64,000 bases of DNA, taken from assembly GCA_902573465.1 (NCBI GenBank), contig CACGJX010000004.1:1-64000 (forward strand), in the 5' to 3' direction. A program made the position numbers and the translations under genes. This document shows, one piece after another, positions 1 to 64,000 of the stretch (the stretch's first letter is position 1; every line of letters begins with the position of its first letter). Origin of the DNA: an uncultured Pelagibacteraceae bacterium (GTDB lineage: Bacteria; Pseudomonadota; Alphaproteobacteria; Pelagibacterales; Pelagibacteraceae). The notes beneath the pieces are model-generated. The model was not told the origin of the DNA and ran no database searches. It saw nothing but the letters and a program-made list of their open reading frames with translations.

Positions 1-513
1 TTTTCTGTCCACAGATTAGATAAAGATACATCAGGTGTTTTTTTAATGGCTAAAAACAGAGAGACAGCACAATTATTAACATCATTATTTAGATTAAGAA
101 AAGTGCATAAAACTTATCTAGCTATATGTCATGGTGAACTTGAAAAAAATTCAGGAGAATGGAATTATGATTTAGTGCGTTATGATAATGGGAAAAAAAT
201 TATTGAAAAAGCAAAAACAATTTACAAAGTCATTGATAAAAATTCGAATTCTAGTCTTGTTGAGATGAAACCTATTACTGGTAGGAAACATCAATTAAGA
301 AAACAACTTTTTAATATTGGTCACTCAATATATGGTGATAATAAATATAAATCTTTCACCAAAATGATTGGTATTAACAAGGAATTAATGCTCCATGCTT
401 ACGAAATAAAGTTCATGATCAAAGACAAAAAATATACTTATAAAGCTTTATTACCTGATTATTTTAAAAAATTATTAAAAATTAAAAGACTTACTTATTC
501 AAATTTGAAATAA
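1..513 (+). CDS. rluC: RluC/RluD-family 23S rRNA pseudouridine synthase, 5' end truncated by window
   Basis: Frame open from base 1 ([23 protein letters not shown]...); HRLDKDTSG is the pseudouridine synthase catalytic motif. Confidence 0.9.
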
Positions 514-1111
514 AGATTTCAACTAGCTTTTTGTCTAATACTTTATAATCTTGATCGTTAATTTGTTTTAGATTTGTGACTCCTTTATCTTTAATACCAC
601 ATGGAATTATCGCTTTATATTTATCTAAATTGTTATTAATATTAATTGAAAAACCATGATAAGCTATCCATTTACTAATTCTTACTCCAATCGCAGCTAC
701 TTTTTTTGTTTGTTCATGATCTTTGTACCATATTCCAATATTTTCTTTATCTGAAAAAGTCTTTATATTAAAAAATTGTAAAGTATCTATTATTGTTTTT
801 TCTATAATTGTAATAAAATTTCTTACATCTTTTTTTCTTTTTTTTAAGTCTATTACAAAATAACAAATTAGTTGACCTGGTCCATGATAAGTAATTTTAC
901 CCCCTCTATTAGTCTCTAAAATCTTAATTGATTTATCTAAAATATCGCTTTCATTATAGCTTGTCCCAGCTGTATAAATGTCCGGATGTTCTAAAGTCCA
1001 AATTAATTCATTTGATTTATTTTGATCCACATTTAACAATCTTTCTTCCATTATCTTTTTAGCGTCCTCATAAATGATAGGTTTTTCAGACTTTTTAATT
1101 TCTATATTCAT
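491..1111 (-). CDS. lipB: Octanoyltransferase LipB
   Basis: ORF with [15 protein letters not shown] and [12 protein letters not shown] motifs. Confidence 0.93.
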
Positions 1112-1171
1112 TTAAAAATTGTAATCTTTTGATTATGTATTAAAAGATCGACCTAAATAATAGGATAATTT

Positions 1172-2545
1172 ATGGCTTTAATTAAAAAAATCAAAGATAA
1201 AAAAGTCAATTTTGAATTCAATAAAGAGTACATAAAAGTAGTCACTGATAAAATTTCAAATAATGATGCAACTTTTATTACAAATTCCTTTAAAGAAATG
1301 CACCCTGCTGATGCAGCTGATATCATAGAACACTTAGGGCAAAATGATAGAGAAAATTTAATTAAACTTAATAATTTTAAAATAGATCCTGAAGTTTTTG
1401 TTGAGTTAAATGAGTCAGTTCAAACTGAAATTATAAAATATCTCTCCTCAGATGCGATAGTTAGAATATTGAAAAACTTGGAGTCTGACGATGCTATAGC
1501 TATACTTGAGAATGTAGATGAAAAAAATAAAAATTCTATTTTAAGTTTACTACCACCTAAAGATCGTTTTGCTTTATTGGAAGGTCTTAGTTATCCTGAG
1601 GATAGTGCAGCTAGAATTATGCAGAGAGAATTTACTGCAATACCTAGTAACTGGTCTGTTGGTCAAACTATTGATTATTTAAGAGAAAATAAAGATTTAC
1701 CGGAACAATTTTTAGAAATTTATATTGTTGATGAAAATTTTAAACCTATTGGTGCTGTACCATCATCTAAAGTTTTAAGAACACCAAGGGAATCAAAGAT
1801 GTCATCAATTATGGATGACTCCATTTTTTTAGTTCCTGTGGATATGGATAGAGAAGAAGTTGGTAATTCATTTGAAAATTATAATTTAAATTCTGCTTGT
1901 GTTATTGATAAAAATAACAAGTTGGTTGGAATGATCACTTCAGATGATGTTTTAACTGTTTTAAAAGAAGAAGCTGAGGAAGATGCATTAAGATTAGCAG
2001 GTGTAGGTGATGAAGAAATTACAGATGGAGTGATAACTAAAACTAAAAGACGATTTAATTGGTTATTATTAAATCTTTTCACAGCGTTTTTAGCAACATA
2101 TTGTATAAGTTTATTTGGTGCAACAATTGAACAAATGGTTGTTCTAGCTTTTTTGATGCCAATAGTTGCATCTATGGGTGGTAACGCTGGAATGCAAACA
2201 CTAGCTGTAACAGTTAGAACTCTTGCCACTAATGATTTAACAAAAAATAATTTTAATCAGAATATTTTTAAAGAATTTAATATTGGGATTTTAAATGGGA
2301 TTATTTTTGCAATTATAAGTTCTTTTATCGTTCAATTATGGTTTCAGGACATTACACTCTCTTTAATAATTTCAATTTCAATGATTTTGACAATGATTGT
2401 TGCAGGTTTGTTTGGAATATTGGTACCTGTCACATTAAAAAAGATGAATATAGATCCAGCTATAGCATCAAGTGTTTTTGTAACAACTATAACTGATGTT
2501 ATCGGGTTCGTATCATTTTTAGGTGTTGGAGCTTATTTCTTGTAA
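1172..2545 (+). CDS. mgtE: Magnesium transporter MgtE
   Basis: N-domain plus CBS domains plus C-terminal TM domain (MPIVASMGGNAGMQTLAVTVR). Confidence 0.93.
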   Translation: MALIKKIKDKKVNFEFNKEYIKVVTDKISNNDATFITNSFKEMHPADAADIIEHLGQNDRENLIKLNNFKIDPEVFVELNESVQTEIIKYLSSDAIVRILKNLESDDAIAILENVDEKNKNSILSLLPPKDRFALLEGLSYPEDSAARIMQREFTAIPSNWSVGQTIDYLRENKDLPEQFLEIYIVDENFKPIGAVPSSKVLRTPRESKMSSIMDDSIFLVPVDMDREEVGNSFENYNLNSACVIDKNNKLVGMITSDDVLTVLKEEAEEDALRLAGVGDEEITDGVITKTKRRFNWLLLNLFTAFLATYCISLFGATIEQMVVLAFLMPIVASMGGNAGMQTLAVTVRTLATNDLTKNNFNQNIFKEFNIGILNGIIFAIISSFIVQLWFQDITLSLIISISMILTMIVAGLFGILVPVTLKKMNIDPAIASSVFVTTITDVIGFVSFLGVGAYFL

Positions 2546-2548
2546 ATA

Positions 2549-3360
2549 TTAAAAGTTATCAATAAGTCTTACCTTATTAATATAATATGCTATAAAAATT
2601 TTGGCATTTTTAATTTTATCAGTCAACTTAAGATTCTTTGTATTTCTTAATTCAAGATAATCTATTTTAATATTATATTTTTTTTTAAGTTCATTCTTTT
2701 TTTAAAAACTAAATTTTTCAAATTTTTCTTTTTAAATAATTTTTTTTTAAAGTTAATAAGATTCTTTGTTATTTTTCCTGCTTTGTTTAAATTATTCTTA
2801 TTTAAAAGAATATTTCTAGAAGATAGTGCCAATTGATTTTTATCTCTAATTGTTTTGCAATTTATTATTTTAGATTTGAAATTTTTTTCAACAAATCTTT
2901 TTACTAATAATAACTGCTGAAAATCTTTTTCACCCATAAATATTTTTGATGGATTCACTATTTTTGTTAAACGAGTCATTACGTCAATCACTCCTTCAAA
3001 ATGACCTTTTCTATACTTGGCACACAGTATTTTATCTTGTTTGTTGAGTTTAACCTTTATTTTGTTTTTAGCTTTATAGATATCGTTGATTTTAGGTAAA
3101 TAAACATAATCCACTTTTAGTTTTTTTAAAATTTTCAGATCTTTTTTTATATTCCTAGGATATTTCTTGTAGTCTTGTTTGTTATTAAATTGTTTAGGAT
3201 TTACGAATATACTTACAATGGTTTTATTGGATAGTTTTAGAGATTTTTTAATTAATGAGATATGACCATCATGAAGGCTGCCCATAGTAGGTACAAACCC
3301 AATATTTGAATTGCCAAATAATGCCTCATTTAAATCAATATTGTTTAATAAAGTTTTCAT
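2549..3360 (-). pseudogene. panC: Pantothenate synthetase PanC, apparent single-base frameshift near the 3' end (ORF track shows the truncated version 2662-3390)
   Basis: PTMGSLHDGHISLI...FVNPKQF motifs; in-frame ORF stops at 2662, but the +1 frame continues as [49 protein letters not shown], a PanC-like C-terminus. Confidence 0.8.
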
Positions 3361-3394
3361 TTGTATAAAACATTTTAATAAGTAAAACATTTAA

Positions 3395-4210
3395 ATGATT
3401 AAACAAGCAATTATTCCATTAGCTGGTCTAGGTACAAGGTTATTACCTTTAACCAGTATATTTGCCAAAGAACTTCTTCCTATAAATGGAAAACCAGGAA
3501 TTGAGTATATTTTAGATGAATGTGCAGATGCTGGTATCAAAAAGATAATTTTTATAATTTCAAAAAAAAAACAAATGATAAAAGATTATTTTTACAAAGA
3601 TAGCTTTTATCAAAAGATAATAAAAAAGAAAAAAGATCCTAGAGTCATTAAAGAATATAAAAAAATTTTAAAATATAAAAAGATGATTAAATTTGTTTAC
3701 CAAAATAAACCTTTAGGAACAGGCGATGCAGTATTAAAAACAAAAAAATTTATCACTGATGATTTTTTTCTTATGCTACTCCCAGACGATCTAATAATTA
3801 GGAAAAATTGCTCGAAGTCGATGATTAATTTACATAATCGATATAAATCATCTGTAATGGCAAGCATTAATGTCCCGAAAAAAACTGTCTCAAGATGGGG
3901 AATTTATAAATTAGGAAAAAAATTAGATAAAAATAATTACGTTATAAAAGATGTTATTGAAAAACCTTCAATCTCAACAGCTCCATCAAATAAAGCTGTA
4001 ATAGGACGATATATTCTTCCAAAAAAAATATTTTCTAAATTATTAAATCAAAAACCAGGTAAAGGTGGTGAAATTCATATTACTGATGCGATACAATCAT
4101 TGATACAAAACAATGAAAAATTTATTGCTCATAATTTTGCTGGGAAATATTTGGATTGTGGAAGTATGAATGGTTATATTAAATCATCATTAGATATAGC
4201 TAAATCATGA
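3395..4210 (+). CDS. galU: UTP--glucose-1-phosphate uridylyltransferase
   Basis: IPLAGLGTRLLPLTSIFAKELLPI nucleotidyltransferase motif. Confidence 0.92.
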   Translation: MIKQAIIPLAGLGTRLLPLTSIFAKELLPINGKPGIEYILDECADAGIKKIIFIISKKKQMIKDYFYKDSFYQKIIKKKKDPRVIKEYKKILKYKKMIKFVYQNKPLGTGDAVLKTKKFITDDFFLMLLPDDLIIRKNCSKSMINLHNRYKSSVMASINVPKKTVSRWGIYKLGKKLDKNNYVIKDVIEKPSISTAPSNKAVIGRYILPKKIFSKLLNQKPGKGGEIHITDAIQSLIQNNEKFIAHNFAGKYLDCGSMNGYIKSSLDIAKS

Positions 4211-5508
4211 AACTTTGTATGATAGGAACAGGTTATGTAGGTTTAGTCAGTGGTGTTTGCTTTGCTGATTTAGGCAATAATGTAATTTGTGTTGATAAAG
4301 ATTTAAAAAAAATTGATCTGCTTTCTAGAGGAAAAATTCCTATTTATGAACCTGGACTTACTGAATTAGTAACTAAAAATTATAAGAATAAAAGATTAAA
4401 ATTTTCATCGGATTTAAAAAAATCAATAAAAAATTCTGATATAATTTTTATTTGCGTTGGAACACCAACCAAAAAGGGAGGTGGTGGTGCAGATCTAAGT
4501 CAAATTTTTCAAGTTGCAAAAGAGATAAGTTTATCAATTAATAAATTTAAGATAATAGTCACTAAGTCAACAGTACCTGTGACAACTGGTGATGAAATTG
4601 AGAAAATTTTACTAAAAAAAAAGAGTAATAAGAATAAATTTTCTGTTGTATCAAATCCAGAATTTTTAAGAGAGGGTGAAGCTATTCGAGATTTTATTTT
4701 TCCTGATAGAATAGTTGTTGGATCTAATGATAAAAAGTCTAACCGAGCAATGAATAGTTTATATGCACCTTTAATTTCTAAAGGAGCTCAATATATTCAC
4801 ACATCAAGAAGAGCTGCAGAATTAATCAAATATGCATCCAATGCTTTTTTAGCTACGAAAATTACATTCATTAATGAAATCGCAAATTTGTGTGAAAAAA
4901 CAGGAATAAATGTGGAAGATATTTCAATTGGGATGGGTCTAGATAAAAGAATAGGGAGTCGTTTTTTAAGAGCAGGACCTGCATATGGTGGGTCATGTTT
5001 TCCAAAAGATACTAAAGCCATAACTTCTACAGCTGACAAATTTAAAATAAATCTTTCTGTTATAAAATCTGTCATAAAATCAAATGAGAGTAGATCTAAT
5101 TTTTTACTTAATAAAGTCTATAAAATATTGGACAACAAAATTAAGAATAAAAAAATAACTTTCTTAGGTGTCACATTTAAAGCTAACACAGATGATATGA
5201 GAGACTCCTCTAGTTTAAAAATGATACCCGCATTGTCAAAAAAGGGTGCTAAAATAAATTATTTTGATCCGACAGGTCAAAAAAAAGAGCTCTCAAAGAT
5301 AAAAAATGTTTTTTATATTGATAATATTAAAGATTCTGTACAGGGCTCAGACCTTGTGATTATTCATACAGAATGGAATGATTTTAAATCAATTAATTTT
5401 AAGAGTCTAGTAAGAGATAAAAAATTTATTATTTATGATATGAGAAATATATACTCTCCAATGAAAATTAAAAAACAAGGTTTTAAATATTATAGTATTG
5501 GGAGGTAA
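4207..5508 (+). CDS. ugd: UDP-glucose 6-dehydrogenase
   Basis: GTGYVGLVSGVCFADLG; PAYGGSCFPKDT catalytic Cys motif. Confidence 0.92.
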   Translation: MKLCMIGTGYVGLVSGVCFADLGNNVICVDKDLKKIDLLSRGKIPIYEPGLTELVTKNYKNKRLKFSSDLKKSIKNSDIIFICVGTPTKKGGGGADLSQIFQVAKEISLSINKFKIIVTKSTVPVTTGDEIEKILLKKKSNKNKFSVVSNPEFLREGEAIRDFIFPDRIVVGSNDKKSNRAMNSLYAPLISKGAQYIHTSRRAAELIKYASNAFLATKITFINEIANLCEKTGINVEDISIGMGLDKRIGSRFLRAGPAYGGSCFPKDTKAITSTADKFKINLSVIKSVIKSNESRSNFLLNKVYKILDNKIKNKKITFLGVTFKANTDDMRDSSSLKMIPALSKKGAKINYFDPTGQKKELSKIKNVFYIDNIKDSVQGSDLVIIHTEWNDFKSINFKSLVRDKKFIIYDMRNIYSPMKIKKQGFKYYSIGR

Positions 5509-5511
5509 ATT

Positions 5512-5973
5512 TTAATTTAGCTCAAATATAGCATCAACTTCAACAGCAACACCCAACGGAAGACTATTAACACTTACAGCTGCTCTTGTGTGCATTCCTG
5601 CCTCTCCAAAAACAGATACGATTAAATCAGATGCGCCATTTATTACTTTAGGCTGATCCTGAAAATTATCAGTAGAATTAACAAAACCTGTAAGTTTTAT
5701 GCAAGATTTAATTTTTGTAAGATCATTTTCACAAGCTTTCATTATTTGAGAAATTATGCTTAATGCACATCTTTTGGCAGCGTTATATCCAGATTCTACA
5801 TCTAAATCTTTTCCAACTTTTCCTTTTATTAATTCACCCTTTTCATTAATCGAAATTTGTCCAGACACAAATAACATTTTTCCAGAAATTTTAGTTGCAA
5901 CATAATTTCCTACTGGAGCTTTAGCCTCAGGTAACTTTAGACCTAATTTAATTAAATTTTCTTGATAATTCAT
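5512..5973 (-). CDS. RidA/YjgF family protein
   Basis: RidA-like fold sequence (LFVSGQISI..., AAVSVNSLPLGVAVEVDAIFE). Confidence 0.85.
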   Translation of the reverse strand: MNYQENLIKLGLKLPEAKAPVGNYVATKISGKMLFVSGQISINEKGELIKGKVGKDLDVESGYNAAKRCALSIISQIMKACENDLTKIKSCIKLTGFVNSTDNFQDQPKVINGASDLIVSVFGEAGMHTRAAVSVNSLPLGVAVEVDAIFELN

Positions 5974-6000
5974 TTTTTATAAATTTTTATATTATATTAT

Positions 6001-6219
6001 TTAATTTTTATCTGTTGACCATTCTTTCTTCTGAAAACTTTTTGTATCATCTACAAAATTTTTAGTTTTAGATATTGCTTTTTTTTTAACAGAATTAGCT
6101 TTACATTTCATATAATCTACTGAAAGTTTTTTAAATTCATTACAATCAATTTCGCTGGAAAAAGAGTAAGTATTTAAACTTAAAGAAAACAAAATCACTA
6201 TAAAAATTACATTTTTCAT
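6001..6219 (-). CDS. Small predicted secreted protein, unknown function
   Basis: 72 aa, N-terminal signal peptide, two Cys; start codon overlaps topA stop. Confidence 0.6.
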   Translation of the reverse strand: MKNVIFIVILFSLSLNTYSFSSEIDCNEFKKLSVDYMKCKANSVKKKAISKTKNFVDDTKSFQKKEWSTDKN

Positions 6220-8795
6220 TTTTTCCTTTTTTTCTTTTTTGTTTTATCGTATTCTTTTCTTTTCTCAATCAATATTAATGCTTCTTCCATTGTGAGTTCT
6301 GTTGGATCCTTTTCTTCAGGTATTGTCGCATTTAGAGATTTATACTTGATATATGGTCCGTATTGTCCCTTCATAATTCTAACTGGTTTTTTATCTTCAG
6401 GGTGTTCACCTAAATCTTTGATCATTGAAGAGGACATTCTACCCGGTTTAGCCTCAGCAATTAATGTTATCGCTCTATTTAAACCAATAGAGAAAATTTC
6501 TTCAATGTTTTCTATTCGAGCTGATTTATTTTCACACTTTAGGTAAGGACCAAATCTTCCAGTGTTTAAAGTAATTTCTTTTTGATTATCAGGATTTATT
6601 CCTAAAGATTTTGGTAGTGAGCATAAAAATTGTGCTTTTTCTAAATTTATACTGTCTAGTTCCAAACCCTTTGGAATAGAGACATTTTTTAATAGTTCAT
6701 TTACATCCGATTTAAGTTTTTTTGTTTTCTTTTTTTTCTTTAGTGTTTTTTCAATCTCTATATCTTCAGAAATTTTTTCATATTGTAAATATGGACCGAA
6801 TCTTCCATTTTTAAGATATATATCATTACCGTTCTCATGTTTTCCAATAAATTTTGGTTCAGCTAACTGCGCTTGTGCCGCTGCTTTTGCTTTAGACAAA
6901 GGTCTTGTGAATTTACATTCAGGGTAATTTGAACAACCAATAAACGCACCACCCCTAAAGCTATTTTTTAAGCTTAGTGTCCCCGAATTACATAATTGAC
7001 ACTTTCTTACAATATTTCCTTTATCATCCTTATCGAAAACCAAATCTCCTAAACTATCATTTAAAAGATCTAAGACCTCTCTTGTTCTTTTTTCCTTTAC
7101 TTCAGCCACATTGCTATTGAAGTCTTTCCAAAACATTTCTAAAACTTTTAACCAGCTTTCTTTACCAGTTGTAATTTCGTCTAATTGATCCTCTAAACCA
7201 GCAGTAAAGTTATAATCTACATATTTTGAGAACAATTTTTCAAGAAAAGCTGAAATAAGTTTTCCTCTATCAGTTGGAAAAAATCTTTTATTTAATATCT
7301 CCGCGTAACCTCTATTTGCTATTGTAGAAATTATACTTGCGTAAGTAGAGGGTCTTCCAATTCCTAATTCCTCTAGTTTTTTAACTAGGCTAGCCTCAGA
7401 ATATCTAGGAGGGGGTTGTGTAAAATGCTGTTCATCTATTAAGGACTCAATATTAACAAGTCCTTTAGATACAGAGGGTAGAATGTTTTCGTCATCATCC
7501 TTACTTTGATTATTATATATCTTCAAAAATCCATCAAATTTGAGAACTGATCCACTTGCTTTGCATATTGTATCATTATTATTTGATGTGATCGTTATAG
7601 TATTTCTATCAAATTTAGCAGATTGCATTTGAGAAGATAAAGCTCTACTCCATATTAAATCATAAAGTTTATTTTGATCTGTGCTTAGATACTTTTTTAC
7701 ACTTTGGGGTGTCCTGATAACATCTGTGGGTCTTATTGCTTCATGTGCCTCTTGTGCATTTTTTGCCTTTTTACCAGAGTAATTTAAAGCACTCTCAGGT
7801 AAATATTCATTACCAATTTCTTTTTTGATATATTCTCTAAAAGCCACAACAGCATCTTTTGACAAATTAGTGCCATCTGTTCTCATGTATGTTATCAAAC
7901 CAATAGTTTCTCCTTCAATTTCAACACCTTGATAAAGCTTTTGAGCAATTTGCATAGTTCTTGATGCACCAAACCCTAATCGACTTGAAGCTGTTTGTTG
8001 AAGAGTTGATGTAGTAAATGGTCCTGATGGATTACGATTTATCACTTTACTTGATATATCAGTAATACTAAATTTTTTTTGATTGATGCTTGATATAGCT
8101 TTATTTATATCATCTTTATTTCTAAAAGAGAATTTTTCAATTTTGTCGTTATCTAGTTGACTAATACTTGCAAAGATATTTTGATTTTTTTCATCTTTAA
8201 ATTTGACACTTAAAGTCCAAAATTCTTCTGGTTTAAAGGATTCAATTTCATGTTCTCTTTCAGTTATCAATTTTAAAGCTACTGATTGAACTCTTCCTGC
8301 CGATTTCGAGCCTGGAAGTTTTGTCCATAATATTGGTGAAATATTAAAGCCAACCAAGTAATCTAAGGCTCTACGAGCCATGTAAGCATCAACTAAAAGC
8401 GGTTCAATTTGTCTTGGATTTTCAATTCCATGAATTACTGCTTTTTTTGTAATTTCGTTAAAAACAACTCTTTCTATTTCTTTATCTTTAAGAAGTTTTT
8501 TTTCATTTAGATACTCTTTTACATGCCAAGCTATTGCCTCTCCTTCACGATCAGGATCGGTAGCTAATATAATTTTTGAAGAATCTTTGGCTGCTTCAGT
8601 AATTTCTTTAAGATATTTTTTTGAAAAGCTATCGATCTCCCATTCCATTTTAAAATCTTGATCTGGATCAACAGAACCATTCTTAGAGGGTAAATCTCTA
8701 ATATGGCCATAACTAGCTAATACTTTATAATTATCACCTAAATATTTATTGATAGTTTTGGCTTTAGCTGGACTTTCTACAATGACCAAGTTCAT
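6216..8795 (-). CDS. topA: DNA topoisomerase I
   Basis: MNLVIVESPAKAKTINKYLG; ITYMRTDGT; C4 zinc finger CQLCNSG...GCSNYPEC. Confidence 0.96.
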   Translation of the reverse strand: MNLVIVESPAKAKTINKYLGDNYKVLASYGHIRDLPSKNGSVDPDQDFKMEWEIDSFSKKYLKEITEAAKDSSKIILATDPDREGEAIAWHVKEYLNEKKLLKDKEIERVVFNEITKKAVIHGIENPRQIEPLLVDAYMARRALDYLVGFNISPILWTKLPGSKSAGRVQSVALKLITEREHEIESFKPEEFWTLSVKFKDEKNQNIFASISQLDNDKIEKFSFRNKDDINKAISSINQKKFSITDISSKVINRNPSGPFTTSTLQQTASSRLGFGASRTMQIAQKLYQGVEIEGETIGLITYMRTDGTNLSKDAVVAFREYIKKEIGNEYLPESALNYSGKKAKNAQEAHEAIRPTDVIRTPQSVKKYLSTDQNKLYDLIWSRALSSQMQSAKFDRNTITITSNNNDTICKASGSVLKFDGFLKIYNNQSKDDDENILPSVSKGLVNIESLIDEQHFTQPPPRYSEASLVKKLEELGIGRPSTYASIISTIANRGYAEILNKRFFPTDRGKLISAFLEKLFSKYVDYNFTAGLEDQLDEITTGKESWLKVLEMFWKDFNSNVAEVKEKRTREVLDLLNDSLGDLVFDKDDKGNIVRKCQLCNSGTLSLKNSFRGGAFIGCSNYPECKFTRPLSKAKAAAQAQLAEPKFIGKHENGNDIYLKNGRFGPYLQYEKISEDIEIEKTLKKKKKTKKLKSDVNELLKNVSIPKGLELDSINLEKAQFLCSLPKSLGINPDNQKEITLNTGRFGPYLKCENKSARIENIEEIFSIGLNRAITLIAEAKPGRMSSSMIKDLGEHPEDKKPVRIMKGQYGPYIKYKSLNATIPEEKDPTELTMEEALILIEKRKEYDKTKKKKRKK

Positions 8796-8831
8796 AAATA
8801 ATAAACTACCTAAAAGAGTTAGATAGTCAAA

Positions 8832-9410
8832 TTAATAAATTTTTGTCTTAGTTTCTTCTTTATTTTTCAATCTTTTAATATTTTCTCGATGGGTAAAAAA
8901 TATTAACACAAACATGATTATAAAAAAAAATATATCTTTGAATTGACCCGTAACCAGTAAATAAACAGGAACTGATACAGAAGCAACTAATGAAGATAAA
9001 GATGAAAATTTTGTTATAGCAAAAATTACAAACCAAGATAAAGCAAAGATAATTCCAAAATAAATATTTATAGCGAATAGAATACCAACGTATGTTGCAA
9101 CACCTTTTCCTCCTTTAAATTTGAGCCATACAGGAAATACATGACCTATAAATGCACATAATGATCCCAAATATAAATAATCAGTGTAATAAATTTTAAC
9201 AAATATTACAGGGATAACAGCTTTTAAAATATCAAGAGATAACGTGATGAAACCAACTGTCTTGTTACCAGCTCTAAGTACATTTGTGGCTCCGATATTT
9301 CCAGATCCAATATCTCTTATATCTTTTTTCAAAAAAATTTTTGTTAGTAACAATCCAAATGGAATTGAACCCATCAAATATGAAATTATACCTATGATTA
9401 AAATATCCAT
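8832..9410 (-). CDS. plsY: Glycerol-3-phosphate acyltransferase PlsY
   Basis: GSGNIGATNVLRAG and KGGKGVAT motifs. Confidence 0.93.
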   Translation of the reverse strand: MDILIIGIISYLMGSIPFGLLLTKIFLKKDIRDIGSGNIGATNVLRAGNKTVGFITLSLDILKAVIPVIFVKIYYTDYLYLGSLCAFIGHVFPVWLKFKGGKGVATYVGILFAINIYFGIIFALSWFVIFAITKFSSLSSLVASVSVPVYLLVTGQFKDIFFFIIMFVLIFFTHRENIKRLKNKEETKTKIY

Positions 9411-9411
9411 G

Positions 9412-10707
9412 CTATAGCTTAAATAATTCTTTACCGTTTACAAATGTATTTGTAACTTTGCCTTGAAGTTTTTTATCTTCGATTGATGTATTTTTTGATT
9501 TTGAGATAAGTTTATCTTTTTTTACAATCCACGGTTTATCTATATCTACTATACAAAGATCGGCATTATTACCAATAGATAGGTTCCCTTTATTTATCTT
9601 TAATATTTTAGCAGGGTTTGATGTTAATGCTTTTATAATTGTCTCTAATTTGAGTGATCCGTTATGATATAATTCTAAACTTAGAGACAGCAGAGTTTCT
9701 ATACCTGACGCACCAGTTGCTGCTTGAGCAAATGTTAATCTTTTTGACTCTTCATCTTCAGGTTTGTGGTCTGAAACTATTACATCAATTAAATCGTCCT
9801 TTAAACCTTGTACTAAAGCTAGTCTATCTTCTTCTCTTCTTAATGGCGGAGATAATTTCAAAAATGTTTTGAAATCTCCTATGTCGTTTTCATTTAAAGA
9901 TAAGTTATTAATCGAAACACCACATGTGAATTTTACTATTTCCTTTCTTGATTTAATTACATCGACAGACCTTTGTGATGACAATTGAGAGATATGATAT
10001 CTACATTTAACCTTTTCCAGTAATGTTAAATCTCTCTCGATCAGAATACGCTCAGCGATTTCAGGTATACCAGATAGACCTAATTTTGAAGCAATTATTC
10101 CGGAGTTAATCATACCATTTTTTGCTAGCTCATAATCTTCAGCGTGCTGCATTATTAAACTACCCAAATCTTTAGCAGAGTTCATTATTCTAGACATCAA
10201 TCTTGGATTTTGAATTGTTTTAACGCCATCCGTGAATGCAATTATTCCTTTATTTTGTAACAAACCAAATTCAGTCATATTTGTACCTTCAGTATTTTTT
10301 GTTAAGGAGGCACATGGAAAAATATTTATCTTTGATTTATCTCTTCCTCTTCTTTTTAGAAAATCGACTATAGAAACATTATCAATTACTGGATCTGTAT
10401 TAGGCATTGTTACAACTGAAGTGACACCACCTGAGAGTGCCGCGTTACTCAGTGTTCTAAAATTTTCTTTATACTCATAGCCTGGTTCACCAACAAAAAC
10501 TCGCATATCGACTAATCCAGGGAAAATATACTTACCCTTTAAATCAATTGGCTTCTCTCTACTTGGTAAATTATTAATATTTACTTTTTTTCCTATGGCC
10601 TCAATTTTTCCATCTTCACTTATAATCAGACCCCCATTTTCATTCATGGAGTTATAAGGATCAATTATATTTGCATTTATAAAATATTGTTTTTTCATTA
10701 TGTACAA
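9412..10707 (-). CDS. pyrC: Dihydroorotase (class I type)
   Basis: [26 protein letters not shown]; adjacent to pyrB. Confidence 0.9.
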
Positions 10708-11648
10708 AATATTTTAAGACAAGCCATTCTCACCGCGACACCTAATTCAACTTGCTCTTTAATCAAACTTTTGTTGATATCATCCGCTAACATTGTATCT
10801 ATTTCTATACCTCTGTTCATTGGACCAGGATGCATTATTAAAGCATCAGATTTGGCATGTTCTAATTTGTCAGTAGTTAATCCATAATATTCATAATATT
10901 CTCTATTGGATGAAAGATATGAACTTGTCATTCGTTCATTTTGTAATCTCAACATCATAACAATATCACAATCTTTCAATCCTTTTTTCATATCTGTAAA
11001 AATGTTCACACCAAATTTTTCAATTTCTTTTGGCATGAGATTTGTTGGAGCAATAATGTTCACCTCTGCTCCTAACATACTTAGTAAATAAATATTTGAT
11101 CTAGCAACTCTTGAATGAAGTATATCTCCACAGATTGCTATTTTTAATCCTTGTATTTTTTTTTTACGAGTAATAATTGTTAATGCATCTAACAAAGCTT
11201 GAGTAGGGTGTTCTCTTCTTCCATCACCAGCATTAAGAACTGCACAGTTTACTTTTTGTGAAAGTAGATTACATGCTCCAGAATCTTGATGTCTAATTAC
11301 GATAATATCAGGATGCATAGCATTTAGCGTCATTGCTGTATCTATCAACGTTTCACCTTTTTTAATTGCTGAGTTGCTGATATTCATTGACATAACATCA
11401 GCCCCAAGTCTTTTACCGGCTAATTCAAAAGAGCTTTGAGTTCTAGTGGAAGGTTCAAAAAATAAATTAATTTGAGTTTTACCTCTTAAAACATCAACTT
11501 TCTTATTTTTACTTTGATTTACTTTAATAAATGAATTTGCTTCATCAAGTATTAAGTTAACATCATTAATTGATAAATCTTGAATTCCTAATAGGTGTTT
11601 TTGAGAAATTTTAATAGCCTGATTTGATTTAATTGCCATTAAAACCAA
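10698..11648 (-). CDS. pyrB: Aspartate carbamoyltransferase catalytic subunit
   Basis: [35 protein letters not shown]. Confidence 0.95.
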
Positions 11649-11681
11649 CTCTATAACTATAAACCTCTATAATAGCAAGTA

Positions 11682-12137
11682 TTAATTATTCAAAAAATCT
11701 AAAGCTCCTTGTAATATAAAAGCAGCAGCGTTTTCGTCGATCTTTTTTTCTCTTTTACTCACATTAATATCTAACTGGCTAGACAGATTAAATGCACCAA
11801 CAGTTGAGAGTCTTTCATCCCAGAGACAAATTGGAATATCCAAGTTTTTTTCAATATTTTCAGTTGTATCTTTTACAGATTGAGCTGACCTACCTGAGGA
11901 TCCATCCATATTTAAAGGATTTCCAATAATAATTCCTTTTATATCATTTTCATTAATGATTAATCTTAGTTCATCAACTAGATCTTTTAACGAATTTCTA
12001 TTTATTGTTTTTAATGGAGTGGCTATTAGTTGTTTGTCATCACAGATTGACACACCAATTCTTTTAGATCCAAGGTCTAAACCTATCAATCTACACTTAT
12101 CTGAGTGTTTTTTTTTAAATTCCTCTAAAGTGATCAT
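11682..12137 (-). CDS. ruvX: RuvX/YqgF Holliday-junction resolvase-like protein
   Basis: GLDLGSKRIGVSICDD...WDERLSTV. Confidence 0.9.
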   Translation of the reverse strand: MITLEEFKKKHSDKCRLIGLDLGSKRIGVSICDDKQLIATPLKTINRNSLKDLVDELRLIINENDIKGIIIGNPLNMDGSSGRSAQSVKDTTENIEKNLDIPICLWDERLSTVGAFNLSSQLDINVSKREKKIDENAAAFILQGALDFLNN

Positions 12138-12187
12138 ATTGTATATTTTAAACTTAAGTGATACTTTGCCTCATATTTAAATAGCAT

Positions 12188-12475
12188 ATGAGTATAGATC
12201 TTAAAACAATAAAACATATATCTAAATTAGCAAGAATTTCAGTTGACCAGCAAAGAGCTGAAAAATTAGCCGGTGATTTAAATTCTATTTTTGATTTTAT
12301 TGAAAAACTTAATGAATTAAAAACTGACAATGTAGAACCATTAACTTCTATTGCAGAAACAACATTAAAATTAAGATCTGATGAAGTAAAAAGTAAAAAT
12401 ATACGAGAACAAATTATTAAAAATTCTCCTCAAAATAATGAGGACTATTTTGTAGTACCCAAGGTTATTGAATAA
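12188..12475 (+). CDS. gatC: Asp-tRNA(Asn)/Glu-tRNA(Gln) amidotransferase subunit C
   Basis: KHISKLARISV...; followed by gatA and gatB. Confidence 0.93.
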   Translation: MSIDLKTIKHISKLARISVDQQRAEKLAGDLNSIFDFIEKLNELKTDNVEPLTSIAETTLKLRSDEVKSKNIREQIIKNSPQNNEDYFVVPKVIE

Positions 12476-13932
12476 TGTCAGATATTACAAAACAATCCCT
12501 TACAGAACTTGTTGAAAATATTAAAAATAAAAAACTTTCTTCAACAGATGTGACCAAAGCATTTATTGATAGATCTGAAAAGTCAGTGGAATTGAATGCT
12601 TATATTACAAATGACTTTACATCAGCTCTAGATAAAGCAAAAAAATTTGATCAAAAACCTAATTTTAATTTAAAACTGCCAGGTATACCAATGGCAGTTA
12701 AGGATTTATTTTGCACAAAAGACATTAAAACAACTGCTGGTAGTAAAATTTTAAATAATTTTGTTCCAACTTATGAGTCAACAGTAACAGAAAATATTTG
12801 GAATGAAGGTGCAATACTTTTAGGTAAGTTAAACTGCGATGAGTTTGCAATGGGTTCATCAAATGAAACAAGTTTTTTTGGCAATGTTCAAAGTCCTATT
12901 GATAAAAATTTAGTTCCAGGTGGATCATCTGGTGGCTCAGCTTCAGCTGTAGCTGGACAATTAACTCCTGTTACAATTGGTACTGATACTGGTGGATCAA
13001 TTAGACAACCAGCTTCTTTCACTGGAATTGTTGGATTGAAACCTACATACGGAAGCTGTTCAAGATATGGAATAGTTGCTTTTGCTTCATCATTGGATCA
13101 AGCAGGACCAATGGCACAAAATGTCAAGGATTGTGCTTTATTGCATGAAGTGATTAGTTCTTATGATCCTAAAGACTCTACTTCAATAGAATTTAAAAGA
13201 AATCATTACAGCAAAGAACTTACAAATAACATAAAAGGAAAAAAAATTGGAATACCAAAAGAATATAGAGTCGACGGTATGCCAAAAGAAATTGAAGATC
13301 TCTGGCAAAAAGGTATTCAATATATTAAAGATTGTGGTGCTGAAACTATTGATATTTCTCTCCCAAATACAAGTTATGCCTTACCAACATATTATATAGT
13401 TGCTCCAGCAGAGGCTTCATCAAACTTAGCAAGATATGATGGTGTAAAGTATGGATTTAGAGCAAAAGGTGAAAATTTAATCGATATGTACGAAAAAACT
13501 AGATCAGAAGGTTTTGGAGCTGAAGTTCAAAGAAGAATTATGATTGGAACTTATGTTTTGTCTTCTGGGTATTACGATGCGTATTATCTTAAAGCTCAAA
13601 AAGTAAGGAAACTTATCAAAAATGATTTTGATGAGGCTTATAAAAAAGTTGATGCAATTTTAACTCCATCAACACCTAGCTCAGCATTCAAAATAGGTGA
13701 AAAAACGAATGACCCAGTTTCAATGTATCTTAATGATATATTTACAGTGCCTGTTAACTTAGCTGGACTTCCAGGCATCTCAATACCTGCAGGACATGAC
13801 TCAAAAGGTTATCCTTTAGGTTTACAAATTATTGGCAAAGCTTTTGATGAACAAAATATACTGAATATAGCTTACGCTATGGAAGAAAAGATCAATTTTA
13901 AAAACAAAATTACCGATTGGTGGATAAAATGA
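12475..13932 (+). CDS. gatA: Asp-tRNA(Asn)/Glu-tRNA(Gln) amidotransferase subunit A
   Basis: Amidase signature [34 protein letters not shown]. Confidence 0.96.
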
Positions 13933-15404
13933 GTAAAAAAGATTCAGAATATTTGATCAATCGAAAAGATAATCAGTATGAGGTAGTAATTGGTTTAGAG
14001 GTTCATGCTCAAGTTTTATCTGAATCTAAATTATTTTCTACTTCAGCAACCAAATTTGGAGCGGAACCTAATACACAGGTTAGTTTAGTTGATGCTGCAT
14101 TTCCAGGAATGTTACCAGTAATAAACGAATTTTGTGTCAAACAAGCAATTAAAACTGGCATTGGCCTTAACGCAAAAATTAATAAACGTTCAGTATTTGA
14201 TAGAAAGAATTATTTTTATGCTGATTTACCTCAAGGATATCAAATATCACAATTTAAAGATCCTATAGTAGGTGAGGGAAAAGTTATTTTGGATATGCCT
14301 AATGGTCAAAAAGAAATTGGTATAGAAAGATTACACCTAGAACAAGATGCTGGAAAAAGTATACATGATCTTGACCCACAAAATACCTTTGTTGATTTAA
14401 ACAGATCAGGGGTAGCTTTAATGGAAATAGTGAGCAAGCCTGATCTAAGATCCCCAGATGAGGTTAATGCTTACATTAAAAAATTACGATCTATAATGAG
14501 ATATTTAGGAACTTGTGATGGAAATATGCAAGAGGGCTCTTTAAGAGCTGATGTGAACGTTTCTGTAAGACCAAAGGGCTCAAAAGAATTCGGTACTCGA
14601 TGTGAAATTAAAAATGTTAATTCAATTAAGTTTATGCAAATGGCGATAGAATATGAGGCTAATAGGCAAGTTGATTTAATAGAAGAGGGCAAAACTATTG
14701 ATCAAGAAACAAGGCTTTTTGATACGAGGAAAAATGAGACAAGGTCAATGAGATCAAAAGAAGACGCTCATGATTATAGATATTTTCCGGACCCTGATTT
14801 ATTACCTTTGGAGGTTTCGGAAAAATTTATTGAAGAACTTAAAAATGATATTCCAGAACTTCCAGATGATAAAAAGAAAAGATTTATTGAAGAGTTTAAA
14901 TTGTCTTCTTATGAAGCAAATATTTTAGTGTCTGATATTGATACTGCAAAATACTTTGAAGAGGTTGTAGCTAAAATGGGTAAAAACAAAGATATTAAGT
15001 TAGCAGTCAATTGGATTACAGGAGAACTATTTGCTGTTTTAAATAGCAAAGGTTTAGAAATTTCTCAAAGTCCAGTGAGCGCTAAGAATTTCGCTATTTT
15101 GATAAATCTTATTAAGAATGGAACTATCTCAGGAAAGATAGCAAAAACTGTTTTTGAATTGATGATAGATGGTGATAAAGATCCTCAAAAGATTGTGGAG
15201 GAAAAAGGATTAAAACAACAAAGTGATCCAAAAGCTTTAGAGGCATTAATTGACAAAATAATTAACGACAATAGAGAAAAAGCCATTGAATATAAACAAG
15301 GTAAAGAAAAATTATTTGGTTTTTTTGTTGGTCAAGCAATGAAGGCCTCAGGTGGAAAAGCTAACCCTCAATTAATAAATGAGATCCTAAAGAAAAAATT
15401 ATAA
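13917..15404 (+). CDS. gatB: Asp-tRNA(Asn)/Glu-tRNA(Gln) amidotransferase subunit B
   Basis: [31 protein letters not shown]. Confidence 0.96.
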
Positions 15405-15408
15405 GGTT

Positions 15409-16059
15409 ATGGGTTCAGACCTTAATATCACAAAACATTTACAAGATTATATTCTAAAGAATGGTTTGAAATTACATCCAATTCAAAAAGAAATAATAGA
15501 TTACAACCTATCTCTTGGTGATTCAAAAAGAATGCAAATATCTATTTCTCAATGTCAATTTCTACATCTGATTATTAAAGTTTCTAAAATTAAAAAAGTC
15601 CTTGAGATAGGAACTTTTACAGGTTTAAGTACATTATCCATGGCTTTAGCCTTACCAGATGAAGGCAGTATAATTGCATTAGATAAAAATGTGGAAACAA
15701 CCAAAGTTGCACAAAGCTTTTTTAAAAAGGCCAATCAAGATCATAAGATTAAAACAATGATTAAACCAGCATTAGAAACTTTAATGAGTATAAGAAATGA
15801 AAAATTTGACTTAGTTTTTATAGATGCAGATAAAATGAATTATAAAAAATATTATGAAATTTCTTTAGATTTATTGAATAAAGAGGGTTTAGTGATAATT
15901 GATAATGTATTATGGCATGGGGAAGTTGTTAACAAAGATATAAATGATAAAATTACAAAAAGTATTAGAGATTTGAATGATTTTATCTCTAAGGATACAA
16001 GGATTGAAAAGGTCATGGTACCTTTTGGTGATGGAATGACTGTTTGTAGGAAGATTTAA
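15409..16059 (+). CDS. SAM-dependent O-methyltransferase (catechol/caffeoyl-CoA type)
   Basis: VLEIGTFTGLSTLSMALALP; DLVFIDADKMNY. Confidence 0.85.
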   Translation: MGSDLNITKHLQDYILKNGLKLHPIQKEIIDYNLSLGDSKRMQISISQCQFLHLIIKVSKIKKVLEIGTFTGLSTLSMALALPDEGSIIALDKNVETTKVAQSFFKKANQDHKIKTMIKPALETLMSIRNEKFDLVFIDADKMNYKKYYEISLDLLNKEGLVIIDNVLWHGEVVNKDINDKITKSIRDLNDFISKDTRIEKVMVPFGDGMTVCRKI

Positions 16060-16967
16060 TGTTCACTGTATTTGGTTTTTATAAATTTCAAAAAATAAAT
16101 GATTTAAAAAAAAATCAAAAAATATTGAGTAATCTTTTAACTAATAAAAATATTAATGGATCAATTATCATATCCAAAGAAGGTTTAAATGGATCTATTT
16201 CTGGAATGAATAAAGATATTAAAACTACAATTATTAAATTAAAAAAAATTTTGAATATTAAAGAATTTGATAGTGTCAATAATTCAATAAGTAAATTTAA
16301 ACCTTTTCATAAACCTAAAGTGAAAATTAAAAGTGAAGTTGTTCCAATGGATCTTAAAATCTCGAATATGATCGCAAAAAAGAATACTCATATTGATCCA
16401 ACAAAATGGAATAAATTAATTGAAAAAAAAGAAACTCTTTTATTAGATGCAAGAAAACCTTTTGAACATAAAGTTGGTTCTTTTAAAAAATCAGTAAATC
16501 CAAATATAAGTAATTTTAGAGATTTCCCTAAATACTTAAAAAAGTTAAAAAAAGATCAGCCAATAGCAATGTTTTGCACTGGTGGAATTAGGTGTGAAAA
16601 AGCCTCTGTATTTTTAGAAAGAAAAGGTTTTAAAAATATTTATCAATTAAAGGGTGGAATTTTGAATTACTTAAAAAAAATCAAACCAAAAAAAAGTTTA
16701 TGGAAAGGCGAATGTTTTGTATTCGATAACCGAGTAAGTTTAAAACACGGATTAGTACAAGGAACCTATTCAATTTGTGGTGGATGCAGACAACCAATCT
16801 CGATTAAAGATAAAAAATCTAAAAAATATGAGGAGGGTGTAACTTGTCCTAATTGTTTTGATAAACTCTCAAAAAACCAAAAATCTCGTTTTAGAATGAG
16901 ACAAAGTCAGATATACAAGGCAAAGCTATCAGGAAAAAAATATAATTTTCAAAAAGAATTTAACTAA
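16059..16967 (+). CDS. trhO: Rhodanese-like tRNA uridine hydroxylase TrhO (UPF0176)
   Basis: MFCTGGIRCEKASVFLERKGF and C-terminal Cys-rich segment CGGCRQPIS...CPNC. Confidence 0.85.
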   Translation: MFTVFGFYKFQKINDLKKNQKILSNLLTNKNINGSIIISKEGLNGSISGMNKDIKTTIIKLKKILNIKEFDSVNNSISKFKPFHKPKVKIKSEVVPMDLKISNMIAKKNTHIDPTKWNKLIEKKETLLLDARKPFEHKVGSFKKSVNPNISNFRDFPKYLKKLKKDQPIAMFCTGGIRCEKASVFLERKGFKNIYQLKGGILNYLKKIKPKKSLWKGECFVFDNRVSLKHGLVQGTYSICGGCRQPISIKDKKSKKYEEGVTCPNCFDKLSKNQKSRFRMRQSQIYKAKLSGKKYNFQKEFN

Positions 16968-16975
16968 GGATTTAT

Positions 16976-18346
16976 TTGTCACAATCTTTCAAATTAACTA
17001 AAGATCCAATATGGTTTTTATTGAGAAAAGTTACTATTCCAGCAAGTGTTGGTTCATTATTTCAAACCTTTTACAATCTAGTAGACACATGGTTCGCAGG
17101 AAGAATATCTGCTGAAGCAATAGCAGCGATCGCAAAATCTTTTCCAATTTATTTTACTATTATTGCAATAGGTGTTGGATTAACTGCTGGAACTAATACT
17201 TTAATTGGAAATAATATAGGGGCTAATAATAAAAAGAAGGCGTCATTATTTGTTGCTCAATCAATTATTTTTGCAATCTTTTTATCCATACTAGTTACTT
17301 TTTTTGGTTTAAATGTTTCAGATTTTTTACTTTCTCTTATGGGATCAGACCAAGAGGCAATTATATTAACTAGAAAATATCTAGATGTAATTTTTTATGG
17401 AACTATAATTGTTTTGATACAAATCTCTTTAAATGGAACTCTAAATGCGCAAGGGGATACAAAAAGTTACAGAAACGTTTTAATTTTTAGTTTCTTTTTA
17501 AATATTATTCTAAATCCATTATTTATTTTTGGTTATGGTTTTATTCCAGCATTTGGTATAGCTGGACTTGCAATAGCTACTGTAGTGGCTCAGTTTGTTG
17601 GTCTTTTGTATTTAGCATATAAAGTTTATTGTTGTGAATTAAAACAATATCTTAAGCCTGAGTGTTTTATTCCAAAATTTGATCTTCTTGGTGAACTCTT
17701 GTATCAGACGATTCCTGTGATGTTTAGCATGTTGTTGATTGGTGTTGGTTTGTTCAACATCCTTTACTTCATTGGTCAATTTGGAGATTTAGCTACTGCT
17801 GGTTATGGTGCTGCTCTTAGAATTGAACAAGTTTTTCTACTTCCTGTAATTGGATTAAATACAGCGGTATTATCAATTGGGGGACAAAATTTTGGTGCAA
17901 AAAATTATGATAGATTGAGAGAATTATACAGAAAAGCTTTAATGTTTGGATCATCTTTTATGATATCTGCAGGAATAATAATATTTTTAGGTGCAGAGTT
18001 TTTAGTTTCATTATTTACTGATAACCAAGAGGCAATAAAGCATGGTGCGATATATTTAAAAGTTGCTGCATTAATTGGCCCAATTTATCCTGTTTTTTTT
18101 ATAACCACTGCAGTATTCCAAGCAGTGAAAAAACCATTGTACAGTCTTTATCTAAGTATTCTTAGATTAACAGCTCTCCCATTTTTAAGTTTATGGTATG
18201 TAATTAATATTAAAGGAGGGGATTATGAGGATATTTTTTATACGATTTTAGTAACAAATTGGTTTATGGGAATTGCAGTTCTAATGTTTATTGGGTATTT
18301 TTTGAATAATGTTTTCAAACAAAAAAAAAGTCTTTTTACTTACTAG
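16976..18346 (+). CDS. MATE-family efflux transporter
   Basis: Multi-TM protein; PASVGSLFQTFYNLVDTWFAGRIS. Confidence 0.9.
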   Translation: MSQSFKLTKDPIWFLLRKVTIPASVGSLFQTFYNLVDTWFAGRISAEAIAAIAKSFPIYFTIIAIGVGLTAGTNTLIGNNIGANNKKKASLFVAQSIIFAIFLSILVTFFGLNVSDFLLSLMGSDQEAIILTRKYLDVIFYGTIIVLIQISLNGTLNAQGDTKSYRNVLIFSFFLNIILNPLFIFGYGFIPAFGIAGLAIATVVAQFVGLLYLAYKVYCCELKQYLKPECFIPKFDLLGELLYQTIPVMFSMLLIGVGLFNILYFIGQFGDLATAGYGAALRIEQVFLLPVIGLNTAVLSIGGQNFGAKNYDRLRELYRKALMFGSSFMISAGIIIFLGAEFLVSLFTDNQEAIKHGAIYLKVAALIGPIYPVFFITTAVFQAVKKPLYSLYLSILRLTALPFLSLWYVINIKGGDYEDIFYTILVTNWFMGIAVLMFIGYFLNNVFKQKKSLFTY

Positions 18347-18788
18347 TATTTGTCTAATATTTTTCTTTGTTACATACCTTGATGTAAAATCTAGTGAAAT
18401 AAAGGTTATAGACGGAGATACCATTCATTTAAAAAACGAAAAAATTCGTTTTAGTGGGATTGATACTCCTGAAATTAAACAAATTTGTAATAAGAATAAT
18501 GAGGTTATCAAATGTGGAGTTCAAGCAAAACAATTACTTATTAATAAGATAGGTAAAAACAAAGTAAGATGTGTCAAGGAGGGTATAGATAGATATAAGA
18601 GAATTTTAGCTGAATGTTTTGTAAATAATCAAAGCCTATCTAAGTATCTTGTTCGAGAAGGTTATGCTTTTGCTTACAGGAAATATTCAACAAAATATAT
18701 TCCAGATGAGAATTATGCCAAAAAAAATAAAAAGGGTATGTGGGCAATGACTTTTGAATATCCTTGGGACTATAGAAGAAAAAATTAA
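18309..18788 (+). CDS. Thermonuclease-like (SNase) secreted nuclease
   Basis: Signal peptide; VIDGDTIHL...IRFSGIDTPEIKQ; overlaps the MATE gene by 38 nt. Confidence 0.85.
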   Translation: MFSNKKKVFLLTSICLIFFFVTYLDVKSSEIKVIDGDTIHLKNEKIRFSGIDTPEIKQICNKNNEVIKCGVQAKQLLINKIGKNKVRCVKEGIDRYKRILAECFVNNQSLSKYLVREGYAFAYRKYSTKYIPDENYAKKNKKGMWAMTFEYPWDYRRKN

Positions 18789-19516
18789 TCTTTTTGTAAT
18801 TTTTTTTCTAATTTTCTTACAAGATAAGAAACAATTAATATCAAGACTAAATATTCTAGAATTAGAAATGTATATATTTCTAATGGTCTATAGGTTGTCA
18901 CAACCAATTCGTTTGCTTTTCTAGTCAGATCTCCAATACCAATTATCGATACAAGAGAGGACATTTTAAGCACATATACAAATTGATTACCAATAGCTGG
19001 TAAAATATTCTTTATTGCTTGAGGTAGAATTATTAATCTTAATTTCCTAAAAAAACTTAATCCTAAAGAACTTCCAGCTTCCCATTGTGATTTTTTTATT
19101 GAATTAATTCCTGCTCTAAATATTTCTGCTTGAAAAGCACTTTCGCTAATCGACAGCGCAATGATACCAGAAACGAATGGGCTAAAACTTATACCCGTCA
19201 TAATTGGAAGACCATAGTAAATCCATAAAATTAAAACCAGTAAAGGAATTGCTCTTACAATCTCAACATAGCCAATATTAAGGTAGGTTAAGAATTTACT
19301 TTTAGCCAGTGATGGAATAGCAATTAAAAGACCTAGAATAATTGAAATAATGATTGAGACTATACTAATATAAATAGTAGTTGTTATACCACTTAATAAA
19401 AACTTCAGATTAGTTAATCCCTCAATATTGTTTGGTGACAAGATTAACCAGTTTAATTCACTTTTACCACATGACGTTAATGGAAAAATTAGAATTAGTA
19501 ATAAAAGATTTTTCAC
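18785..19516 (-). CDS. Amino-acid ABC transporter permease with N-terminal lipobox-like signal
   Basis: EAGSSLGLSFFRKLRLIILPQAIKNILPAIGNQFV (EAA motif); N-terminus MKNLLLLILIFPLTSCGKS. Confidence 0.88.
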   Translation of the reverse strand: MKNLLLLILIFPLTSCGKSELNWLILSPNNIEGLTNLKFLLSGITTTIYISIVSIIISIILGLLIAIPSLAKSKFLTYLNIGYVEIVRAIPLLVLILWIYYGLPIMTGISFSPFVSGIIALSISESAFQAEIFRAGINSIKKSQWEAGSSLGLSFFRKLRLIILPQAIKNILPAIGNQFVYVLKMSSLVSIIGIGDLTRKANELVVTTYRPLEIYTFLILEYLVLILIVSYLVRKLEKKLQKD

Positions 19517-19556
19517 TCTTTAAGTTATAAAGAATAAAAAATTAATTACTAATTTT

Positions 19557-20324
19557 TTATAAGCTCTTTAGATTATATTTAGCTAATAACTTGGCGAAGA
19601 AGCCTGATGATTTTTTGTCTTTAATCCATTTATTAACATAATCATTCCACTTAGTATCACCCTTTGGTACCATCATTGCTAAAAATGCTGGATTTTTTCC
19701 ACCATCTGGAACGATTGCTAACTGAGGATATTTAATGACCAATTTATTTGCCTCTGTTGAACTTGTAATATTACCATCAGCTCTACCTGCCAAGACTTCT
19801 TGGAAGTCTCTTGCTGGTGCTTCAATTGAGTTTAATTTTGATTTTGGGAAAAATTCTTTTGCCTTTTCCTCTTGAGAAGTACCAAGAGTAGTTGCGATTG
19901 TTACATTTGAATTATTAAGCGAGTCCCAAGTTGGAAATTTTTTTAAGTTCTTTTTGAGAACAAGTGGCACTGTAGCATATTTGTAATAGGTATCGGTAAA
20001 ACCAGCTACTTCAGCTCTCTTTGGCGTTTTTGTAACACTAGTTGAGATATCATATCTTGCAGATGTTATTCCTGAAACAATAGTTTTCCATTCTGCAGGT
20101 ACAAACTCAATTTTTACACCCATATCTTTAGCTAATTGATTCATTACATCGATATCGAAACCTTTATATTTGTTGGTTGCAGGATCTTTGACTGTCATAG
20201 GATCCCAATCTCCAGTGGTACCAACTTTAAGTACTCCAGAAGACAAAATTTTATCTAGATTAGATTCTGCATTTAGTGAGAAGGGTAAAAGAGCAAATAA
20301 TGCTACTAAAAATAATTTTTTCAT
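19557..20324 (-). CDS. Amino-acid ABC transporter substrate-binding protein
   Basis: Signal peptide; [37 protein letters not shown]. Confidence 0.88.
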
Positions 20325-20359
20325 ATTTTTTATTTAACTTATTTGAGATCTAAATGTGA

Positions 20360-20923
20360 CTATAATCTTGACGCACTATCATTCATCCATGCGAATAAAT
20401 GCTCAGAAAATGAGCGTCTTACAAACAAATTCACTTCATTTTTATTTTGATTATGAATGATTACATCTATTTTTGTGAGAATTGTTTGGGTCACTGAGCC
20501 AATTTTACCTTTAAAATCATTAAAATTAAAAGGAGAGCCTGTTTGAAACAAATCATATATCTTATCCCCTTTGAGATTAATCCTCACGAATTGATCTGTG
20601 ACATCCACCACAGCTCCTAAATTTAATTTAGATATGTTTTTATTCAAAAGTGTTTCAGTTTCATAAGAATTTGTATTTTCTTTAACAACGCCATTTGAAA
20701 AAATCATCCATTCATCAGGACTCAACCATAGAGCAGTCAATTTTTCACTTTGAGTGGAAGTATTTGCTTTTGTAGGCAAAACCATATTTAAAGATTTACC
20801 AACAGCTGATAAAAATTCTCTTTTTTTACCTCTTACTATCAATTTCATAACAGGTTTAACCTCGTTCATTTGTAGACCTTGATATGATTTTTCCTCTTTA
20901 ATTGTATGATTATAATTTAGCAT
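20360..20923 (-). CDS. soxG: Sarcosine oxidase gamma subunit
   Basis: LWLSPDEWMIF...VDVTDQ; last gene of soxBDAG order. Confidence 0.9.
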   Translation of the reverse strand: MLNYNHTIKEEKSYQGLQMNEVKPVMKLIVRGKKREFLSAVGKSLNMVLPTKANTSTQSEKLTALWLSPDEWMIFSNGVVKENTNSYETETLLNKNISKLNLGAVVDVTDQFVRINLKGDKIYDLFQTGSPFNFNDFKGKIGSVTQTILTKIDVIIHNQNKNEVNLFVRRSFSEHLFAWMNDSASRL

Positions 20924-23921
20924 TTAATCTTTCACCTTCTTTATCTAAAAAAACTGGATCAGCTACAGTTACATTAATATTCTTATTTTCCATTGGTATG
21001 ATCAATTTTTGCCCCAACATATTTTTTCCACCTTTTACAACTCCTAATGCGATCGACTTTTTTAAATTTGGGCTGTAATAACTTGAGGTTACATGGCCAA
21101 GCATTTCAATAGGTGATTTTTTTATATCAGCAACTATCTGTGCGCCTTCTTCTAAAACTTCCTCAGGATTTTCTGTCAATAAACCAACTAATTGTTTTCT
21201 ATCTTCTCTTATAGTATCAGATCTATATAATGATCTTTTTCCAATAAAATCATATTTCTTTTTGCTTACTATCCAATCCATCTGTAAATCAATTGGTGTT
21301 AGTGTTGCATCAGTGTCTTGACCAACTATTATAAAACCTTTTTCTGCTCTTAATAAGTGCATCGTTTCAGTTCCATAGGGCGTAATATTAAAATCTTTAC
21401 CTGCTTCCATACATTTTTCCCAAACAGATTTACCAAAGTTTGCTTGGATATTAATTTCATAACTATGTTCCCCAGTAAAACTAATTCTCATTATTCGACA
21501 TTTAATGTTGTCTATTTTTGAATTTTTGAATGACATATGTGGAAACTTTTCATCAGAAAGATCTAAATCAGGAACAACTTTTGAAACAATTTTTTTACTA
21601 TTAGGTCCACAAACACTTATTGTGGCAAAATGATCAGTTACAGAAGATAAATAGACATCTAATTCAGGCCATTCTGTCTGAAGATAATCTTCAAGTTTTC
21701 CTAACACGTTAGCTGCACCACCAGTAGTAGTGGTCATGATATAATGATTTTCACCCAATCTAGTTGTAACGCCATCATCATAAACCATTCCATCTTCATT
21801 TAACATTAAACCATAACGACATTTACCTATAGCTAGTTTTGACCAAGCGTTAGTATAAACACGATTTAAAAATTCTGAGGCATCAGTACCTTGAATATCA
21901 ATCTTTCCTAATGTTGATGCGTCTAGAATACCCGCTGAGTCTCTGGCAGCTTTACTCTCTCTTTGTACTGCTTGATGCATATTTTCATTATCCTTTGGAT
22001 AGTACCAAGCTCTTTTCCATTGACCAACGTTTTCAAATTCAGCGTTGTTGGCAACATGCCAATCATGTATTGGAGTACGTCTAAATATATCAAAAAATTC
22101 TCCTACATTTCTTCCAACAATAGTTCCAAAAGTGAGAGGTGTATAAGGAGGTCTAAAAGTTGTAGTTCCGTGTTCACCCATTTTAGTTCCCGCTGTTTCT
22201 GAGATAATTCCTAAAGCATGCATATTACCGAGTTTACCTTGATCAGTTCCCATACCTGTAGTGGTGTATCTTTTTACATGTTCTATAGATCTAAAACCTT
22301 CTCTTAGAGCTAATTTAATATCTTTTGCAGTTGCATCGTTTTGATAATCAACAAAAGATTTAGTTTTCCCTATGGATTTATCAGATGGTAATAACCAAAT
22401 ATTTCTCTTTGATTGATTTAAACCAGAGATTGTTTCAACAGTTTTGTATTCAGAATTGTCAATATCAAGAAACTTTTTAATAGAAGACAAGGTATTCTTT
22501 ATTATCTCCTCTAAACCAAAGTCTCCATTACAAGATCCAATACTTATTTGATCTGAGGGATAAACATTAGGTATAAATACTTGATCTTCTTCTCTAAATT
22601 TTAATTTACCTCCTGATTGTGTAAACAAGTGTACTGCTGGGGTCCAACCACCAGATACACCTAAACAATCACAATTCAACTTTGTTTTGTCACCAATGAC
22701 TGTTTGACCATCTTTTGAAAGTTTCATGATGGATATTTTATTAATTCTTCTATATCCGTAAGTATCAACGACAGTATAACCTTTATAAATTTTAATATTA
22801 TTTTTCTCAACTTCGTATGAAATTTTAGAGTCAATTTGTTCTCTATTATCAATTATTGCATTAATTTTAATTCCTCTTTGAATTAAACTCATGGCTGTTT
22901 CATATGCCGTATCGTTATTGGTAAAAAGAATATTATTTTCACCACATGCCACACCATACAAATCAATATATCTTTTAATTGCTGAAGATAACATTATCCC
23001 TGGACGATCATTATTATCAAATATTAAAGGTCTTTCTATAGAGCCAGTTGCTGTGATTACTTTTTTAGCTCTAATTTTTAATAATCTTTGTCTTACTTTA
23101 TTTTCTCTTTGATTAATCGGCAAATGATCAGTGAGATTTTCACGAGCCAATAAAAAGTTGTATCCATGGAATGCTGCAACGCTAGTTCTTGTTTTTATTT
23201 CTAAATTTTCTAATTTAGATATTTCGTTGATTTCTTTTTCTAACCATGAACTTGTTATTTGATTATTAATTTTTGAAAATTCTGAGTTATCATAAATAGA
23301 AGATCCCCCCAAATAAGATTTTTCATCAACTAAAAGAGTCTTAAAACCATTTTTAGCTGCCATTTTAGCTGCCATTATTCCTGATATACCTGCTCCAATA
23401 ACCAAAACATCACAATGAATATATTTATGTTCATATATGTCTGGATCAGCTACTTTAGGTGATTTACCTAAACCCGCAGATTTTCTAATAAAGTATTCAT
23501 ACTTTTCCCAGAAACTTGCAGGCCACATAAAAGTTTTATAATAAAAACCTGCAGGTAAGATAGGGGATAATAGATTATTAATTCCACCAATATCAAAATT
23601 AACGCTAGGCCAACAATTTTGACTAGATGCAACTAAACCTTCATAGATTTCGACCTCTGTAGCTCTTACATTTGGTTCAGTTCTTGAGGAATTATCATGC
23701 AATTGAATAATTGCATTAGGTTCTTCAGAACCTGATGTCATAATTCCTCGAGGTCTATGATATTTGAAACTTCGTCCAACAAGATGAATTCCATTAGCCA
23801 ACAAAGCTGATGCTAGAGTATCACCTTTAAAACCGAAATATGTTTTGTTATTAAATTTAAAAGAAACTCGATAAGTCTCATCGATAAATTTACTTGTTTT
23901 AAATCTTAAATTATTAGACAT
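20910..23921 (-). CDS. soxA: Sarcosine oxidase alpha subunit
   Basis: 1003 aa; GRSFKYHRPRGIMTSGSEEPNA, dinucleotide-binding motif, C-terminal aminomethyltransferase-like domain. Confidence 0.95.
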   Translation of the reverse strand: MSNNLRFKTSKFIDETYRVSFKFNNKTYFGFKGDTLASALLANGIHLVGRSFKYHRPRGIMTSGSEEPNAIIQLHDNSSRTEPNVRATEVEIYEGLVASSQNCWPSVNFDIGGINNLLSPILPAGFYYKTFMWPASFWEKYEYFIRKSAGLGKSPKVADPDIYEHKYIHCDVLVIGAGISGIMAAKMAAKNGFKTLLVDEKSYLGGSSIYDNSEFSKINNQITSSWLEKEINEISKLENLEIKTRTSVAAFHGYNFLLARENLTDHLPINQRENKVRQRLLKIRAKKVITATGSIERPLIFDNNDRPGIMLSSAIKRYIDLYGVACGENNILFTNNDTAYETAMSLIQRGIKINAIIDNREQIDSKISYEVEKNNIKIYKGYTVVDTYGYRRINKISIMKLSKDGQTVIGDKTKLNCDCLGVSGGWTPAVHLFTQSGGKLKFREEDQVFIPNVYPSDQISIGSCNGDFGLEEIIKNTLSSIKKFLDIDNSEYKTVETISGLNQSKRNIWLLPSDKSIGKTKSFVDYQNDATAKDIKLALREGFRSIEHVKRYTTTGMGTDQGKLGNMHALGIISETAGTKMGEHGTTTFRPPYTPLTFGTIVGRNVGEFFDIFRRTPIHDWHVANNAEFENVGQWKRAWYYPKDNENMHQAVQRESKAARDSAGILDASTLGKIDIQGTDASEFLNRVYTNAWSKLAIGKCRYGLMLNEDGMVYDDGVTTRLGENHYIMTTTTGGAANVLGKLEDYLQTEWPELDVYLSSVTDHFATISVCGPNSKKIVSKVVPDLDLSDEKFPHMSFKNSKIDNIKCRIMRISFTGEHSYEINIQANFGKSVWEKCMEAGKDFNITPYGTETMHLLRAEKGFIIVGQDTDATLTPIDLQMDWIVSKKKYDFIGKRSLYRSDTIREDRKQLVGLLTENPEEVLEEGAQIVADIKKSPIEMLGHVTSSYYSPNLKKSIALGVVKGGKNMLGQKLIIPMENKNINVTVADPVFLDKEGERLNAKL

Positions 23922-23922
23922 T

Positions 23923-24198
23923 CTATTTTACTGGTGGCTTTTCACCCATTTTGTAAACAGCTTTTATTTGGTCGTTTGATGTATCTCTAACCATATTGAA
24001 CCATTTTCTACAACCATGAACATGGTTCCATCTTTCAAATTGAACTCCTTTTATGTTTTTTCTCATGAACAAATATTCTGCCCATTCATCATCACTTAGT
24101 TCTGTAGGTTGTTTTGGCCTTACAATATGTGCTTCACCACCAGCTTTAAATTCGCTTTGTTCTCTCTCACCGCAAAAAGGACAATTAATTAAAAACAT
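23923..24198 (-). CDS. soxD: Sarcosine oxidase delta subunit
   Basis: CPFCGEREQSEFKAGGEAHIVRP...GCRKWFNMVRDT. Confidence 0.94.
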   Translation of the reverse strand: MFLINCPFCGEREQSEFKAGGEAHIVRPKQPTELSDDEWAEYLFMRKNIKGVQFERWNHVHGCRKWFNMVRDTSNDQIKAVYKMGEKPPVK

Positions 24199-25451
24199 TA
24201 GTGTGCAACAGCGGCTGCACCATGTTCATCAACTAGATCACCACTTACAAATCTATTTATATTAAACGCAGCATTTAATTTATGAGGTTCGTCATTTGCA
24301 ATGGTGTGAGCAAATAAATCCCCTGAGCCAGGTGTAGCTTTAAAACCTCCAGTTCCCCAACCACAATTAAAGTATAAACCCTTAATTGAAGTTTTACTTA
24401 TGATTGGACTTGCATCAGGACATATATCAACTATTCCACCCCACTGACGAAGCATTCTTATTCTACTAAATATTGGATATAGTTCTAAAATTGCATTTAA
24501 AGTTCCTTCCACAATATCATGACTTCCTTTTTGAGAGTAAGATACATAATCATCAGTTCCTGCCCCAATAACTAATTCTCCCTTATCAGATTGGCTGACA
24601 TATGCATGAACAGCGTTAGACATTACAACTGTATCTATTATTGGTTTTACTGGTTCAGACACTAAAGCTTGAAGTGGTTTACTTTCCAAAGGTAATTTCA
24701 ATCCAGCCATATTCGCTATTACACTGGAGTGACCAGCTGCTACTACTCCAATTTTTTTTGTTTTGATAAATCCTTTAGTCGTTTCAATTCCTTCAACTGT
24801 ATCACCATTTCTTTTTATACCTTTTACTTCACAATTTTGAATTATATCAACACCCATTTCATCAGCACCTCTTGCGTATCCCCAAGCAACAGCATCATGC
24901 CTAGCTGTACCGGCTCTTCTTTGAAGAGTTCCACCTAAAACTGGATAACGAATATCTTGCGAGGTATTTATGATTGGACAAAATTTTTTAACTTCTTCAG
25001 TATTTAAATAAACTGCATCAATACCATTCAATCTATTAGCGTGAGTTCTTCTTTTTAAATCTCTAACATCTTGCAAATTATGTGCAAGATTCATAACTCC
25101 TCTTTGACTAAACATAACATTATAATTCAATTCTTGAGATAAACCTTCCCAAATTTTAAGAGCATGGTCATATAAACCCGCACTTGCATCCCATAAATAA
25201 TTAGATCTTATTATTGTAGTATTTCGACCAGTATTTCCTCCTCCTATCCAACCTTTTTCCACAACAGCAATATTCTTCATGTTATGTTTTTTTGCTAGAT
25301 AATAGGCAGTTGCAAGACCATGTCCTCCACCACCAACAATTACTGCATCATATTCTTTTTTAGGCTCAGGATCTTTCCAAGCTTTCTCCCAATTTTCATG
25401 ATAAGAAAAAGCGTTTTTAATAAGTGAAAATATTGAATACTTATTTTTCAT
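24198..25451 (-). CDS. soxB: Sarcosine oxidase beta subunit
   Basis: [25 protein letters not shown] motif; [16 protein letters not shown]. Confidence 0.95.
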
Positions 25452-25515
25452 AATTATTGAATAATTACTTTATAAATATTGATTATTCAATACAATCAGA
25501 AGTGACAAATTTATT

Positions 25516-25607
25516 GGAAGAGTGGGTGAGAGGCTGAAACCAGTCGTTTGCTAAATGACCGTGCGAGGAAACTTGTACCGAGGGTTCGAATCCCTCCTCT
25601 TCCGCCA
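25516..25607 (+). tRNA. tRNA-Ser(GCT)
   Basis: GGAAGAG acceptor, anticodon loop TTGCTAA (GCT at 25550-25552), long variable arm, GGTTCGAATCC T-arm, encoded CCA. Confidence 0.95.
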
Positions 25608-25610
25608 TTT

Positions 25611-27830
25611 TTAGTATAAAGGATCATCCTTAAAGAAATTTATCATTGTAACTGGCTTTTGAGCTAAAATATAACGATAGACGTTGTAGTTCTCCAGTAC
25701 TCTTTGCACATAATTTCTTGTTTCTTTAAATTTGATTAATTCAATCCAGTTTACATAATCAATTTGGTTCTTTTGTGGATTTTTATTTATTTTTTTCCAA
25801 TATCTGACTCTTTTAGGTCCGGCATTATAGGCCGCTATTGCAAAGGGATAAGCACCATCATATTCTAAAATTAGTCCAGCTATATAGTGAGAACCTAAAT
25901 TGATATTATATTCTGCATCTCTTGTTAATCTAGATTTTGAATAAGGAAGTTTTGCTTGTTTAGCAACTACTTTTGCCGTGTAAGGCATGAGCTGCATTAA
26001 TCCTTTTGCTCCTGCGTGACTGTTAGCACTTAAATCAAATTCACTTTCTTGTCTTATTATTGACAGTATAAATGCAGTATCAGGAATTTTTCTTCCATTT
26101 ATATAATTTGGAGTACTTATAATTGGATAATTATATTTGTTATGAAATCTTTTTTCATATGATGCAATTTTTGCTATTTGAATAGCAAAATCAAATCTAT
26201 CAATGCTTGTTGCTAATTCTGCTGCTAAAACTTCACTACCATTATTTATATCATCATTAGCCAAATGTCTTAAAATATGTTTTGTATATTTATCTTCGTT
26301 CAGCTCATCAAGAAGATAAACTGTTTTGACTAATTCTTTTTTAAAAAAGTAGTCTCTATATTCTTTTGATACTTCAATATCTCTAGATAGTTCAAAAGGC
26401 TGATTGGGATTTAACTCCATAAATGCTAACTGACCATAATATGTAGTTAGAAAATTAGATGCTTTACCAAACCATTCATTAGCTAATTCATTTTTACCAA
26501 GTTTCTGATAAGTTTTAGCTAACCAATAGGCTCCTCTCGAAGTACTTATCGGGTAACCAACATTATTATAAAAATTTTCAAAATGATCCTTAGCTAACAA
26601 AGGATCATCTAAGAAACTTAATGCTATCCATCCACTCATCCATTCCGCGGCCGCATATTCGGGTCCATCAGTCAAAGCATGATTACTTGCAATTTTATAA
26701 GCTAAAGCATATTTCTTTTTATAAATTAATGATCTTGAAATGATTTCTCTTTCAAACCACCACTTATCTGGTCTGACTAAATAATCTTTGGTATTTTTAA
26801 TTTTTAATAAAATTTCAACAGAACTATCAACCCTTCCTCTTTTTCTTCTCCATTTTAATCTGTCGTAATTTAAACCCGCATCGTTTTTAAATTTTGCTGG
26901 AACTTTAGAAATAGCATTATCTACACCATACGATTTACTCATTAACAATTGACGTGCTGTATAAAGCAACTCATAATCTTTAGGTAAATATCTTAATAAT
27001 CTTTTTAAATCCCAGTATTTATTATTCCAAGCCAAGTAATCTGCTCTTTTAATATAATCATCCGCATTGAGATATTTTTTGAATTTTTTTCTATAGAATC
27101 TTAATTCAGATTTGCTTAATTCGGCAGTAATCCATCCTTCTTTAATATATGAAATGCCTTTTTGTGTATTACCATTGAGAATTATACTTTCTCCAAGTAT
27201 CATTTTTCCAAAACCACTTAAAGGTTCATCAACACCGAACCAATCGATAATTTTTTTGGGTGAAATAGTGTCTGTAGAAAGTTTATGCTCTGCTAAATAT
27301 TTTACTCTTCCCAATCGTGGATAATCCTCATTTTTGTCTATAAAAGTTTTATAATCGTAATATGATGCTTTATTTCCTTTAGTTAGTAGATGTCTCCATT
27401 GTATGAAATTATAGACTGATTTATCTCTTGCTTTTTTTGCTGTTTTCAATGCGGCAGGCCATTTTGCTTGTTTCATTTCTGAAATAGCCTTTTTCGCAAT
27501 TTCGAAATCTTTCTTGTTATAATATTTGGATTTTTTCGCTGTATCAGTTTTTTTAGTTCCAGCTATTAAAGGTTTCTTTTTTGGTAGAATAATACCTAAG
27601 TCTTTTTCAGCTTTTAACTTTATTTCACCTTCAGGCTTTTTTTTAATTTCCTCTACTATTTTTTTGGGAATTGGTTTTGGCAGAGGCTTCATTACATCAA
27701 TTAATAACTTCTGGTCCTTTTCTGCTTTAGTTTGGATCGGTTTCTTTAAAGGTATTATTTCAGTAGAAAACAAAATAGTAATAGTAGAGAAGAAAAATAA
27801 ATTGATAAAAAATATGAATTTTTTTAGCAT
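25611..27830 (-). CDS. slt: Soluble lytic murein transglycosylase
   Basis: Signal peptide; IIRQESEFDLSANSHAGAKGLMQLMPYTAK; AYNAGPKRVRYW. Confidence 0.92.
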   Translation of the reverse strand: MLKKFIFFINLFFFSTITILFSTEIIPLKKPIQTKAEKDQKLLIDVMKPLPKPIPKKIVEEIKKKPEGEIKLKAEKDLGIILPKKKPLIAGTKKTDTAKKSKYYNKKDFEIAKKAISEMKQAKWPAALKTAKKARDKSVYNFIQWRHLLTKGNKASYYDYKTFIDKNEDYPRLGRVKYLAEHKLSTDTISPKKIIDWFGVDEPLSGFGKMILGESIILNGNTQKGISYIKEGWITAELSKSELRFYRKKFKKYLNADDYIKRADYLAWNNKYWDLKRLLRYLPKDYELLYTARQLLMSKSYGVDNAISKVPAKFKNDAGLNYDRLKWRRKRGRVDSSVEILLKIKNTKDYLVRPDKWWFEREIISRSLIYKKKYALAYKIASNHALTDGPEYAAAEWMSGWIALSFLDDPLLAKDHFENFYNNVGYPISTSRGAYWLAKTYQKLGKNELANEWFGKASNFLTTYYGQLAFMELNPNQPFELSRDIEVSKEYRDYFFKKELVKTVYLLDELNEDKYTKHILRHLANDDINNGSEVLAAELATSIDRFDFAIQIAKIASYEKRFHNKYNYPIISTPNYINGRKIPDTAFILSIIRQESEFDLSANSHAGAKGLMQLMPYTAKVVAKQAKLPYSKSRLTRDAEYNINLGSHYIAGLILEYDGAYPFAIAAYNAGPKRVRYWKKINKNPQKNQIDYVNWIELIKFKETRNYVQRVLENYNVYRYILAQKPVTMINFFKDDPLY

Positions 27831-27873
27831 AATCTTTTAGTATATGAATTCACAAACTATGTTATAAGTATTT

Positions 27874-28755
27874 ATGTTCAAAGGATCAAATGTTGCTTTA
27901 GTCACTCCGTTTAAAAATGATAAACTTGATGATGAAACTTACATTAAGTTAATCCATTTTCATATTGAAAATGGGACAAATGGTTTGGTTCCAGCTGGAA
28001 CAACTGGTGAGTCTCCAACTTTAAGCCATAATGAGCATGAAAGGGTAATTGATTTATGTGTTAAAGAGAGTAATGGAAAATTACCTGTATTTGCTGGTAC
28101 TGGGTCAAACTCTACTGAGGAGGCTATTTCATTGACTACTCATGCTGAAAAAATGGGAGCAGATGGAGCTTTAATTGTAACTCCTTATTATAATAAGCCT
28201 ACCCAAGAGGGACTTTATCAACATTATAAAGCAATAAATGATAAATGTGGAATTCCAATTCTTATTTATAACATTCCTGGAAGATCAGTGATTGATATGT
28301 CAGTTGAAACGATGGCAAGATTATTTGAATTAAAAAATATTATTGGTGTTAAGGATGCAACAGGAGATTTAACAAGAGTAGATAAAACATTAAAAAAATT
28401 AGGTAAAGATTTTATACAATTAACAGGAAATGATGATAACGCTTTAGAGTTTAATAGAAAAGGTGGAGTAGGTGCTATAAGTGTAACAGCTAACATTGCC
28501 CCAAAACTTTGCTCTGATTTCCAAAGATTTTCAAAGTCTAACAATGATAATGAAATTAAAGAGTCTGAGAGATTAAATGAAATATTGCAGCCTGTTCACC
28601 ATGCTATGTTTGTTGAAAGCAATCCTAGCCCAGTAAAGTACGCTGCAAAATTATTAAATTTATGTGATGACGAAGTAAGATTACCATTAGTAAAAGTAAC
28701 AGATACTACCAAAGAAATTGTTAAAAAGGCTCTTCATACAGCTAAATTAATTTAA
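27874..28755 (+). CDS. dapA: 4-hydroxy-tetrahydrodipicolinate synthase
   Basis: [27 protein letters not shown]. Confidence 0.95.
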
Positions 28756-29225
28756 TGAACAAAAAAACCAATTCTGGTTTAAAAATAATATGTTTGAATA
28801 GAAAGGCTACTTTTAATTATTTTTTTGAAGATTTATTAGAGGCTGGGATTGTCCTTAAAGGCTCTGAGATTAAATCAATAAGAGAAGGAAAAGTAAATAT
28901 TGCTGATTCATATGCTGTTGAAAAAGATGGTGAGTTGATTTTAATTAATTCTCATATAGCATCTTATAAACAAGCTAGTTATTCTAACCACAATCCAACA
29001 GATGAAAGAAAGTTACTTCTAAATAAACGGGAAATAAATAAATTAATAGGAAAGATTCAAAGAGATGGTCTTACCATTGTTCCTACTAAAATGTATTTTA
29101 AAAAAGGAAAAGCAAAAATTGAACTTGCTGTAGCAAAAGGAAAAAAACTGCATGATAAAAGAGCAAGTAAAAAAGATAGGGATTGGAATCGTGACAAATC
29201 AAGATATTTTAGAAAATCAAGCTAA
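28755..29225 (+). CDS. smpB: SsrA-binding protein
   Basis: [46 protein letters not shown]. Confidence 0.95.
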
Positions 29226-29703
29226 TCGTATTTATTTAGGTATTGGCTCAAATTTAGGAAACAGAAGATATAAAATCGAACAAGCTAAGTATGAATTATC
29301 GTTAAGAAATATTAGACTTGTCAAATCATCAAATTTTTATGAGAGTTTATCATGGCCAGATGAAAGTAAACCTAAATACTTAAACATAGTATTGGAAGTT
29401 ATTTCTGATTTAAAACCTTTAGAACTACTTAAAGCATCCAAAGACATTGAAATCAGTCTTGGTCGCAAAAAAAGGTATAAAAATGCCCCTAGAGAATGTG
29501 ATATAGACATAATTGATTATAAAAGTAAAAAAATTAATCAAAAAATCATTTTACCTCATCCAAGAATGCACAATAGAAATTTTGTCCTTTTTCCATTATT
29601 TGAATTAAATAAAAATTGGAAACACCCAATTTCCAAAGATCACATTAAAAAACTCATAATATCATTACCAAATAGAGACATAAGATCTATTAAACAAATC
29701 TGA
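29191..29703 (+). CDS. folK: HPPK (2-amino-4-hydroxy-6-hydroxymethyldihydropteridine pyrophosphokinase)
   Basis: [41 protein letters not shown] start at 29191 preferred over the track start at 29152. Confidence 0.88.
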
Positions 29704-29724
29704 ATTAATGATATAATAAGGTGT

Positions 29725-31470
29725 ATGCTTAATTCAGATGATTTAATAAATAAAGTAAAAGGATATAATAAGTTTTTAAATCCAGATAGGTTAAATAAGG
29801 CTTATGACTTTGCGGTTAAGGCCCATAGCAATCAAAAAAGAGCCTCAGGTGATCCATACTCAGTTCATCCAATTGAAGTAGCAAATATATTAACTGATTT
29901 AAAATTAGATAGTGCAACCATAACTACGGGTTTATTACATGACACAATAGAGGATACATATGCAACTTATGAAACTATCAAAGGTGAGTTTGGAGATGAA
30001 GTTGCAGATTTAGTTGACGGTGTTACAAAGATTTCTGCACTTGAAAATAATGCATCATCTAATTCTAAAGCAGAAAATTTTAGAAAATTAATTTTAGCTA
30101 CCTCAAAAGATATTAGAGTTTTATTAGTAAAAATTGCTGATCGACTGCATAACATGAGAACTATAAAAGCAATTTCAAAAGAGGAAAAAAGAAAAAGGAT
30201 TTCTCAAGAAACAATGGAAATTTATGCCCCATTAGCGGACAGAATGGGAATGCATAGAATTAGGGATGAGTTAGAAGATCTCTCTTTTGAAATTTTAAAT
30301 AATGAAGCTAGGTTATTAATTCAAAAAAGACTTGATGAGATAAAATTAGATAAAAAAGATATTTTTGAAACTTTATCAACTGAAATAAAAAAATTATTAG
30401 ATCAAAATAAAATTTCCTCAAAAATTTATGGAAGAGAAAAAACACCTTTTTCAATCTGGAGAAAAGTTCAGAAAAAAAGAGTTTCTTTGGAACAAATTAC
30501 CGATATCATTGGATTTAGAATTATTTTGGATAATGTTGATGACTGTTATAAAACTTTAGGAATAATTCACAAAGAATATAATTGTATACCTGGGAAATTT
30601 AAAGATTATATATCTTCAGCAAAAATTAATGGTTATAAATCAATTCATACTGCAGTTATTGGATCTAATAGAAAACCCATAGAAATTCAAATAAGAACTA
30701 AAGAGATGCACGATTTTGCTGAGAGAGGAATAGCTTCTCATTGGCAATATAAGTCCTCAGAAAAATTTAACTCTCTCACCTGGAAAGAATATGATTGGTT
30801 GAAAGATTTAGTTGAAATTATAGAAAAAAATGAAAATCCTGAACACTCTTATGAATACACTAAACTTCAAATGTTTCAGGAAAATGTTTTTTGTTTTACT
30901 CCCAAAGGTTCAGTAATCAAATTACCCAAAGATGCAACAGCAATAGATTTTGCTTATGCCGTACATACAAAAATTGGTGATACTGCAGTTGGATGTGAAA
31001 TAAACGGAAATAAGAGTGAACTTCAATCAATTTTAAGAAATGGTGATAGAATAAAAATAATTACTTCAAAAAATCAATCACCATCACTTCACTGGATTCC
31101 AACAACAAAAACTGGAAAAGCCAGAGCTGCTATAAGAAGATATTGGCATGATAGGGGTGAGGAAAAGCAGGAAAGAATAAAAAAATATAATACCACTTTA
31201 TGGATTTCATTACCTGATAAACCAGGTCAATTAGGAAATGTAAGTTCATTAATAGGTGAACATAAATTAAATATTTCAAATTTAGTAATGGCTGGAAAAA
31301 AACCTGACTATATCAATTTTAAATTTCAGCTGATAATAAGAGATTTGAAAAATTTTACTAATTTTATTGCAGAGCTTAAACAAAAGGGTATAAAATTTAA
31401 GATAATTAGACACGAAGATAAAAGAAATGCTTTCACACAAAAAATCCTTAGATATTTTAAGAAAGACTAA
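29725..31470 (+). CDS. Bifunctional (p)ppGpp synthetase/hydrolase (RSH), shortened C-terminus
   Basis: HDTIED hydrolase motif, synthetase domain (PFSIWRKVQKKRVSLEQITDIIGFRII), TGS and ACT-like region. Confidence 0.93.
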   Translation: MLNSDDLINKVKGYNKFLNPDRLNKAYDFAVKAHSNQKRASGDPYSVHPIEVANILTDLKLDSATITTGLLHDTIEDTYATYETIKGEFGDEVADLVDGVTKISALENNASSNSKAENFRKLILATSKDIRVLLVKIADRLHNMRTIKAISKEEKRKRISQETMEIYAPLADRMGMHRIRDELEDLSFEILNNEARLLIQKRLDEIKLDKKDIFETLSTEIKKLLDQNKISSKIYGREKTPFSIWRKVQKKRVSLEQITDIIGFRIILDNVDDCYKTLGIIHKEYNCIPGKFKDYISSAKINGYKSIHTAVIGSNRKPIEIQIRTKEMHDFAERGIASHWQYKSSEKFNSLTWKEYDWLKDLVEIIEKNENPEHSYEYTKLQMFQENVFCFTPKGSVIKLPKDATAIDFAYAVHTKIGDTAVGCEINGNKSELQSILRNGDRIKIITSKNQSPSLHWIPTTKTGKARAAIRRYWHDRGEEKQERIKKYNTTLWISLPDKPGQLGNVSSLIGEHKLNISNLVMAGKKPDYINFKFQLIIRDLKNFTNFIAELKQKGIKFKIIRHEDKRNAFTQKILRYFKKD

Positions 31471-32014
31471 TGCTTTATTAGAAGGACACTTCATTTTATC
31501 TTCTGGATTACATTCTTCAAAGTATATCCAGTGTGCTAAACTTTTAAGTTATCCATCAAAAGCAGAAAAAATATGTAAATCATTGGCTTTAAAAATCAAA
31601 AAAAATTTTAGAAAATTTGATTTAATTTTGGCACCGGCCATTGGTGGTATTGTGATAGGTTACGAAATTGGTAGGATTTTAAAAAAAGAGACGATTTTTT
31701 GTGAAAGAGTTAAAGGCAAATTCACTCTAAGAAGAGGTTTTAAAATTAAAAGAGGCTCTAAAGTTATTATTATTGAAGATGTAATAACCACAGGAAAATC
31801 CAGCATGGAATGCGTAAAACTAATAAAAAAATCTAATGCAAAATTAGTTGGTTTTGCAACAATTATTGATAGATCATCAAAGAAAACATTGAAAATTAAA
31901 AAAAAAATAATTTCACATCTTAAAATTGAAGTACCAACTTATAAATCAAACAAAATACCAAAGGAATTAGACTCAATTCCCATTTCAACACCAGGAAGCA
32001 GATTTATTAAGTGA
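31427..32014 (+). CDS. pyrE: Orotate phosphoribosyltransferase
   Basis: GHFILSSGLHSSKYIQCAKLL; VIIIEDVITTGKS. Confidence 0.92.
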   Translation: MLSHKKSLDILRKTNALLEGHFILSSGLHSSKYIQCAKLLSYPSKAEKICKSLALKIKKNFRKFDLILAPAIGGIVIGYEIGRILKKETIFCERVKGKFTLRRGFKIKRGSKVIIIEDVITTGKSSMECVKLIKKSNAKLVGFATIIDRSSKKTLKIKKKIISHLKIEVPTYKSNKIPKELDSIPISTPGSRFIK

Positions 32015-32730
32015 AACGGTTAGGTGTAAATATTGATCATGTTGCGACAGTTCGAAATGCCAGAGGTGAATTTCATCCTGACCCATATAAAGCTGCATTA
32101 TTTGTTAAAAAAAAAGGTGCCGACTCTATTACAATACACCTTCGAGAAGACAGGAGACACATACGAGATTTAGACGCAAAAAAAATTTGTTCAATAAAAA
32201 AATTATTAGTAAATTTAGAAATTTCAACAAATAGGAATATTGTTAAGAATGCTTTGAGAATAAAACCAAAATTTATTTGTATTGTACCTGAAAATAGAAA
32301 TGAAATAACAACCGAAGGTGGTTTAAATTTAAAGAAAAATAAAAATAAAATTAAAAAAATAATATCACAATTTAAAGAAAAAAAGATTAGAACGAGCTTA
32401 TTTGTAAATCCAAATATAAAAGATATTTATTTGTCTAAAGAAATAGGTGCTGATTGCATTGAAATACATACAGGACATTTTTCAAATCTGATAAAATCGA
32501 AAAAATCTTTCATTAAGGAATTTTTAAAGATTAAGAAATGTGCAATATTAGCATCAAAAATTGGTGTGGAGGTACATGCTGGACACGGTCTGGATTTCAA
32601 ATCTACTAAAATACTAACCAAGATAAATGAAATAGTAGAGTTTAATATTGGGCATTTTATTATTGGTGAGTCCATTTTTTATGGTTTACCATTTGTCATA
32701 AAAAAGTTTAAAAGAATTATCAAAAATTAG
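32011..32730 (+). CDS. pdxJ: Pyridoxine 5'-phosphate synthase
   Basis: LGVNIDHVATVRNARGEFHPDP; HLREDRRHI; GTG start. Confidence 0.95.
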   Translation: MKRLGVNIDHVATVRNARGEFHPDPYKAALFVKKKGADSITIHLREDRRHIRDLDAKKICSIKKLLVNLEISTNRNIVKNALRIKPKFICIVPENRNEITTEGGLNLKKNKNKIKKIISQFKEKKIRTSLFVNPNIKDIYLSKEIGADCIEIHTGHFSNLIKSKKSFIKEFLKIKKCAILASKIGVEVHAGHGLDFKSTKILTKINEIVEFNIGHFIIGESIFYGLPFVIKKFKRIIKN

Positions 32731-32731
32731 A

Positions 32732-33124
32732 ATGAAAATTTTAGGTATCGGTGTAGATATTGTTGAAAATAAAAGGCTTAAAAATTCTATTAAAAATAAA
32801 AGTTTTATCTCAAGATTATTCACTTTACTTGAAATTAAAAATTCTAGGTTGGTAAAAGATAAATCTATCTATTTTTCAAAAAAATTTGCGGCAAAAGAAT
32901 CATTCTCTAAAGCGCTTGGAACTGGATTCAGAAAAGGGTTAAATTTTAAAGATGTTGAAATTTTACATGATAATTTAGGTAAACCATATTTTAGATTAAA
33001 TAACAAAACCAAAAAAATTATAATGAAAACATTAAAAGTTAAAAAGTTTGACATATTTCTTTCAATATCTGATGAAAAAGAATATTCAATTGCATTTACT
33101 ATAATTCAGGCCAAAAATGTTTAA
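32732..33124 (+). CDS. acpS: Holo-ACP synthase
   Basis: ILGIGVDIVENKRL; FAAKESFSKALGTGF. Confidence 0.93.
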   Translation: MKILGIGVDIVENKRLKNSIKNKSFISRLFTLLEIKNSRLVKDKSIYFSKKFAAKESFSKALGTGFRKGLNFKDVEILHDNLGKPYFRLNNKTKKIIMKTLKVKKFDIFLSISDEKEYSIAFTIIQAKNV

Positions 33125-33851
33125 TAAAAAATTTTTTATAGAAAACTTTAAGACACTTTTTTATGCTTTTATTATAGCTATAATTATTAGATCCTTAATT
33201 ATTCAACCATTTTATATTCCATCTTCATCCATGGAACCTGGTTTATTAGTAGGAGACAGACTTTTTGTAACAAAATATTCATATGGTTATAGCAAGCACT
33301 CATTTCCATTTAGTCCACCTATTTTTGAGAATAGAATTTTTTCTAGCAAGCCAAATAGGGGTGACGTAATAGTTTTTAAAACCCCTGCAGATAATAGAAC
33401 AGATTATATTAAAAGACTTATTGGTCTACCGGGTGATAGAATTCAGTTTGTGGATTCCAATTTATATCTAAATAATAGTGAAATTCTCAAATCGAAAGTT
33501 TCAGAAAGAGATACAATTTATTGTGGGGAAAAGACTATTAATGTTTTTACATTTGAGGAAAAATTACCAAACGGAAAAATTTACAAAACCGTCTATCTCA
33601 AAAATTTCACTTTTGATAATTCTGACGTTTTTACTGTTCCTGATAACCATTACTTCTTTTTAGGTGATAATAGAGATTGTTCAAAAGATAGCAGGTATTT
33701 AACCAGCGTGGGTTATGTTCACGAAGATAATCTAGTTGGTAAAGCAAGATTTATTTTTTTTTCATCTGATAGGTCAGTTGGTAGTATTTTTGCTTTTTGG
33801 AAATGGAACAAATCTATTCGATTTGACAGATTTTTTAAGAAAATTATTTGA
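33117..33851 (+). CDS. lepB: Signal peptidase I
   Basis: IPSSSMEPGLLVGDRLFV; KRLIGLPGD; GDNRDCSKDSR. Confidence 0.95.
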   Translation: MFNKKFFIENFKTLFYAFIIAIIIRSLIIQPFYIPSSSMEPGLLVGDRLFVTKYSYGYSKHSFPFSPPIFENRIFSSKPNRGDVIVFKTPADNRTDYIKRLIGLPGDRIQFVDSNLYLNNSEILKSKVSERDTIYCGEKTINVFTFEEKLPNGKIYKTVYLKNFTFDNSDVFTVPDNHYFFLGDNRDCSKDSRYLTSVGYVHEDNLVGKARFIFFSSDRSVGSIFAFWKWNKSIRFDRFFKKII

Positions 33852-34516
33852 TGAAAATTGATTATTCTAAACTTGAAAAAAAAATAGATTATAAGTTTAA
33901 AAATAGAAATTTACTTGTTCAAAGTCTTACTCATAAAAGTTTTAATAAAATGAATAATAATGAAAAAATAGAATTTTTAGGAGACAGAGTTTTGGGTTTA
34001 GTTATCGCAAAAAAACTTTTAGAGATCTATCCAGAGGAAAAGGAAGGAATTTTAGATAAAAAATATGCTTCATTAGTAAATAAAAAGACATGTTTGGAAA
34101 TTGCTAAAAGTATTAATTTGCAAAATTATATTTTAATTTTTAATCCTAGAAATAGATCAGTTACAATTGAGGATAAGGTGATATCAGATAGTTGTGAAGC
34201 TTTAATTGGAGCTATTTATCTTGATAGGGGATTTAATATAACAGAGAAAATTATATTAGAATTGTGGAGAGAAAAAATAAAAGAAAGTGTGATTACTCAA
34301 ATTGATGCAAAAACCAAACTTCAAGAGTTTTCATTGAAAAAGTTTAAAAGATTGCCTATTTATAAAATAATCTCTAATACTGGTCCAAGACACAAGCCAG
34401 TATTCAGAGTTGCTGTAAAATTACAAAATACAAAATTTTATAATGGTGAGGGAAAGTCTAAAAAAGAAGCAGAACAGAATGCAGCTTTACTTTGCTTAAA
34501 TGATAATTTGATTTGA
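33848..34516 (+). CDS. rnc: Ribonuclease III
   Basis: NNEKIEFLGDRVLGLVIA; dsRBD at the C-terminus. Confidence 0.95.
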   Translation: MMKIDYSKLEKKIDYKFKNRNLLVQSLTHKSFNKMNNNEKIEFLGDRVLGLVIAKKLLEIYPEEKEGILDKKYASLVNKKTCLEIAKSINLQNYILIFNPRNRSVTIEDKVISDSCEALIGAIYLDRGFNITEKIILELWREKIKESVITQIDAKTKLQEFSLKKFKRLPIYKIISNTGPRHKPVFRVAVKLQNTKFYNGEGKSKKEAEQNAALLCLNDNLI

Positions 34517-35196
34517 TGAATTGGGACGATACAGGTTTTTTACTTTCAAAAAATAGATATAACGAAAATTCTCTTATTTCTGAATTTTATACTAAAAATC
34601 ATGGAAAAATATCAGGCATCGTTTTTGGTGGTACTTCAAAAAAAATTAAAAATTATCTTCAAATTGGCAATCAACTATATCTAAATTACAACTCTAAATC
34701 TGAGAATAAATTAGGATATTTTAAATTAGAAATCCAAAAAGTTTATTCACCTATATATTTTGAAAATTCTCAAAAACTTTCATGCATTAATTCTGCAATG
34801 AGTTTAATTCGTTTACTAACAGCTGAGTCTCAATCTAATATTAAAATATTTAACCTCATTGAAAAATTTTACTTGATACTCTCAAATGATGACTGGTTAA
34901 AAGATTACATTTTTTGGGAATTAGAATTACTTAAGACCATAGGTTTTGATTTAGAATTAAGTAATTTTGCAACTAAAGAGTTATTAGATGATAAAATAAT
35001 ATATGTAGTTAAATCTAAAAATGAAAAAAAGATAATACCAAATTTTCTAATTGATAAGAAAATTGTAGTTAATGATTTGAATATACTTTTAAATGGATTG
35101 AAATTAGTAAGTGATTTTTTAGAAAAAACTATATTAAAACCAAATAACTTAAACTATCCAATTAGCAGAACTCAGTTCATAAATTCACTGAGATAA
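34513..35196 (+). CDS. recO: DNA repair protein RecO
   Basis: N-terminal DTGFLLSKNRYNENSLISEFYTKNHGKISGIVFGG; position after rnc. Confidence 0.8.
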   Translation: MMNWDDTGFLLSKNRYNENSLISEFYTKNHGKISGIVFGGTSKKIKNYLQIGNQLYLNYNSKSENKLGYFKLEIQKVYSPIYFENSQKLSCINSAMSLIRLLTAESQSNIKIFNLIEKFYLILSNDDWLKDYIFWELELLKTIGFDLELSNFATKELLDDKIIYVVKSKNEKKIIPNFLIDKKIVVNDLNILLNGLKLVSDFLEKTILKPNNLNYPISRTQFINSLR

Positions 35197-36186
35197 TTAA
35201 GGTAAAATTTCATTTAATCTATCTGCGTAATAAGTTACTATTGCGTTTGCACCAGCTCTTTTAAAACTCATTAAATTTTCAAATATCGCATCTTTATTTA
35301 TTATTTTTTTTTCTACAGCATTGGATAACATGCTATATTCACCAGAAACTTGGTAGGCAAAAACTGGAATTTTAAATTGATTTTTTATTGATCTGATAAT
35401 ATCAAGATAGGGTAACCCAGGTTTTACCATGACCATATCTGCACCCTCTTTTATATCTAAAGCCACCTCTCTTATTGCTTCATCATAATTCCTAAAATCC
35501 ATTTGATAAGTTTTTTTATCCCCTTTTAGGGCAACCTTAGATCCTACAGCATCTCTAAAAGGGCCATAAAAGTTAGAGGCATATTTAACTGCGTAAGAAA
35601 GAATTTGAGTATTTTTGAAATTTTCTTTGTCTAGAGCTTTTCTAATTTTACCAATTCGTCCATCCATCATATCTGATGGTGCTAACACATCACATCCCAT
35701 TTGAGCTTGTAATAAAGATTGCTTAATTAAGATCTCTATAGTTTCGTCATTCATTATATTGTTTGATTTGAGAATTCCATCATGACCATGTTTTGTATAA
35801 GGATCCAGAGCTACATCACACATTATTCCAATTTTGTTTTTGTATCTTTTTTTAATGTATTTTATAGCTTTACATACTAAATTATCTTCATTTATAGCTT
35901 CACTTCCTAAATCATCTTTTAATTTAGGTGATGTATAAGGAAATAAAGCAACCATAGGTATTTGATTTTTAATAGCTCGATCTAAGATTATTGACAATCT
36001 ATTAATAGAATATCTATATACACCTGGCATAGATTTAATTGGTTGGGTCTTGTTTTTACCCTCAATCAAAAATATGGGAAGTATAAAGTCATTAGGTGAT
36101 AAATTGTTTTCTGAGACTAGTCTTCTTGACCAGCCGTTTTTTCTATTTCTTCTTAGTCTCAGACTAGGATATTTTCCTGTAATCAT
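35197..36186 (-). CDS. hemB: Delta-aminolevulinic acid dehydratase (porphobilinogen synthase)
   Basis: SDMMDGRIGKIRKALD; YQMDFRNYDEA; MVKPGLPYLDI. Start MITGKYPSLRLRR at 36186 preferred because the longer track ORF runs into the divergent gene. Confidence 0.92.
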   Translation of the reverse strand: MITGKYPSLRLRRNRKNGWSRRLVSENNLSPNDFILPIFLIEGKNKTQPIKSMPGVYRYSINRLSIILDRAIKNQIPMVALFPYTSPKLKDDLGSEAINEDNLVCKAIKYIKKRYKNKIGIMCDVALDPYTKHGHDGILKSNNIMNDETIEILIKQSLLQAQMGCDVLAPSDMMDGRIGKIRKALDKENFKNTQILSYAVKYASNFYGPFRDAVGSKVALKGDKKTYQMDFRNYDEAIREVALDIKEGADMVMVKPGLPYLDIIRSIKNQFKIPVFAYQVSGEYSMLSNAVEKKIINKDAIFENLMSFKRAGANAIVTYYADRLNEILP

Positions 36187-36259
36187 ATTTAATTTTATTT
36201 TAAAAATGCGACAAATGTAATATACACATATATAGTAAAAAGGGTACAAAGCAATCACG

Positions 36260-36898
36260 ATGACAGTTGAAAATACAAAGATAATAAATTTAAATGTAAA
36301 AAAAGAAGAACGAGTTTTAGATTTTAGCGACTTCCAAAAACAAGAAATAAAATTTGACATCTCAAAACTTCAAGAAGCGTATAATCAAATTATTCAGACT
36401 AAAAAGTTTGAAGACGCAGGTGTTACTCATTTTGGTGCCATATCTTTAACGCAAATTCCTGGTGACCCAGATTCTATCAAAGGAAATAAAGCAAGAGGTC
36501 TTTATTGGACTAAACCTGACAGATCTGGCAAAGAAGTAATGAGGGAAGGGGCGATAAATGAATCTGCATATAGTGAATTTGTTAAAGATTACGATAATAC
36601 TTACTTTAAACATGTGTATGATGTTTTGTCCTCAAAGTATAAATTAGGTAGGATGAGAATTTTACTTAAGGAACCTCGATCAACTTTAAGTTGGCATAGA
36701 GACCCAGAGCCTAGATTGCATATACCTATAATCACGAACCCTGGTTGTATTATGGTTATAGATAATGTTGCTAAACACATGCCAGCAGATGGATCGGTTT
36801 GGATTACAAATAATACAAAATACCATAACGCCTTTAATGGCGGTGAAGAAAATAGAATACATCTTGTTGCATGTGTTTTAGATTACAAGTTCAACTAA
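36260..36898 (+). CDS. Aspartyl/asparaginyl beta-hydroxylase-like Fe(II)/2OG dioxygenase
   Basis: SWHRDPEPRLHIPI (HxD) plus distal NAFNGGEENRIHLVACV. Confidence 0.65.
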   Translation: MTVENTKIINLNVKKEERVLDFSDFQKQEIKFDISKLQEAYNQIIQTKKFEDAGVTHFGAISLTQIPGDPDSIKGNKARGLYWTKPDRSGKEVMREGAINESAYSEFVKDYDNTYFKHVYDVLSSKYKLGRMRILLKEPRSTLSWHRDPEPRLHIPIITNPGCIMVIDNVAKHMPADGSVWITNNTKYHNAFNGGEENRIHLVACVLDYKFN

Positions 36899-36899
36899 T

Positions 36900-37325
36900 T
36901 TGAAAAAAATTTTTATTTCCTCAGATCACGCCGGATTTAAATTAAAAGAGGACATAAAAAAACACCTTAAAAGTTTAAAATTAAATTTTAATGATCTCGG
37001 ACCTGTAAATGATAATAGTGTTGATTATCCTGATTACGCACATAAATTAGCAAAAAAAGTCAAAATTAGTAAAAATAATGTTGGAATCTTAGTATGTGGT
37101 TCAGGTACAGGAATGAATATTGCGGCAAATAAGCATAAAAATATACGTGCAGCTCAGTGTTTTAACGTGAAATCTACCAAATTATCCAGATTGCATAATG
37201 ATGCAAACATCATTACATTAGGTTCTAGATTAATTAGTAAAAAAAATGCTTTCAAATTTATAAAAATTTTTTTAAATACTAAATTTGATGGTGGCAGACA
37301 TTTGAGAAGGGTTAAAAAAATTTAA
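36900..37325 (+). CDS. rpiB: Ribose 5-phosphate isomerase B
   Basis: [30 protein letters not shown]. Confidence 0.92.
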
Positions 37326-37327
37326 TT

Positions 37328-38635
37328 ATGTCTAGTGAAAAGAGTTATTTAAATGATAGCTATAAAAGTTTTTTTGAGGATGGTTTATCCGTAAAAGATC
37401 CTGAGTTATATAAAGCTATTAAAGATGAACTAATAAGACAGCAACAACATATTGAGTTAATTGCTTCAGAAAACATAGTTTCTCAAGCTGTATTGGAAGC
37501 CCAAGGTTCAGTATTAACAAACAAATATGCAGAAGGCTATCCAGGTAAGCGTTATTACAACGGTTGTGAACATGTTGATGTCGCAGAAAATCTTGCAAAT
37601 GATAGATTAAAAAAATTATTCAATTGTAAATTTGCAAACTCTCAACCTCACTCAGGTGCACAAGCTAATGGTGCTGTATTTTTAGCTCTATTAAGTCCAG
37701 GTGATACATTTATGGGAATGAGTTTAAATTCTGGTGGACATATAACTCACGGTTTAAAAATTTCAATGTCAGGTAAATGGTTTAATGCAATCAGTTATGA
37801 TGTTGATAAGAAATCTGAACTCATAGACTATGATAATGTTGAAAAACTTGCTTTAGAACATAAACCAAAATTAATTATAGCTGGTGGAAGTGCTTACTCA
37901 AGAGTAATAGATTTTAAAAGATTTAGAGAAATTGCTGATAAAGTTGGTGCTTATCTCATGGTTGATATGGCACATTTTTCTGGCTTAGTTGCAGGAAAAG
38001 GGTATCCAAACCCATGTGATCATGCCCATGTTGTTACATCAACAACACATAAAGTTTTTAGAAGTGCAAGAGGTGGAATAATTTTAACTAATCATGAAGA
38101 TCTTGCGAAAAAATTTAACACTGCAGTTTTTCCAGGATATCAAGGTGGTCCGTTAATGCACGTTATCGCAGCTAAAGCCGCAGGTTTTCTAGAAGCTCTA
38201 CAACCAGAATTTAAAGATTACATAAAGTCAGTCCTAGCGAATGCAAAAATGTTAGCTGAAACTTTAAAAAATAATGGTTTTAAAATTTATTCTAACGGAA
38301 CTGATACACATTTAATGTTGGTAGATTTGAGACCTTACAATGTTAAAGGTAATCTTGCTGCTGAAAGTCTTTCAAGAGCAAACATTACTTGTAACAAAAA
38401 TGGAATTCCTTTTGATACTGAGAAGCCAATGATTACCTCAGGTATAAGATTAGGAACTCAAGCAGCTACAACACGTGGCTTTGGTTTAAATGAATTTAAA
38501 ACTGTTGGTGAATTAATTACAAAAACTTTAAAAGGATTATCCGAAAATCCAAATGATAACAGTAAAGTAGAAAATGAAGTAAAAAACGAAGTTATTTCTT
38601 TAACTTCATCATTCCCGATATATAAAAACTTGTAG
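37328..38635 (+). CDS. glyA: Serine hydroxymethyltransferase
   Basis: [36 protein letters not shown]. Confidence 0.97.
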
Positions 38636-38638
38636 TAA

Positions 38639-39097
38639 ATGATTTGTCCTTGTGTAAAAAAAGGTGAAACCTCGGTTGTGGATTCACGTCCAACCGAAGA
38701 TGGTACTGCTATTCGTAGAAGACGATTATGTGTTTGTGGTGAAAGATTTACGACTTTTGAAAGAATTCAACATAGGGAATTAATGGTAATTAAAAAAAGT
38801 GGTCGAAAATCATCCTTTGATAGAGATAAACTTGCAAAATCAATTTATATAGCTTTAAAAAAAAGGCCATTAGATACGGAAACAGTAGAAAAATTTATTA
38901 GTAAAATCTCAAGATCAGTTGAGGATCTTGGGCAGAATGAAATTTCATCTAATACTATAGGTACTATGGTTATGGACGGATTAAAAGAACTAGATCCTGT
39001 TGCTTACGTAAGATTTGCATCTGTGTACAGAAATTTTAGAGAAGAAAAAGATTTTGTACAATTCGTGGACAAACTTGATGTCTACAAAAAAAGATAA
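38639..39097 (+). CDS. nrdR: Transcriptional repressor NrdR
   Basis: [33 protein letters not shown]-cone. Confidence 0.95.
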
Positions 39098-40184
39098 ATT
39101 TTCAACTAAAGATAAATTATATATGGAGATAGCCTTAAAACTGGCTAAATCTCGATATGGTCATACAGGATCAAATCCTTCTGTTGGATGTGTGATTGTT
39201 AAACATGATAAGATTATTTCTATTGGTAAAACTTCAATAAATGGTAGACCCCATGCCGAGTCTAACGCAATAAAAAATTCAATAGATAATTTAAATGGAT
39301 CAAAAATGTATGTCACCTTGGAACCTTGTTGTCATTATGGTGTGACACCACCTTGTACAAATTTAATCATAAAATCTAAAATTTCAGAAGTAATTTATTC
39401 AGTTTTAGATGTTGACACTAGAGTTAAGAATAAAAGCTTTAAAATTCTAAAATCGAAAAAAATTAAAGTAAGAAAAGGACTCTTAGAGGAAAAAGTTAAA
39501 AATTTTTATTCAACATATTTTTTTAATAGAAAAAAAAAATTGCCATATGTTACTGGTAAGATAGCAGTTTCAAAAAATAATCTGATTTATAGTAAATTAG
39601 ATAAAAAAATTACAAACACTAAGGCTGATAAATTTACCCATTTATTGAGATATAAAAATGACTCATTAATGATTTCATATAAAACATTAAATAATGATAA
39701 TCCAAAATTAAATTGCAGATTAAATGGGTTAAACAAATATTCTCCAAAAAGAATTATTTTAGACAGTAAACTTAATACTAATATTGACAGTTTTATTATA
39801 AAAACTGCTAACAAATCTAATACTATTATTTTTTACAATAAAGCAGGTAATTCACAAATTTTAAGTTTTAAAAAAAAGGGGATAAATTTAATCAGATCTA
39901 AAATTGATAATAAAGGAAGATTTGATATCAAAATTATATTAAAAAAATTATATAAATTGAACTGTAGAAACTTATTAGTAGAAGGAGGGGATGAGTTAAC
40001 AAATTATCTTTTAAGGAATAAAATTTTCAATAAATTTTATTTATATAAAAGTGATAAAAAACTCTCAAAAAAAACTGAGTATTTGAATTTTAATAGTTTA
40101 AATTTATTGAAACAAAAATATAAAAAGAAAATAGACTTAAAACTAGATTTAGGAAAAAATAAAATAACATTATATAAAATTTAA
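39078..40184 (+). CDS. ribD: Riboflavin biosynthesis deaminase/reductase RibD
   Basis: [29 protein letters not shown]; start MSTKKDKFS at 39078 preferred. Confidence 0.92.
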
Positions 40185-40185
40185 A

Positions 40186-40779
40186 ATGTTTAATGGAATA
40201 ATATATAATCAGGGTATAATTAAAAAAATCGTCAAAAGACCTAAAGGTATTAATATTTTTGTAAAAAGTAATCTTAAGGTATCTAAAAAGGATATTGGAT
40301 TATCGGTAGCCTGTGATGGTGTATGTTTAACATTAATTTCTTATAAATCACAATTGATGGAGTTTTATCTTTCAAAAGAAACAATAATTCGATCTAAATT
40401 TAAATATATAAAAAATAAAGATATAATTAATTTAGAGCTACCATTAAAGTATGGAACAAAAATTTCAGGACACATTTGCCAAGGTCATGTTGATACAGTT
40501 GCTAAAGTTTTAAGTATAAAAAAAATTGATAAATCATTTATTTTTGACTTTGAGATACCTAAAAAAGAGAGAAAACATCTTATTGAAAAGGCTTCAATTT
40601 GTGTAAATGGAATATCACTTACAATCTCAAAAGTAACTAAAAAGGGTTTTCAAATTTGGATAATTCCACATACCTTTAGAGAAACTAATTTATCCAAACT
40701 CTATAAATATGATTTAGTAAATATTGAGATAGATATCTTGTCTAAATACGTTAGAAATTATTTTTATGAAAAAAAATAA
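40186..40779 (+). CDS. ribE: Riboflavin synthase alpha subunit
   Basis: MFNGIIYNQG; ACDGVCLTLIS; GHICQGHVD; two lumazine-binding repeats. Confidence 0.92.
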   Translation: MFNGIIYNQGIIKKIVKRPKGINIFVKSNLKVSKKDIGLSVACDGVCLTLISYKSQLMEFYLSKETIIRSKFKYIKNKDIINLELPLKYGTKISGHICQGHVDTVAKVLSIKKIDKSFIFDFEIPKKERKHLIEKASICVNGISLTISKVTKKGFQIWIIPHTFRETNLSKLYKYDLVNIEIDILSKYVRNYFYEKK

Positions 40780-41866
40780 TTTTGCACCTATAGAAACAAT
40801 AATAAATGTCGCTAAAAAGGGAGGTATGTTCATATTAGTTGATGACGAAAAAAGAGAAAATGAGGGTGATTTGGTGATTTCATCATCAGACTCAACAGCA
40901 AAAAATATTAATTTCATGGCAAAACATGGTCGTGGTTTAATTTGTTTAGCACTGGACAGTTTACAAGCTAAAAGATTGAATCTATCCTTAATGTCTCCTG
41001 TAAATCAATCGAGAAATAAAACAGCTTTTACAATTTCTATAGAAGCAAAGAAGGGGATTACAACAGGTATATCTGCTAAAGATAGAGCTAAAACAATTAA
41101 GATCGCATCAAAAAAAAATGTTAATAAAAAGGATATAGTATCTCCTGGTCACATTTTTCCAATTATTGCTAAAGATGGAGGGGTTCTTGTAAGAGCAGGT
41201 CATACAGAAGCCTCTGTTGATATATCAAAATTGGCAAAAAAAAATAATTCAGCAGTCATTTGTGAAATTATGAACGAAAATGGCACAATGGCCAAAGGTC
41301 AAGATCTATTTGATTTCGCAGAAAAGCATAATCTTAAAATTGGAAAAATAGAAGATTTAATAGCTTATAGGTTAAAAAAAGAAAAACTAATAAGGTTAAA
41401 AAAGCAAAGTCAAATTAGTGTCAAAAACCAAAAATATAAAATTAGAATTTATGAGAATTTATTAGATGGCGCAGAACACTTTGCTCTTGTAAAGGGTAAA
41501 ATCAAAAGAGGTATCACTCCAAGAGTAAGAGTAATTTCATCAAATATTGTTCAAAATTATCTAATAAACCAAAAGTTACCAAATTCATTTAACAAAACTT
41601 TAAATTATTTTAAAAAATACCAGAATTGTGTTTTAGTATTTATAAAAGACTCAAATTTAAGTTCTGTAACACAGACATTAAAAAAATATAAGAACAAAGA
41701 ATTTATCAAAAAGGGAAATGATAAATCAATTAAAAATTATGGAATTGGAGCTCAAATAATTAAAGATCTAAAAATTAAAAATATGATATTAATAACTAGA
41801 TCTTTAAAAAAAGTTATTGGACTTGATGGTTATGGAATTAAAATTAAGAAACAGGAATTGATATAA
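40766..41866 (+). CDS. ribB: 3,4-dihydroxy-2-butanone 4-phosphate synthase with degenerate GTP cyclohydrolase II-like domain
   Basis: LVDDEKRENEGDLV; GHIFPIIAKDGGVLVRAGHTEAS; C-terminal RibA-like domain without clear Zn cysteines. Confidence 0.92.
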   Translation: MKKNNFAPIETIINVAKKGGMFILVDDEKRENEGDLVISSSDSTAKNINFMAKHGRGLICLALDSLQAKRLNLSLMSPVNQSRNKTAFTISIEAKKGITTGISAKDRAKTIKIASKKNVNKKDIVSPGHIFPIIAKDGGVLVRAGHTEASVDISKLAKKNNSAVICEIMNENGTMAKGQDLFDFAEKHNLKIGKIEDLIAYRLKKEKLIRLKKQSQISVKNQKYKIRIYENLLDGAEHFALVKGKIKRGITPRVRVISSNIVQNYLINQKLPNSFNKTLNYFKKYQNCVLVFIKDSNLSSVTQTLKKYKNKEFIKKGNDKSIKNYGIGAQIIKDLKIKNMILITRSLKKVIGLDGYGIKIKKQELI

Positions 41867-42255
41867 TGAATAAAAAAATTTTAATTGTTTTAGCTAATTA
41901 TTATAAAGATATAAGTAACGGATTACTAAAAAGCGCTTTAAAAAATATACCCAAGTCAAACCATGTAAAGATTATTAGAGTACCAGGTGTTTTTGAAATC
42001 CCTATTACAATTTCAAAAAATTCGAAAAAATTTGATGCATTTTTGGCTTTAGGTTGTGTAATAAAAGGTCAAACACCTCATTTTGATTTTATTTCTCAAG
42101 CAACCACTAATGCAATAATGGATATATCTGTAAGTCAAAAAAAACCTGTTGGAAATGCTATTATTACTTGTTTAAATATGAGACAAGCAAAAGCAAGAAA
42201 GAAAAAAGGCGCTGAAGCTGCAAATGCTGTGTTTTCAGTATTATCACAAAAATGA
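41866..42255 (+). CDS. ribH: 6,7-dimethyl-8-ribityllumazine synthase
   Basis: VPGVFEIPITIS; ALGCVIKGQTPHFDF. Confidence 0.92.
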   Translation: MNKKILIVLANYYKDISNGLLKSALKNIPKSNHVKIIRVPGVFEIPITISKNSKKFDAFLALGCVIKGQTPHFDFISQATTNAIMDISVSQKKPVGNAIITCLNMRQAKARKKKGAEAANAVFSVLSQK

Positions 42256-42662
42256 AGACTTACTTTAAGCCTAAAAATAATCCTAGAGTAATCATTATTC
42301 AAAAACTTTATGGGAAATTTTACAATGAAGATAATGATTTAGATTTTCCTAAACATCGGTTTAAAAAATTTATTAAAGATATTGTTTTGGGCACTATTGA
42401 AAGAAATGATCTTATTTTAGAAGAATTGAATAACAAACTAGGGGATCAGTTTATTTTTAAGAAGTTAGATAAAATTTTTCAAACTATTCTTAAAGCTGCA
42501 ACTTATGAATTTATGTATAAACCAAATTTATCAATTAACATCATTATTAAAGAGTATCTGAATTCCTCTAATTTTTTTCTCGAGGACTCTCAAACAAAAT
42601 ATCTTAATGCTCTATTAGATGATTTAGGAAAAAAATTGAGATCTAAAAATGGAAGAATTTGA
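42252..42662 (+). CDS. nusB: Transcription antitermination factor NusB
   Basis: Position after ribH; ILKAATYEFMYKPNLSINIIIKEYLN. Confidence 0.85.
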   Translation: MKTYFKPKNNPRVIIIQKLYGKFYNEDNDLDFPKHRFKKFIKDIVLGTIERNDLILEELNNKLGDQFIFKKLDKIFQTILKAATYEFMYKPNLSINIIIKEYLNSSNFFLEDSQTKYLNALLDDLGKKLRSKNGRI

Positions 42663-43608
42663 ATTAGTAAATAATTTTTTTTCTAAGTTATCTAAGCATA
42701 ACACATCTGCTCTTGGTTTAAATGATGACGTTTTTTTTGATAAGTCAAAAAAAACAGTTATTTCTGTTGATACTTACAATATAAATACTCATTTCGTTGA
42801 TTTTGAATCTCCTGGTCTTGTAATTAAAAAGATCCTGAGATCATCAATATCAGATTTAATTTGTAAAGGTGTTAAGCCAAAATTTTACTTTATTTCTGGT
42901 TCTGGTAATAAAAAACACTTTTCAAAAAAAAATTTATCAAAAATTTCAAAGTCACTTAAAAAAGAACAAAAAAAATATGATATTAGTTTGTGTGGAGGAG
43001 ATACAACTTTTTCAAATAAATTAAGTTTTACAATAATTTCATTAGGTTATTCAAAAAGTATAGTTTACAGAAATAGATCTCGATTAAACGATGATATTTA
43101 TGTAACTGGAAATTTAGGTGATAGTTTTGTTGGTCTTCAAATACTTAAAGGTAAAATAAAAGTAAATAACAAAATATCTAAATATTTTATTAAGAAATAT
43201 TATGAACCTGATCTTCAATTAAAATTTATAGATAATTTATTAAAACTGGCGAATACTTCAATTGATATTTCAGATGGATTAATTGATGATTTAAAAAAGA
43301 TGATTAATAGACAAAGTGTTTCCTTTCATATTTTTGAAAAAAATATACCTACATCAAACACTTTAAGTCAATTGATTGAGATAAAAAAATTAAGAAAAAT
43401 TGATATTACTTCTAGAGGTGATGATTACCAGATACTTTTTACAGCTAATCCTATCAAATCAAGAATCATAAAAAGAATATCAAATAATACAGGTATTAAG
43501 ATTACCAAAATTGGTAAGATTATATCTGGTAAAAATAAATCTATGATTATAAGCATAAAAAATAAGCAAATTGAGGCTAAAAATAAAGGTTATATTCACC
43601 AATTCTGA
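42649..43608 (+). CDS. thiL: Thiamine-monophosphate kinase
   Basis: SVDTYNINTHF; SLCGGDTTFSNKLSFTII; SIDISDGLIDDL. Confidence 0.88.
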   Translation: MEEFELVNNFFSKLSKHNTSALGLNDDVFFDKSKKTVISVDTYNINTHFVDFESPGLVIKKILRSSISDLICKGVKPKFYFISGSGNKKHFSKKNLSKISKSLKKEQKKYDISLCGGDTTFSNKLSFTIISLGYSKSIVYRNRSRLNDDIYVTGNLGDSFVGLQILKGKIKVNNKISKYFIKKYYEPDLQLKFIDNLLKLANTSIDISDGLIDDLKKMINRQSVSFHIFEKNIPTSNTLSQLIEIKKLRKIDITSRGDDYQILFTANPIKSRIIKRISNNTGIKITKIGKIISGKNKSMIISIKNKQIEAKNKGYIHQF

Positions 43609-43685
43609 AAGTTAATCGTTGTCTTTTTCATTCTTTTTTGTATTGTCCGGCTTAAAAATTTAACAACCAATAACTTAGGGTTTAT

Positions 43686-45791
43686 ATGAACACAACAGCA
43701 GAAACTATTTTAGTATACACAATTTTAGCAGGTTTATTATCGATCGTTTATGGATATTTAACTGGAAAGAATATTCTTAATTCAAGTGCAGGAAATTCAA
43801 AAATGCAAGACATTGCTTCAGCCATTCAAATTGGTGCAAAAGCATATTTAGCAAGACAATATAAAACTATAGCTATTGTTGGTGTCGTTGTCTTAGTAAT
43901 TGTTAGTATCGCTTTTAGTCCTCTTGTTGGTCTTGGTTATTTAATTGGTGCTGCTTTATCAGGGATTGCTGGTTATGTTGGTATGCTAGTTTCTGTGGAA
44001 GCTAATGTCAGAACCGCAGAGGCATCAAGAAAAGGTTTAGCAGAAGGTCTTTCCGTTGCATTCAAATCTGGTGCTGTCACAGGAATGTTAGTTGCAGGTT
44101 TAGCTTTATTAGCAATAGCAGTTTATTATTTTTTATTACTAAAATTTGAAGTTGATGAAAGAGATATTGTAAATGCACTTGTTGCATTAGGTTTTGGTGC
44201 ATCCTTAATCTCAATTTTTGCAAGATTAGGTGGTGGAATTTTTACAAAAGGTGCTGATGTTGGTGCGGATCTGGTTGGTAAAGTAGAGGCAGGAATACCA
44301 GAGGATGATCCGAGGAATCCTGCTGTTATTGCAGATAATGTTGGCGATAATGTTGGAGATTGTGCTGGTATGGCTGCAGATTTATTTGAAACTTATGCCG
44401 TTACTATTGTTGCGACAATGGTTCTTTCATCTATTTTTTTTATGGGAGATCTAAATATGATGGTTTATCCTTTAACTATTGGTGCTGCGTGTTTGATTAC
44501 ATCAATTATAGGAACTTTTTTTGTAAAACTTGGAAAAAATAAAAACGTTATGAATGCTTTATATAAAGGTTTCATAGTATCTGCTATAACTTCATTATTA
44601 ATACTTTGGCCAGTCACCGACTATGTGATTGGTTTTTCAAATGAATATACAATAAATGACAAAACTTTTAATGGTAAAGATTTATATTATTGTGGTGTGA
44701 TTGGTCTTATAATCACAGGTTTACTGATATGGATCACTGAATATTACACTGGAACAGGATATAGACCCGTCAAATCAGTGGCATTATCATCCACAACTGG
44801 ACATGGTACTAATGTAATTCAAGGATTAGCTGTATCTATGGAGGCCACTGCAATACCTGCTTTAATTATAGTTGCAGGAATTTTAATTACAAATTCAATT
44901 GCAGGACTTTTTGGAATAGCTATTGCCGTTACAACAATGTTGGCATTAGCTGGAATGGTTGTTGCTTTAGATGCATATGGACCAGTAACAGATAATGCAG
45001 GAGGTATTGCTGAAATGTCAAATCTCGACAAGAAAGTTAGAAAAACTACTGATGCCTTGGATGCAGTTGGAAATACTACAAAGGCTGTAACTAAAGGTTA
45101 CGCTATTGGTTCTGCAGGTTTAGGTGCGCTAGTTTTATTTGCTGCTTATACAGAGGACATAAAACACTTTTCTAAGGAGGCAGGATCTGCGCTAGAAGGT
45201 ATTGTAGTTACTTTTGATTTGTCAAACCCTTATGTTGTAGTTGGTTTATTAATTGGTGGTATGTTACCATACTTATTTGGATCAATGGGAATGCAGGCTG
45301 TGGGTAGAGCAGGTGGTGCTGTGGTTGTTGAAGTAAGAAGACAATTTAAAAAATACCCAGGTATAATGAAAAGGAAACAAAAACCTGACTATGCTAAATT
45401 AGTAGATTTATTAACTGTTGCTGCAATAAAAGAAATGATTATACCATCATTACTACCAGTTCTTTCCCCTGTAGTATTATATTTCATAATCCTTTCAATT
45501 GGCGGTCAAGTTGCAGCTCTTGCAGCTGTTGGTGCAATGCTCCTTGGTGTAATTATCACTGGTCTCTTTGTTGCTGTTTCCATGACAGCAGGAGGTGGAG
45601 CTTGGGATAATGCTAAAAAATATATTGAAGATGGAAATCATGGTGGCAAAGGTTCTGAAGCTCATAAAGCAGCAGTTACTGGAGATACTGTAGGAGATCC
45701 TTACAAAGACACAGCTGGTCCAGCTGTTAACCCAATGATTAAAATTACAAATATAGTAGCCTTATTATTATTAGCTGTAATAGCTGGGTAA
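43686..45791 (+). CDS. hppA: Membrane-bound proton/sodium-translocating pyrophosphatase
   Basis: [54 protein letters not shown]. Confidence 0.97.
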
Positions 45792-45792
45792 G

Positions 45793-46260
45793 TTATTTAT
45801 TTATTGATCCTCTTTTTTTTCCAACGGGATCATTAATTTTTGTTCTTAAATTAGATAAGGCTCTGTATATAAATGATTGTTTTCCAATTTCCACATTTGT
45901 ATTTTTTTTAGAAAATTCGAGTTTATTGATATTATATTGATCTAAAAACTTTTTTTCTACCAATATTCCTTTATTATTGATTTCTAACAAAAGTACATTG
46001 TTAGCAATTAATTTTTTTTTCCCAAATTTATGTAACTTTGAATTTGACGTTTTTCTTTCTAAATAAATTAAAATATTATTATCAAAATAACTTTTTGATG
46101 ACGGTGGACCTAAAAGAGCTCTAATTTCGTTTATATTCGACTTATTTATAACTAACTCTTTACTTTTACTTTCTAAATTGTGTATCCCATGATGGTTTAC
46201 AATTTTATTCAATTTACAACTTGTTAAAAATATTGTTAAAATAATTATTAGAATTTTCAT
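45793..46260 (-). CDS. SmpA/OmlA (BamE)-like outer membrane lipoprotein
   Basis: Start at MKILIIILTIFLTSC (lipobox) preferred; NKSNINEIRALLGPPSS. Confidence 0.75.
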   Translation of the reverse strand: MKILIIILTIFLTSCKLNKIVNHHGIHNLESKSKELVINKSNINEIRALLGPPSSKSYFDNNILIYLERKTSNSKLHKFGKKKLIANNVLLLEINNKGILVEKKFLDQYNINKLEFSKKNTNVEIGKQSFIYRALSNLRTKINDPVGKKRGSINK

Positions 46261-46263
46261 TAG

Positions 46264-46725
46264 ATGAATTACATTAATTTCTATAACAATTTGATAAAAT
46301 TGACTACAAATAAATACCTTTATAAAAGCCATATTAATCAAGACACTTTTAATGATCGACTTATCATTTTTCATTTTCATTTTGCTTTTTTCTTAAAAAA
46401 TTTTAAAAATCAGAAAAATGAAAAAAAACTTCAAGAAATATATGATTTTAGTTTTAGACAATTAGAATTAAGTATAAGAGAAATTGGTTATGGTGATCAA
46501 TCAATTAATAAAAAAATGAAAGATTATATAAATGTTTTTCATGCAATAGTTTCTGATATTCATTTTTGGAATGACTTAGATATTGATAAAAAAAAAGTAA
46601 TTTTATCGAAATATTTAGTAAATTTCATAAATATCGATGAATTGTTAGTATATTTTGATAATTATTCTGAAGATTTATCAAAAAAAACTTTGAATTCTTA
46701 TTTAAAATGTGTAATTAACCAATAA
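46264..46725 (+). CDS. Ubiquinol-cytochrome c chaperone (CBP3-like) family protein
   Basis: [31 protein letters not shown]. Confidence 0.75.
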
Positions 46726-46727
46726 TT

Positions 46728-46910
46728 ATGGCTGTACCAAAACGTAAACAAACACCTTCAAGAACGGGTATGAGAAGATCGCAAAATATGAAATTTTCAT
46801 CAAAGAACGTTATTGAAGATAAAAAAACTGGTGAATATAGATTATCCCACCATTTAGACTTGAAAACAGGCATGTATAAAGGTCGTCAAGTTATAGACCC
46901 TAAAGATTAA
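46728..46910 (+). CDS. rpmF: Ribosomal protein L32
   Basis: [19 protein letters not shown]. Confidence 0.97.
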
Positions 46911-46927
46911 TTACCTTAATATCTAGA

Positions 46928-47929
46928 ATGAGTGATTTAGTAAAAATTGCAGTTGATGCAATGGGTGGTGATAATTCACCTCAAAAAGTCATTGATGGAA
47001 TTATTCATAACCATAAAAAGATCAATAATAATTTTTATAAAATTTTTGGAGATAAAAACAAGATTGAAAATCTTATTAATAAAAAATTAGATAAAAACTT
47101 TTATGAAATTAATCACACAGAAAATTTAGTACTTAGTTCAGATAGTCCTTTAGAGGCAGCAAAGAAGGGAAAAAATACAAGTATGTGGCTAGCCATTGAA
47201 AGTGTAAAAAAAAAAGATGCAGACATAGTTATATCTGCTGGAAATACTGGTGCATTATTGGTTATCTCAAAACTTAATTTAGCAATGTTAGATAATATTG
47301 ATAAACCTGCTTTATCAGCATTATGGCCTAATAAAAAGGGAATGAGTGTTGTTTTAGATTTAGGTGCTAATATTGAATGTAGTTCTAAGAATTTATTTGA
47401 TTTTTCAATAATGGGAGCATCTTTATACACTTCCTTATATCCAAATCAAAAACCAAATGTTGGATTGTTGAACATTGGATCAGAAGAACTCAAAGGAAAC
47501 GAAATAATAAAAGAAACATTCAAGATTTTAAGCAGTAAGAAAACTGACAACTATAACTTTGCTGGATATATTGAAGGTAATCAAATAATGGATGGTGAAA
47601 TTAATGTAATTGTTTCAGATGGATTTACGGGCAATATTGCACTTAAGACTGCTGAAGGAACAGCGAACTTTATTGTTAAAGAATTAAAAAAAACTATGAC
47701 AAATTCATTAATTGGTAAAATTTCATCAATCTTAAATTTTTCTAATCTTAATAAATTTAAAAAACGTTTAGACCCAAGACTATATAATGGCGCAATTTTT
47801 CTTGGTTTAGATTCTCCAGTAGTTAAAAGTCATGGAGGAACAGATTATATTGGTTTTTCAAACTCTTTAGAAGTTTGTAATAAAATTGTTAGTGGAAATT
47901 TGATTGAAAAAATTAAACAAAATATTTAA
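46928..47929 (+). CDS. plsX: Phosphate acyltransferase PlsX
   Basis: IAVDAMGGDNSP; VSAGNTGALLVIS; SDGFTGNIALKTAEG. Confidence 0.95.
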   Translation: MSDLVKIAVDAMGGDNSPQKVIDGIIHNHKKINNNFYKIFGDKNKIENLINKKLDKNFYEINHTENLVLSSDSPLEAAKKGKNTSMWLAIESVKKKDADIVISAGNTGALLVISKLNLAMLDNIDKPALSALWPNKKGMSVVLDLGANIECSSKNLFDFSIMGASLYTSLYPNQKPNVGLLNIGSEELKGNEIIKETFKILSSKKTDNYNFAGYIEGNQIMDGEINVIVSDGFTGNIALKTAEGTANFIVKELKKTMTNSLIGKISSILNFSNLNKFKKRLDPRLYNGAIFLGLDSPVVKSHGGTDYIGFSNSLEVCNKIVSGNLIEKIKQNI

Positions 47930-47931
47930 AT

Positions 47932-48231
47932 ATGAGAATAAATTTAACTAAAAAAGATTTAGTTAATCAAATTTATATGCAATTAGGCTTTTCGAAACAA
48001 GTTTCTGAAAATCTTTTAAATGATTTTTTATTAACAATAATTTCTAACATTAAAAACGAAAAGAAGCTTAAATTATCTAAATTTGGAACTTTCACAGTTA
48101 GACAAAAAAAATCTCGTATTGGAAGAAATCCTAAAACGAGAGAAACAAAAGTAATTTCAAGTAGAAAAGTTATTCAATTTAAACCTTCAAAGGAATTTAA
48201 AGAATATATTAATCTTAAAAATGAACAATAA
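47932..48231 (+). CDS. ihfA: Integration host factor alpha / HU family protein
   Basis: NLTKKDLVNQIYMQLG; FGTFTVRQKKSRIGRNPKTRE. Confidence 0.88.
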   Translation: MRINLTKKDLVNQIYMQLGFSKQVSENLLNDFLLTIISNIKNEKKLKLSKFGTFTVRQKKSRIGRNPKTRETKVISSRKVIQFKPSKEFKEYINLKNEQ

Positions 48232-48604
48232 ATATCTGAATGCTTACAAAACTATTGGAGAAGTTGCAAAAATACTTGAATTAAAATCAAAAAAAAGTGG
48301 CTCATTTTCTACCCACACCATCAGATTTTGGGAAACACAATTTAAGCAAGTTAAACCACAATTACTAAATTCAAACAGAAGATATTATGATCAAAAAACT
48401 ATCAATATATTAAAAAAAATAAAATTTCTTCTAAAGGATCAAGGTATGACAATTAATGGAGTTAAAAAAATCCTGGATAACCCAAATAATAACGATACTT
48501 TAAATCTTGACGAAATTTCAAATAATTCTATAAGAACAGACAATTTTAAAAATAAAGTTTTAAAAATTTCTAAAATTGTTAAAAATTTAAAAAACTATAA
48601 GTAA
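48221..48604 (+). CDS. MerR-family transcriptional regulator
   Basis: TIGEVAKILEL...THTIRFWETQFKQVKP...RRYYD. Confidence 0.88.
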   Translation: MNNKYLNAYKTIGEVAKILELKSKKSGSFSTHTIRFWETQFKQVKPQLLNSNRRYYDQKTINILKKIKFLLKDQGMTINGVKKILDNPNNNDTLNLDEISNNSIRTDNFKNKVLKISKIVKNLKNYK

Positions 48605-48795
48605 TGGCAAAAAAAACACACGTAAAAGTTAGATTGGTTCCAGAAAGTAAACCAGATAGTTCTTTTTTCTATTATGTAAAAAAACCAGCAGGTGGTGAAA
48701 AAGCAAAAGTAAAACTTTCAGCGCGTAAATACAACCCAAGTACCCGTAAACATGAAGTTTTTGTTGAAAAAAAACTTCCACCTCATAGTAAATAA
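48604..48795 (+). CDS. rpmG: Ribosomal protein L33
   Basis: VKVRLVPESKPDSSFFYYVKK...KLSARKYNPSTRKHEVFVEKKL. Confidence 0.85.
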   Translation: MAKKTHVKVRLVPESKPDSSFFYYVKKPAGGEKAKVKLSARKYNPSTRKHEVFVEKKLPPHSK

Positions 48796-49086
48796 TTATT
48801 TTTTTTTAAAATTTCTTTTTTCGTAATCGATATATGACCAAATCATATTTTTCCATATACGATTAGTAATCTTAGGATCTATTTTATTTGCGATAGATTT
48901 TTTTCTTATATTTTTTAAAATTATTCTAATTCTTTTATTATCAACTATTTCTTTTTTTTTATCCTTTAGTTTTAAAACATGGTTTACAAGGTTAGTTCTT
49001 TGTTTTATTAATTTGATTAATGAATTATCTAATTTATCTAGCTTCAATCTTATCTTATTAAGTTTTTTTCTTTTTAAAGGCGACAT
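48796..49086 (-). CDS. Chorismate mutase (AroQ type)
   Basis: LNKIRLKLDKLDNSLIKLIKQRTNLVNHVLKLK; IWKNMIWSYIDYE. Confidence 0.8.
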   Translation of the reverse strand: MSPLKRKKLNKIRLKLDKLDNSLIKLIKQRTNLVNHVLKLKDKKKEIVDNKRIRIILKNIRKKSIANKIDPKITNRIWKNMIWSYIDYEKRNFKKK

Positions 49087-49129
49087 TTATATATTTGGAT
49101 AATATGAAAATTATTATATTTATCCTCAC

Positions 49130-50146
49130 ATGTATACATTAAATCCAAAAATAAATAATTTGTTATCAGTTTGGTTAATTATGATGTTTTGGATTATATC
49201 TTTTATGATAATAGTTGGTGGCTTAACAAGACTTACCGACTCAGGTCTTTCAATAACTGAATGGGAATTATTTTCTGGTTTTTTTCCACCTCTTAATCAA
49301 AATGATTGGATTGTTTATTTTAATCTTTATAAACAAATTCCTGAATTTAAATTACAAAACTACAATATGACTTTGAGTGAGTTTAAAGTTATTTTTTGGT
49401 GGGAATGGGCCCACAGATTTCTTGGAAGACTGATTGGTCTTGGCTACTTAATACCACTAATTTATTTTTCTTTTAAAATTAAGATTACTAAATTATTAAA
49501 TCTATATTTCATTTTTTTTCTTATATGTTTTCAAGGTTTCATTGGCTGGTATATGGTTAGTAGTGGATTAGTTGATAGAGTAGATGTAAGTCACTTTAGG
49601 TTATCTTTACATTTGCTTATTGCTTTTTTTATTTTATCTTTAATATATTGGAATTATTTAAGAATAAACGTACTAAGAAACGCAACAAACAAACTGAATA
49701 CATTTATTCCTTTATCGTTCTTAATTCTAATTTTTTTACAAATTTCAATTGGTGCCTTTGTTTCTGGTATGGATGCAGGAAAAATCTATAATACATGGCC
49801 TCTAATGGGTGGTTCATACTTTCCTGATGATAATAATTTTAATAATTTATTTAAAGTTGCGGCTCTAAGCGATCCCTCATTAGCACAATTTATTCATCGT
49901 AATTTAGCTTACTTGATAGGAATTTTTTATATTTTAATTTTCTATAAGATTTATAGAAACAAGATGCACAATTTATATAAATCTATTAACTATTTGGGAA
50001 TATTTATAACTCTTCAAATTATATTAGGTATTTTCACAGTCTTATATGGTGCACAGATTTATGTTGCATCTCTACACCAAATAAGTTCAATTTTTTTAGT
50101 TAGCTCAAGTATTTATTTTTTTTATTTAAATACAAAATTTAACTAA
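49130..50146 (+). CDS. ctaA: Heme A synthase (CtaA)
   Basis: GGLTRLTDSGLSITEWE; EWAHRFLGRLIGLGYLIP; QFIHRNLAYLIG. Confidence 0.93.
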   Translation: MYTLNPKINNLLSVWLIMMFWIISFMIIVGGLTRLTDSGLSITEWELFSGFFPPLNQNDWIVYFNLYKQIPEFKLQNYNMTLSEFKVIFWWEWAHRFLGRLIGLGYLIPLIYFSFKIKITKLLNLYFIFFLICFQGFIGWYMVSSGLVDRVDVSHFRLSLHLLIAFFILSLIYWNYLRINVLRNATNKLNTFIPLSFLILIFLQISIGAFVSGMDAGKIYNTWPLMGGSYFPDDNNFNNLFKVAALSDPSLAQFIHRNLAYLIGIFYILIFYKIYRNKMHNLYKSINYLGIFITLQIILGIFTVLYGAQIYVASLHQISSIFLVSSSIYFFYLNTKFN

Positions 50147-51467
50147 CTGCTTTTAAACTTCCTTTCGATGACTTGTTCAAAGCTTGATCTAAATCATCAA
50201 TAATATCATCAATGTGCTCAATACCTATACAAAGTCTAACATAACTCTGGGTCACACCTGATGCTGCTAATTCTTTTTCATTTAATTGACTATGAGTAGT
50301 GCTAGCAGGGTGTATAGCTAAACTTCTTGCATCTCCAATGTTTGCTACATGATAGAACATCTTTAAAGACTCAATAAATCTTTTACCAGCTTCAATACCA
50401 CCTTTAAGTTCAATACCAACCATTGGTCCATTTCCACCTTTTAGATATTGTTTAGCTCTATCAGCAATTTTCTTTTCATGTTCTGTTGAATATATAACTT
50501 TAGTAACTTCTTTGTGCTTTTTTAAAAAATTAACTACTTTTTCAGCATTTTCACAATGTTGCTTCATTCTTAGAGCTACTGTTTCAAGTCCTTGGATTAT
50601 TGCAAAAGCATTATCTGGTGCTAAAGCTGAACCTAAATCTCTAAGTAAACAAACTCTAGCTCTTACCGCAAAAGGTACATTAGCTCCTGTTAATTCTGGT
50701 ACAGCTTTTCCCCAAACTACACCTCCATAACTTGCATCTGGCTCATTAAATAAAGGTTGTCTCTTAGGATCCGCTGTCCAGTCAAAGTTACCACTATCAA
50801 CTATGCTCCCAGCAACAGCAGTTCCATGTCCTCCAATATATTTTGTTAATGAATGTATAACAACAGCCGCTCCATGTTCTATTGGTTTACATATCACTGG
50901 CGCAGCAGTATTATCCATAATTAGTGGAATGTTGTATTTTTTTCCAATATCAGAAACTTCTTTTATAGGAAACACTCTCAAATATGGATTAGGTAATGTT
51001 TCTCCATAAAAAGCTCTGGTCTTGCTATCAATTGCCTTTTCAAAATTTTTAGGATCACTTGGATCAGCATATCTAATTTCTATTCCAAGTTTACTCAATG
51101 TATGTGTAAATAATGATACTGTCCCACCATAAAGATCTGTAGAACTAACAATATTATCACCAGATTGAGCAACATTTAAAACTGCAAAACTTGAAGCGGT
51201 TTGTCCAGATGAAACTGTTACACAAGACAATCCACCTTCCAATGCTGCAATTCTTTTTTCCAAAACATCATTAGTAGGATTCATTATTCTAGTGTAGATA
51301 TTTCCAAATTCTTTTAATGCGAACAAATTTGCAGCATGTTCAGTACTTTGAAATTGATATGATGTTGTTCTATAGATTGGCACAGCAACAGCATTGGTTG
51401 CTGGGTCACTTCTGTAATCACCGCCATGTATGGCTATGGTTTCAGGATTATTTCTTTTTTTACTCAT
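50139..51467 (-). CDS. metY: O-acetylhomoserine sulfhydrylase (PLP-dependent Cys/Met metabolism enzyme)
   Basis: ETIAIHGGDYRSDPATNAVAVPIYRTTSYQF; HSLTKYIGGHGTAVAG. Confidence 0.93.
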   Translation of the reverse strand: MSKKRNNPETIAIHGGDYRSDPATNAVAVPIYRTTSYQFQSTEHAANLFALKEFGNIYTRIMNPTNDVLEKRIAALEGGLSCVTVSSGQTASSFAVLNVAQSGDNIVSSTDLYGGTVSLFTHTLSKLGIEIRYADPSDPKNFEKAIDSKTRAFYGETLPNPYLRVFPIKEVSDIGKKYNIPLIMDNTAAPVICKPIEHGAAVVIHSLTKYIGGHGTAVAGSIVDSGNFDWTADPKRQPLFNEPDASYGGVVWGKAVPELTGANVPFAVRARVCLLRDLGSALAPDNAFAIIQGLETVALRMKQHCENAEKVVNFLKKHKEVTKVIYSTEHEKKIADRAKQYLKGGNGPMVGIELKGGIEAGKRFIESLKMFYHVANIGDARSLAIHPASTTHSQLNEKELAASGVTQSYVRLCIGIEHIDDIIDDLDQALNKSSKGSLKAVS

Positions 51468-51471
51468 TTTA

Positions 51472-51531
51472 CTCCTTTTTTAGTGCTTTAGCATTATGCA
51501 AGGCGCACAATATAGTTCAAATACCTACCGA
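51472..51531 (-). promoter_or_regulatory. SAM-V-like riboswitch overlapping the metY ribosome binding site
   Basis: Minus strand GGTAGGTATTTGAACTATATTGTGCGCCTTGCATAATGCTAAAGCACTAAAAAAGGAG closely resembles the SAM-V consensus as I remember it; P1 AGGU/GCCU; 3' pseudoknot strand merges into the AAAAAAGGAG RBS 4-5 nt before ATG. Confidence 0.82.
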
Positions 51532-51545
51532 TTATGTATAATGAT

Positions 51546-51587
51546 TTCCTTTTTAGCTGTAAGCCCGCAATAGGAACAAATCGGCAA
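51546..51587 (-). promoter_or_regulatory. SAM-II-like aptamer in tandem 5' of SAM-V (compact)
   Basis: Minus strand TTGCCGATTTGTTCCTATTGCGGGCTTACAGCTAAAAAGGAA: GATTTG...TATTGC plus AGCTAAAAAGG are SAM-II hallmarks; UUCC/GGAA pseudoknot pairing possible. Confidence 0.6.
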
Positions 51588-51632
51588 TATCAATATAACA
51601 AAAAAAAAGCTTAAAACAATATAAATATCAAT

Positions 51633-51660
51633 TTGACTTTGATCATATTAATAGTATTAA
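51633..51660 (+). promoter_or_regulatory. Putative sigma70-like promoter for rplM-rpsI
   Basis: TTGACT (51633-51638), 16 nt, TATTAA (51655-51660), just upstream of the rplM ATG at 51671. Confidence 0.4.
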
Positions 51661-51670
51661 TCCTCGCACA

Positions 51671-52129
51671 ATGACAAAATTCCTTAAAAAAGATCAATTA
51701 TCATCTAATTGGTATGAAATAGATGCTAAAAATGCTGTAGTTGGCAGACTAGCAACTGTTATATCAAAAATCATTAGAGGTAAAAATAAAGCAACTTTTA
51801 CACCGCATATGGATGATGGTGATTTTGTAGTTGTAAAAAATATAGAACAGGTGAAATTTACTGGTAATAAATTTCAAAATAAAAAGTATTATCGACACAC
51901 AGGTCATCCTGGTGGAATAAAAGAGACTACACCTGAAAATCTTGCTAAAAAAAAACCAGGCGAAGCTCTAAAACTTGCAGTAAAAAGAATGCTTCCAGGG
52001 GGAGTGTTGGGGAAAAAACAGCTTACTAAATTGAAAATATATGTTGGAAATGATCATCCTCACTCAGCTCAAAATCCTCGTGTTATACAACTGGATAAAT
52101 TAAACTCTAAAAATATAGCAAGAAACTAA
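51671..52129 (+). CDS. rplM: Ribosomal protein L13
   Basis: WYEIDAKNAVVGRLATVISKIIRGK; AVKRMLPGGVLG. Confidence 0.97.
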   Translation: MTKFLKKDQLSSNWYEIDAKNAVVGRLATVISKIIRGKNKATFTPHMDDGDFVVVKNIEQVKFTGNKFQNKKYYRHTGHPGGIKETTPENLAKKKPGEALKLAVKRMLPGGVLGKKQLTKLKIYVGNDHPHSAQNPRVIQLDKLNSKNIARN

Positions 52130-52130
52130 A

Positions 52131-52568
52131 ATGGAAAATACTCAAACATCAGCTAAAGCCCCAAAGGTGAAACTGGACTTTAAAGACAGCAAATATGCCA
52201 CTGGAAGAAGGAAAACATCAATAGCTAAAGTTTGGCTGAAAAAAGGTTCAGGTAAAATTTATGTAAATGGTAAACTTTTTAGTGATTATTTTTCAAGTGA
52301 AAATCATAAAATGCAAGTAGTAAGACCTTTTGAACTCATAAATCAAGCAACGGAATATGATGTGAAATGTAGTGTAAAAGGTGGAGGTCCAACAGGACAA
52401 GCAGGAGCAATGGTACATGGCATTTCAAAAGCTTTAGTTTTATTTGATGAAAAACTGAAATCTACACTTAAAACTGAAAAATTGACCACCCGAGACTCCA
52501 GATCTGTTGAAAGAAAAAAACCTGGACGTAAAAAAGCTAGAAGAAGCTTTCAATTTTCTAAAAGATAA
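52131..52568 (+). CDS. rpsI: Ribosomal protein S9
   Basis: YATGRRKTSIAKVWLKKGSGKIYVNGK; RKKPGRKKARRSFQFSKR. Confidence 0.97.
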   Translation: MENTQTSAKAPKVKLDFKDSKYATGRRKTSIAKVWLKKGSGKIYVNGKLFSDYFSSENHKMQVVRPFELINQATEYDVKCSVKGGGPTGQAGAMVHGISKALVLFDEKLKSTLKTEKLTTRDSRSVERKKPGRKKARRSFQFSKR

Positions 52569-52601
52569 TTCTTTTTTAACTTTTAACTGTTATAATATTA
52601 A

Positions 52602-53624
52602 ATGCCTAAGCTTAATGTACTAATTGCTGGATCAACTGGATATATTGGTGTTCAATTAATTAAATTATTAATTAAACATAAGAATATTAATATAAAATAT
52701 CTATGCGGAAATTCCTCAGCTGGAAAAAAAATTTCATCTTATGATATTTCGTTAAAGTCAAAAAAGTTACCAAAAATTACCAAGTATAATAAAAAATATT
52801 TGGTTAATGTTGACATTATATTTACTGCATTACCAAACGGAGAGGCTCAAGCTATCTCAAAAGATTTATTAAAAAAGAATACTTTAATTGATTTAGCTGC
52901 AGATTTTAGACTAAAAAAAGGTTCTGATTACTTAAAATGGTATAAGCAAAAACATAAGGCATTAAGTAATATTAAAAATAGTATATATGCTTTGCCAGAA
53001 ATAACAGGAAAATTAGTAAAGAAATTTAATATTATTGGTTGCCCGGGTTGCTACCCCACATCAATACTTTTACCACTTATTCCATTAGTTAAAAAAAGAT
53101 CAATTAACTTAAATAATATCATTGTAGACTCGAAATCTGGATATTCTGGAGCGGGTAGAGGAGTACACAAAAAATTCAAAAACAAAAATTTATACGAATC
53201 TCTCAGTGCATATGGAGTAGGATTTCATCGACATAATTCAGAAATTCATCAAGAATTAAAAAAAAATACATCTTCAAAAATTAATTTTACATTTACACCT
53301 CATATTATTCCAATGTTTAGAGGTATATTAAGTACAATTTATTTGGACTTAAAACCTGGTACTACTTTAAATAAAGTACAAAATATTTTGAAAATATTTC
53401 ATAAAAAGAATAAATTTGTAAAGATAAAGAATATTAACTCTTTTTTGAGCACAAATGACGTTATGAATACTAATTATTGCTTTATTTCTGTCTGTAAAAC
53501 CAAATTTAAAGATAAAATAATAATTTTATCGGTCATTGATAATCTTATCAAAGGAGGAGCAGGTCAAGCAGTTCAAAATATGAATTTGAAATTTGGTTTT
53601 AAAAATAATGAGGGATTATTATGA
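52602..53624 (+). CDS. argC: N-acetyl-gamma-glutamyl-phosphate reductase
   Basis: AGSTGYIGVQLIKLL; IIGCPGCYPTSILLPLIPL. Confidence 0.94.
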   Translation: MPKLNVLIAGSTGYIGVQLIKLLIKHKNINIKYLCGNSSAGKKISSYDISLKSKKLPKITKYNKKYLVNVDIIFTALPNGEAQAISKDLLKKNTLIDLAADFRLKKGSDYLKWYKQKHKALSNIKNSIYALPEITGKLVKKFNIIGCPGCYPTSILLPLIPLVKKRSINLNNIIVDSKSGYSGAGRGVHKKFKNKNLYESLSAYGVGFHRHNSEIHQELKKNTSSKINFTFTPHIIPMFRGILSTIYLDLKPGTTLNKVQNILKIFHKKNKFVKIKNINSFLSTNDVMNTNYCFISVCKTKFKDKIIILSVIDNLIKGGAGQAVQNMNLKFGFKNNEGLL

Positions 53625-53782
53625 AAAAATTATCATTATTAATTTTCTTTCTAGTTATTTCTTGTGTCCCTGTACAAAATGAGAAAAAAATTAATTTTTC
53701 AAAAGATCTAACTTTTGAAGAATTTAAGTCAAACTTAAAAGTTTATGTAGATAATAGTGATTATCCAAATATAGATGAATAA
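53621..53782 (+). CDS. Short predicted lipoprotein (53 aa), not in the supplied ORF track
   Basis: ATG at 53621 overlapping argC stop; MKKLSLLIFFLVISCVPVQNEKKINFSKDLTFEEFKSNLKVYVDNSDYPNIDE*; VISC lipobox; stop overlaps hom start. Confidence 0.75.
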   Translation: MKKLSLLIFFLVISCVPVQNEKKINFSKDLTFEEFKSNLKVYVDNSDYPNIDE

Positions 53783-55067
53783 AATAGTAAACATTGCAAT
53801 TGTTGGTTTGGGTCAAGTAGGCATTTATCTTTACAATGAATTAAGATTAAAAAAAAAAGAAATAGAAATTAAAACAGGAAAAAAGATAAATATCGTTGCA
53901 ATTTCTGCAAAAAATAAAAATAAAAAAAGGAAATATAATATTAACAAAAAGATTTTTTATACAAATCCTCTTAAGATTCTAAAAGAAAAAAAAATTGATA
54001 TTTTATTTGAGTCTATTGGTAAATCTGATGGAATTTCAAAAAAAATTGTTGTGATGGCGTTAAAGAATAAGATTAATGTTATAACACCAAATAAAGCTTT
54101 GATTTCAAAACATGGAAATGAATTAGCTAAATTAGCAGAGAAGAATAATGTAAATTTAGAATTTGAAGCTTCTGTTGCTGGAGGAATTCCAATACTTAGA
54201 ACAATTAAAGAGGGTTTGGCTACAAACAAAATAAAAAAAGTTTACGGAATTTTAAATGGAACAACTAATTATATTCTAACTGAGATGGAAAATTCAAATG
54301 AGACTTTTGATAAAGTCCTAAAAAAAGCCCAAGAACTTGGTTATGCTGAACCAGGTAATCCTAAATTAGATTTGAATGGGTTTGATGCGTTTGCAAAAGT
54401 AAGAATTTTGTCAGCTCTTGCATTTAATAATCAAATTTCAAACCACAAATGTATTATGGAAGGCATAGAAAATATTGATTTAAAAGATATTAAAATTGCA
54501 AATCAATTAAATCTTAGAATTAAGTTACTTGGTATATCTGAAATGATAAATAATCGATTATTTGAAACTGTTCATCCGTGTTTAGTTAGTAAAGACACAT
54601 ATATAGGAAATGTAAATGGTGTCATGAACGCTGTTATTACTGAAGGAAAACCTGTAGGAGAAAGTATACTTCAAGGGGAGGGTGCAGGACCAGGACCTAC
54701 TTCATCCTCTTTATTATCTGATTTATTGTCTATTCTTAGAGGAAATATAAAATATCCTTTTGGAATTTCCTCAAACAAAAGAAAAGCTATAAAGGCTTTT
54801 AATAATGATGACTACTCAAATTCTCTATATTTAAGATTTGAAGTTAAAGATAAACAAGGTGTTTTATCTTCTATAACTAATCGACTGGCTAAATATAAAA
54901 TATCTGTAAAAAGAATAATACAAACACCTGATAAAAAAAGAAATTCAGCTACTATTGTTATAATTACCCACAAAACATCAGAAAAAAATGCTAGAAATTG
55001 TTTATCAATATTTAGAAAAAACAGAAATATTTTAAAATTTCCAACATTAATTAGACTTTATAATTAA
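53775..55067 (+). CDS. hom: Homoserine dehydrogenase
   Basis: VGLGQVGIYLYNEL; VITPNKALISKHG; GILNGTTNYILTEM; ACT domain. Confidence 0.95.
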   Translation: MNKIVNIAIVGLGQVGIYLYNELRLKKKEIEIKTGKKINIVAISAKNKNKKRKYNINKKIFYTNPLKILKEKKIDILFESIGKSDGISKKIVVMALKNKINVITPNKALISKHGNELAKLAEKNNVNLEFEASVAGGIPILRTIKEGLATNKIKKVYGILNGTTNYILTEMENSNETFDKVLKKAQELGYAEPGNPKLDLNGFDAFAKVRILSALAFNNQISNHKCIMEGIENIDLKDIKIANQLNLRIKLLGISEMINNRLFETVHPCLVSKDTYIGNVNGVMNAVITEGKPVGESILQGEGAGPGPTSSSLLSDLLSILRGNIKYPFGISSNKRKAIKAFNNDDYSNSLYLRFEVKDKQGVLSSITNRLAKYKISVKRIIQTPDKKRNSATIVIITHKTSEKNARNCLSIFRKNRNILKFPTLIRLYN

Positions 55068-55963
55068 TGGAAATTTATATTAAAATTTTTGAAGTTATTT
55101 TTCCGGTTTTTTTTGTTATTGGCGTTGGTTATTATCTTGGTAAAAAAAACCCTAAATTCGATACTAATTTCATAACAAATTTTGCTGGCAATATTGGTAC
55201 ACCAGCAATGATTTTTTATACAGTAACAACAACTGGAATTACTTTAGATATTTTTATTCATTATTTTATTTATGCTATAATAATGATTGCTGGTTTTGCA
55301 ATTGTTGGACTTTTACTTCTTTTTTTGCTTAAAAAAGATTTAAGTATGGAGCTTCCTCCATTAATTCTACCAAATACCGGTAATATGGGTGTTCCAATTT
55401 GCCTTTTTGCGTATGGTACTCAAGGTCTTGGTGTTGCTTCTGCTATAGCTTCTGTCATAATTTTGTTCCATTTTACGCTAGGTGTTTTTTTAGCAAAAAA
55501 AAGTTTTTCTTTTGATATTTTGATTAAAAGTCCACCTGTGTACGCTATTATTATATCTGTTTTCTTTTTATATTTTGAAATTGACACACCTTTATTTCTT
55601 GAGAACACAACATTCCTTTTAACATACGCAACAATTTTCCTAGTTTTAATGTCATTAGGTATTGCTCTTACTAAATTCAAATTTTCACTAAAAAACTCAA
55701 TTATTTTATCCTTATGTAGGGTAATAATAGGACCTTCAATAGCATTTGCTGTGATTTATAATTTTGATTTGTCTGGATTGGCTGCAGGTGTTTTGCTCAT
55801 ACAAAGCGCAATGCCCAGCGCTATATTGAATTATCTAGTTGGTAGCATGTATTCACCAAAAAAAATTGTTGATAGTGTTGCTAGTACAATAGTTGTTTCA
55901 ACCTTAATGTCTTTTATAACTATTCCAATTGTTGTATTCTTTGCTTTAAAATACTTCAATTAA
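55067..55963 (+). CDS. AEC (auxin efflux carrier) family transporter
   Basis: Multi-TM; PLILPNTGNMGVPICLFAYG. Confidence 0.85.
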   Translation: MEIYIKIFEVIFPVFFVIGVGYYLGKKNPKFDTNFITNFAGNIGTPAMIFYTVTTTGITLDIFIHYFIYAIIMIAGFAIVGLLLLFLLKKDLSMELPPLILPNTGNMGVPICLFAYGTQGLGVASAIASVIILFHFTLGVFLAKKSFSFDILIKSPPVYAIIISVFFLYFEIDTPLFLENTTFLLTYATIFLVLMSLGIALTKFKFSLKNSIILSLCRVIIGPSIAFAVIYNFDLSGLAAGVLLIQSAMPSAILNYLVGSMYSPKKIVDSVASTIVVSTLMSFITIPIVVFFALKYFN

Positions 55964-55979
55964 TCTATATCTATCTATA

Positions 55980-56831
55980 ATGAAGGCTATCATCTTTAAT
56001 CTTTTGGCCTGGGTAATGCTTCCAATAATGGATGGATTTGCAAAATATTTAAGTGCAGATCTTCCTGTATTACAAATTACATGGGCTAGATATTTTTTTA
56101 CAGTCGCCTTTACTCTTCCATTTATGTTTTTCTTTTTTCGAAAAAATCTAGTTTGGACAGAAAAACCAAAATTACAATTTATTAGAGGATTAATACTTTT
56201 AACTGCGAACATTTGTTTTTTTTATGCAATATCAGTTATTTCTCTTGCAAAAGCATTAACCTTGGCTTTTGTTGCACCTTTAATTGTTACAGCTTTTTCT
56301 CCAATTTTTTTAGGAGAAAAAGTTGGTTTTAGAAGATGGTCTGCTGTAATTATTGGATTTATAGGTTCATTAGTAGTTATAAGACCTGGTTTTGTGGAAA
56401 TTAACTTAGCTAGTATAGCGGCTCTTGGAACCGGAATAATGTATGGTTTCTATTTAATTATTACTCGTAAATTAAGTGTTTCAGACAACCCTTTATTAAC
56501 TCTATTGTTAACAGGTGTAGTAGGGGCCATAATCGTTTCTTTAGTAATGCCATTTGTTTGGGTTAAGCCCACTTTAAATCAGTGGTCCATGATGGCTGCA
56601 ATTGGTATATTTGCCTGTATAGGGCATTTATTTTTAATATTATCACTTAAATATGCTGATGCTTCTAAATTAGCTCCATTTAGCTATTTTGAGATCATTA
56701 CAAATATCATTATAGGTTATTATTTCTTTAGTGATTTTCCTGATAATTGGACTTTCTTAGGATTATTTATTATTGTATTAAGTGGTATCTATATTTCTAG
56801 GAGAGAGAACATAGTTAAAAAAGTTAAATAA
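55980..56831 (+). CDS. DMT-superfamily (EamA) transporter
   Basis: Two EamA repeats, 10 TM; ALTLAFVAPLIVTAFSPIFLGEKVGFRRW. Confidence 0.88.
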   Translation: MKAIIFNLLAWVMLPIMDGFAKYLSADLPVLQITWARYFFTVAFTLPFMFFFFRKNLVWTEKPKLQFIRGLILLTANICFFYAISVISLAKALTLAFVAPLIVTAFSPIFLGEKVGFRRWSAVIIGFIGSLVVIRPGFVEINLASIAALGTGIMYGFYLIITRKLSVSDNPLLTLLLTGVVGAIIVSLVMPFVWVKPTLNQWSMMAAIGIFACIGHLFLILSLKYADASKLAPFSYFEIITNIIIGYYFFSDFPDNWTFLGLFIIVLSGIYISRRENIVKKVK

Positions 56832-56858
56832 TAGGTATTATTTATTTACTAATACCTA
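56832..56858. repeat. 9-bp perfect inverted repeat (TAGGTATTA / TAATACCTA), possible terminator or boundary hairpin
   Basis: Arms 56832-56840 and 56850-56858, 9-nt loop, directly after the DMT stop codon. Confidence 0.7.
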
Positions 56859-57099
56859 AAGTATTACTTTAATTATACTATGTAAACTATTGTATTTATT
56901 AGATATTTATATAATATAAATTTTTAAGATAAGTTAACTAAAACTGATTTTATTTAATTAAAAAAAAATTATTTTTAGCTAAATTTGTAAAATTTGTATC
57001 CAAATCTTAAAAATATTAAATTATCATTAAAAATCAAGGCATTTTGGACATCAGGAAAATTAAAATCATGAATAAATAGGGTGGTCTAAAAGCGTTGAT

Positions 57100-57213
57100 A
57101 TAGTTGAATAGTAGAGCGATGCACTAATTGAATATGCCTTTTAAACGTCCATAGAGGGGTCAATTTTTAGTGCAGGCTTATATTTGGTACAACTGAAGGG
57201 TGAATTCAACTAT
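57100..57213 (+). ncRNA. Candidate structured RNA (unknown family)
   Basis: Nested helices ATAGTTGAAT/ATTCAACTAT, AGC/GCT, TGCACTAA/TTAGTGCA, TTGA/TCAA; no ORF; terminator-like hairpin 14 nt downstream. Confidence 0.45.
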
Positions 57214-57226
57214 TTTGCTAATACAA

Positions 57227-57267
57227 AACTAAAATCATTAAAAAACGTTGATTTTATTAGTTTTTTT
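57227..57267 (+). terminator. Putative intrinsic terminator
   Basis: AACT+AAAATCA / TGATTTT+(ATT bulge)+AGTT stem followed by TTTTT. Confidence 0.45.
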
Positions 57268-57292
57268 AAGACAAAAAAGGCGTAGTATAACC

Positions 57293-57568
57293 CTAAATAG
57301 CTGCTTTTTCAGATCTTAGTAATTTAAGCTTTTTCTTGGTTCCACCTATTCCAGAGTAACCTCCAAGCCCTCCATCTGACCTAATTACCCTATGACATGG
57401 TATTTTAGGGGCATATGGGTTTTTAGCACAGGCATTAGCTACAGCTCTAGCTGATTTAGGGCTTTTTATACCAATAGCCACCTGTTTATAGGTTTTTACC
57501 TTACCTTTTTGAATGGTTTTGAGATATTTCCAAACTTTTAATTGAAATTTTGTGCCTTTAAGTTTCAT
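57293..57568 (-). CDS. ogt: Minimal methylated-DNA--protein-cysteine methyltransferase (C-terminal catalytic domain only)
   Basis: 91 aa; [38 protein letters not shown]-like; active-site PCHRVI present. Confidence 0.88.
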   Translation of the reverse strand: [91 protein letters not shown]

Positions 57569-57576
57569 TATTGGCT

Positions 57577-57757
57577 AAAAACCCCTGTTTCCTTGCACTT
57601 TTAAGGGTGCAAAGAACAGTTGTTTTGGCACGTCGTTGATGCGCTACCGCCATGCCTCCCGCTCCACATGTTCAGCGATGCTTTGTGAAGCTTTCTGCCC
57701 CCTGGAATTGTACCTCTCGGTTTTTCTCCAATTGGCCAGTTAAGAGTTGCCTCTTAA
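57577..57757 (-). ncRNA. Candidate structured RNA / ogt leader (unknown family)
   Basis: GC-rich block with seven consecutive local helices (two with GNRA tetraloops) ending in a 13-bp hairpin followed by GGGTTTTT, immediately upstream of the ogt ATG. Confidence 0.55.
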
Positions 57758-57852
57758 TTCATAATTAACATAACAAATAATGATTTTTAAATGTATCACT
57801 TTTTAGGTGATTCTTTAATTCTTCCTACTTTCTTGTGAATAGTGGGGATAAA

Positions 57853-58065
57853 TTAAGTTTTAAAAAGCAATATAAAATAGCTAAACAAAAATAAGATAGC
57901 CATTATGCTTAAAAATATTGTGTTAATGCTTTTTCCAGTATTTCTATATTGAATATAGCTCAAAATTATAAAACCAATCGAACTTATCAAAAACCATACT
58001 GCAGGAATTTCACCATCTATAGAACCCATAATTATTAAATTTAAACTATTGACATTAAAAATCAC
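57853..58065 (-). CDS. Small predicted membrane protein (70 aa), unknown function
   Basis: Two hydrophobic segments (VWFLISSIGFIILSYI; TIFLSIMAILFLFSYFILLF). Confidence 0.5.
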   Translation of the reverse strand: MIFNVNSLNLIIMGSIDGEIPAVWFLISSIGFIILSYIQYRNTGKSINTIFLSIMAILFLFSYFILLFKT

Positions 58066-58077
58066 TTAATATATTAT

Positions 58078-58102
58078 TTCCGATAATTAATGGTTATCGG
58101 AA
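58078..58102. repeat. 9-7-9 perfect palindrome next to the tyrosine recombinase start
   Basis: TTCCGATAA-ttaatgg-TTATCGGAA. Confidence 0.85.
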
Positions 58103-58105
58103 TAA

Positions 58106-59062
58106 TTGATGAATAAATTAATAACAGACGTTAAAAGCTTAGAAATAGAAACTCTAAAAAATTTGAAAAATTCTAAGGCCGGAAATACATTGAGAGCTTA
58201 TCAATCCGATTTTAAAGATTTTTCATTATTTTGTAACAAAAATGGTTTTACATCTTTGCCAACACAGCCAAAAATTATTGCTTTATATATAACCAACCTT
58301 TCAAAAACTTCAAAATTTAGTACTTTAAAAAGAAGAATTGCTTCTATAAGCGTAATTCATAAACTTAAAGGTCATTATTTAGATACAAAACATCCAATAA
58401 TTACGGAAAACCTTCATGGTATTAAAAGAACTTTAGGGTCAAGACAACAAGCAAAAAAACCGATATTAATCAATGATTTAAAATTAATAATTAAAGCTAT
58501 AGATGAAGAAAAAAACAAAACTAAAAGTTTTGTAGAAAGCAAAGTTAAAGCAATTTCGAAATTAAGAGACAAAGCATTAATATTAGTTGGGTTTGCCGGT
58601 GGATTTAGACGATCAGAACTAGTCAATATTGATTATGAAGACATAGAATTTGTAAATGAAGGTGTAAAAATACTAATAAGAAGATCAAAAACAGACCAAT
58701 CAGGAGAGGGAATTATTAAAGCTATCCCCTATTTTGATAATAAAGAATTTTGTCCAGTTAAAGCACTTAAAGAATTTATAGAATTAAAATTTGCTAAAAC
58801 TAATAAAGGTAAAATTTTTGAAGTTTCAGATAAATTAGTTGCTTTAATAATAAAAAAATATACTCAAAAAGCAGGTTTAGACTCCTCTAAATACGCAGGT
58901 CATAGTTTAAGATCAGGTTTTGCAACAACTGCAGCTGAATTTGGTGCTGAAGAAAGATATATAATGGCCATGACAGGACATAAAACAAATCAAATGGTTA
59001 GAAGATATATTCATGAGGCAAATTTATTTAAAAACAACGCATTAAACAAAATTAAGATCTAA
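58106..59062 (+). CDS. Tyrosine recombinase / phage-type integrase
   Basis: N-terminal SAM-like core-binding domain; GGFRRSELVNI, SKYAGHSLRSGFATTAAEFG, MAMTGHKTNQMVRRYIH (R...HxxR...H...Y). Confidence 0.93.
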   Translation: MMNKLITDVKSLEIETLKNLKNSKAGNTLRAYQSDFKDFSLFCNKNGFTSLPTQPKIIALYITNLSKTSKFSTLKRRIASISVIHKLKGHYLDTKHPIITENLHGIKRTLGSRQQAKKPILINDLKLIIKAIDEEKNKTKSFVESKVKAISKLRDKALILVGFAGGFRRSELVNIDYEDIEFVNEGVKILIRRSKTDQSGEGIIKAIPYFDNKEFCPVKALKEFIELKFAKTNKGKIFEVSDKLVALIIKKYTQKAGLDSSKYAGHSLRSGFATTAAEFGAEERYIMAMTGHKTNQMVRRYIHEANLFKNNALNKIKI

Positions 59063-59064
59063 AC

Positions 59065-60069
59065 TCATGAATTAAGAATTTTTTTCCAATAAAGTGCAAT
59101 TTGCTTAATTCTGTATCTTTTAGAAAAATTGTAACAATAATAAGTATAACGTTTTCGTTGATTTTTATTCATATTTATAATTTTAAGAATAGTTTTATCA
59201 AAATCATTAAATTCGAATATTTTAAAAGAGTTTTTATCATTTATCAACTCATCAACAGCTGTTAAACCGAAAGTAATTATAGGTAGACCACATGAAAAAG
59301 CTTCTATGGCATTAATGCAAAACGTTTCGTCATAACCTAAACAGATCATACCCATGGAAATATTATAATGAGTTTTTAATATTTTTTTAGAAACTCTACC
59401 CTTTAAAATGATATTATAATTTAAAAAAGTTTTAATATCTTTTTTAGTAAAAGACTTTTTATCTATACCAAAAACAAAAAGTTTTGCTTTAGAATTATAT
59501 TTAAAGATTTTTTTAATCCATATATTCAGAATTTCTTTTAACCCAACTTTTCTTTGAACAGACCAAATGAAATATGGTTTTCTATCTATTTTAGTTTTAA
59601 TATTAGAAAATGTAGGATCTAAAAAATTTGAAATTACAAATTTATTTTTAAAGTTATAAATATTTGAAGTTTTTTTTAAAAGGTAATTACTTACAAAAAT
59701 AGCAGATATTTTATTTCTGATAATTGAAAAAAATTTTTTTTTTCTTATAGCTTTTTCTAGAGGAAGTTTGTTATGTATCCATAAAAAATTTTTAGAATCT
59801 TTTGAATGATTGAAAATTGATGGATCATTTGAGCTAATAATTTTATCAAATTTATAACTTGATATATTTTTTAATAAAAGATTTATGGGGATATTAATTA
59901 AATTTTTTTTTTTAATAATTTTCTTACAATTGGTAGCTAAGAAAATTTTGTAATGTGATTGAGATAGATATTTAGATAGTTCTAAATTTAAACTCTCAAT
60001 ACCACCTAAAGATTTTATATTTGGAGAATTAATATCAAAATTAAATGGACAATAAAAAAGAATGTTCAT
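59065..60069 (-). CDS. Glycosyltransferase (GT4-like)
   Basis: GGIESLNLELSKYLSQSHY; ETFCINAIEAFSCGLPIITFG. Confidence 0.82.
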   Translation of the reverse strand: MNILFYCPFNFDINSPNIKSLGGIESLNLELSKYLSQSHYKIFLATNCKKIIKKKNLINIPINLLLKNISSYKFDKIISSNDPSIFNHSKDSKNFLWIHNKLPLEKAIRKKKFFSIIRNKISAIFVSNYLLKKTSNIYNFKNKFVISNFLDPTFSNIKTKIDRKPYFIWSVQRKVGLKEILNIWIKKIFKYNSKAKLFVFGIDKKSFTKKDIKTFLNYNIILKGRVSKKILKTHYNISMGMICLGYDETFCINAIEAFSCGLPIITFGLTAVDELINDKNSFKIFEFNDFDKTILKIINMNKNQRKRYTYYCYNFSKRYRIKQIALYWKKILNS

Positions 60070-60074
60070 TTAGT

Positions 60075-60914
60075 TTAATAAGAAAAACTTTTCTTTATCT
60101 TGCAAATTATTAAATTTAAAAAGTAGCTTAATGATTTACTAGGCTCTTTTAAAGGACCATTATATGAAGACCCTGTTTTCAAATAAAATTTAAAAAAAAA
60201 TTTAGGCGTTATACCCCATTTTTTTAGAAAGGTTTTTGTACCATTATTCTTTTTTACATCTTTTTTTTTTCTCATTGATATAGATCCAAAATGATAAACC
60301 TTAAAGTCATTTAAACCTTTAAATATTCTTACACCACAGTTCCATAATTTCATATTAAGATCAGAGTCAGATCCATCTCCAGGATCAAATTCTTCACTAA
60401 ACCCCCCTACTAAATTCCAAATTTCTTTATGTATTAGGTGTGGCGCCCAATGTGATCCTTGATGATCATGCATATTTATGTTTTTATAATTGTCTAACAA
60501 GTATTGTTCATCAAAACTTTTAAAATCTATTCCAGCATCTAATATCAAATCGGCTCCTTTTTTTTGTATCATTGTGCCAGATAGATAAAAATATTTACTA
60601 TCTAATTTTTCAATCTCCTTTTTTAAAATAATATCCCACTTAGGAAGAAAATACATGTCATCATGTGAATATAATATATAATCCGTTGTAGCTAATTTAG
60701 CAGCTCTATTCACAGATCTACATAGACCAATGTTTGTTTTTGAATATGTATATAATATTTTATTTTGTTCTAAAAAGTTTTTAGTACCATCTAAATTTTC
60801 ATTTACATGAATAATTATTTCATGTTGGTTAACAGAATTTTTATTTATACTATTAACTAATATTTTTAAATAATCTAAATTATTCAACGTAGGAACAATT
60901 ATTGAAAATTTCAT
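60075..60914 (-). CDS. Glycosyltransferase family 2
   Basis: FSIIVPTLNNLDYLKILVNSI; DYILYSHDDMYFLPKWD. Confidence 0.88.
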   Translation of the reverse strand: MKFSIIVPTLNNLDYLKILVNSINKNSVNQHEIIIHVNENLDGTKNFLEQNKILYTYSKTNIGLCRSVNRAAKLATTDYILYSHDDMYFLPKWDIILKKEIEKLDSKYFYLSGTMIQKKGADLILDAGIDFKSFDEQYLLDNYKNINMHDHQGSHWAPHLIHKEIWNLVGGFSEEFDPGDGSDSDLNMKLWNCGVRIFKGLNDFKVYHFGSISMRKKKDVKKNNGTKTFLKKWGITPKFFFKFYLKTGSSYNGPLKEPSKSLSYFLNLIICKIKKSFSY

Positions 60915-63037
60915 TAAATTAATTTAGCATTATTACCTATAGAAATATCTATTATATATTTAGTAATTTTCATTTCGTTAAACAATTTAAAATATTTTTT
61001 TTTTCCATTTTTCGCAATTTTTTTTCTAACTTTCGAATTGATTTTATAAAATCTAATTTTATCTGATAAGTCATTAATATTGTCATATAAAATTATTTCA
61101 TCTTTATTAAAAAAATCACCTAGTTGTGTTTTTTTATCTATAAAAGTAAGAAGACCATTTCCAATTAATGATGCTATTCTATTACTAGAATAATATTTGG
61201 TCGGCAATCCTCTACTTAAATTTAATCCCATTTTTGAATTTACTAAAGCTTGATAAAAATTGTTTCCCCAAATTGGTTCTTTATTCTTAAAACCATAAAA
61301 GTCACAATTTATATCATTTAACTTTGCGGATAATTTGTTCAAGAAAATTATTCTATTGTCAATTTTGTCTGTTTTTAGAGATGCTCTATTTACACCATGA
61401 CTCATCGCATAAAATAAATCCATAGATGGATTGGTATTAAAAACATCAAAACATTCAATGTTTTTATCGACTGGCACAAAAAAAAAATTTATATTTGTTA
61501 TATCAAATCCTTGTTTCTTAATAATACTTGGATCTGTAGTGATAAAATTATGGTCTACTATATTACTATATATTGAAATATTTTTTAAATTTCTTTTAGA
61601 ATAATCTAGACTTGGCATCACGGGATCTTCGTTCCATTGAGTAATGATAAGATTTTTGTTTTGCTCTCTAATTTTTTTAATTGTGTCAGGTTCAATATTT
61701 TTAGTGTGACCAAATATAAATAAATCAGGATTATAATTTTTAAAGGTTTCAATTAAATAATTTTGGAATTTTTGATTTGAATTTAAACTGAAAAATCTAT
61801 TTTGACGTATAAAGTCTCTATCGCTTATTTCAAGAACGTCATGACCATTCCTAATTAATCCATTTGTAAATTTTTTTCCAATAGAAATGTTATAAAGTCT
61901 GTGATTTAATTTTTGCCCAGTGTTATATAAATTTATAATTCTTAATTTTTTGGTGATAAAATTTAAATTAAAATTGTGAATCAATTTTGATCTTATTTCA
62001 TCTATAAGTTTTGCATTAGATTTAATAGTATGTTTGACATTTTTGAAACCATTGAGTTGAAGGTTTTTTCTTAATTTAGAATTAGTTATTAGTTTTTTAA
62101 TATTTTTATATAAAGTGTCTGAATTCAAATTTTTAAGTACCAATGAATAATCAGTTGTCTCAGGTAAACCGCCTTTGTTTGATATTATTGTAGCACATGC
62201 TCGAGAAGAAGACTCAAGTGCTGTACGCCCAAAAGGTTCCTCCCATCTGGATGGTACAACAGCTATTTCTGATTTATCTAAAAAATTCAAAACTTTTTGA
62301 TGTTTTAAGAATCCAAGCTCAAAATGTCGTTTGTGATTAATATAAGGTCTATCTCTATTCTCATCTCCTATTGAATATGCCTTCCAGGCTTTGTATTCAT
62401 TCAAAATTCTTATGATAGCATCTTTATAGATATCATAACCTTTTGACTCATTTAATTTTCCAACAAAAACAATATTTTTATTTTTTTTGAATATTTTTTT
62501 ACTTTTATGAATACTCGGATAAACAACATCGGTTTTATCCAGAAGTTTTCTATCTAAATCTTTAAAAAATCTTTCCTGGGTCCATTGACTTACAAAGATG
62601 ATTTTGTCAACTTTATCTAATAAAGATAAACGTTGAGAAGTACTTTTTGATCCTTTCATACTTAGAGGATCATTATGAAAATATAAAATAAATTTTTTAT
62701 CTAATTTTTTTTTAAGAATAGTAAAAATTTGTGGTCTATTATGAATTTCTATAATTTCGAAATTTTGATTTTTGATTTTCGAAATTAAATTTTGGCAATA
62801 TTCGATGGTGGTACTAGAAAATCTTGATTTCTTATTTTGTATTGGAATGTTGATATAATTATCTGTTAAATAATCTTTATTTTTTGTATTTCCAAATATG
62901 TAATTATTTTTATTAAATTTTGAATATTTAAAAAAATCACAAACCCATATTGCTGCAGCTTGAGCTCTAGAAAAAGTATAATTTTCCTTATAAGGTAATA
63001 TTGTTGCAATTTTAATTTTCTGATTTATTGAAATCAT
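60914..63037 (-). CDS. Two-domain glycosyltransferase (N-terminal GT4, C-terminal CgeB-like)
   Basis: VFVGKLNESKGYDIYKDAI, SRWEEPFGRTALESSSRACATI; C-terminal half GLNLSRGLPTKYYSSNRIASLIGNGLLTFIDKKTQLGDFF. Confidence 0.82.
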   Translation of the reverse strand: MISINQKIKIATILPYKENYTFSRAQAAAIWVCDFFKYSKFNKNNYIFGNTKNKDYLTDNYINIPIQNKKSRFSSTTIEYCQNLISKIKNQNFEIIEIHNRPQIFTILKKKLDKKFILYFHNDPLSMKGSKSTSQRLSLLDKVDKIIFVSQWTQERFFKDLDRKLLDKTDVVYPSIHKSKKIFKKNKNIVFVGKLNESKGYDIYKDAIIRILNEYKAWKAYSIGDENRDRPYINHKRHFELGFLKHQKVLNFLDKSEIAVVPSRWEEPFGRTALESSSRACATIISNKGGLPETTDYSLVLKNLNSDTLYKNIKKLITNSKLRKNLQLNGFKNVKHTIKSNAKLIDEIRSKLIHNFNLNFITKKLRIINLYNTGQKLNHRLYNISIGKKFTNGLIRNGHDVLEISDRDFIRQNRFFSLNSNQKFQNYLIETFKNYNPDLFIFGHTKNIEPDTIKKIREQNKNLIITQWNEDPVMPSLDYSKRNLKNISIYSNIVDHNFITTDPSIIKKQGFDITNINFFFVPVDKNIECFDVFNTNPSMDLFYAMSHGVNRASLKTDKIDNRIIFLNKLSAKLNDINCDFYGFKNKEPIWGNNFYQALVNSKMGLNLSRGLPTKYYSSNRIASLIGNGLLTFIDKKTQLGDFFNKDEIILYDNINDLSDKIRFYKINSKVRKKIAKNGKKKYFKLFNEMKITKYIIDISIGNNAKLI

Positions 63038-63275
63038 CTAATATAAGTTTTCTTTTTTTTCTATCTTTCTTAAGTTTGTATTCGAAAGATAAAGCATTAT
63101 TTTTTTTAATAAATTTTTTTCTATAAATAATAATCCAATTGTGACCTTTTGTTGATTTTGCCCCCTTATTAGTATTATGTTTTTTAAGCCTATTTTTAAG
63201 ATTATTTGTAAATCCAACATATGTTTTAGATTTTATCCTACCGATACTTTTAATCATATACACATAATAGGACAT
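63012..63275 (-). CDS. GIY-YIG domain protein (UPF0213-like)
   Basis: YYVYMIKSIGRIKSKTYVGFTNNLKNRLKKHN. Confidence 0.88.
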   Translation of the reverse strand: MSYYVYMIKSIGRIKSKTYVGFTNNLKNRLKKHNTNKGAKSTKGHNWIIIYRKKFIKKNNALSFEYKLKKDRKKRKLILDDFNKSEN

Positions 63276-63281
63276 AAATTT

Positions 63282-63356
63282 TGGCGGTCCCTAGGGGAAT
63301 CGAACCCCTCTTTCGAGGATGAAAACCACGTGTCCTAACCGATAGACGAAGGGACC
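63282..63356 (-). tRNA. tRNA-Glu(TTC)
   Basis: GGTCCCTTCGTCTATCGGTTAGGACACGTGGTTTTCATCCTCGAAAGAGGGGTTCGATTCCCCTAGGGACCGCCA; anticodon TTC at 63321-63323; encoded CCA. Confidence 0.94.
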
Positions 63357-63391
63357 AAATTTGGATCTTTTATTGTATAAAATAATATTTA

Positions 63392-64000
63392 TCAAGTTTT
63401 TATAGTGTCTTCTCTTGTAACAATTTTACACTTATTTGAACCTTTATGCGTAACTAAAGTTTCTGTAATATATCTCCCATTATTAATATTAACACCTTTT
63501 ACTAAATCGCCATTCGTGATTCCGGTTGCACAAAATATTGTGTCACCTTTAATTATTTCCTCTAAATTATATTTTTTTCTTAGGTCTTTAATTCCCATTT
63601 TTTTTGCTCTTAAAATGTCGTCATCATTATCAAAAATAAATCTTCCTTGAAATTTACAATTGTAAGCATCAATAGCAGATGCTGCTAAAACACCTTCGGG
63701 CCCTCCTCCTATTCCTAAAAAAATATCCACATTATATTTTTCATCTGTCACCATTAAAGCTCCAGAAACATCTCCATCGGAAATCAATTTCATTTTGACT
63801 TTCATACCATTGAGTTTATCTATAATTTTTTGGTGTCGAGGACGATTTAATAAACAAACAGTAATATTTGAGATATCTTTATTTAATGAATCGGCTATGT
63901 TCTTAATATTTCTTTCAATAGGGTAATCAAGATCTGTTGCATCAAAAGGAACTTTATTTGATACTGCAAGTTTATCCATATAAGTTTCTGGAGCATTAAA
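63392..64000 (-). CDS. glpX: Class II fructose-1,6-bisphosphatase GlpX, 5' end beyond window
   Basis: Frame open to the window end (FNAPETYMDKLAV...); GIGGGPEGVLAASAID. Confidence 0.92.
   Translation of the reverse strand, partial: FNAPETYMDKLAVSNKVPFDATDLDYPIERNIKNIADSLNKDISNITVCLLNRPRHQKIIDKLNGMKVKMKLISDGDVSGALMVTDEKYNVDIFLGIGGGPEGVLAASAIDAYNCKFQGRFIFDNDDDILRAKKMGIKDLRKKYNLEEIIKGDTIFCATGITNGDLVKGVNINNGRYITETLVTHKGSNKCKIVTREDTIKT

Follow-up and report, generated by a model that had tools for sequence, protein, structure and literature searches.

A conserved single-copy intergenic element of SAR11 bacteria is probably a mostly unfolded small RNA rather than a 6S-like RNA

The gap between an EamA/DMT transporter gene and ogt in a SAR11 genome holds a real conserved element, which we analysed in the window (the whole stretch of DNA under study, 64,000 nucleotides) and in its relatives. 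We show that the element is conserved, does not code for protein, keeps a fixed internal spacing, occurs in single copy, persists independently of its neighbours and has no conserved structure; the structure named for it in a preliminary description is not there. The element is probably a small RNA, uncharacterised and largely without folds, and not a 6S-like RNA; a DNA site is possible. With moderate confidence we favour a plus-strand gene for a noncoding RNA that is specific to the Pelagibacteraceae (SAR11) lineage, mostly unstructured and independent of Hfq, and for this candidate RNA we infer transcription, strand, ends, action in trans and a partner. Of the overall reading in the preliminary description, a conserved non-protein-coding element, probably plus-transcribed and ending at a hairpin, is retained, and a structured or 6S-like RNA is given up.

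A sequence-only model recovered the element, almost always as one copy, from 218 of 298 genomes in the order. The genera that carry it are three of the 11 sampled (g1, g7 and g8), all belonging to one family, and a more sensitive search of five genomes of another family returned nothing significant. At the DNA level, about 40 of 100 same-genus genomes gave long matches with 67-95% identity. A pattern scan of GTDB genomes yielded at least 120 stretches; among the matches listed, all were from SAR11 except one (L097), which failed the profile check. The genome itself has no second strong match, and IMG/VR gave 0 matches, on which ground a viral origin was rejected. Rfam scans, at the gathering threshold and at E up to 10, produced nothing credible on the element, and no description of it was found in the literature searched.

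Across 133 homologues, column conservation was 0.82-0.94 over 57095-57163 and 57185-57204 vs 0.56-0.62 just upstream, climbing at the -10-like box and the presumed transcript start (Table 1). The words TGCA, GAATAT, TTTAAACG and ACAACTgAAGGGTGAA are near-invariant; within block 1, TG, GAATAT and TTTAAACG are invariant in alignment A1. The spacing is equally rigid: GAATAT lies 60 bases from RCAACY in 168/169 sequences, despite variable letters in between, and 112 +/- 1 bases from an AAAA..RTTG motif at the hairpin in 135 of the 140 sequences where that motif was found (113 in g8). The distance from the element to the DMT stop is variable (sd 36). Because SAR11 genomes are streamlined and their spacers short, strong selection is likely on this block of ~100 bases, which has hardly changed across three genera.

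Table 1 Features of the locus and parts of the element (positions in the window).
Feature	Position	Strand	Remarks
SAM-V riboswitch	51469-51535	-	RF01826, 85.8 bits; adjoins rplM
EamA/DMT transporter gene	55980-56831	+	Ends at 56831
Inverted repeat TAGGTATTA...TAATACCTA	56831-56861	+	Directly after the DMT stop
Extended -10-like box TTGATATAGT (TGnTAtnnT), supposed promoter	57095-57104	+	Overlaps the claimed outer 5' arm
Conserved block 1, tAGAGcgaTGCActaatTGAATATrccwTTTAAACGnccatagaGgGgtc	57112-57163	+	From alignments of 133 and 70 homologues
Variable spacer, fixed length	57164-57184	+	Conservation down to about 0.68-0.78
Conserved block 2, ttTGGTACAACTgAAGGGTGAA	57185-57204	+	Column conservation 0.91-0.94 (133 homologues)
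Variable linker, near-fixed length	57205-57240	+	Conservation about 0.60-0.75
A/U-rich hairpin and T run, supposed terminator, probably bidirectional	57227-57267	+	Between the element and the convergent gene
ogt, alkyltransferase-type	57293-57568	-	PF01035; 3' end at 57293
IMES-2 RNA	57625-57764	-	RF02035, 145.6 bits; just upstream of ogt
Tyrosine recombinase gene	58106-59062	+	PF00589

The element does not follow either of its neighbours. In the main set, DMT was found upstream in 124/126 loci and ogt downstream in 144/150. No DMT gene was found at the g7 and g8 loci, and 6 of the 7 g8 loci also lack ogt, a different minus-strand gene converging on the element there; the element is kept in all these settings. 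Since it persists without DMT or ogt, it is no leader or tail of either gene. The inverted repeat behind the transporter gene is probably the end of that gene's own transcript, separating DMT from the element. Block 2 was seen in g1 and g7 and not recognised in g8, whose elements (L203-L206, L208-L210) carry a CTAATAGACYGCATAAAACC-like sequence instead. In some of them (L208: ATGCAGTAT/ATACTGCAT) this sequence has the potential to pair with block 1, which may point to a structure specific to the lineage.

As an RNA gene, the element would be transcribed from the extended -10 box, with a start at about 57111-57113, where the conserved block begins. Transcription would end around 57267, at the A/U hairpin with its T run, and the predicted transcript would cover about 57112-57267 (~155 bases). 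Such an RNA would act in trans and without Hfq, by way of the two conserved linear blocks, whose distance is fixed and which may work by short base pairing or as a protein landing site. The T and G at 57096-57097, the T and A at 57099-57100 and the T at 57105 are each at least 90% conserved among 70 diverse homologues, and in many representatives of the genus the box recurs with an unchanged offset. The hairpin separates the element, on the plus strand, from the convergent gene on the minus strand, an arrangement that fits an independent plus transcript. This terminator-like hairpin had been pointed out in the preliminary description; it is indeed present and, with its T run, recurs in variable form among homologues, but its stem consists of A/U pairs alone and looks almost the same on either strand, and a consensus scan (GC-based for terminators) called neither a promoter nor a terminator at the element. 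Several observations argue against an RNA gene. No helix covaries convincingly; the promoter match is weak, has no canonical -35 in the consensus scan and is not kept in g7/g8; and no target emerged, a second strong match in the own genome, rRNA pairing and a maintained pairing with IMES-2 all being absent (rRNA complementarity did not rise above shuffle level).

The main rival, which we consider unlikely yet worth serious attention, is a single-copy site acting at the DNA level, i.e., a multi-site protein-binding, recombination or nucleoid element whose blocks are protein-binding sites in helical phase. Rigid spacing across variable sequence, together with the lack of RNA structure, is what such an architecture would leave. 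Positions 57088-57117 and 57241-57270 show an in-register direct similarity at a shift of 153 bp (0.52 vs 0.30 +/- 0.06 at other shifts, 133 homologues), which the DNA-site reading would take, like the spacing, as a reflection of DNA architecture, although its locus-specific concertedness is weak (p 0.04) and it is weak in g8; concerted direct repeats are for the former reason not put forward as a main claim. Two loci (L058 and L129) have near-perfect copies of the repeat, but in other letters. The tyrosine recombinase gene, conserved downstream of the element in nearly all loci examined and 0.7-2.2 kb away in most, would also suit a recombination site. Minus-strand glycosyltransferase-like genes follow it in the window, and this stretch is possibly the edge of a variable region. 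By contrast, the -10-like box on the left and the flanking hairpin with its T run look more like parts of a transcription unit. The element has no protein-coding gene in a position to be driven by it, and there are neither DnaA boxes nor an informative skew switch here. A replication origin was rejected on the latter two grounds.

We regard it as rather doubtful that the family-wide SAR11 element is a new kind of regulatory RNA free of structure, or else a phased protein-DNA site. If true, this would mean that an element with no conserved fold has withstood streamlining in one of the ocean's most abundant bacterial groups.

Less probable is a minus-strand small RNA or antisense transcript bearing the C-rich seeds UUCACCCUUCAGUUGUACC and GACCCCUCUAUGG. 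C-rich unpaired words are typical small-RNA seeds for ribosome-binding sites. Homologues fold marginally better on the minus strand (mean z over 57112-57267 of -0.5 vs -0.1 on the plus strand), and the invariant GAATAT reads there as a -10-like TATATT in many homologues. Such a transcript would nonetheless leave the element upstream of 57074, where no hairpin terminator was seen, and, to cover the whole element, its promoter would need to sit within the hairpin that the element and the convergent gene have in common.

Translation, too, could in principle account for fixed distances. The preliminary description had noted the lack of a long ORF in the DMT-ogt gap (56832-57292, 461 bases), and this is borne out, with no ORF of at least 40 aa. 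Stops interrupt all three plus-strand frames in 133/133 homologues, and the element is not protein-coding. A micro-ORF, with an SD-like AAGG in block 2, an ATG ~8 bases on and ~14 codons to the TGA of CGTTGA, would agree with the rigid spacing, and some homologues read like M-L-F-R-R-K-S-R-K-K-V-K-K-G-stop. We consider it very improbable: a start codon is found at the position in just 52/164 sequences, the frame is open in 75/164, and both start and frame are broken in the window. With the plus frames interrupted throughout and the micro-ORF not conserved, protein coding was rejected as the cause of the fixed spacing.

The reading that fares worst is the one first put forward, a structured, 6S-like RNA built from nested helices. 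Every repeat quoted for it is where it was reported, and the window sequence alone folds as drawn, a little better than chance (-38.8 kcal/mol on the plus strand, z -2.03, with 8/200 shuffles as good; z -1.54 on the minus strand). The helices are not conserved, however, across 70 diverse homologues, in which the 25 pairs drawn are standard pairs in 64.1% of cells vs 64.0% in shuffles and the outer helix is paired in 61.3% of cells. RNAalifold predicted 0 pairs on the homologue alignment. Systematic searches with column-permuted nulls gave no convincing conserved helix on either strand; the best helix scores equalled these nulls or exceeded them slightly, and were strand-ambiguous and confounded with clade structure. 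Folds of the subclades (g7, g8 and a mixed set) had no structure in common between them. Comparative folding thus shows the helices broken without compensation, the outcome that the preliminary description had itself named as refuting, and the claim of a structured RNA with nested helices falls; as they are not kept in homologues, the drawn fold is confined to this genome and those closest to it. Moreover, the outer 5' arm overlaps what is likely an extended -10 box and for that reason is probably outside the transcript. This case warns against structured-RNA calls from a single A+T-rich sequence.

In keeping with the preliminary description, which reported no sequence match to 6S RNA, an Rfam search including RF00013 gave none: nothing was found in the region at E 10, in the own genome, or over the cut-off in 61 same-genus genomes. 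The element resembles 6S RNA in being a single-copy intergenic RNA candidate whose window sequence can be drawn as stem-bubble-stem, and differs in having no model match and no conserved closing stem, bubble or apical stem. That RF00013 detects no 6S RNA elsewhere in these genomes counts in favour of a 6S-like RNA; with helices at the shuffled rate, a homologue fold z of about 0, the outer arm overlapping a promoter-like box and no match even at E 10, we hold this reading, refuted in the form in which it was drawn, to be next to impossible. While controls were positive, no recognisable 6S RNA was found in the 61 genomes of the genus and no Hfq in 16 genomes of the order; in SAR11 they have either been lost outright or diverged strongly.

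IMES-2 is, like the element, a marine intergenic RNA, ~350 bases away in the same locus; it fits its structured model, whereas the element does not. This metagenome-derived RNA family is present at 90 loci carrying the element and was not found in the element-bearing g7/g8 loci, and its genomic position looks fixed. A pairing of the element with IMES-2 (AGCGATGC with GCATCGCT) was rejected, as it is not maintained over the 90 loci.

One relative's homologue lies at 999,912-1,000,023, within a 608-base gap of 22.5% GC, in a genome that we take to be HTCC1062. Being without covariation and in a low-GC gap, the element would be missed by structure-based surveys. The candidate RNAs of Meyer et al. 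2009 (PMC2704228) came from intergenic regions of 'Cand. P. ubique' that are long and rich in GC, with a GC limit of roughly 26%, above the GC content of the relative's gap. They share with the element the kind of locus and the organism group, but none of the regions listed there matches it (PMC2704228).

The absence of Hfq (PF17209) from 16/16 genomes of the order, with positive controls, makes an Hfq-dependent small RNA unlikely. With the Hfq-independent small RNAs of bacteria, the element shares an intergenic, non-protein-coding, single-copy nature and promoter-like and terminator-like ends, and it differs from them in being largely structure-free and fixed in its spacing. It is, as such, a candidate for small-RNA regulation in a group whose genomes, as searched here, yielded no Hfq and no recognisable 6S RNA.

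Follow-up and report, generated by a model that had tools for sequence, protein, structure and literature searches.

SAR11 (Pelagibacter) bacteria rank with the most numerous cells of the ocean. In the genome of one uncultured member of the Pelagibacteraceae, a perfect palindrome lies immediately before a tyrosine recombinase gene, which raises the question of whether this sequence is the target on which the recombinase acts, the control site for its expression, or both. A survey published in 2009 by Carnoy and Roten recorded Pelagibacter ubique as a species without a dif/Xer system, read this absence as a sign that streamlining may do away with dimer resolution, and found no evidence of Cre/lox-like resolvases in dif-less proteobacteria (PMC2731167). 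The Legionellales were also recorded as lacking dif/Xer in that survey (PMC2731167), and a single-recombinase XerL system was later demonstrated in them (PMC9765430). Our literature search found no paper reporting a SAR11 dif. All coordinates below refer to the window, meaning the whole 64,000-nucleotide stretch of DNA that was analyzed.

The palindrome and its recombinase

The principal features of the locus are as follows.

58049..58054, + strand: promoter -35 element TTGACA; its TTGAC is conserved upstream of the site
58072..58077, + strand: promoter -10 element TATTAT, 17 bp from the -35 element and directly abutting the palindrome
58078..58102, + strand: type-I dif-like site of 9-7-9 form, so described from its anatomy, conservation, occurrence once per genome and the skew switch in relatives
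58078-58086, + strand: left arm TTCCGATAA, a 9-bp inverted arm
58087..58093, + strand: asymmetric 7-bp spacer TTAATGG, kept in 100 of 104 type-I loci
58094-58102, + strand: right arm TTATCGGAA, a 9-bp inverted arm
58109..59062, + strand: single-copy, Cre-like tyrosine recombinase of 317 aa, counted from an ATG conserved in relatives (318 aa from the TTG at 58106)

The original prediction had described a perfect 9-7-9 palindrome at 58078-58102, followed by alternative starts of the recombinase at 58106 (TTG) and 58109 (ATG). The coordinates of the arms and spacer agree with this description, and both start codons are where it placed them, with the ATG six bases past the palindrome's end. No second copy of the 25-bp palindrome was found in the window with up to three mismatches allowed, and across the whole genome the sole copy with exact arms (spacers of 5-9 bp allowed) is the one at 58078-58102. 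Bare palindrome statistics were considered as evidence and rejected: the window holds 12 perfect repeats with 9-bp arms and 6-8 bp spacers against 3.9 expected under a first-order Markov model, which is unremarkable in AT-rich DNA. Only two of those 12 have an arm with at least three G/C. It is conservation, not 9-arm palindromy, that marks the site out.

The recombinase contains a Pfam Phage_integrase domain (66.7 bits), and its predicted catalytic residues are R167, K194, H265, R268, H291 and Y300; this predicted series of Arg, Lys, His, Arg, His and Tyr is invariant across ten aligned sequences. It scores 67.6 bits against the XerD profile (cut-off 329.6) and 52.3 bits against the XerS profile (cut-off 267), also falls far under the curated cut-offs of the XerC and XerA profiles, and matches tyrosine invertase profiles weakly, at 33 and 25 bits. 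A SAR11 recombinase profile matched XerD, XerA and Cre about equally, with the Cre match running along nearly the whole length; profile positions 24-291 align to Cre 19-308, indicating a Cre-like full-length domain layout. A fold search based on a model with a mean pLDDT of 68.5 ranks Cre first, at about 16-17% identity in the fold alignment, and this likeness weakly supports a Cre-like nature.

Of 297 family genomes, 230 were found to carry the gene, nearly always as one copy; among the 127 with a completeness of at least 90%, it is single-copy in 111, and all 11 single-contig genomes have it. When 15 good genomes were searched for any tyrosine recombinase, 11 contained this one only, three contained one additional tyrosine recombinase, and one draft (G012) contained none. 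Since exactly one such enzyme was present in 11 of the 15 and no second tyrosine recombinase common to the 15 was found, these genomes have no XerC/XerD pair. Several near-complete drafts (G012, G019, G176, G198 and similar ones) lack both the recombinase and the site and gave no other PF00589 match; the roughly 13% of draft genomes at least 90% complete in which both gene and site are absent could reflect assembly gaps or real loss. Phylogenetically, the XerC and XerD proteins of alphaproteobacteria form a clade separate from the SAR11 recombinases, and the sister family in the same order (f174) gave weak matches only. We infer from these sequence relationships that the Pelagibacteraceae ancestor may have swapped XerCD for a phage-type recombinase together with its site. 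The label of integrase attached to the gene in the original prediction is correct as to the tyrosine recombinase family, but it does not extend to a mobile-element integrase, as this is a single-copy core chromosomal gene.

Conservation, co-variation and chromosomal position

The site lies directly upstream of the recombinase in 138 of 138 distinct loci examined, up to 30 of which were retrieved via the site itself and the remainder via the protein. The original prediction had named two circumstances that would count against it, a palindrome not conserved with the integrase and many unrelated copies across the genome; what we found is that the site is kept with the gene in relatives and that there is one site per genome. 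Among the 104 type-I loci, the arms are constant save for three changes at one outer position, while the flanking bases vary freely. The other 34 loci carry, at the same place, a type-II site of the form ATTACTAxxGATAA-TTAATkG-TTATCxxTAGTAAT. Between the two types both arms alter jointly, which fits one protein reading both arms. The proteins differ correspondingly: an insert of about 12 residues, detected by a simple pattern, is present in none of the 104 type-I and 32 of the 34 type-II recombinases, and inspection revealed it in the two type-II sequences that the pattern had missed. On the recombinase tree, the distribution of types requires two changes, the second of which rests on two long-branch sequences. 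Both site types are found within genera, which suggests that gene and site may have been exchanged as one unit.

In other alphaproteobacteria, TTCCGATAA-like palindromes are located upstream of related recombinases. The arm sequence thus travels with the recombinase family, in alphaproteobacteria as well as in phages, a pattern pointing to a site that belongs to the recombinase itself. Some of these related recombinases adjoin an HsdM methylase gene (locus L258) or a Fic gene (locus L253), and the ORF upstream of them showed no clear Pfam family.

The hallmarks of a dif site are one site per chromosome, a location at the replication terminus, and an FtsK protein with a gamma domain. Of 397 family genomes, 288 contain the core site pattern exactly once, and none contains it twice. 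By coordinate arithmetic on all 11 single-contig genomes, the distance between dnaA and the gene amounts to 0.42-0.49 of the chromosome. In each of the eight genomes analyzed, cumulative GC skew computed over a region of 180-400 kb that includes the site reaches its local maximum 0.6-2.8 kb away from the site; skew sampled elsewhere was in broad agreement in two of these eight and weak in G005. FtsK with a gamma domain is encoded in 14 of 14 genomes. Across eight genomes, the E. coli KOPS motif GGGNAGGG is oriented toward the site in 23 cases and away from it in one, and G-rich control motifs are also biased (706 toward versus 282 away), so that the KOPS polarity is partly a general G-strand bias and is supportive only.

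The promoter is conserved as well: each of the 118 distinct upstream sequences has TTGAC 31-34 bp ahead of the site's GATAA. A recombinase bound here would overlie the position at which transcription is expected to begin, and would thus likely repress its own gene. Of the two roles originally proposed for the palindrome, recombinase target and control site, both find support; the evidence favors the target and probably both together, as the -10 element of the conserved promoter directly abuts the palindrome and makes autoregulation plausible as well.

Copies of the site in phages

Phage copies surfaced only through a search for the site itself. Querying viral contigs with the site core returned 21 contigs, none of which was found to contain the recombinase gene. 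No PF00589 protein was detected in 18 of these viral records, mostly fragments, or in the complete genomes of HTVC106P and HTVC010P, and no recombinase homolog in viral contigs was confirmed through peptide patterns. On the contigs where a terminase gene could be located, the site is always nearby; the best relatives of this terminase belong to the SAR11 phages HTVC106P (85%) and the HTVC010P group. Recognizable sites, several of them degenerate, occur in the isolates HTVC106P (a near site), HTVC100P, Greip, HTVC035P, HTVC034P and others, and none was recognized in HTVC010P. The same search in 860 kb of host DNA returned little beyond the true dif. Because the viral collection is very large, the raw count of 18-mer matches in it may approach chance, and the weight of the phage copies rests on their extended arms and their constant place by the terminase gene.

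Wider searches enlarged the viral set to 177 loci, 91 of which have an HTVC010P-type terminase. Type-I and type-II sites lie near each other at 13 of the 177, as if suited to both host types; in L179 (5316-5376), L401, L442, L459, L465 and L492, dif-like sites of the two types are 33-43 bp apart near the terminase. A detectable recombinase match is present at 16 of the 177 loci, and 13 of these 16 encode a recombinase of the SAR11 kind, at 30-44% identity and 87-471 bp from the palindrome; these 13 loci belong mostly to GC-rich phages. HTVC010P-type phages carry a mimic of dif without a recombinase of their own, as do CTXphi and other IMEX phages, which exploit the XerCD of the host at dif (PMC2731167, PMC5357621), but the SAR11 carriers are tailed HTVC010P-type phages, and integration at the host dif was not seen among them.

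Recombinase-less phages with a full site argue for binding or recombination at the palindrome beyond autoregulation. No phage integrated at the host dif was found and no genome has two exact core sites, nor were HTVC010P-type structural genes found near dif in eight genomes; the phage spacers, moreover, mostly differ from that of the host. Given the lack of observed integration and the differing spacers, integration at the host dif is no likelier a role for the phage copies than resolution of the genomes that carry them.

Proposed function, alternatives and known systems

We propose that the palindrome is the dif site of the Pelagibacteraceae, served by one adjacent Cre-like recombinase, and assign this reading a probability of roughly 0.87. 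It draws on the single-copy gene, the one site per genome, the terminus location, the FtsK gamma domain and the conserved asymmetric spacer, together with the co-variation of site and protein, the same-arm palindromes by related recombinases, and the gene-less phage copies. In the mechanism that we envisage from the sequences, which covers DNA binding, strand exchange, control by FtsK, self-repression and the use made of the site by phages, the parts would fit together as follows. When homologous recombination fuses sister chromosomes into a dimer, FtsK would move the terminus DNA at the septum and bring two dif copies together. Two recombinase copies would bind the two arms of each dif, and the resulting tetramer would swap strands across the 7-bp spacer, with exchange expected within TTAATGG (58087..58093), restoring two monomers; the asymmetry of the spacer would set the direction of exchange. 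Bound recombinase would probably also repress its own synthesis, the site being at the expected transcription start, and HTVC010P-type phages would probably borrow the host recombinase for genome resolution, circularization or rare integration.

An evolutionary scenario can be built on this proposal, although we hold it tentatively and at somewhat below even odds. XerCD would have been replaced by a domesticated phage-type Cre-like recombinase with its own site, a module existing in two site types, probably incompatible, which SAR11 lineages swap as a unit. The pressure behind these swaps would come from HTVC010P-type phages, which would borrow the host enzyme by means of type-I and type-II mimics, sometimes placed side by side.

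Three other explanations deserve consideration. The palindrome could be an operator only, at which this protein or another regulator represses the gene while recombination takes place elsewhere or never. The fixed distance between site and promoter, with the -10 element abutting, in all 118 sequences would suit such an operator, but a conserved asymmetric spacer is needless for it, as is a position at the skew switch opposite the origin or a set of phage copies beside the terminase gene, and no other once-per-genome candidate site lies next to the gene; we regard this explanation as unlikely. Less probable still is that an integrated island or prophage uses the palindrome for attachment and encodes the recombinase as its integrase. 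Membership of the gene in the integrase family, the variable glycosyltransferase genes just downstream and the occurrence of the site in phages speak for this reading. The site marks one edge of a variable region, as the closest gene downstream of the recombinase is present in 12 of 50 relatives' loci and the genes upstream of the site are conserved in 45-46 of 50. However, an island should be flanked by two sites and no genome has two, the gene is vertically widespread as a single copy at a fixed chromosomal place, the upstream neighbors are kept in 46 of 50 loci, and HTVC010P-type structural genes are missing near the site in the eight genomes. Among 20 genomes without the gene, no intact empty site was found. 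As a core chromosomal gene with its site at the replication terminus, the locus looks like dif and not like an island attachment site. An invertible switch for nearby surface-sugar genes is highly improbable, since inversion requires two sites and each genome has one, even though tyrosine invertase profiles match weakly (33 and 25 bits) and surface-sugar genes lie downstream.

Returning to the dif reading, the SAR11 system looks like a counterpart of the Legionellales XerL case. By description, each pairs one recombinase with a site at the terminus in bacteria formerly recorded as having no dif/Xer, and both were uncovered through mobile elements mimicking the site; they differ in order and recombinase, and XerL/dif was proved experimentally (PMC9765430) whereas the SAR11 system is read from sequence. 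XerS/difSL of streptococci and XerH/difH of epsilonproteobacteria likewise combine one recombinase with a gene-adjacent site near the terminus (PMC5357621, PMC2731167). The SAR11 protein is, however, not of the XerS family (about 52 bits versus 267), difSL has an 11-bp center and imperfect arms whereas the SAR11 site has 7 bp and perfect arms. To XerH structures, the SAR11 profile gives a weak, partial match (E 6e-7). With XerCD/dif of E. coli and most alphaproteobacteria, the SAR11 system shares the terminus location, single copy, FtsK gamma domain and, less securely, KOPS-like polarity, but XerCD comprises two recombinases acting on an 11-6-11 site whereas SAR11 has one recombinase and a 7-bp center. 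Cre/loxP of phage P1 resembles it in its single recombinase, symmetric arms, asymmetric spacer and site close to the gene; Cre is a phage gene acting on a 13-8-13 site on phage or plasmid, whereas the SAR11 recombinase is a chromosomal core gene with a type-I 9-7-9 site on the chromosome, and the arms differ.

If the dif reading is true, SAR11, among the most abundant bacteria on Earth, retained dimer resolution via a different enzyme. Dimer resolution in SAR11 would become directly testable, a terminus marker would be supplied for SAR11 genomes, and HTVC010P-type phages, a very abundant marine group, would possibly have a hidden dependence on the host recombinase.

Several other elements lie around the locus. 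Directly downstream of the recombinase, glycosyltransferase genes occupy 59065-63037 on the - strand. Upstream of the site, a small divergent ORF of 70 aa without a Pfam match (57853-58065, - strand) is conserved in 35 of 50 relatives, with about 79-95% identity among the matches listed. At 57625-57764 on the - strand, 0.3 kb upstream of the site, lies an IMES-2 motif (Rfam RF02035, 145.6 bits), an orphan RNA that is abundant in marine environments. Farther away, a SAM-V riboswitch (51469-51535, - strand) is located just upstream of a PLP-dependent gene of sulfur-metabolism type (50139-51467).
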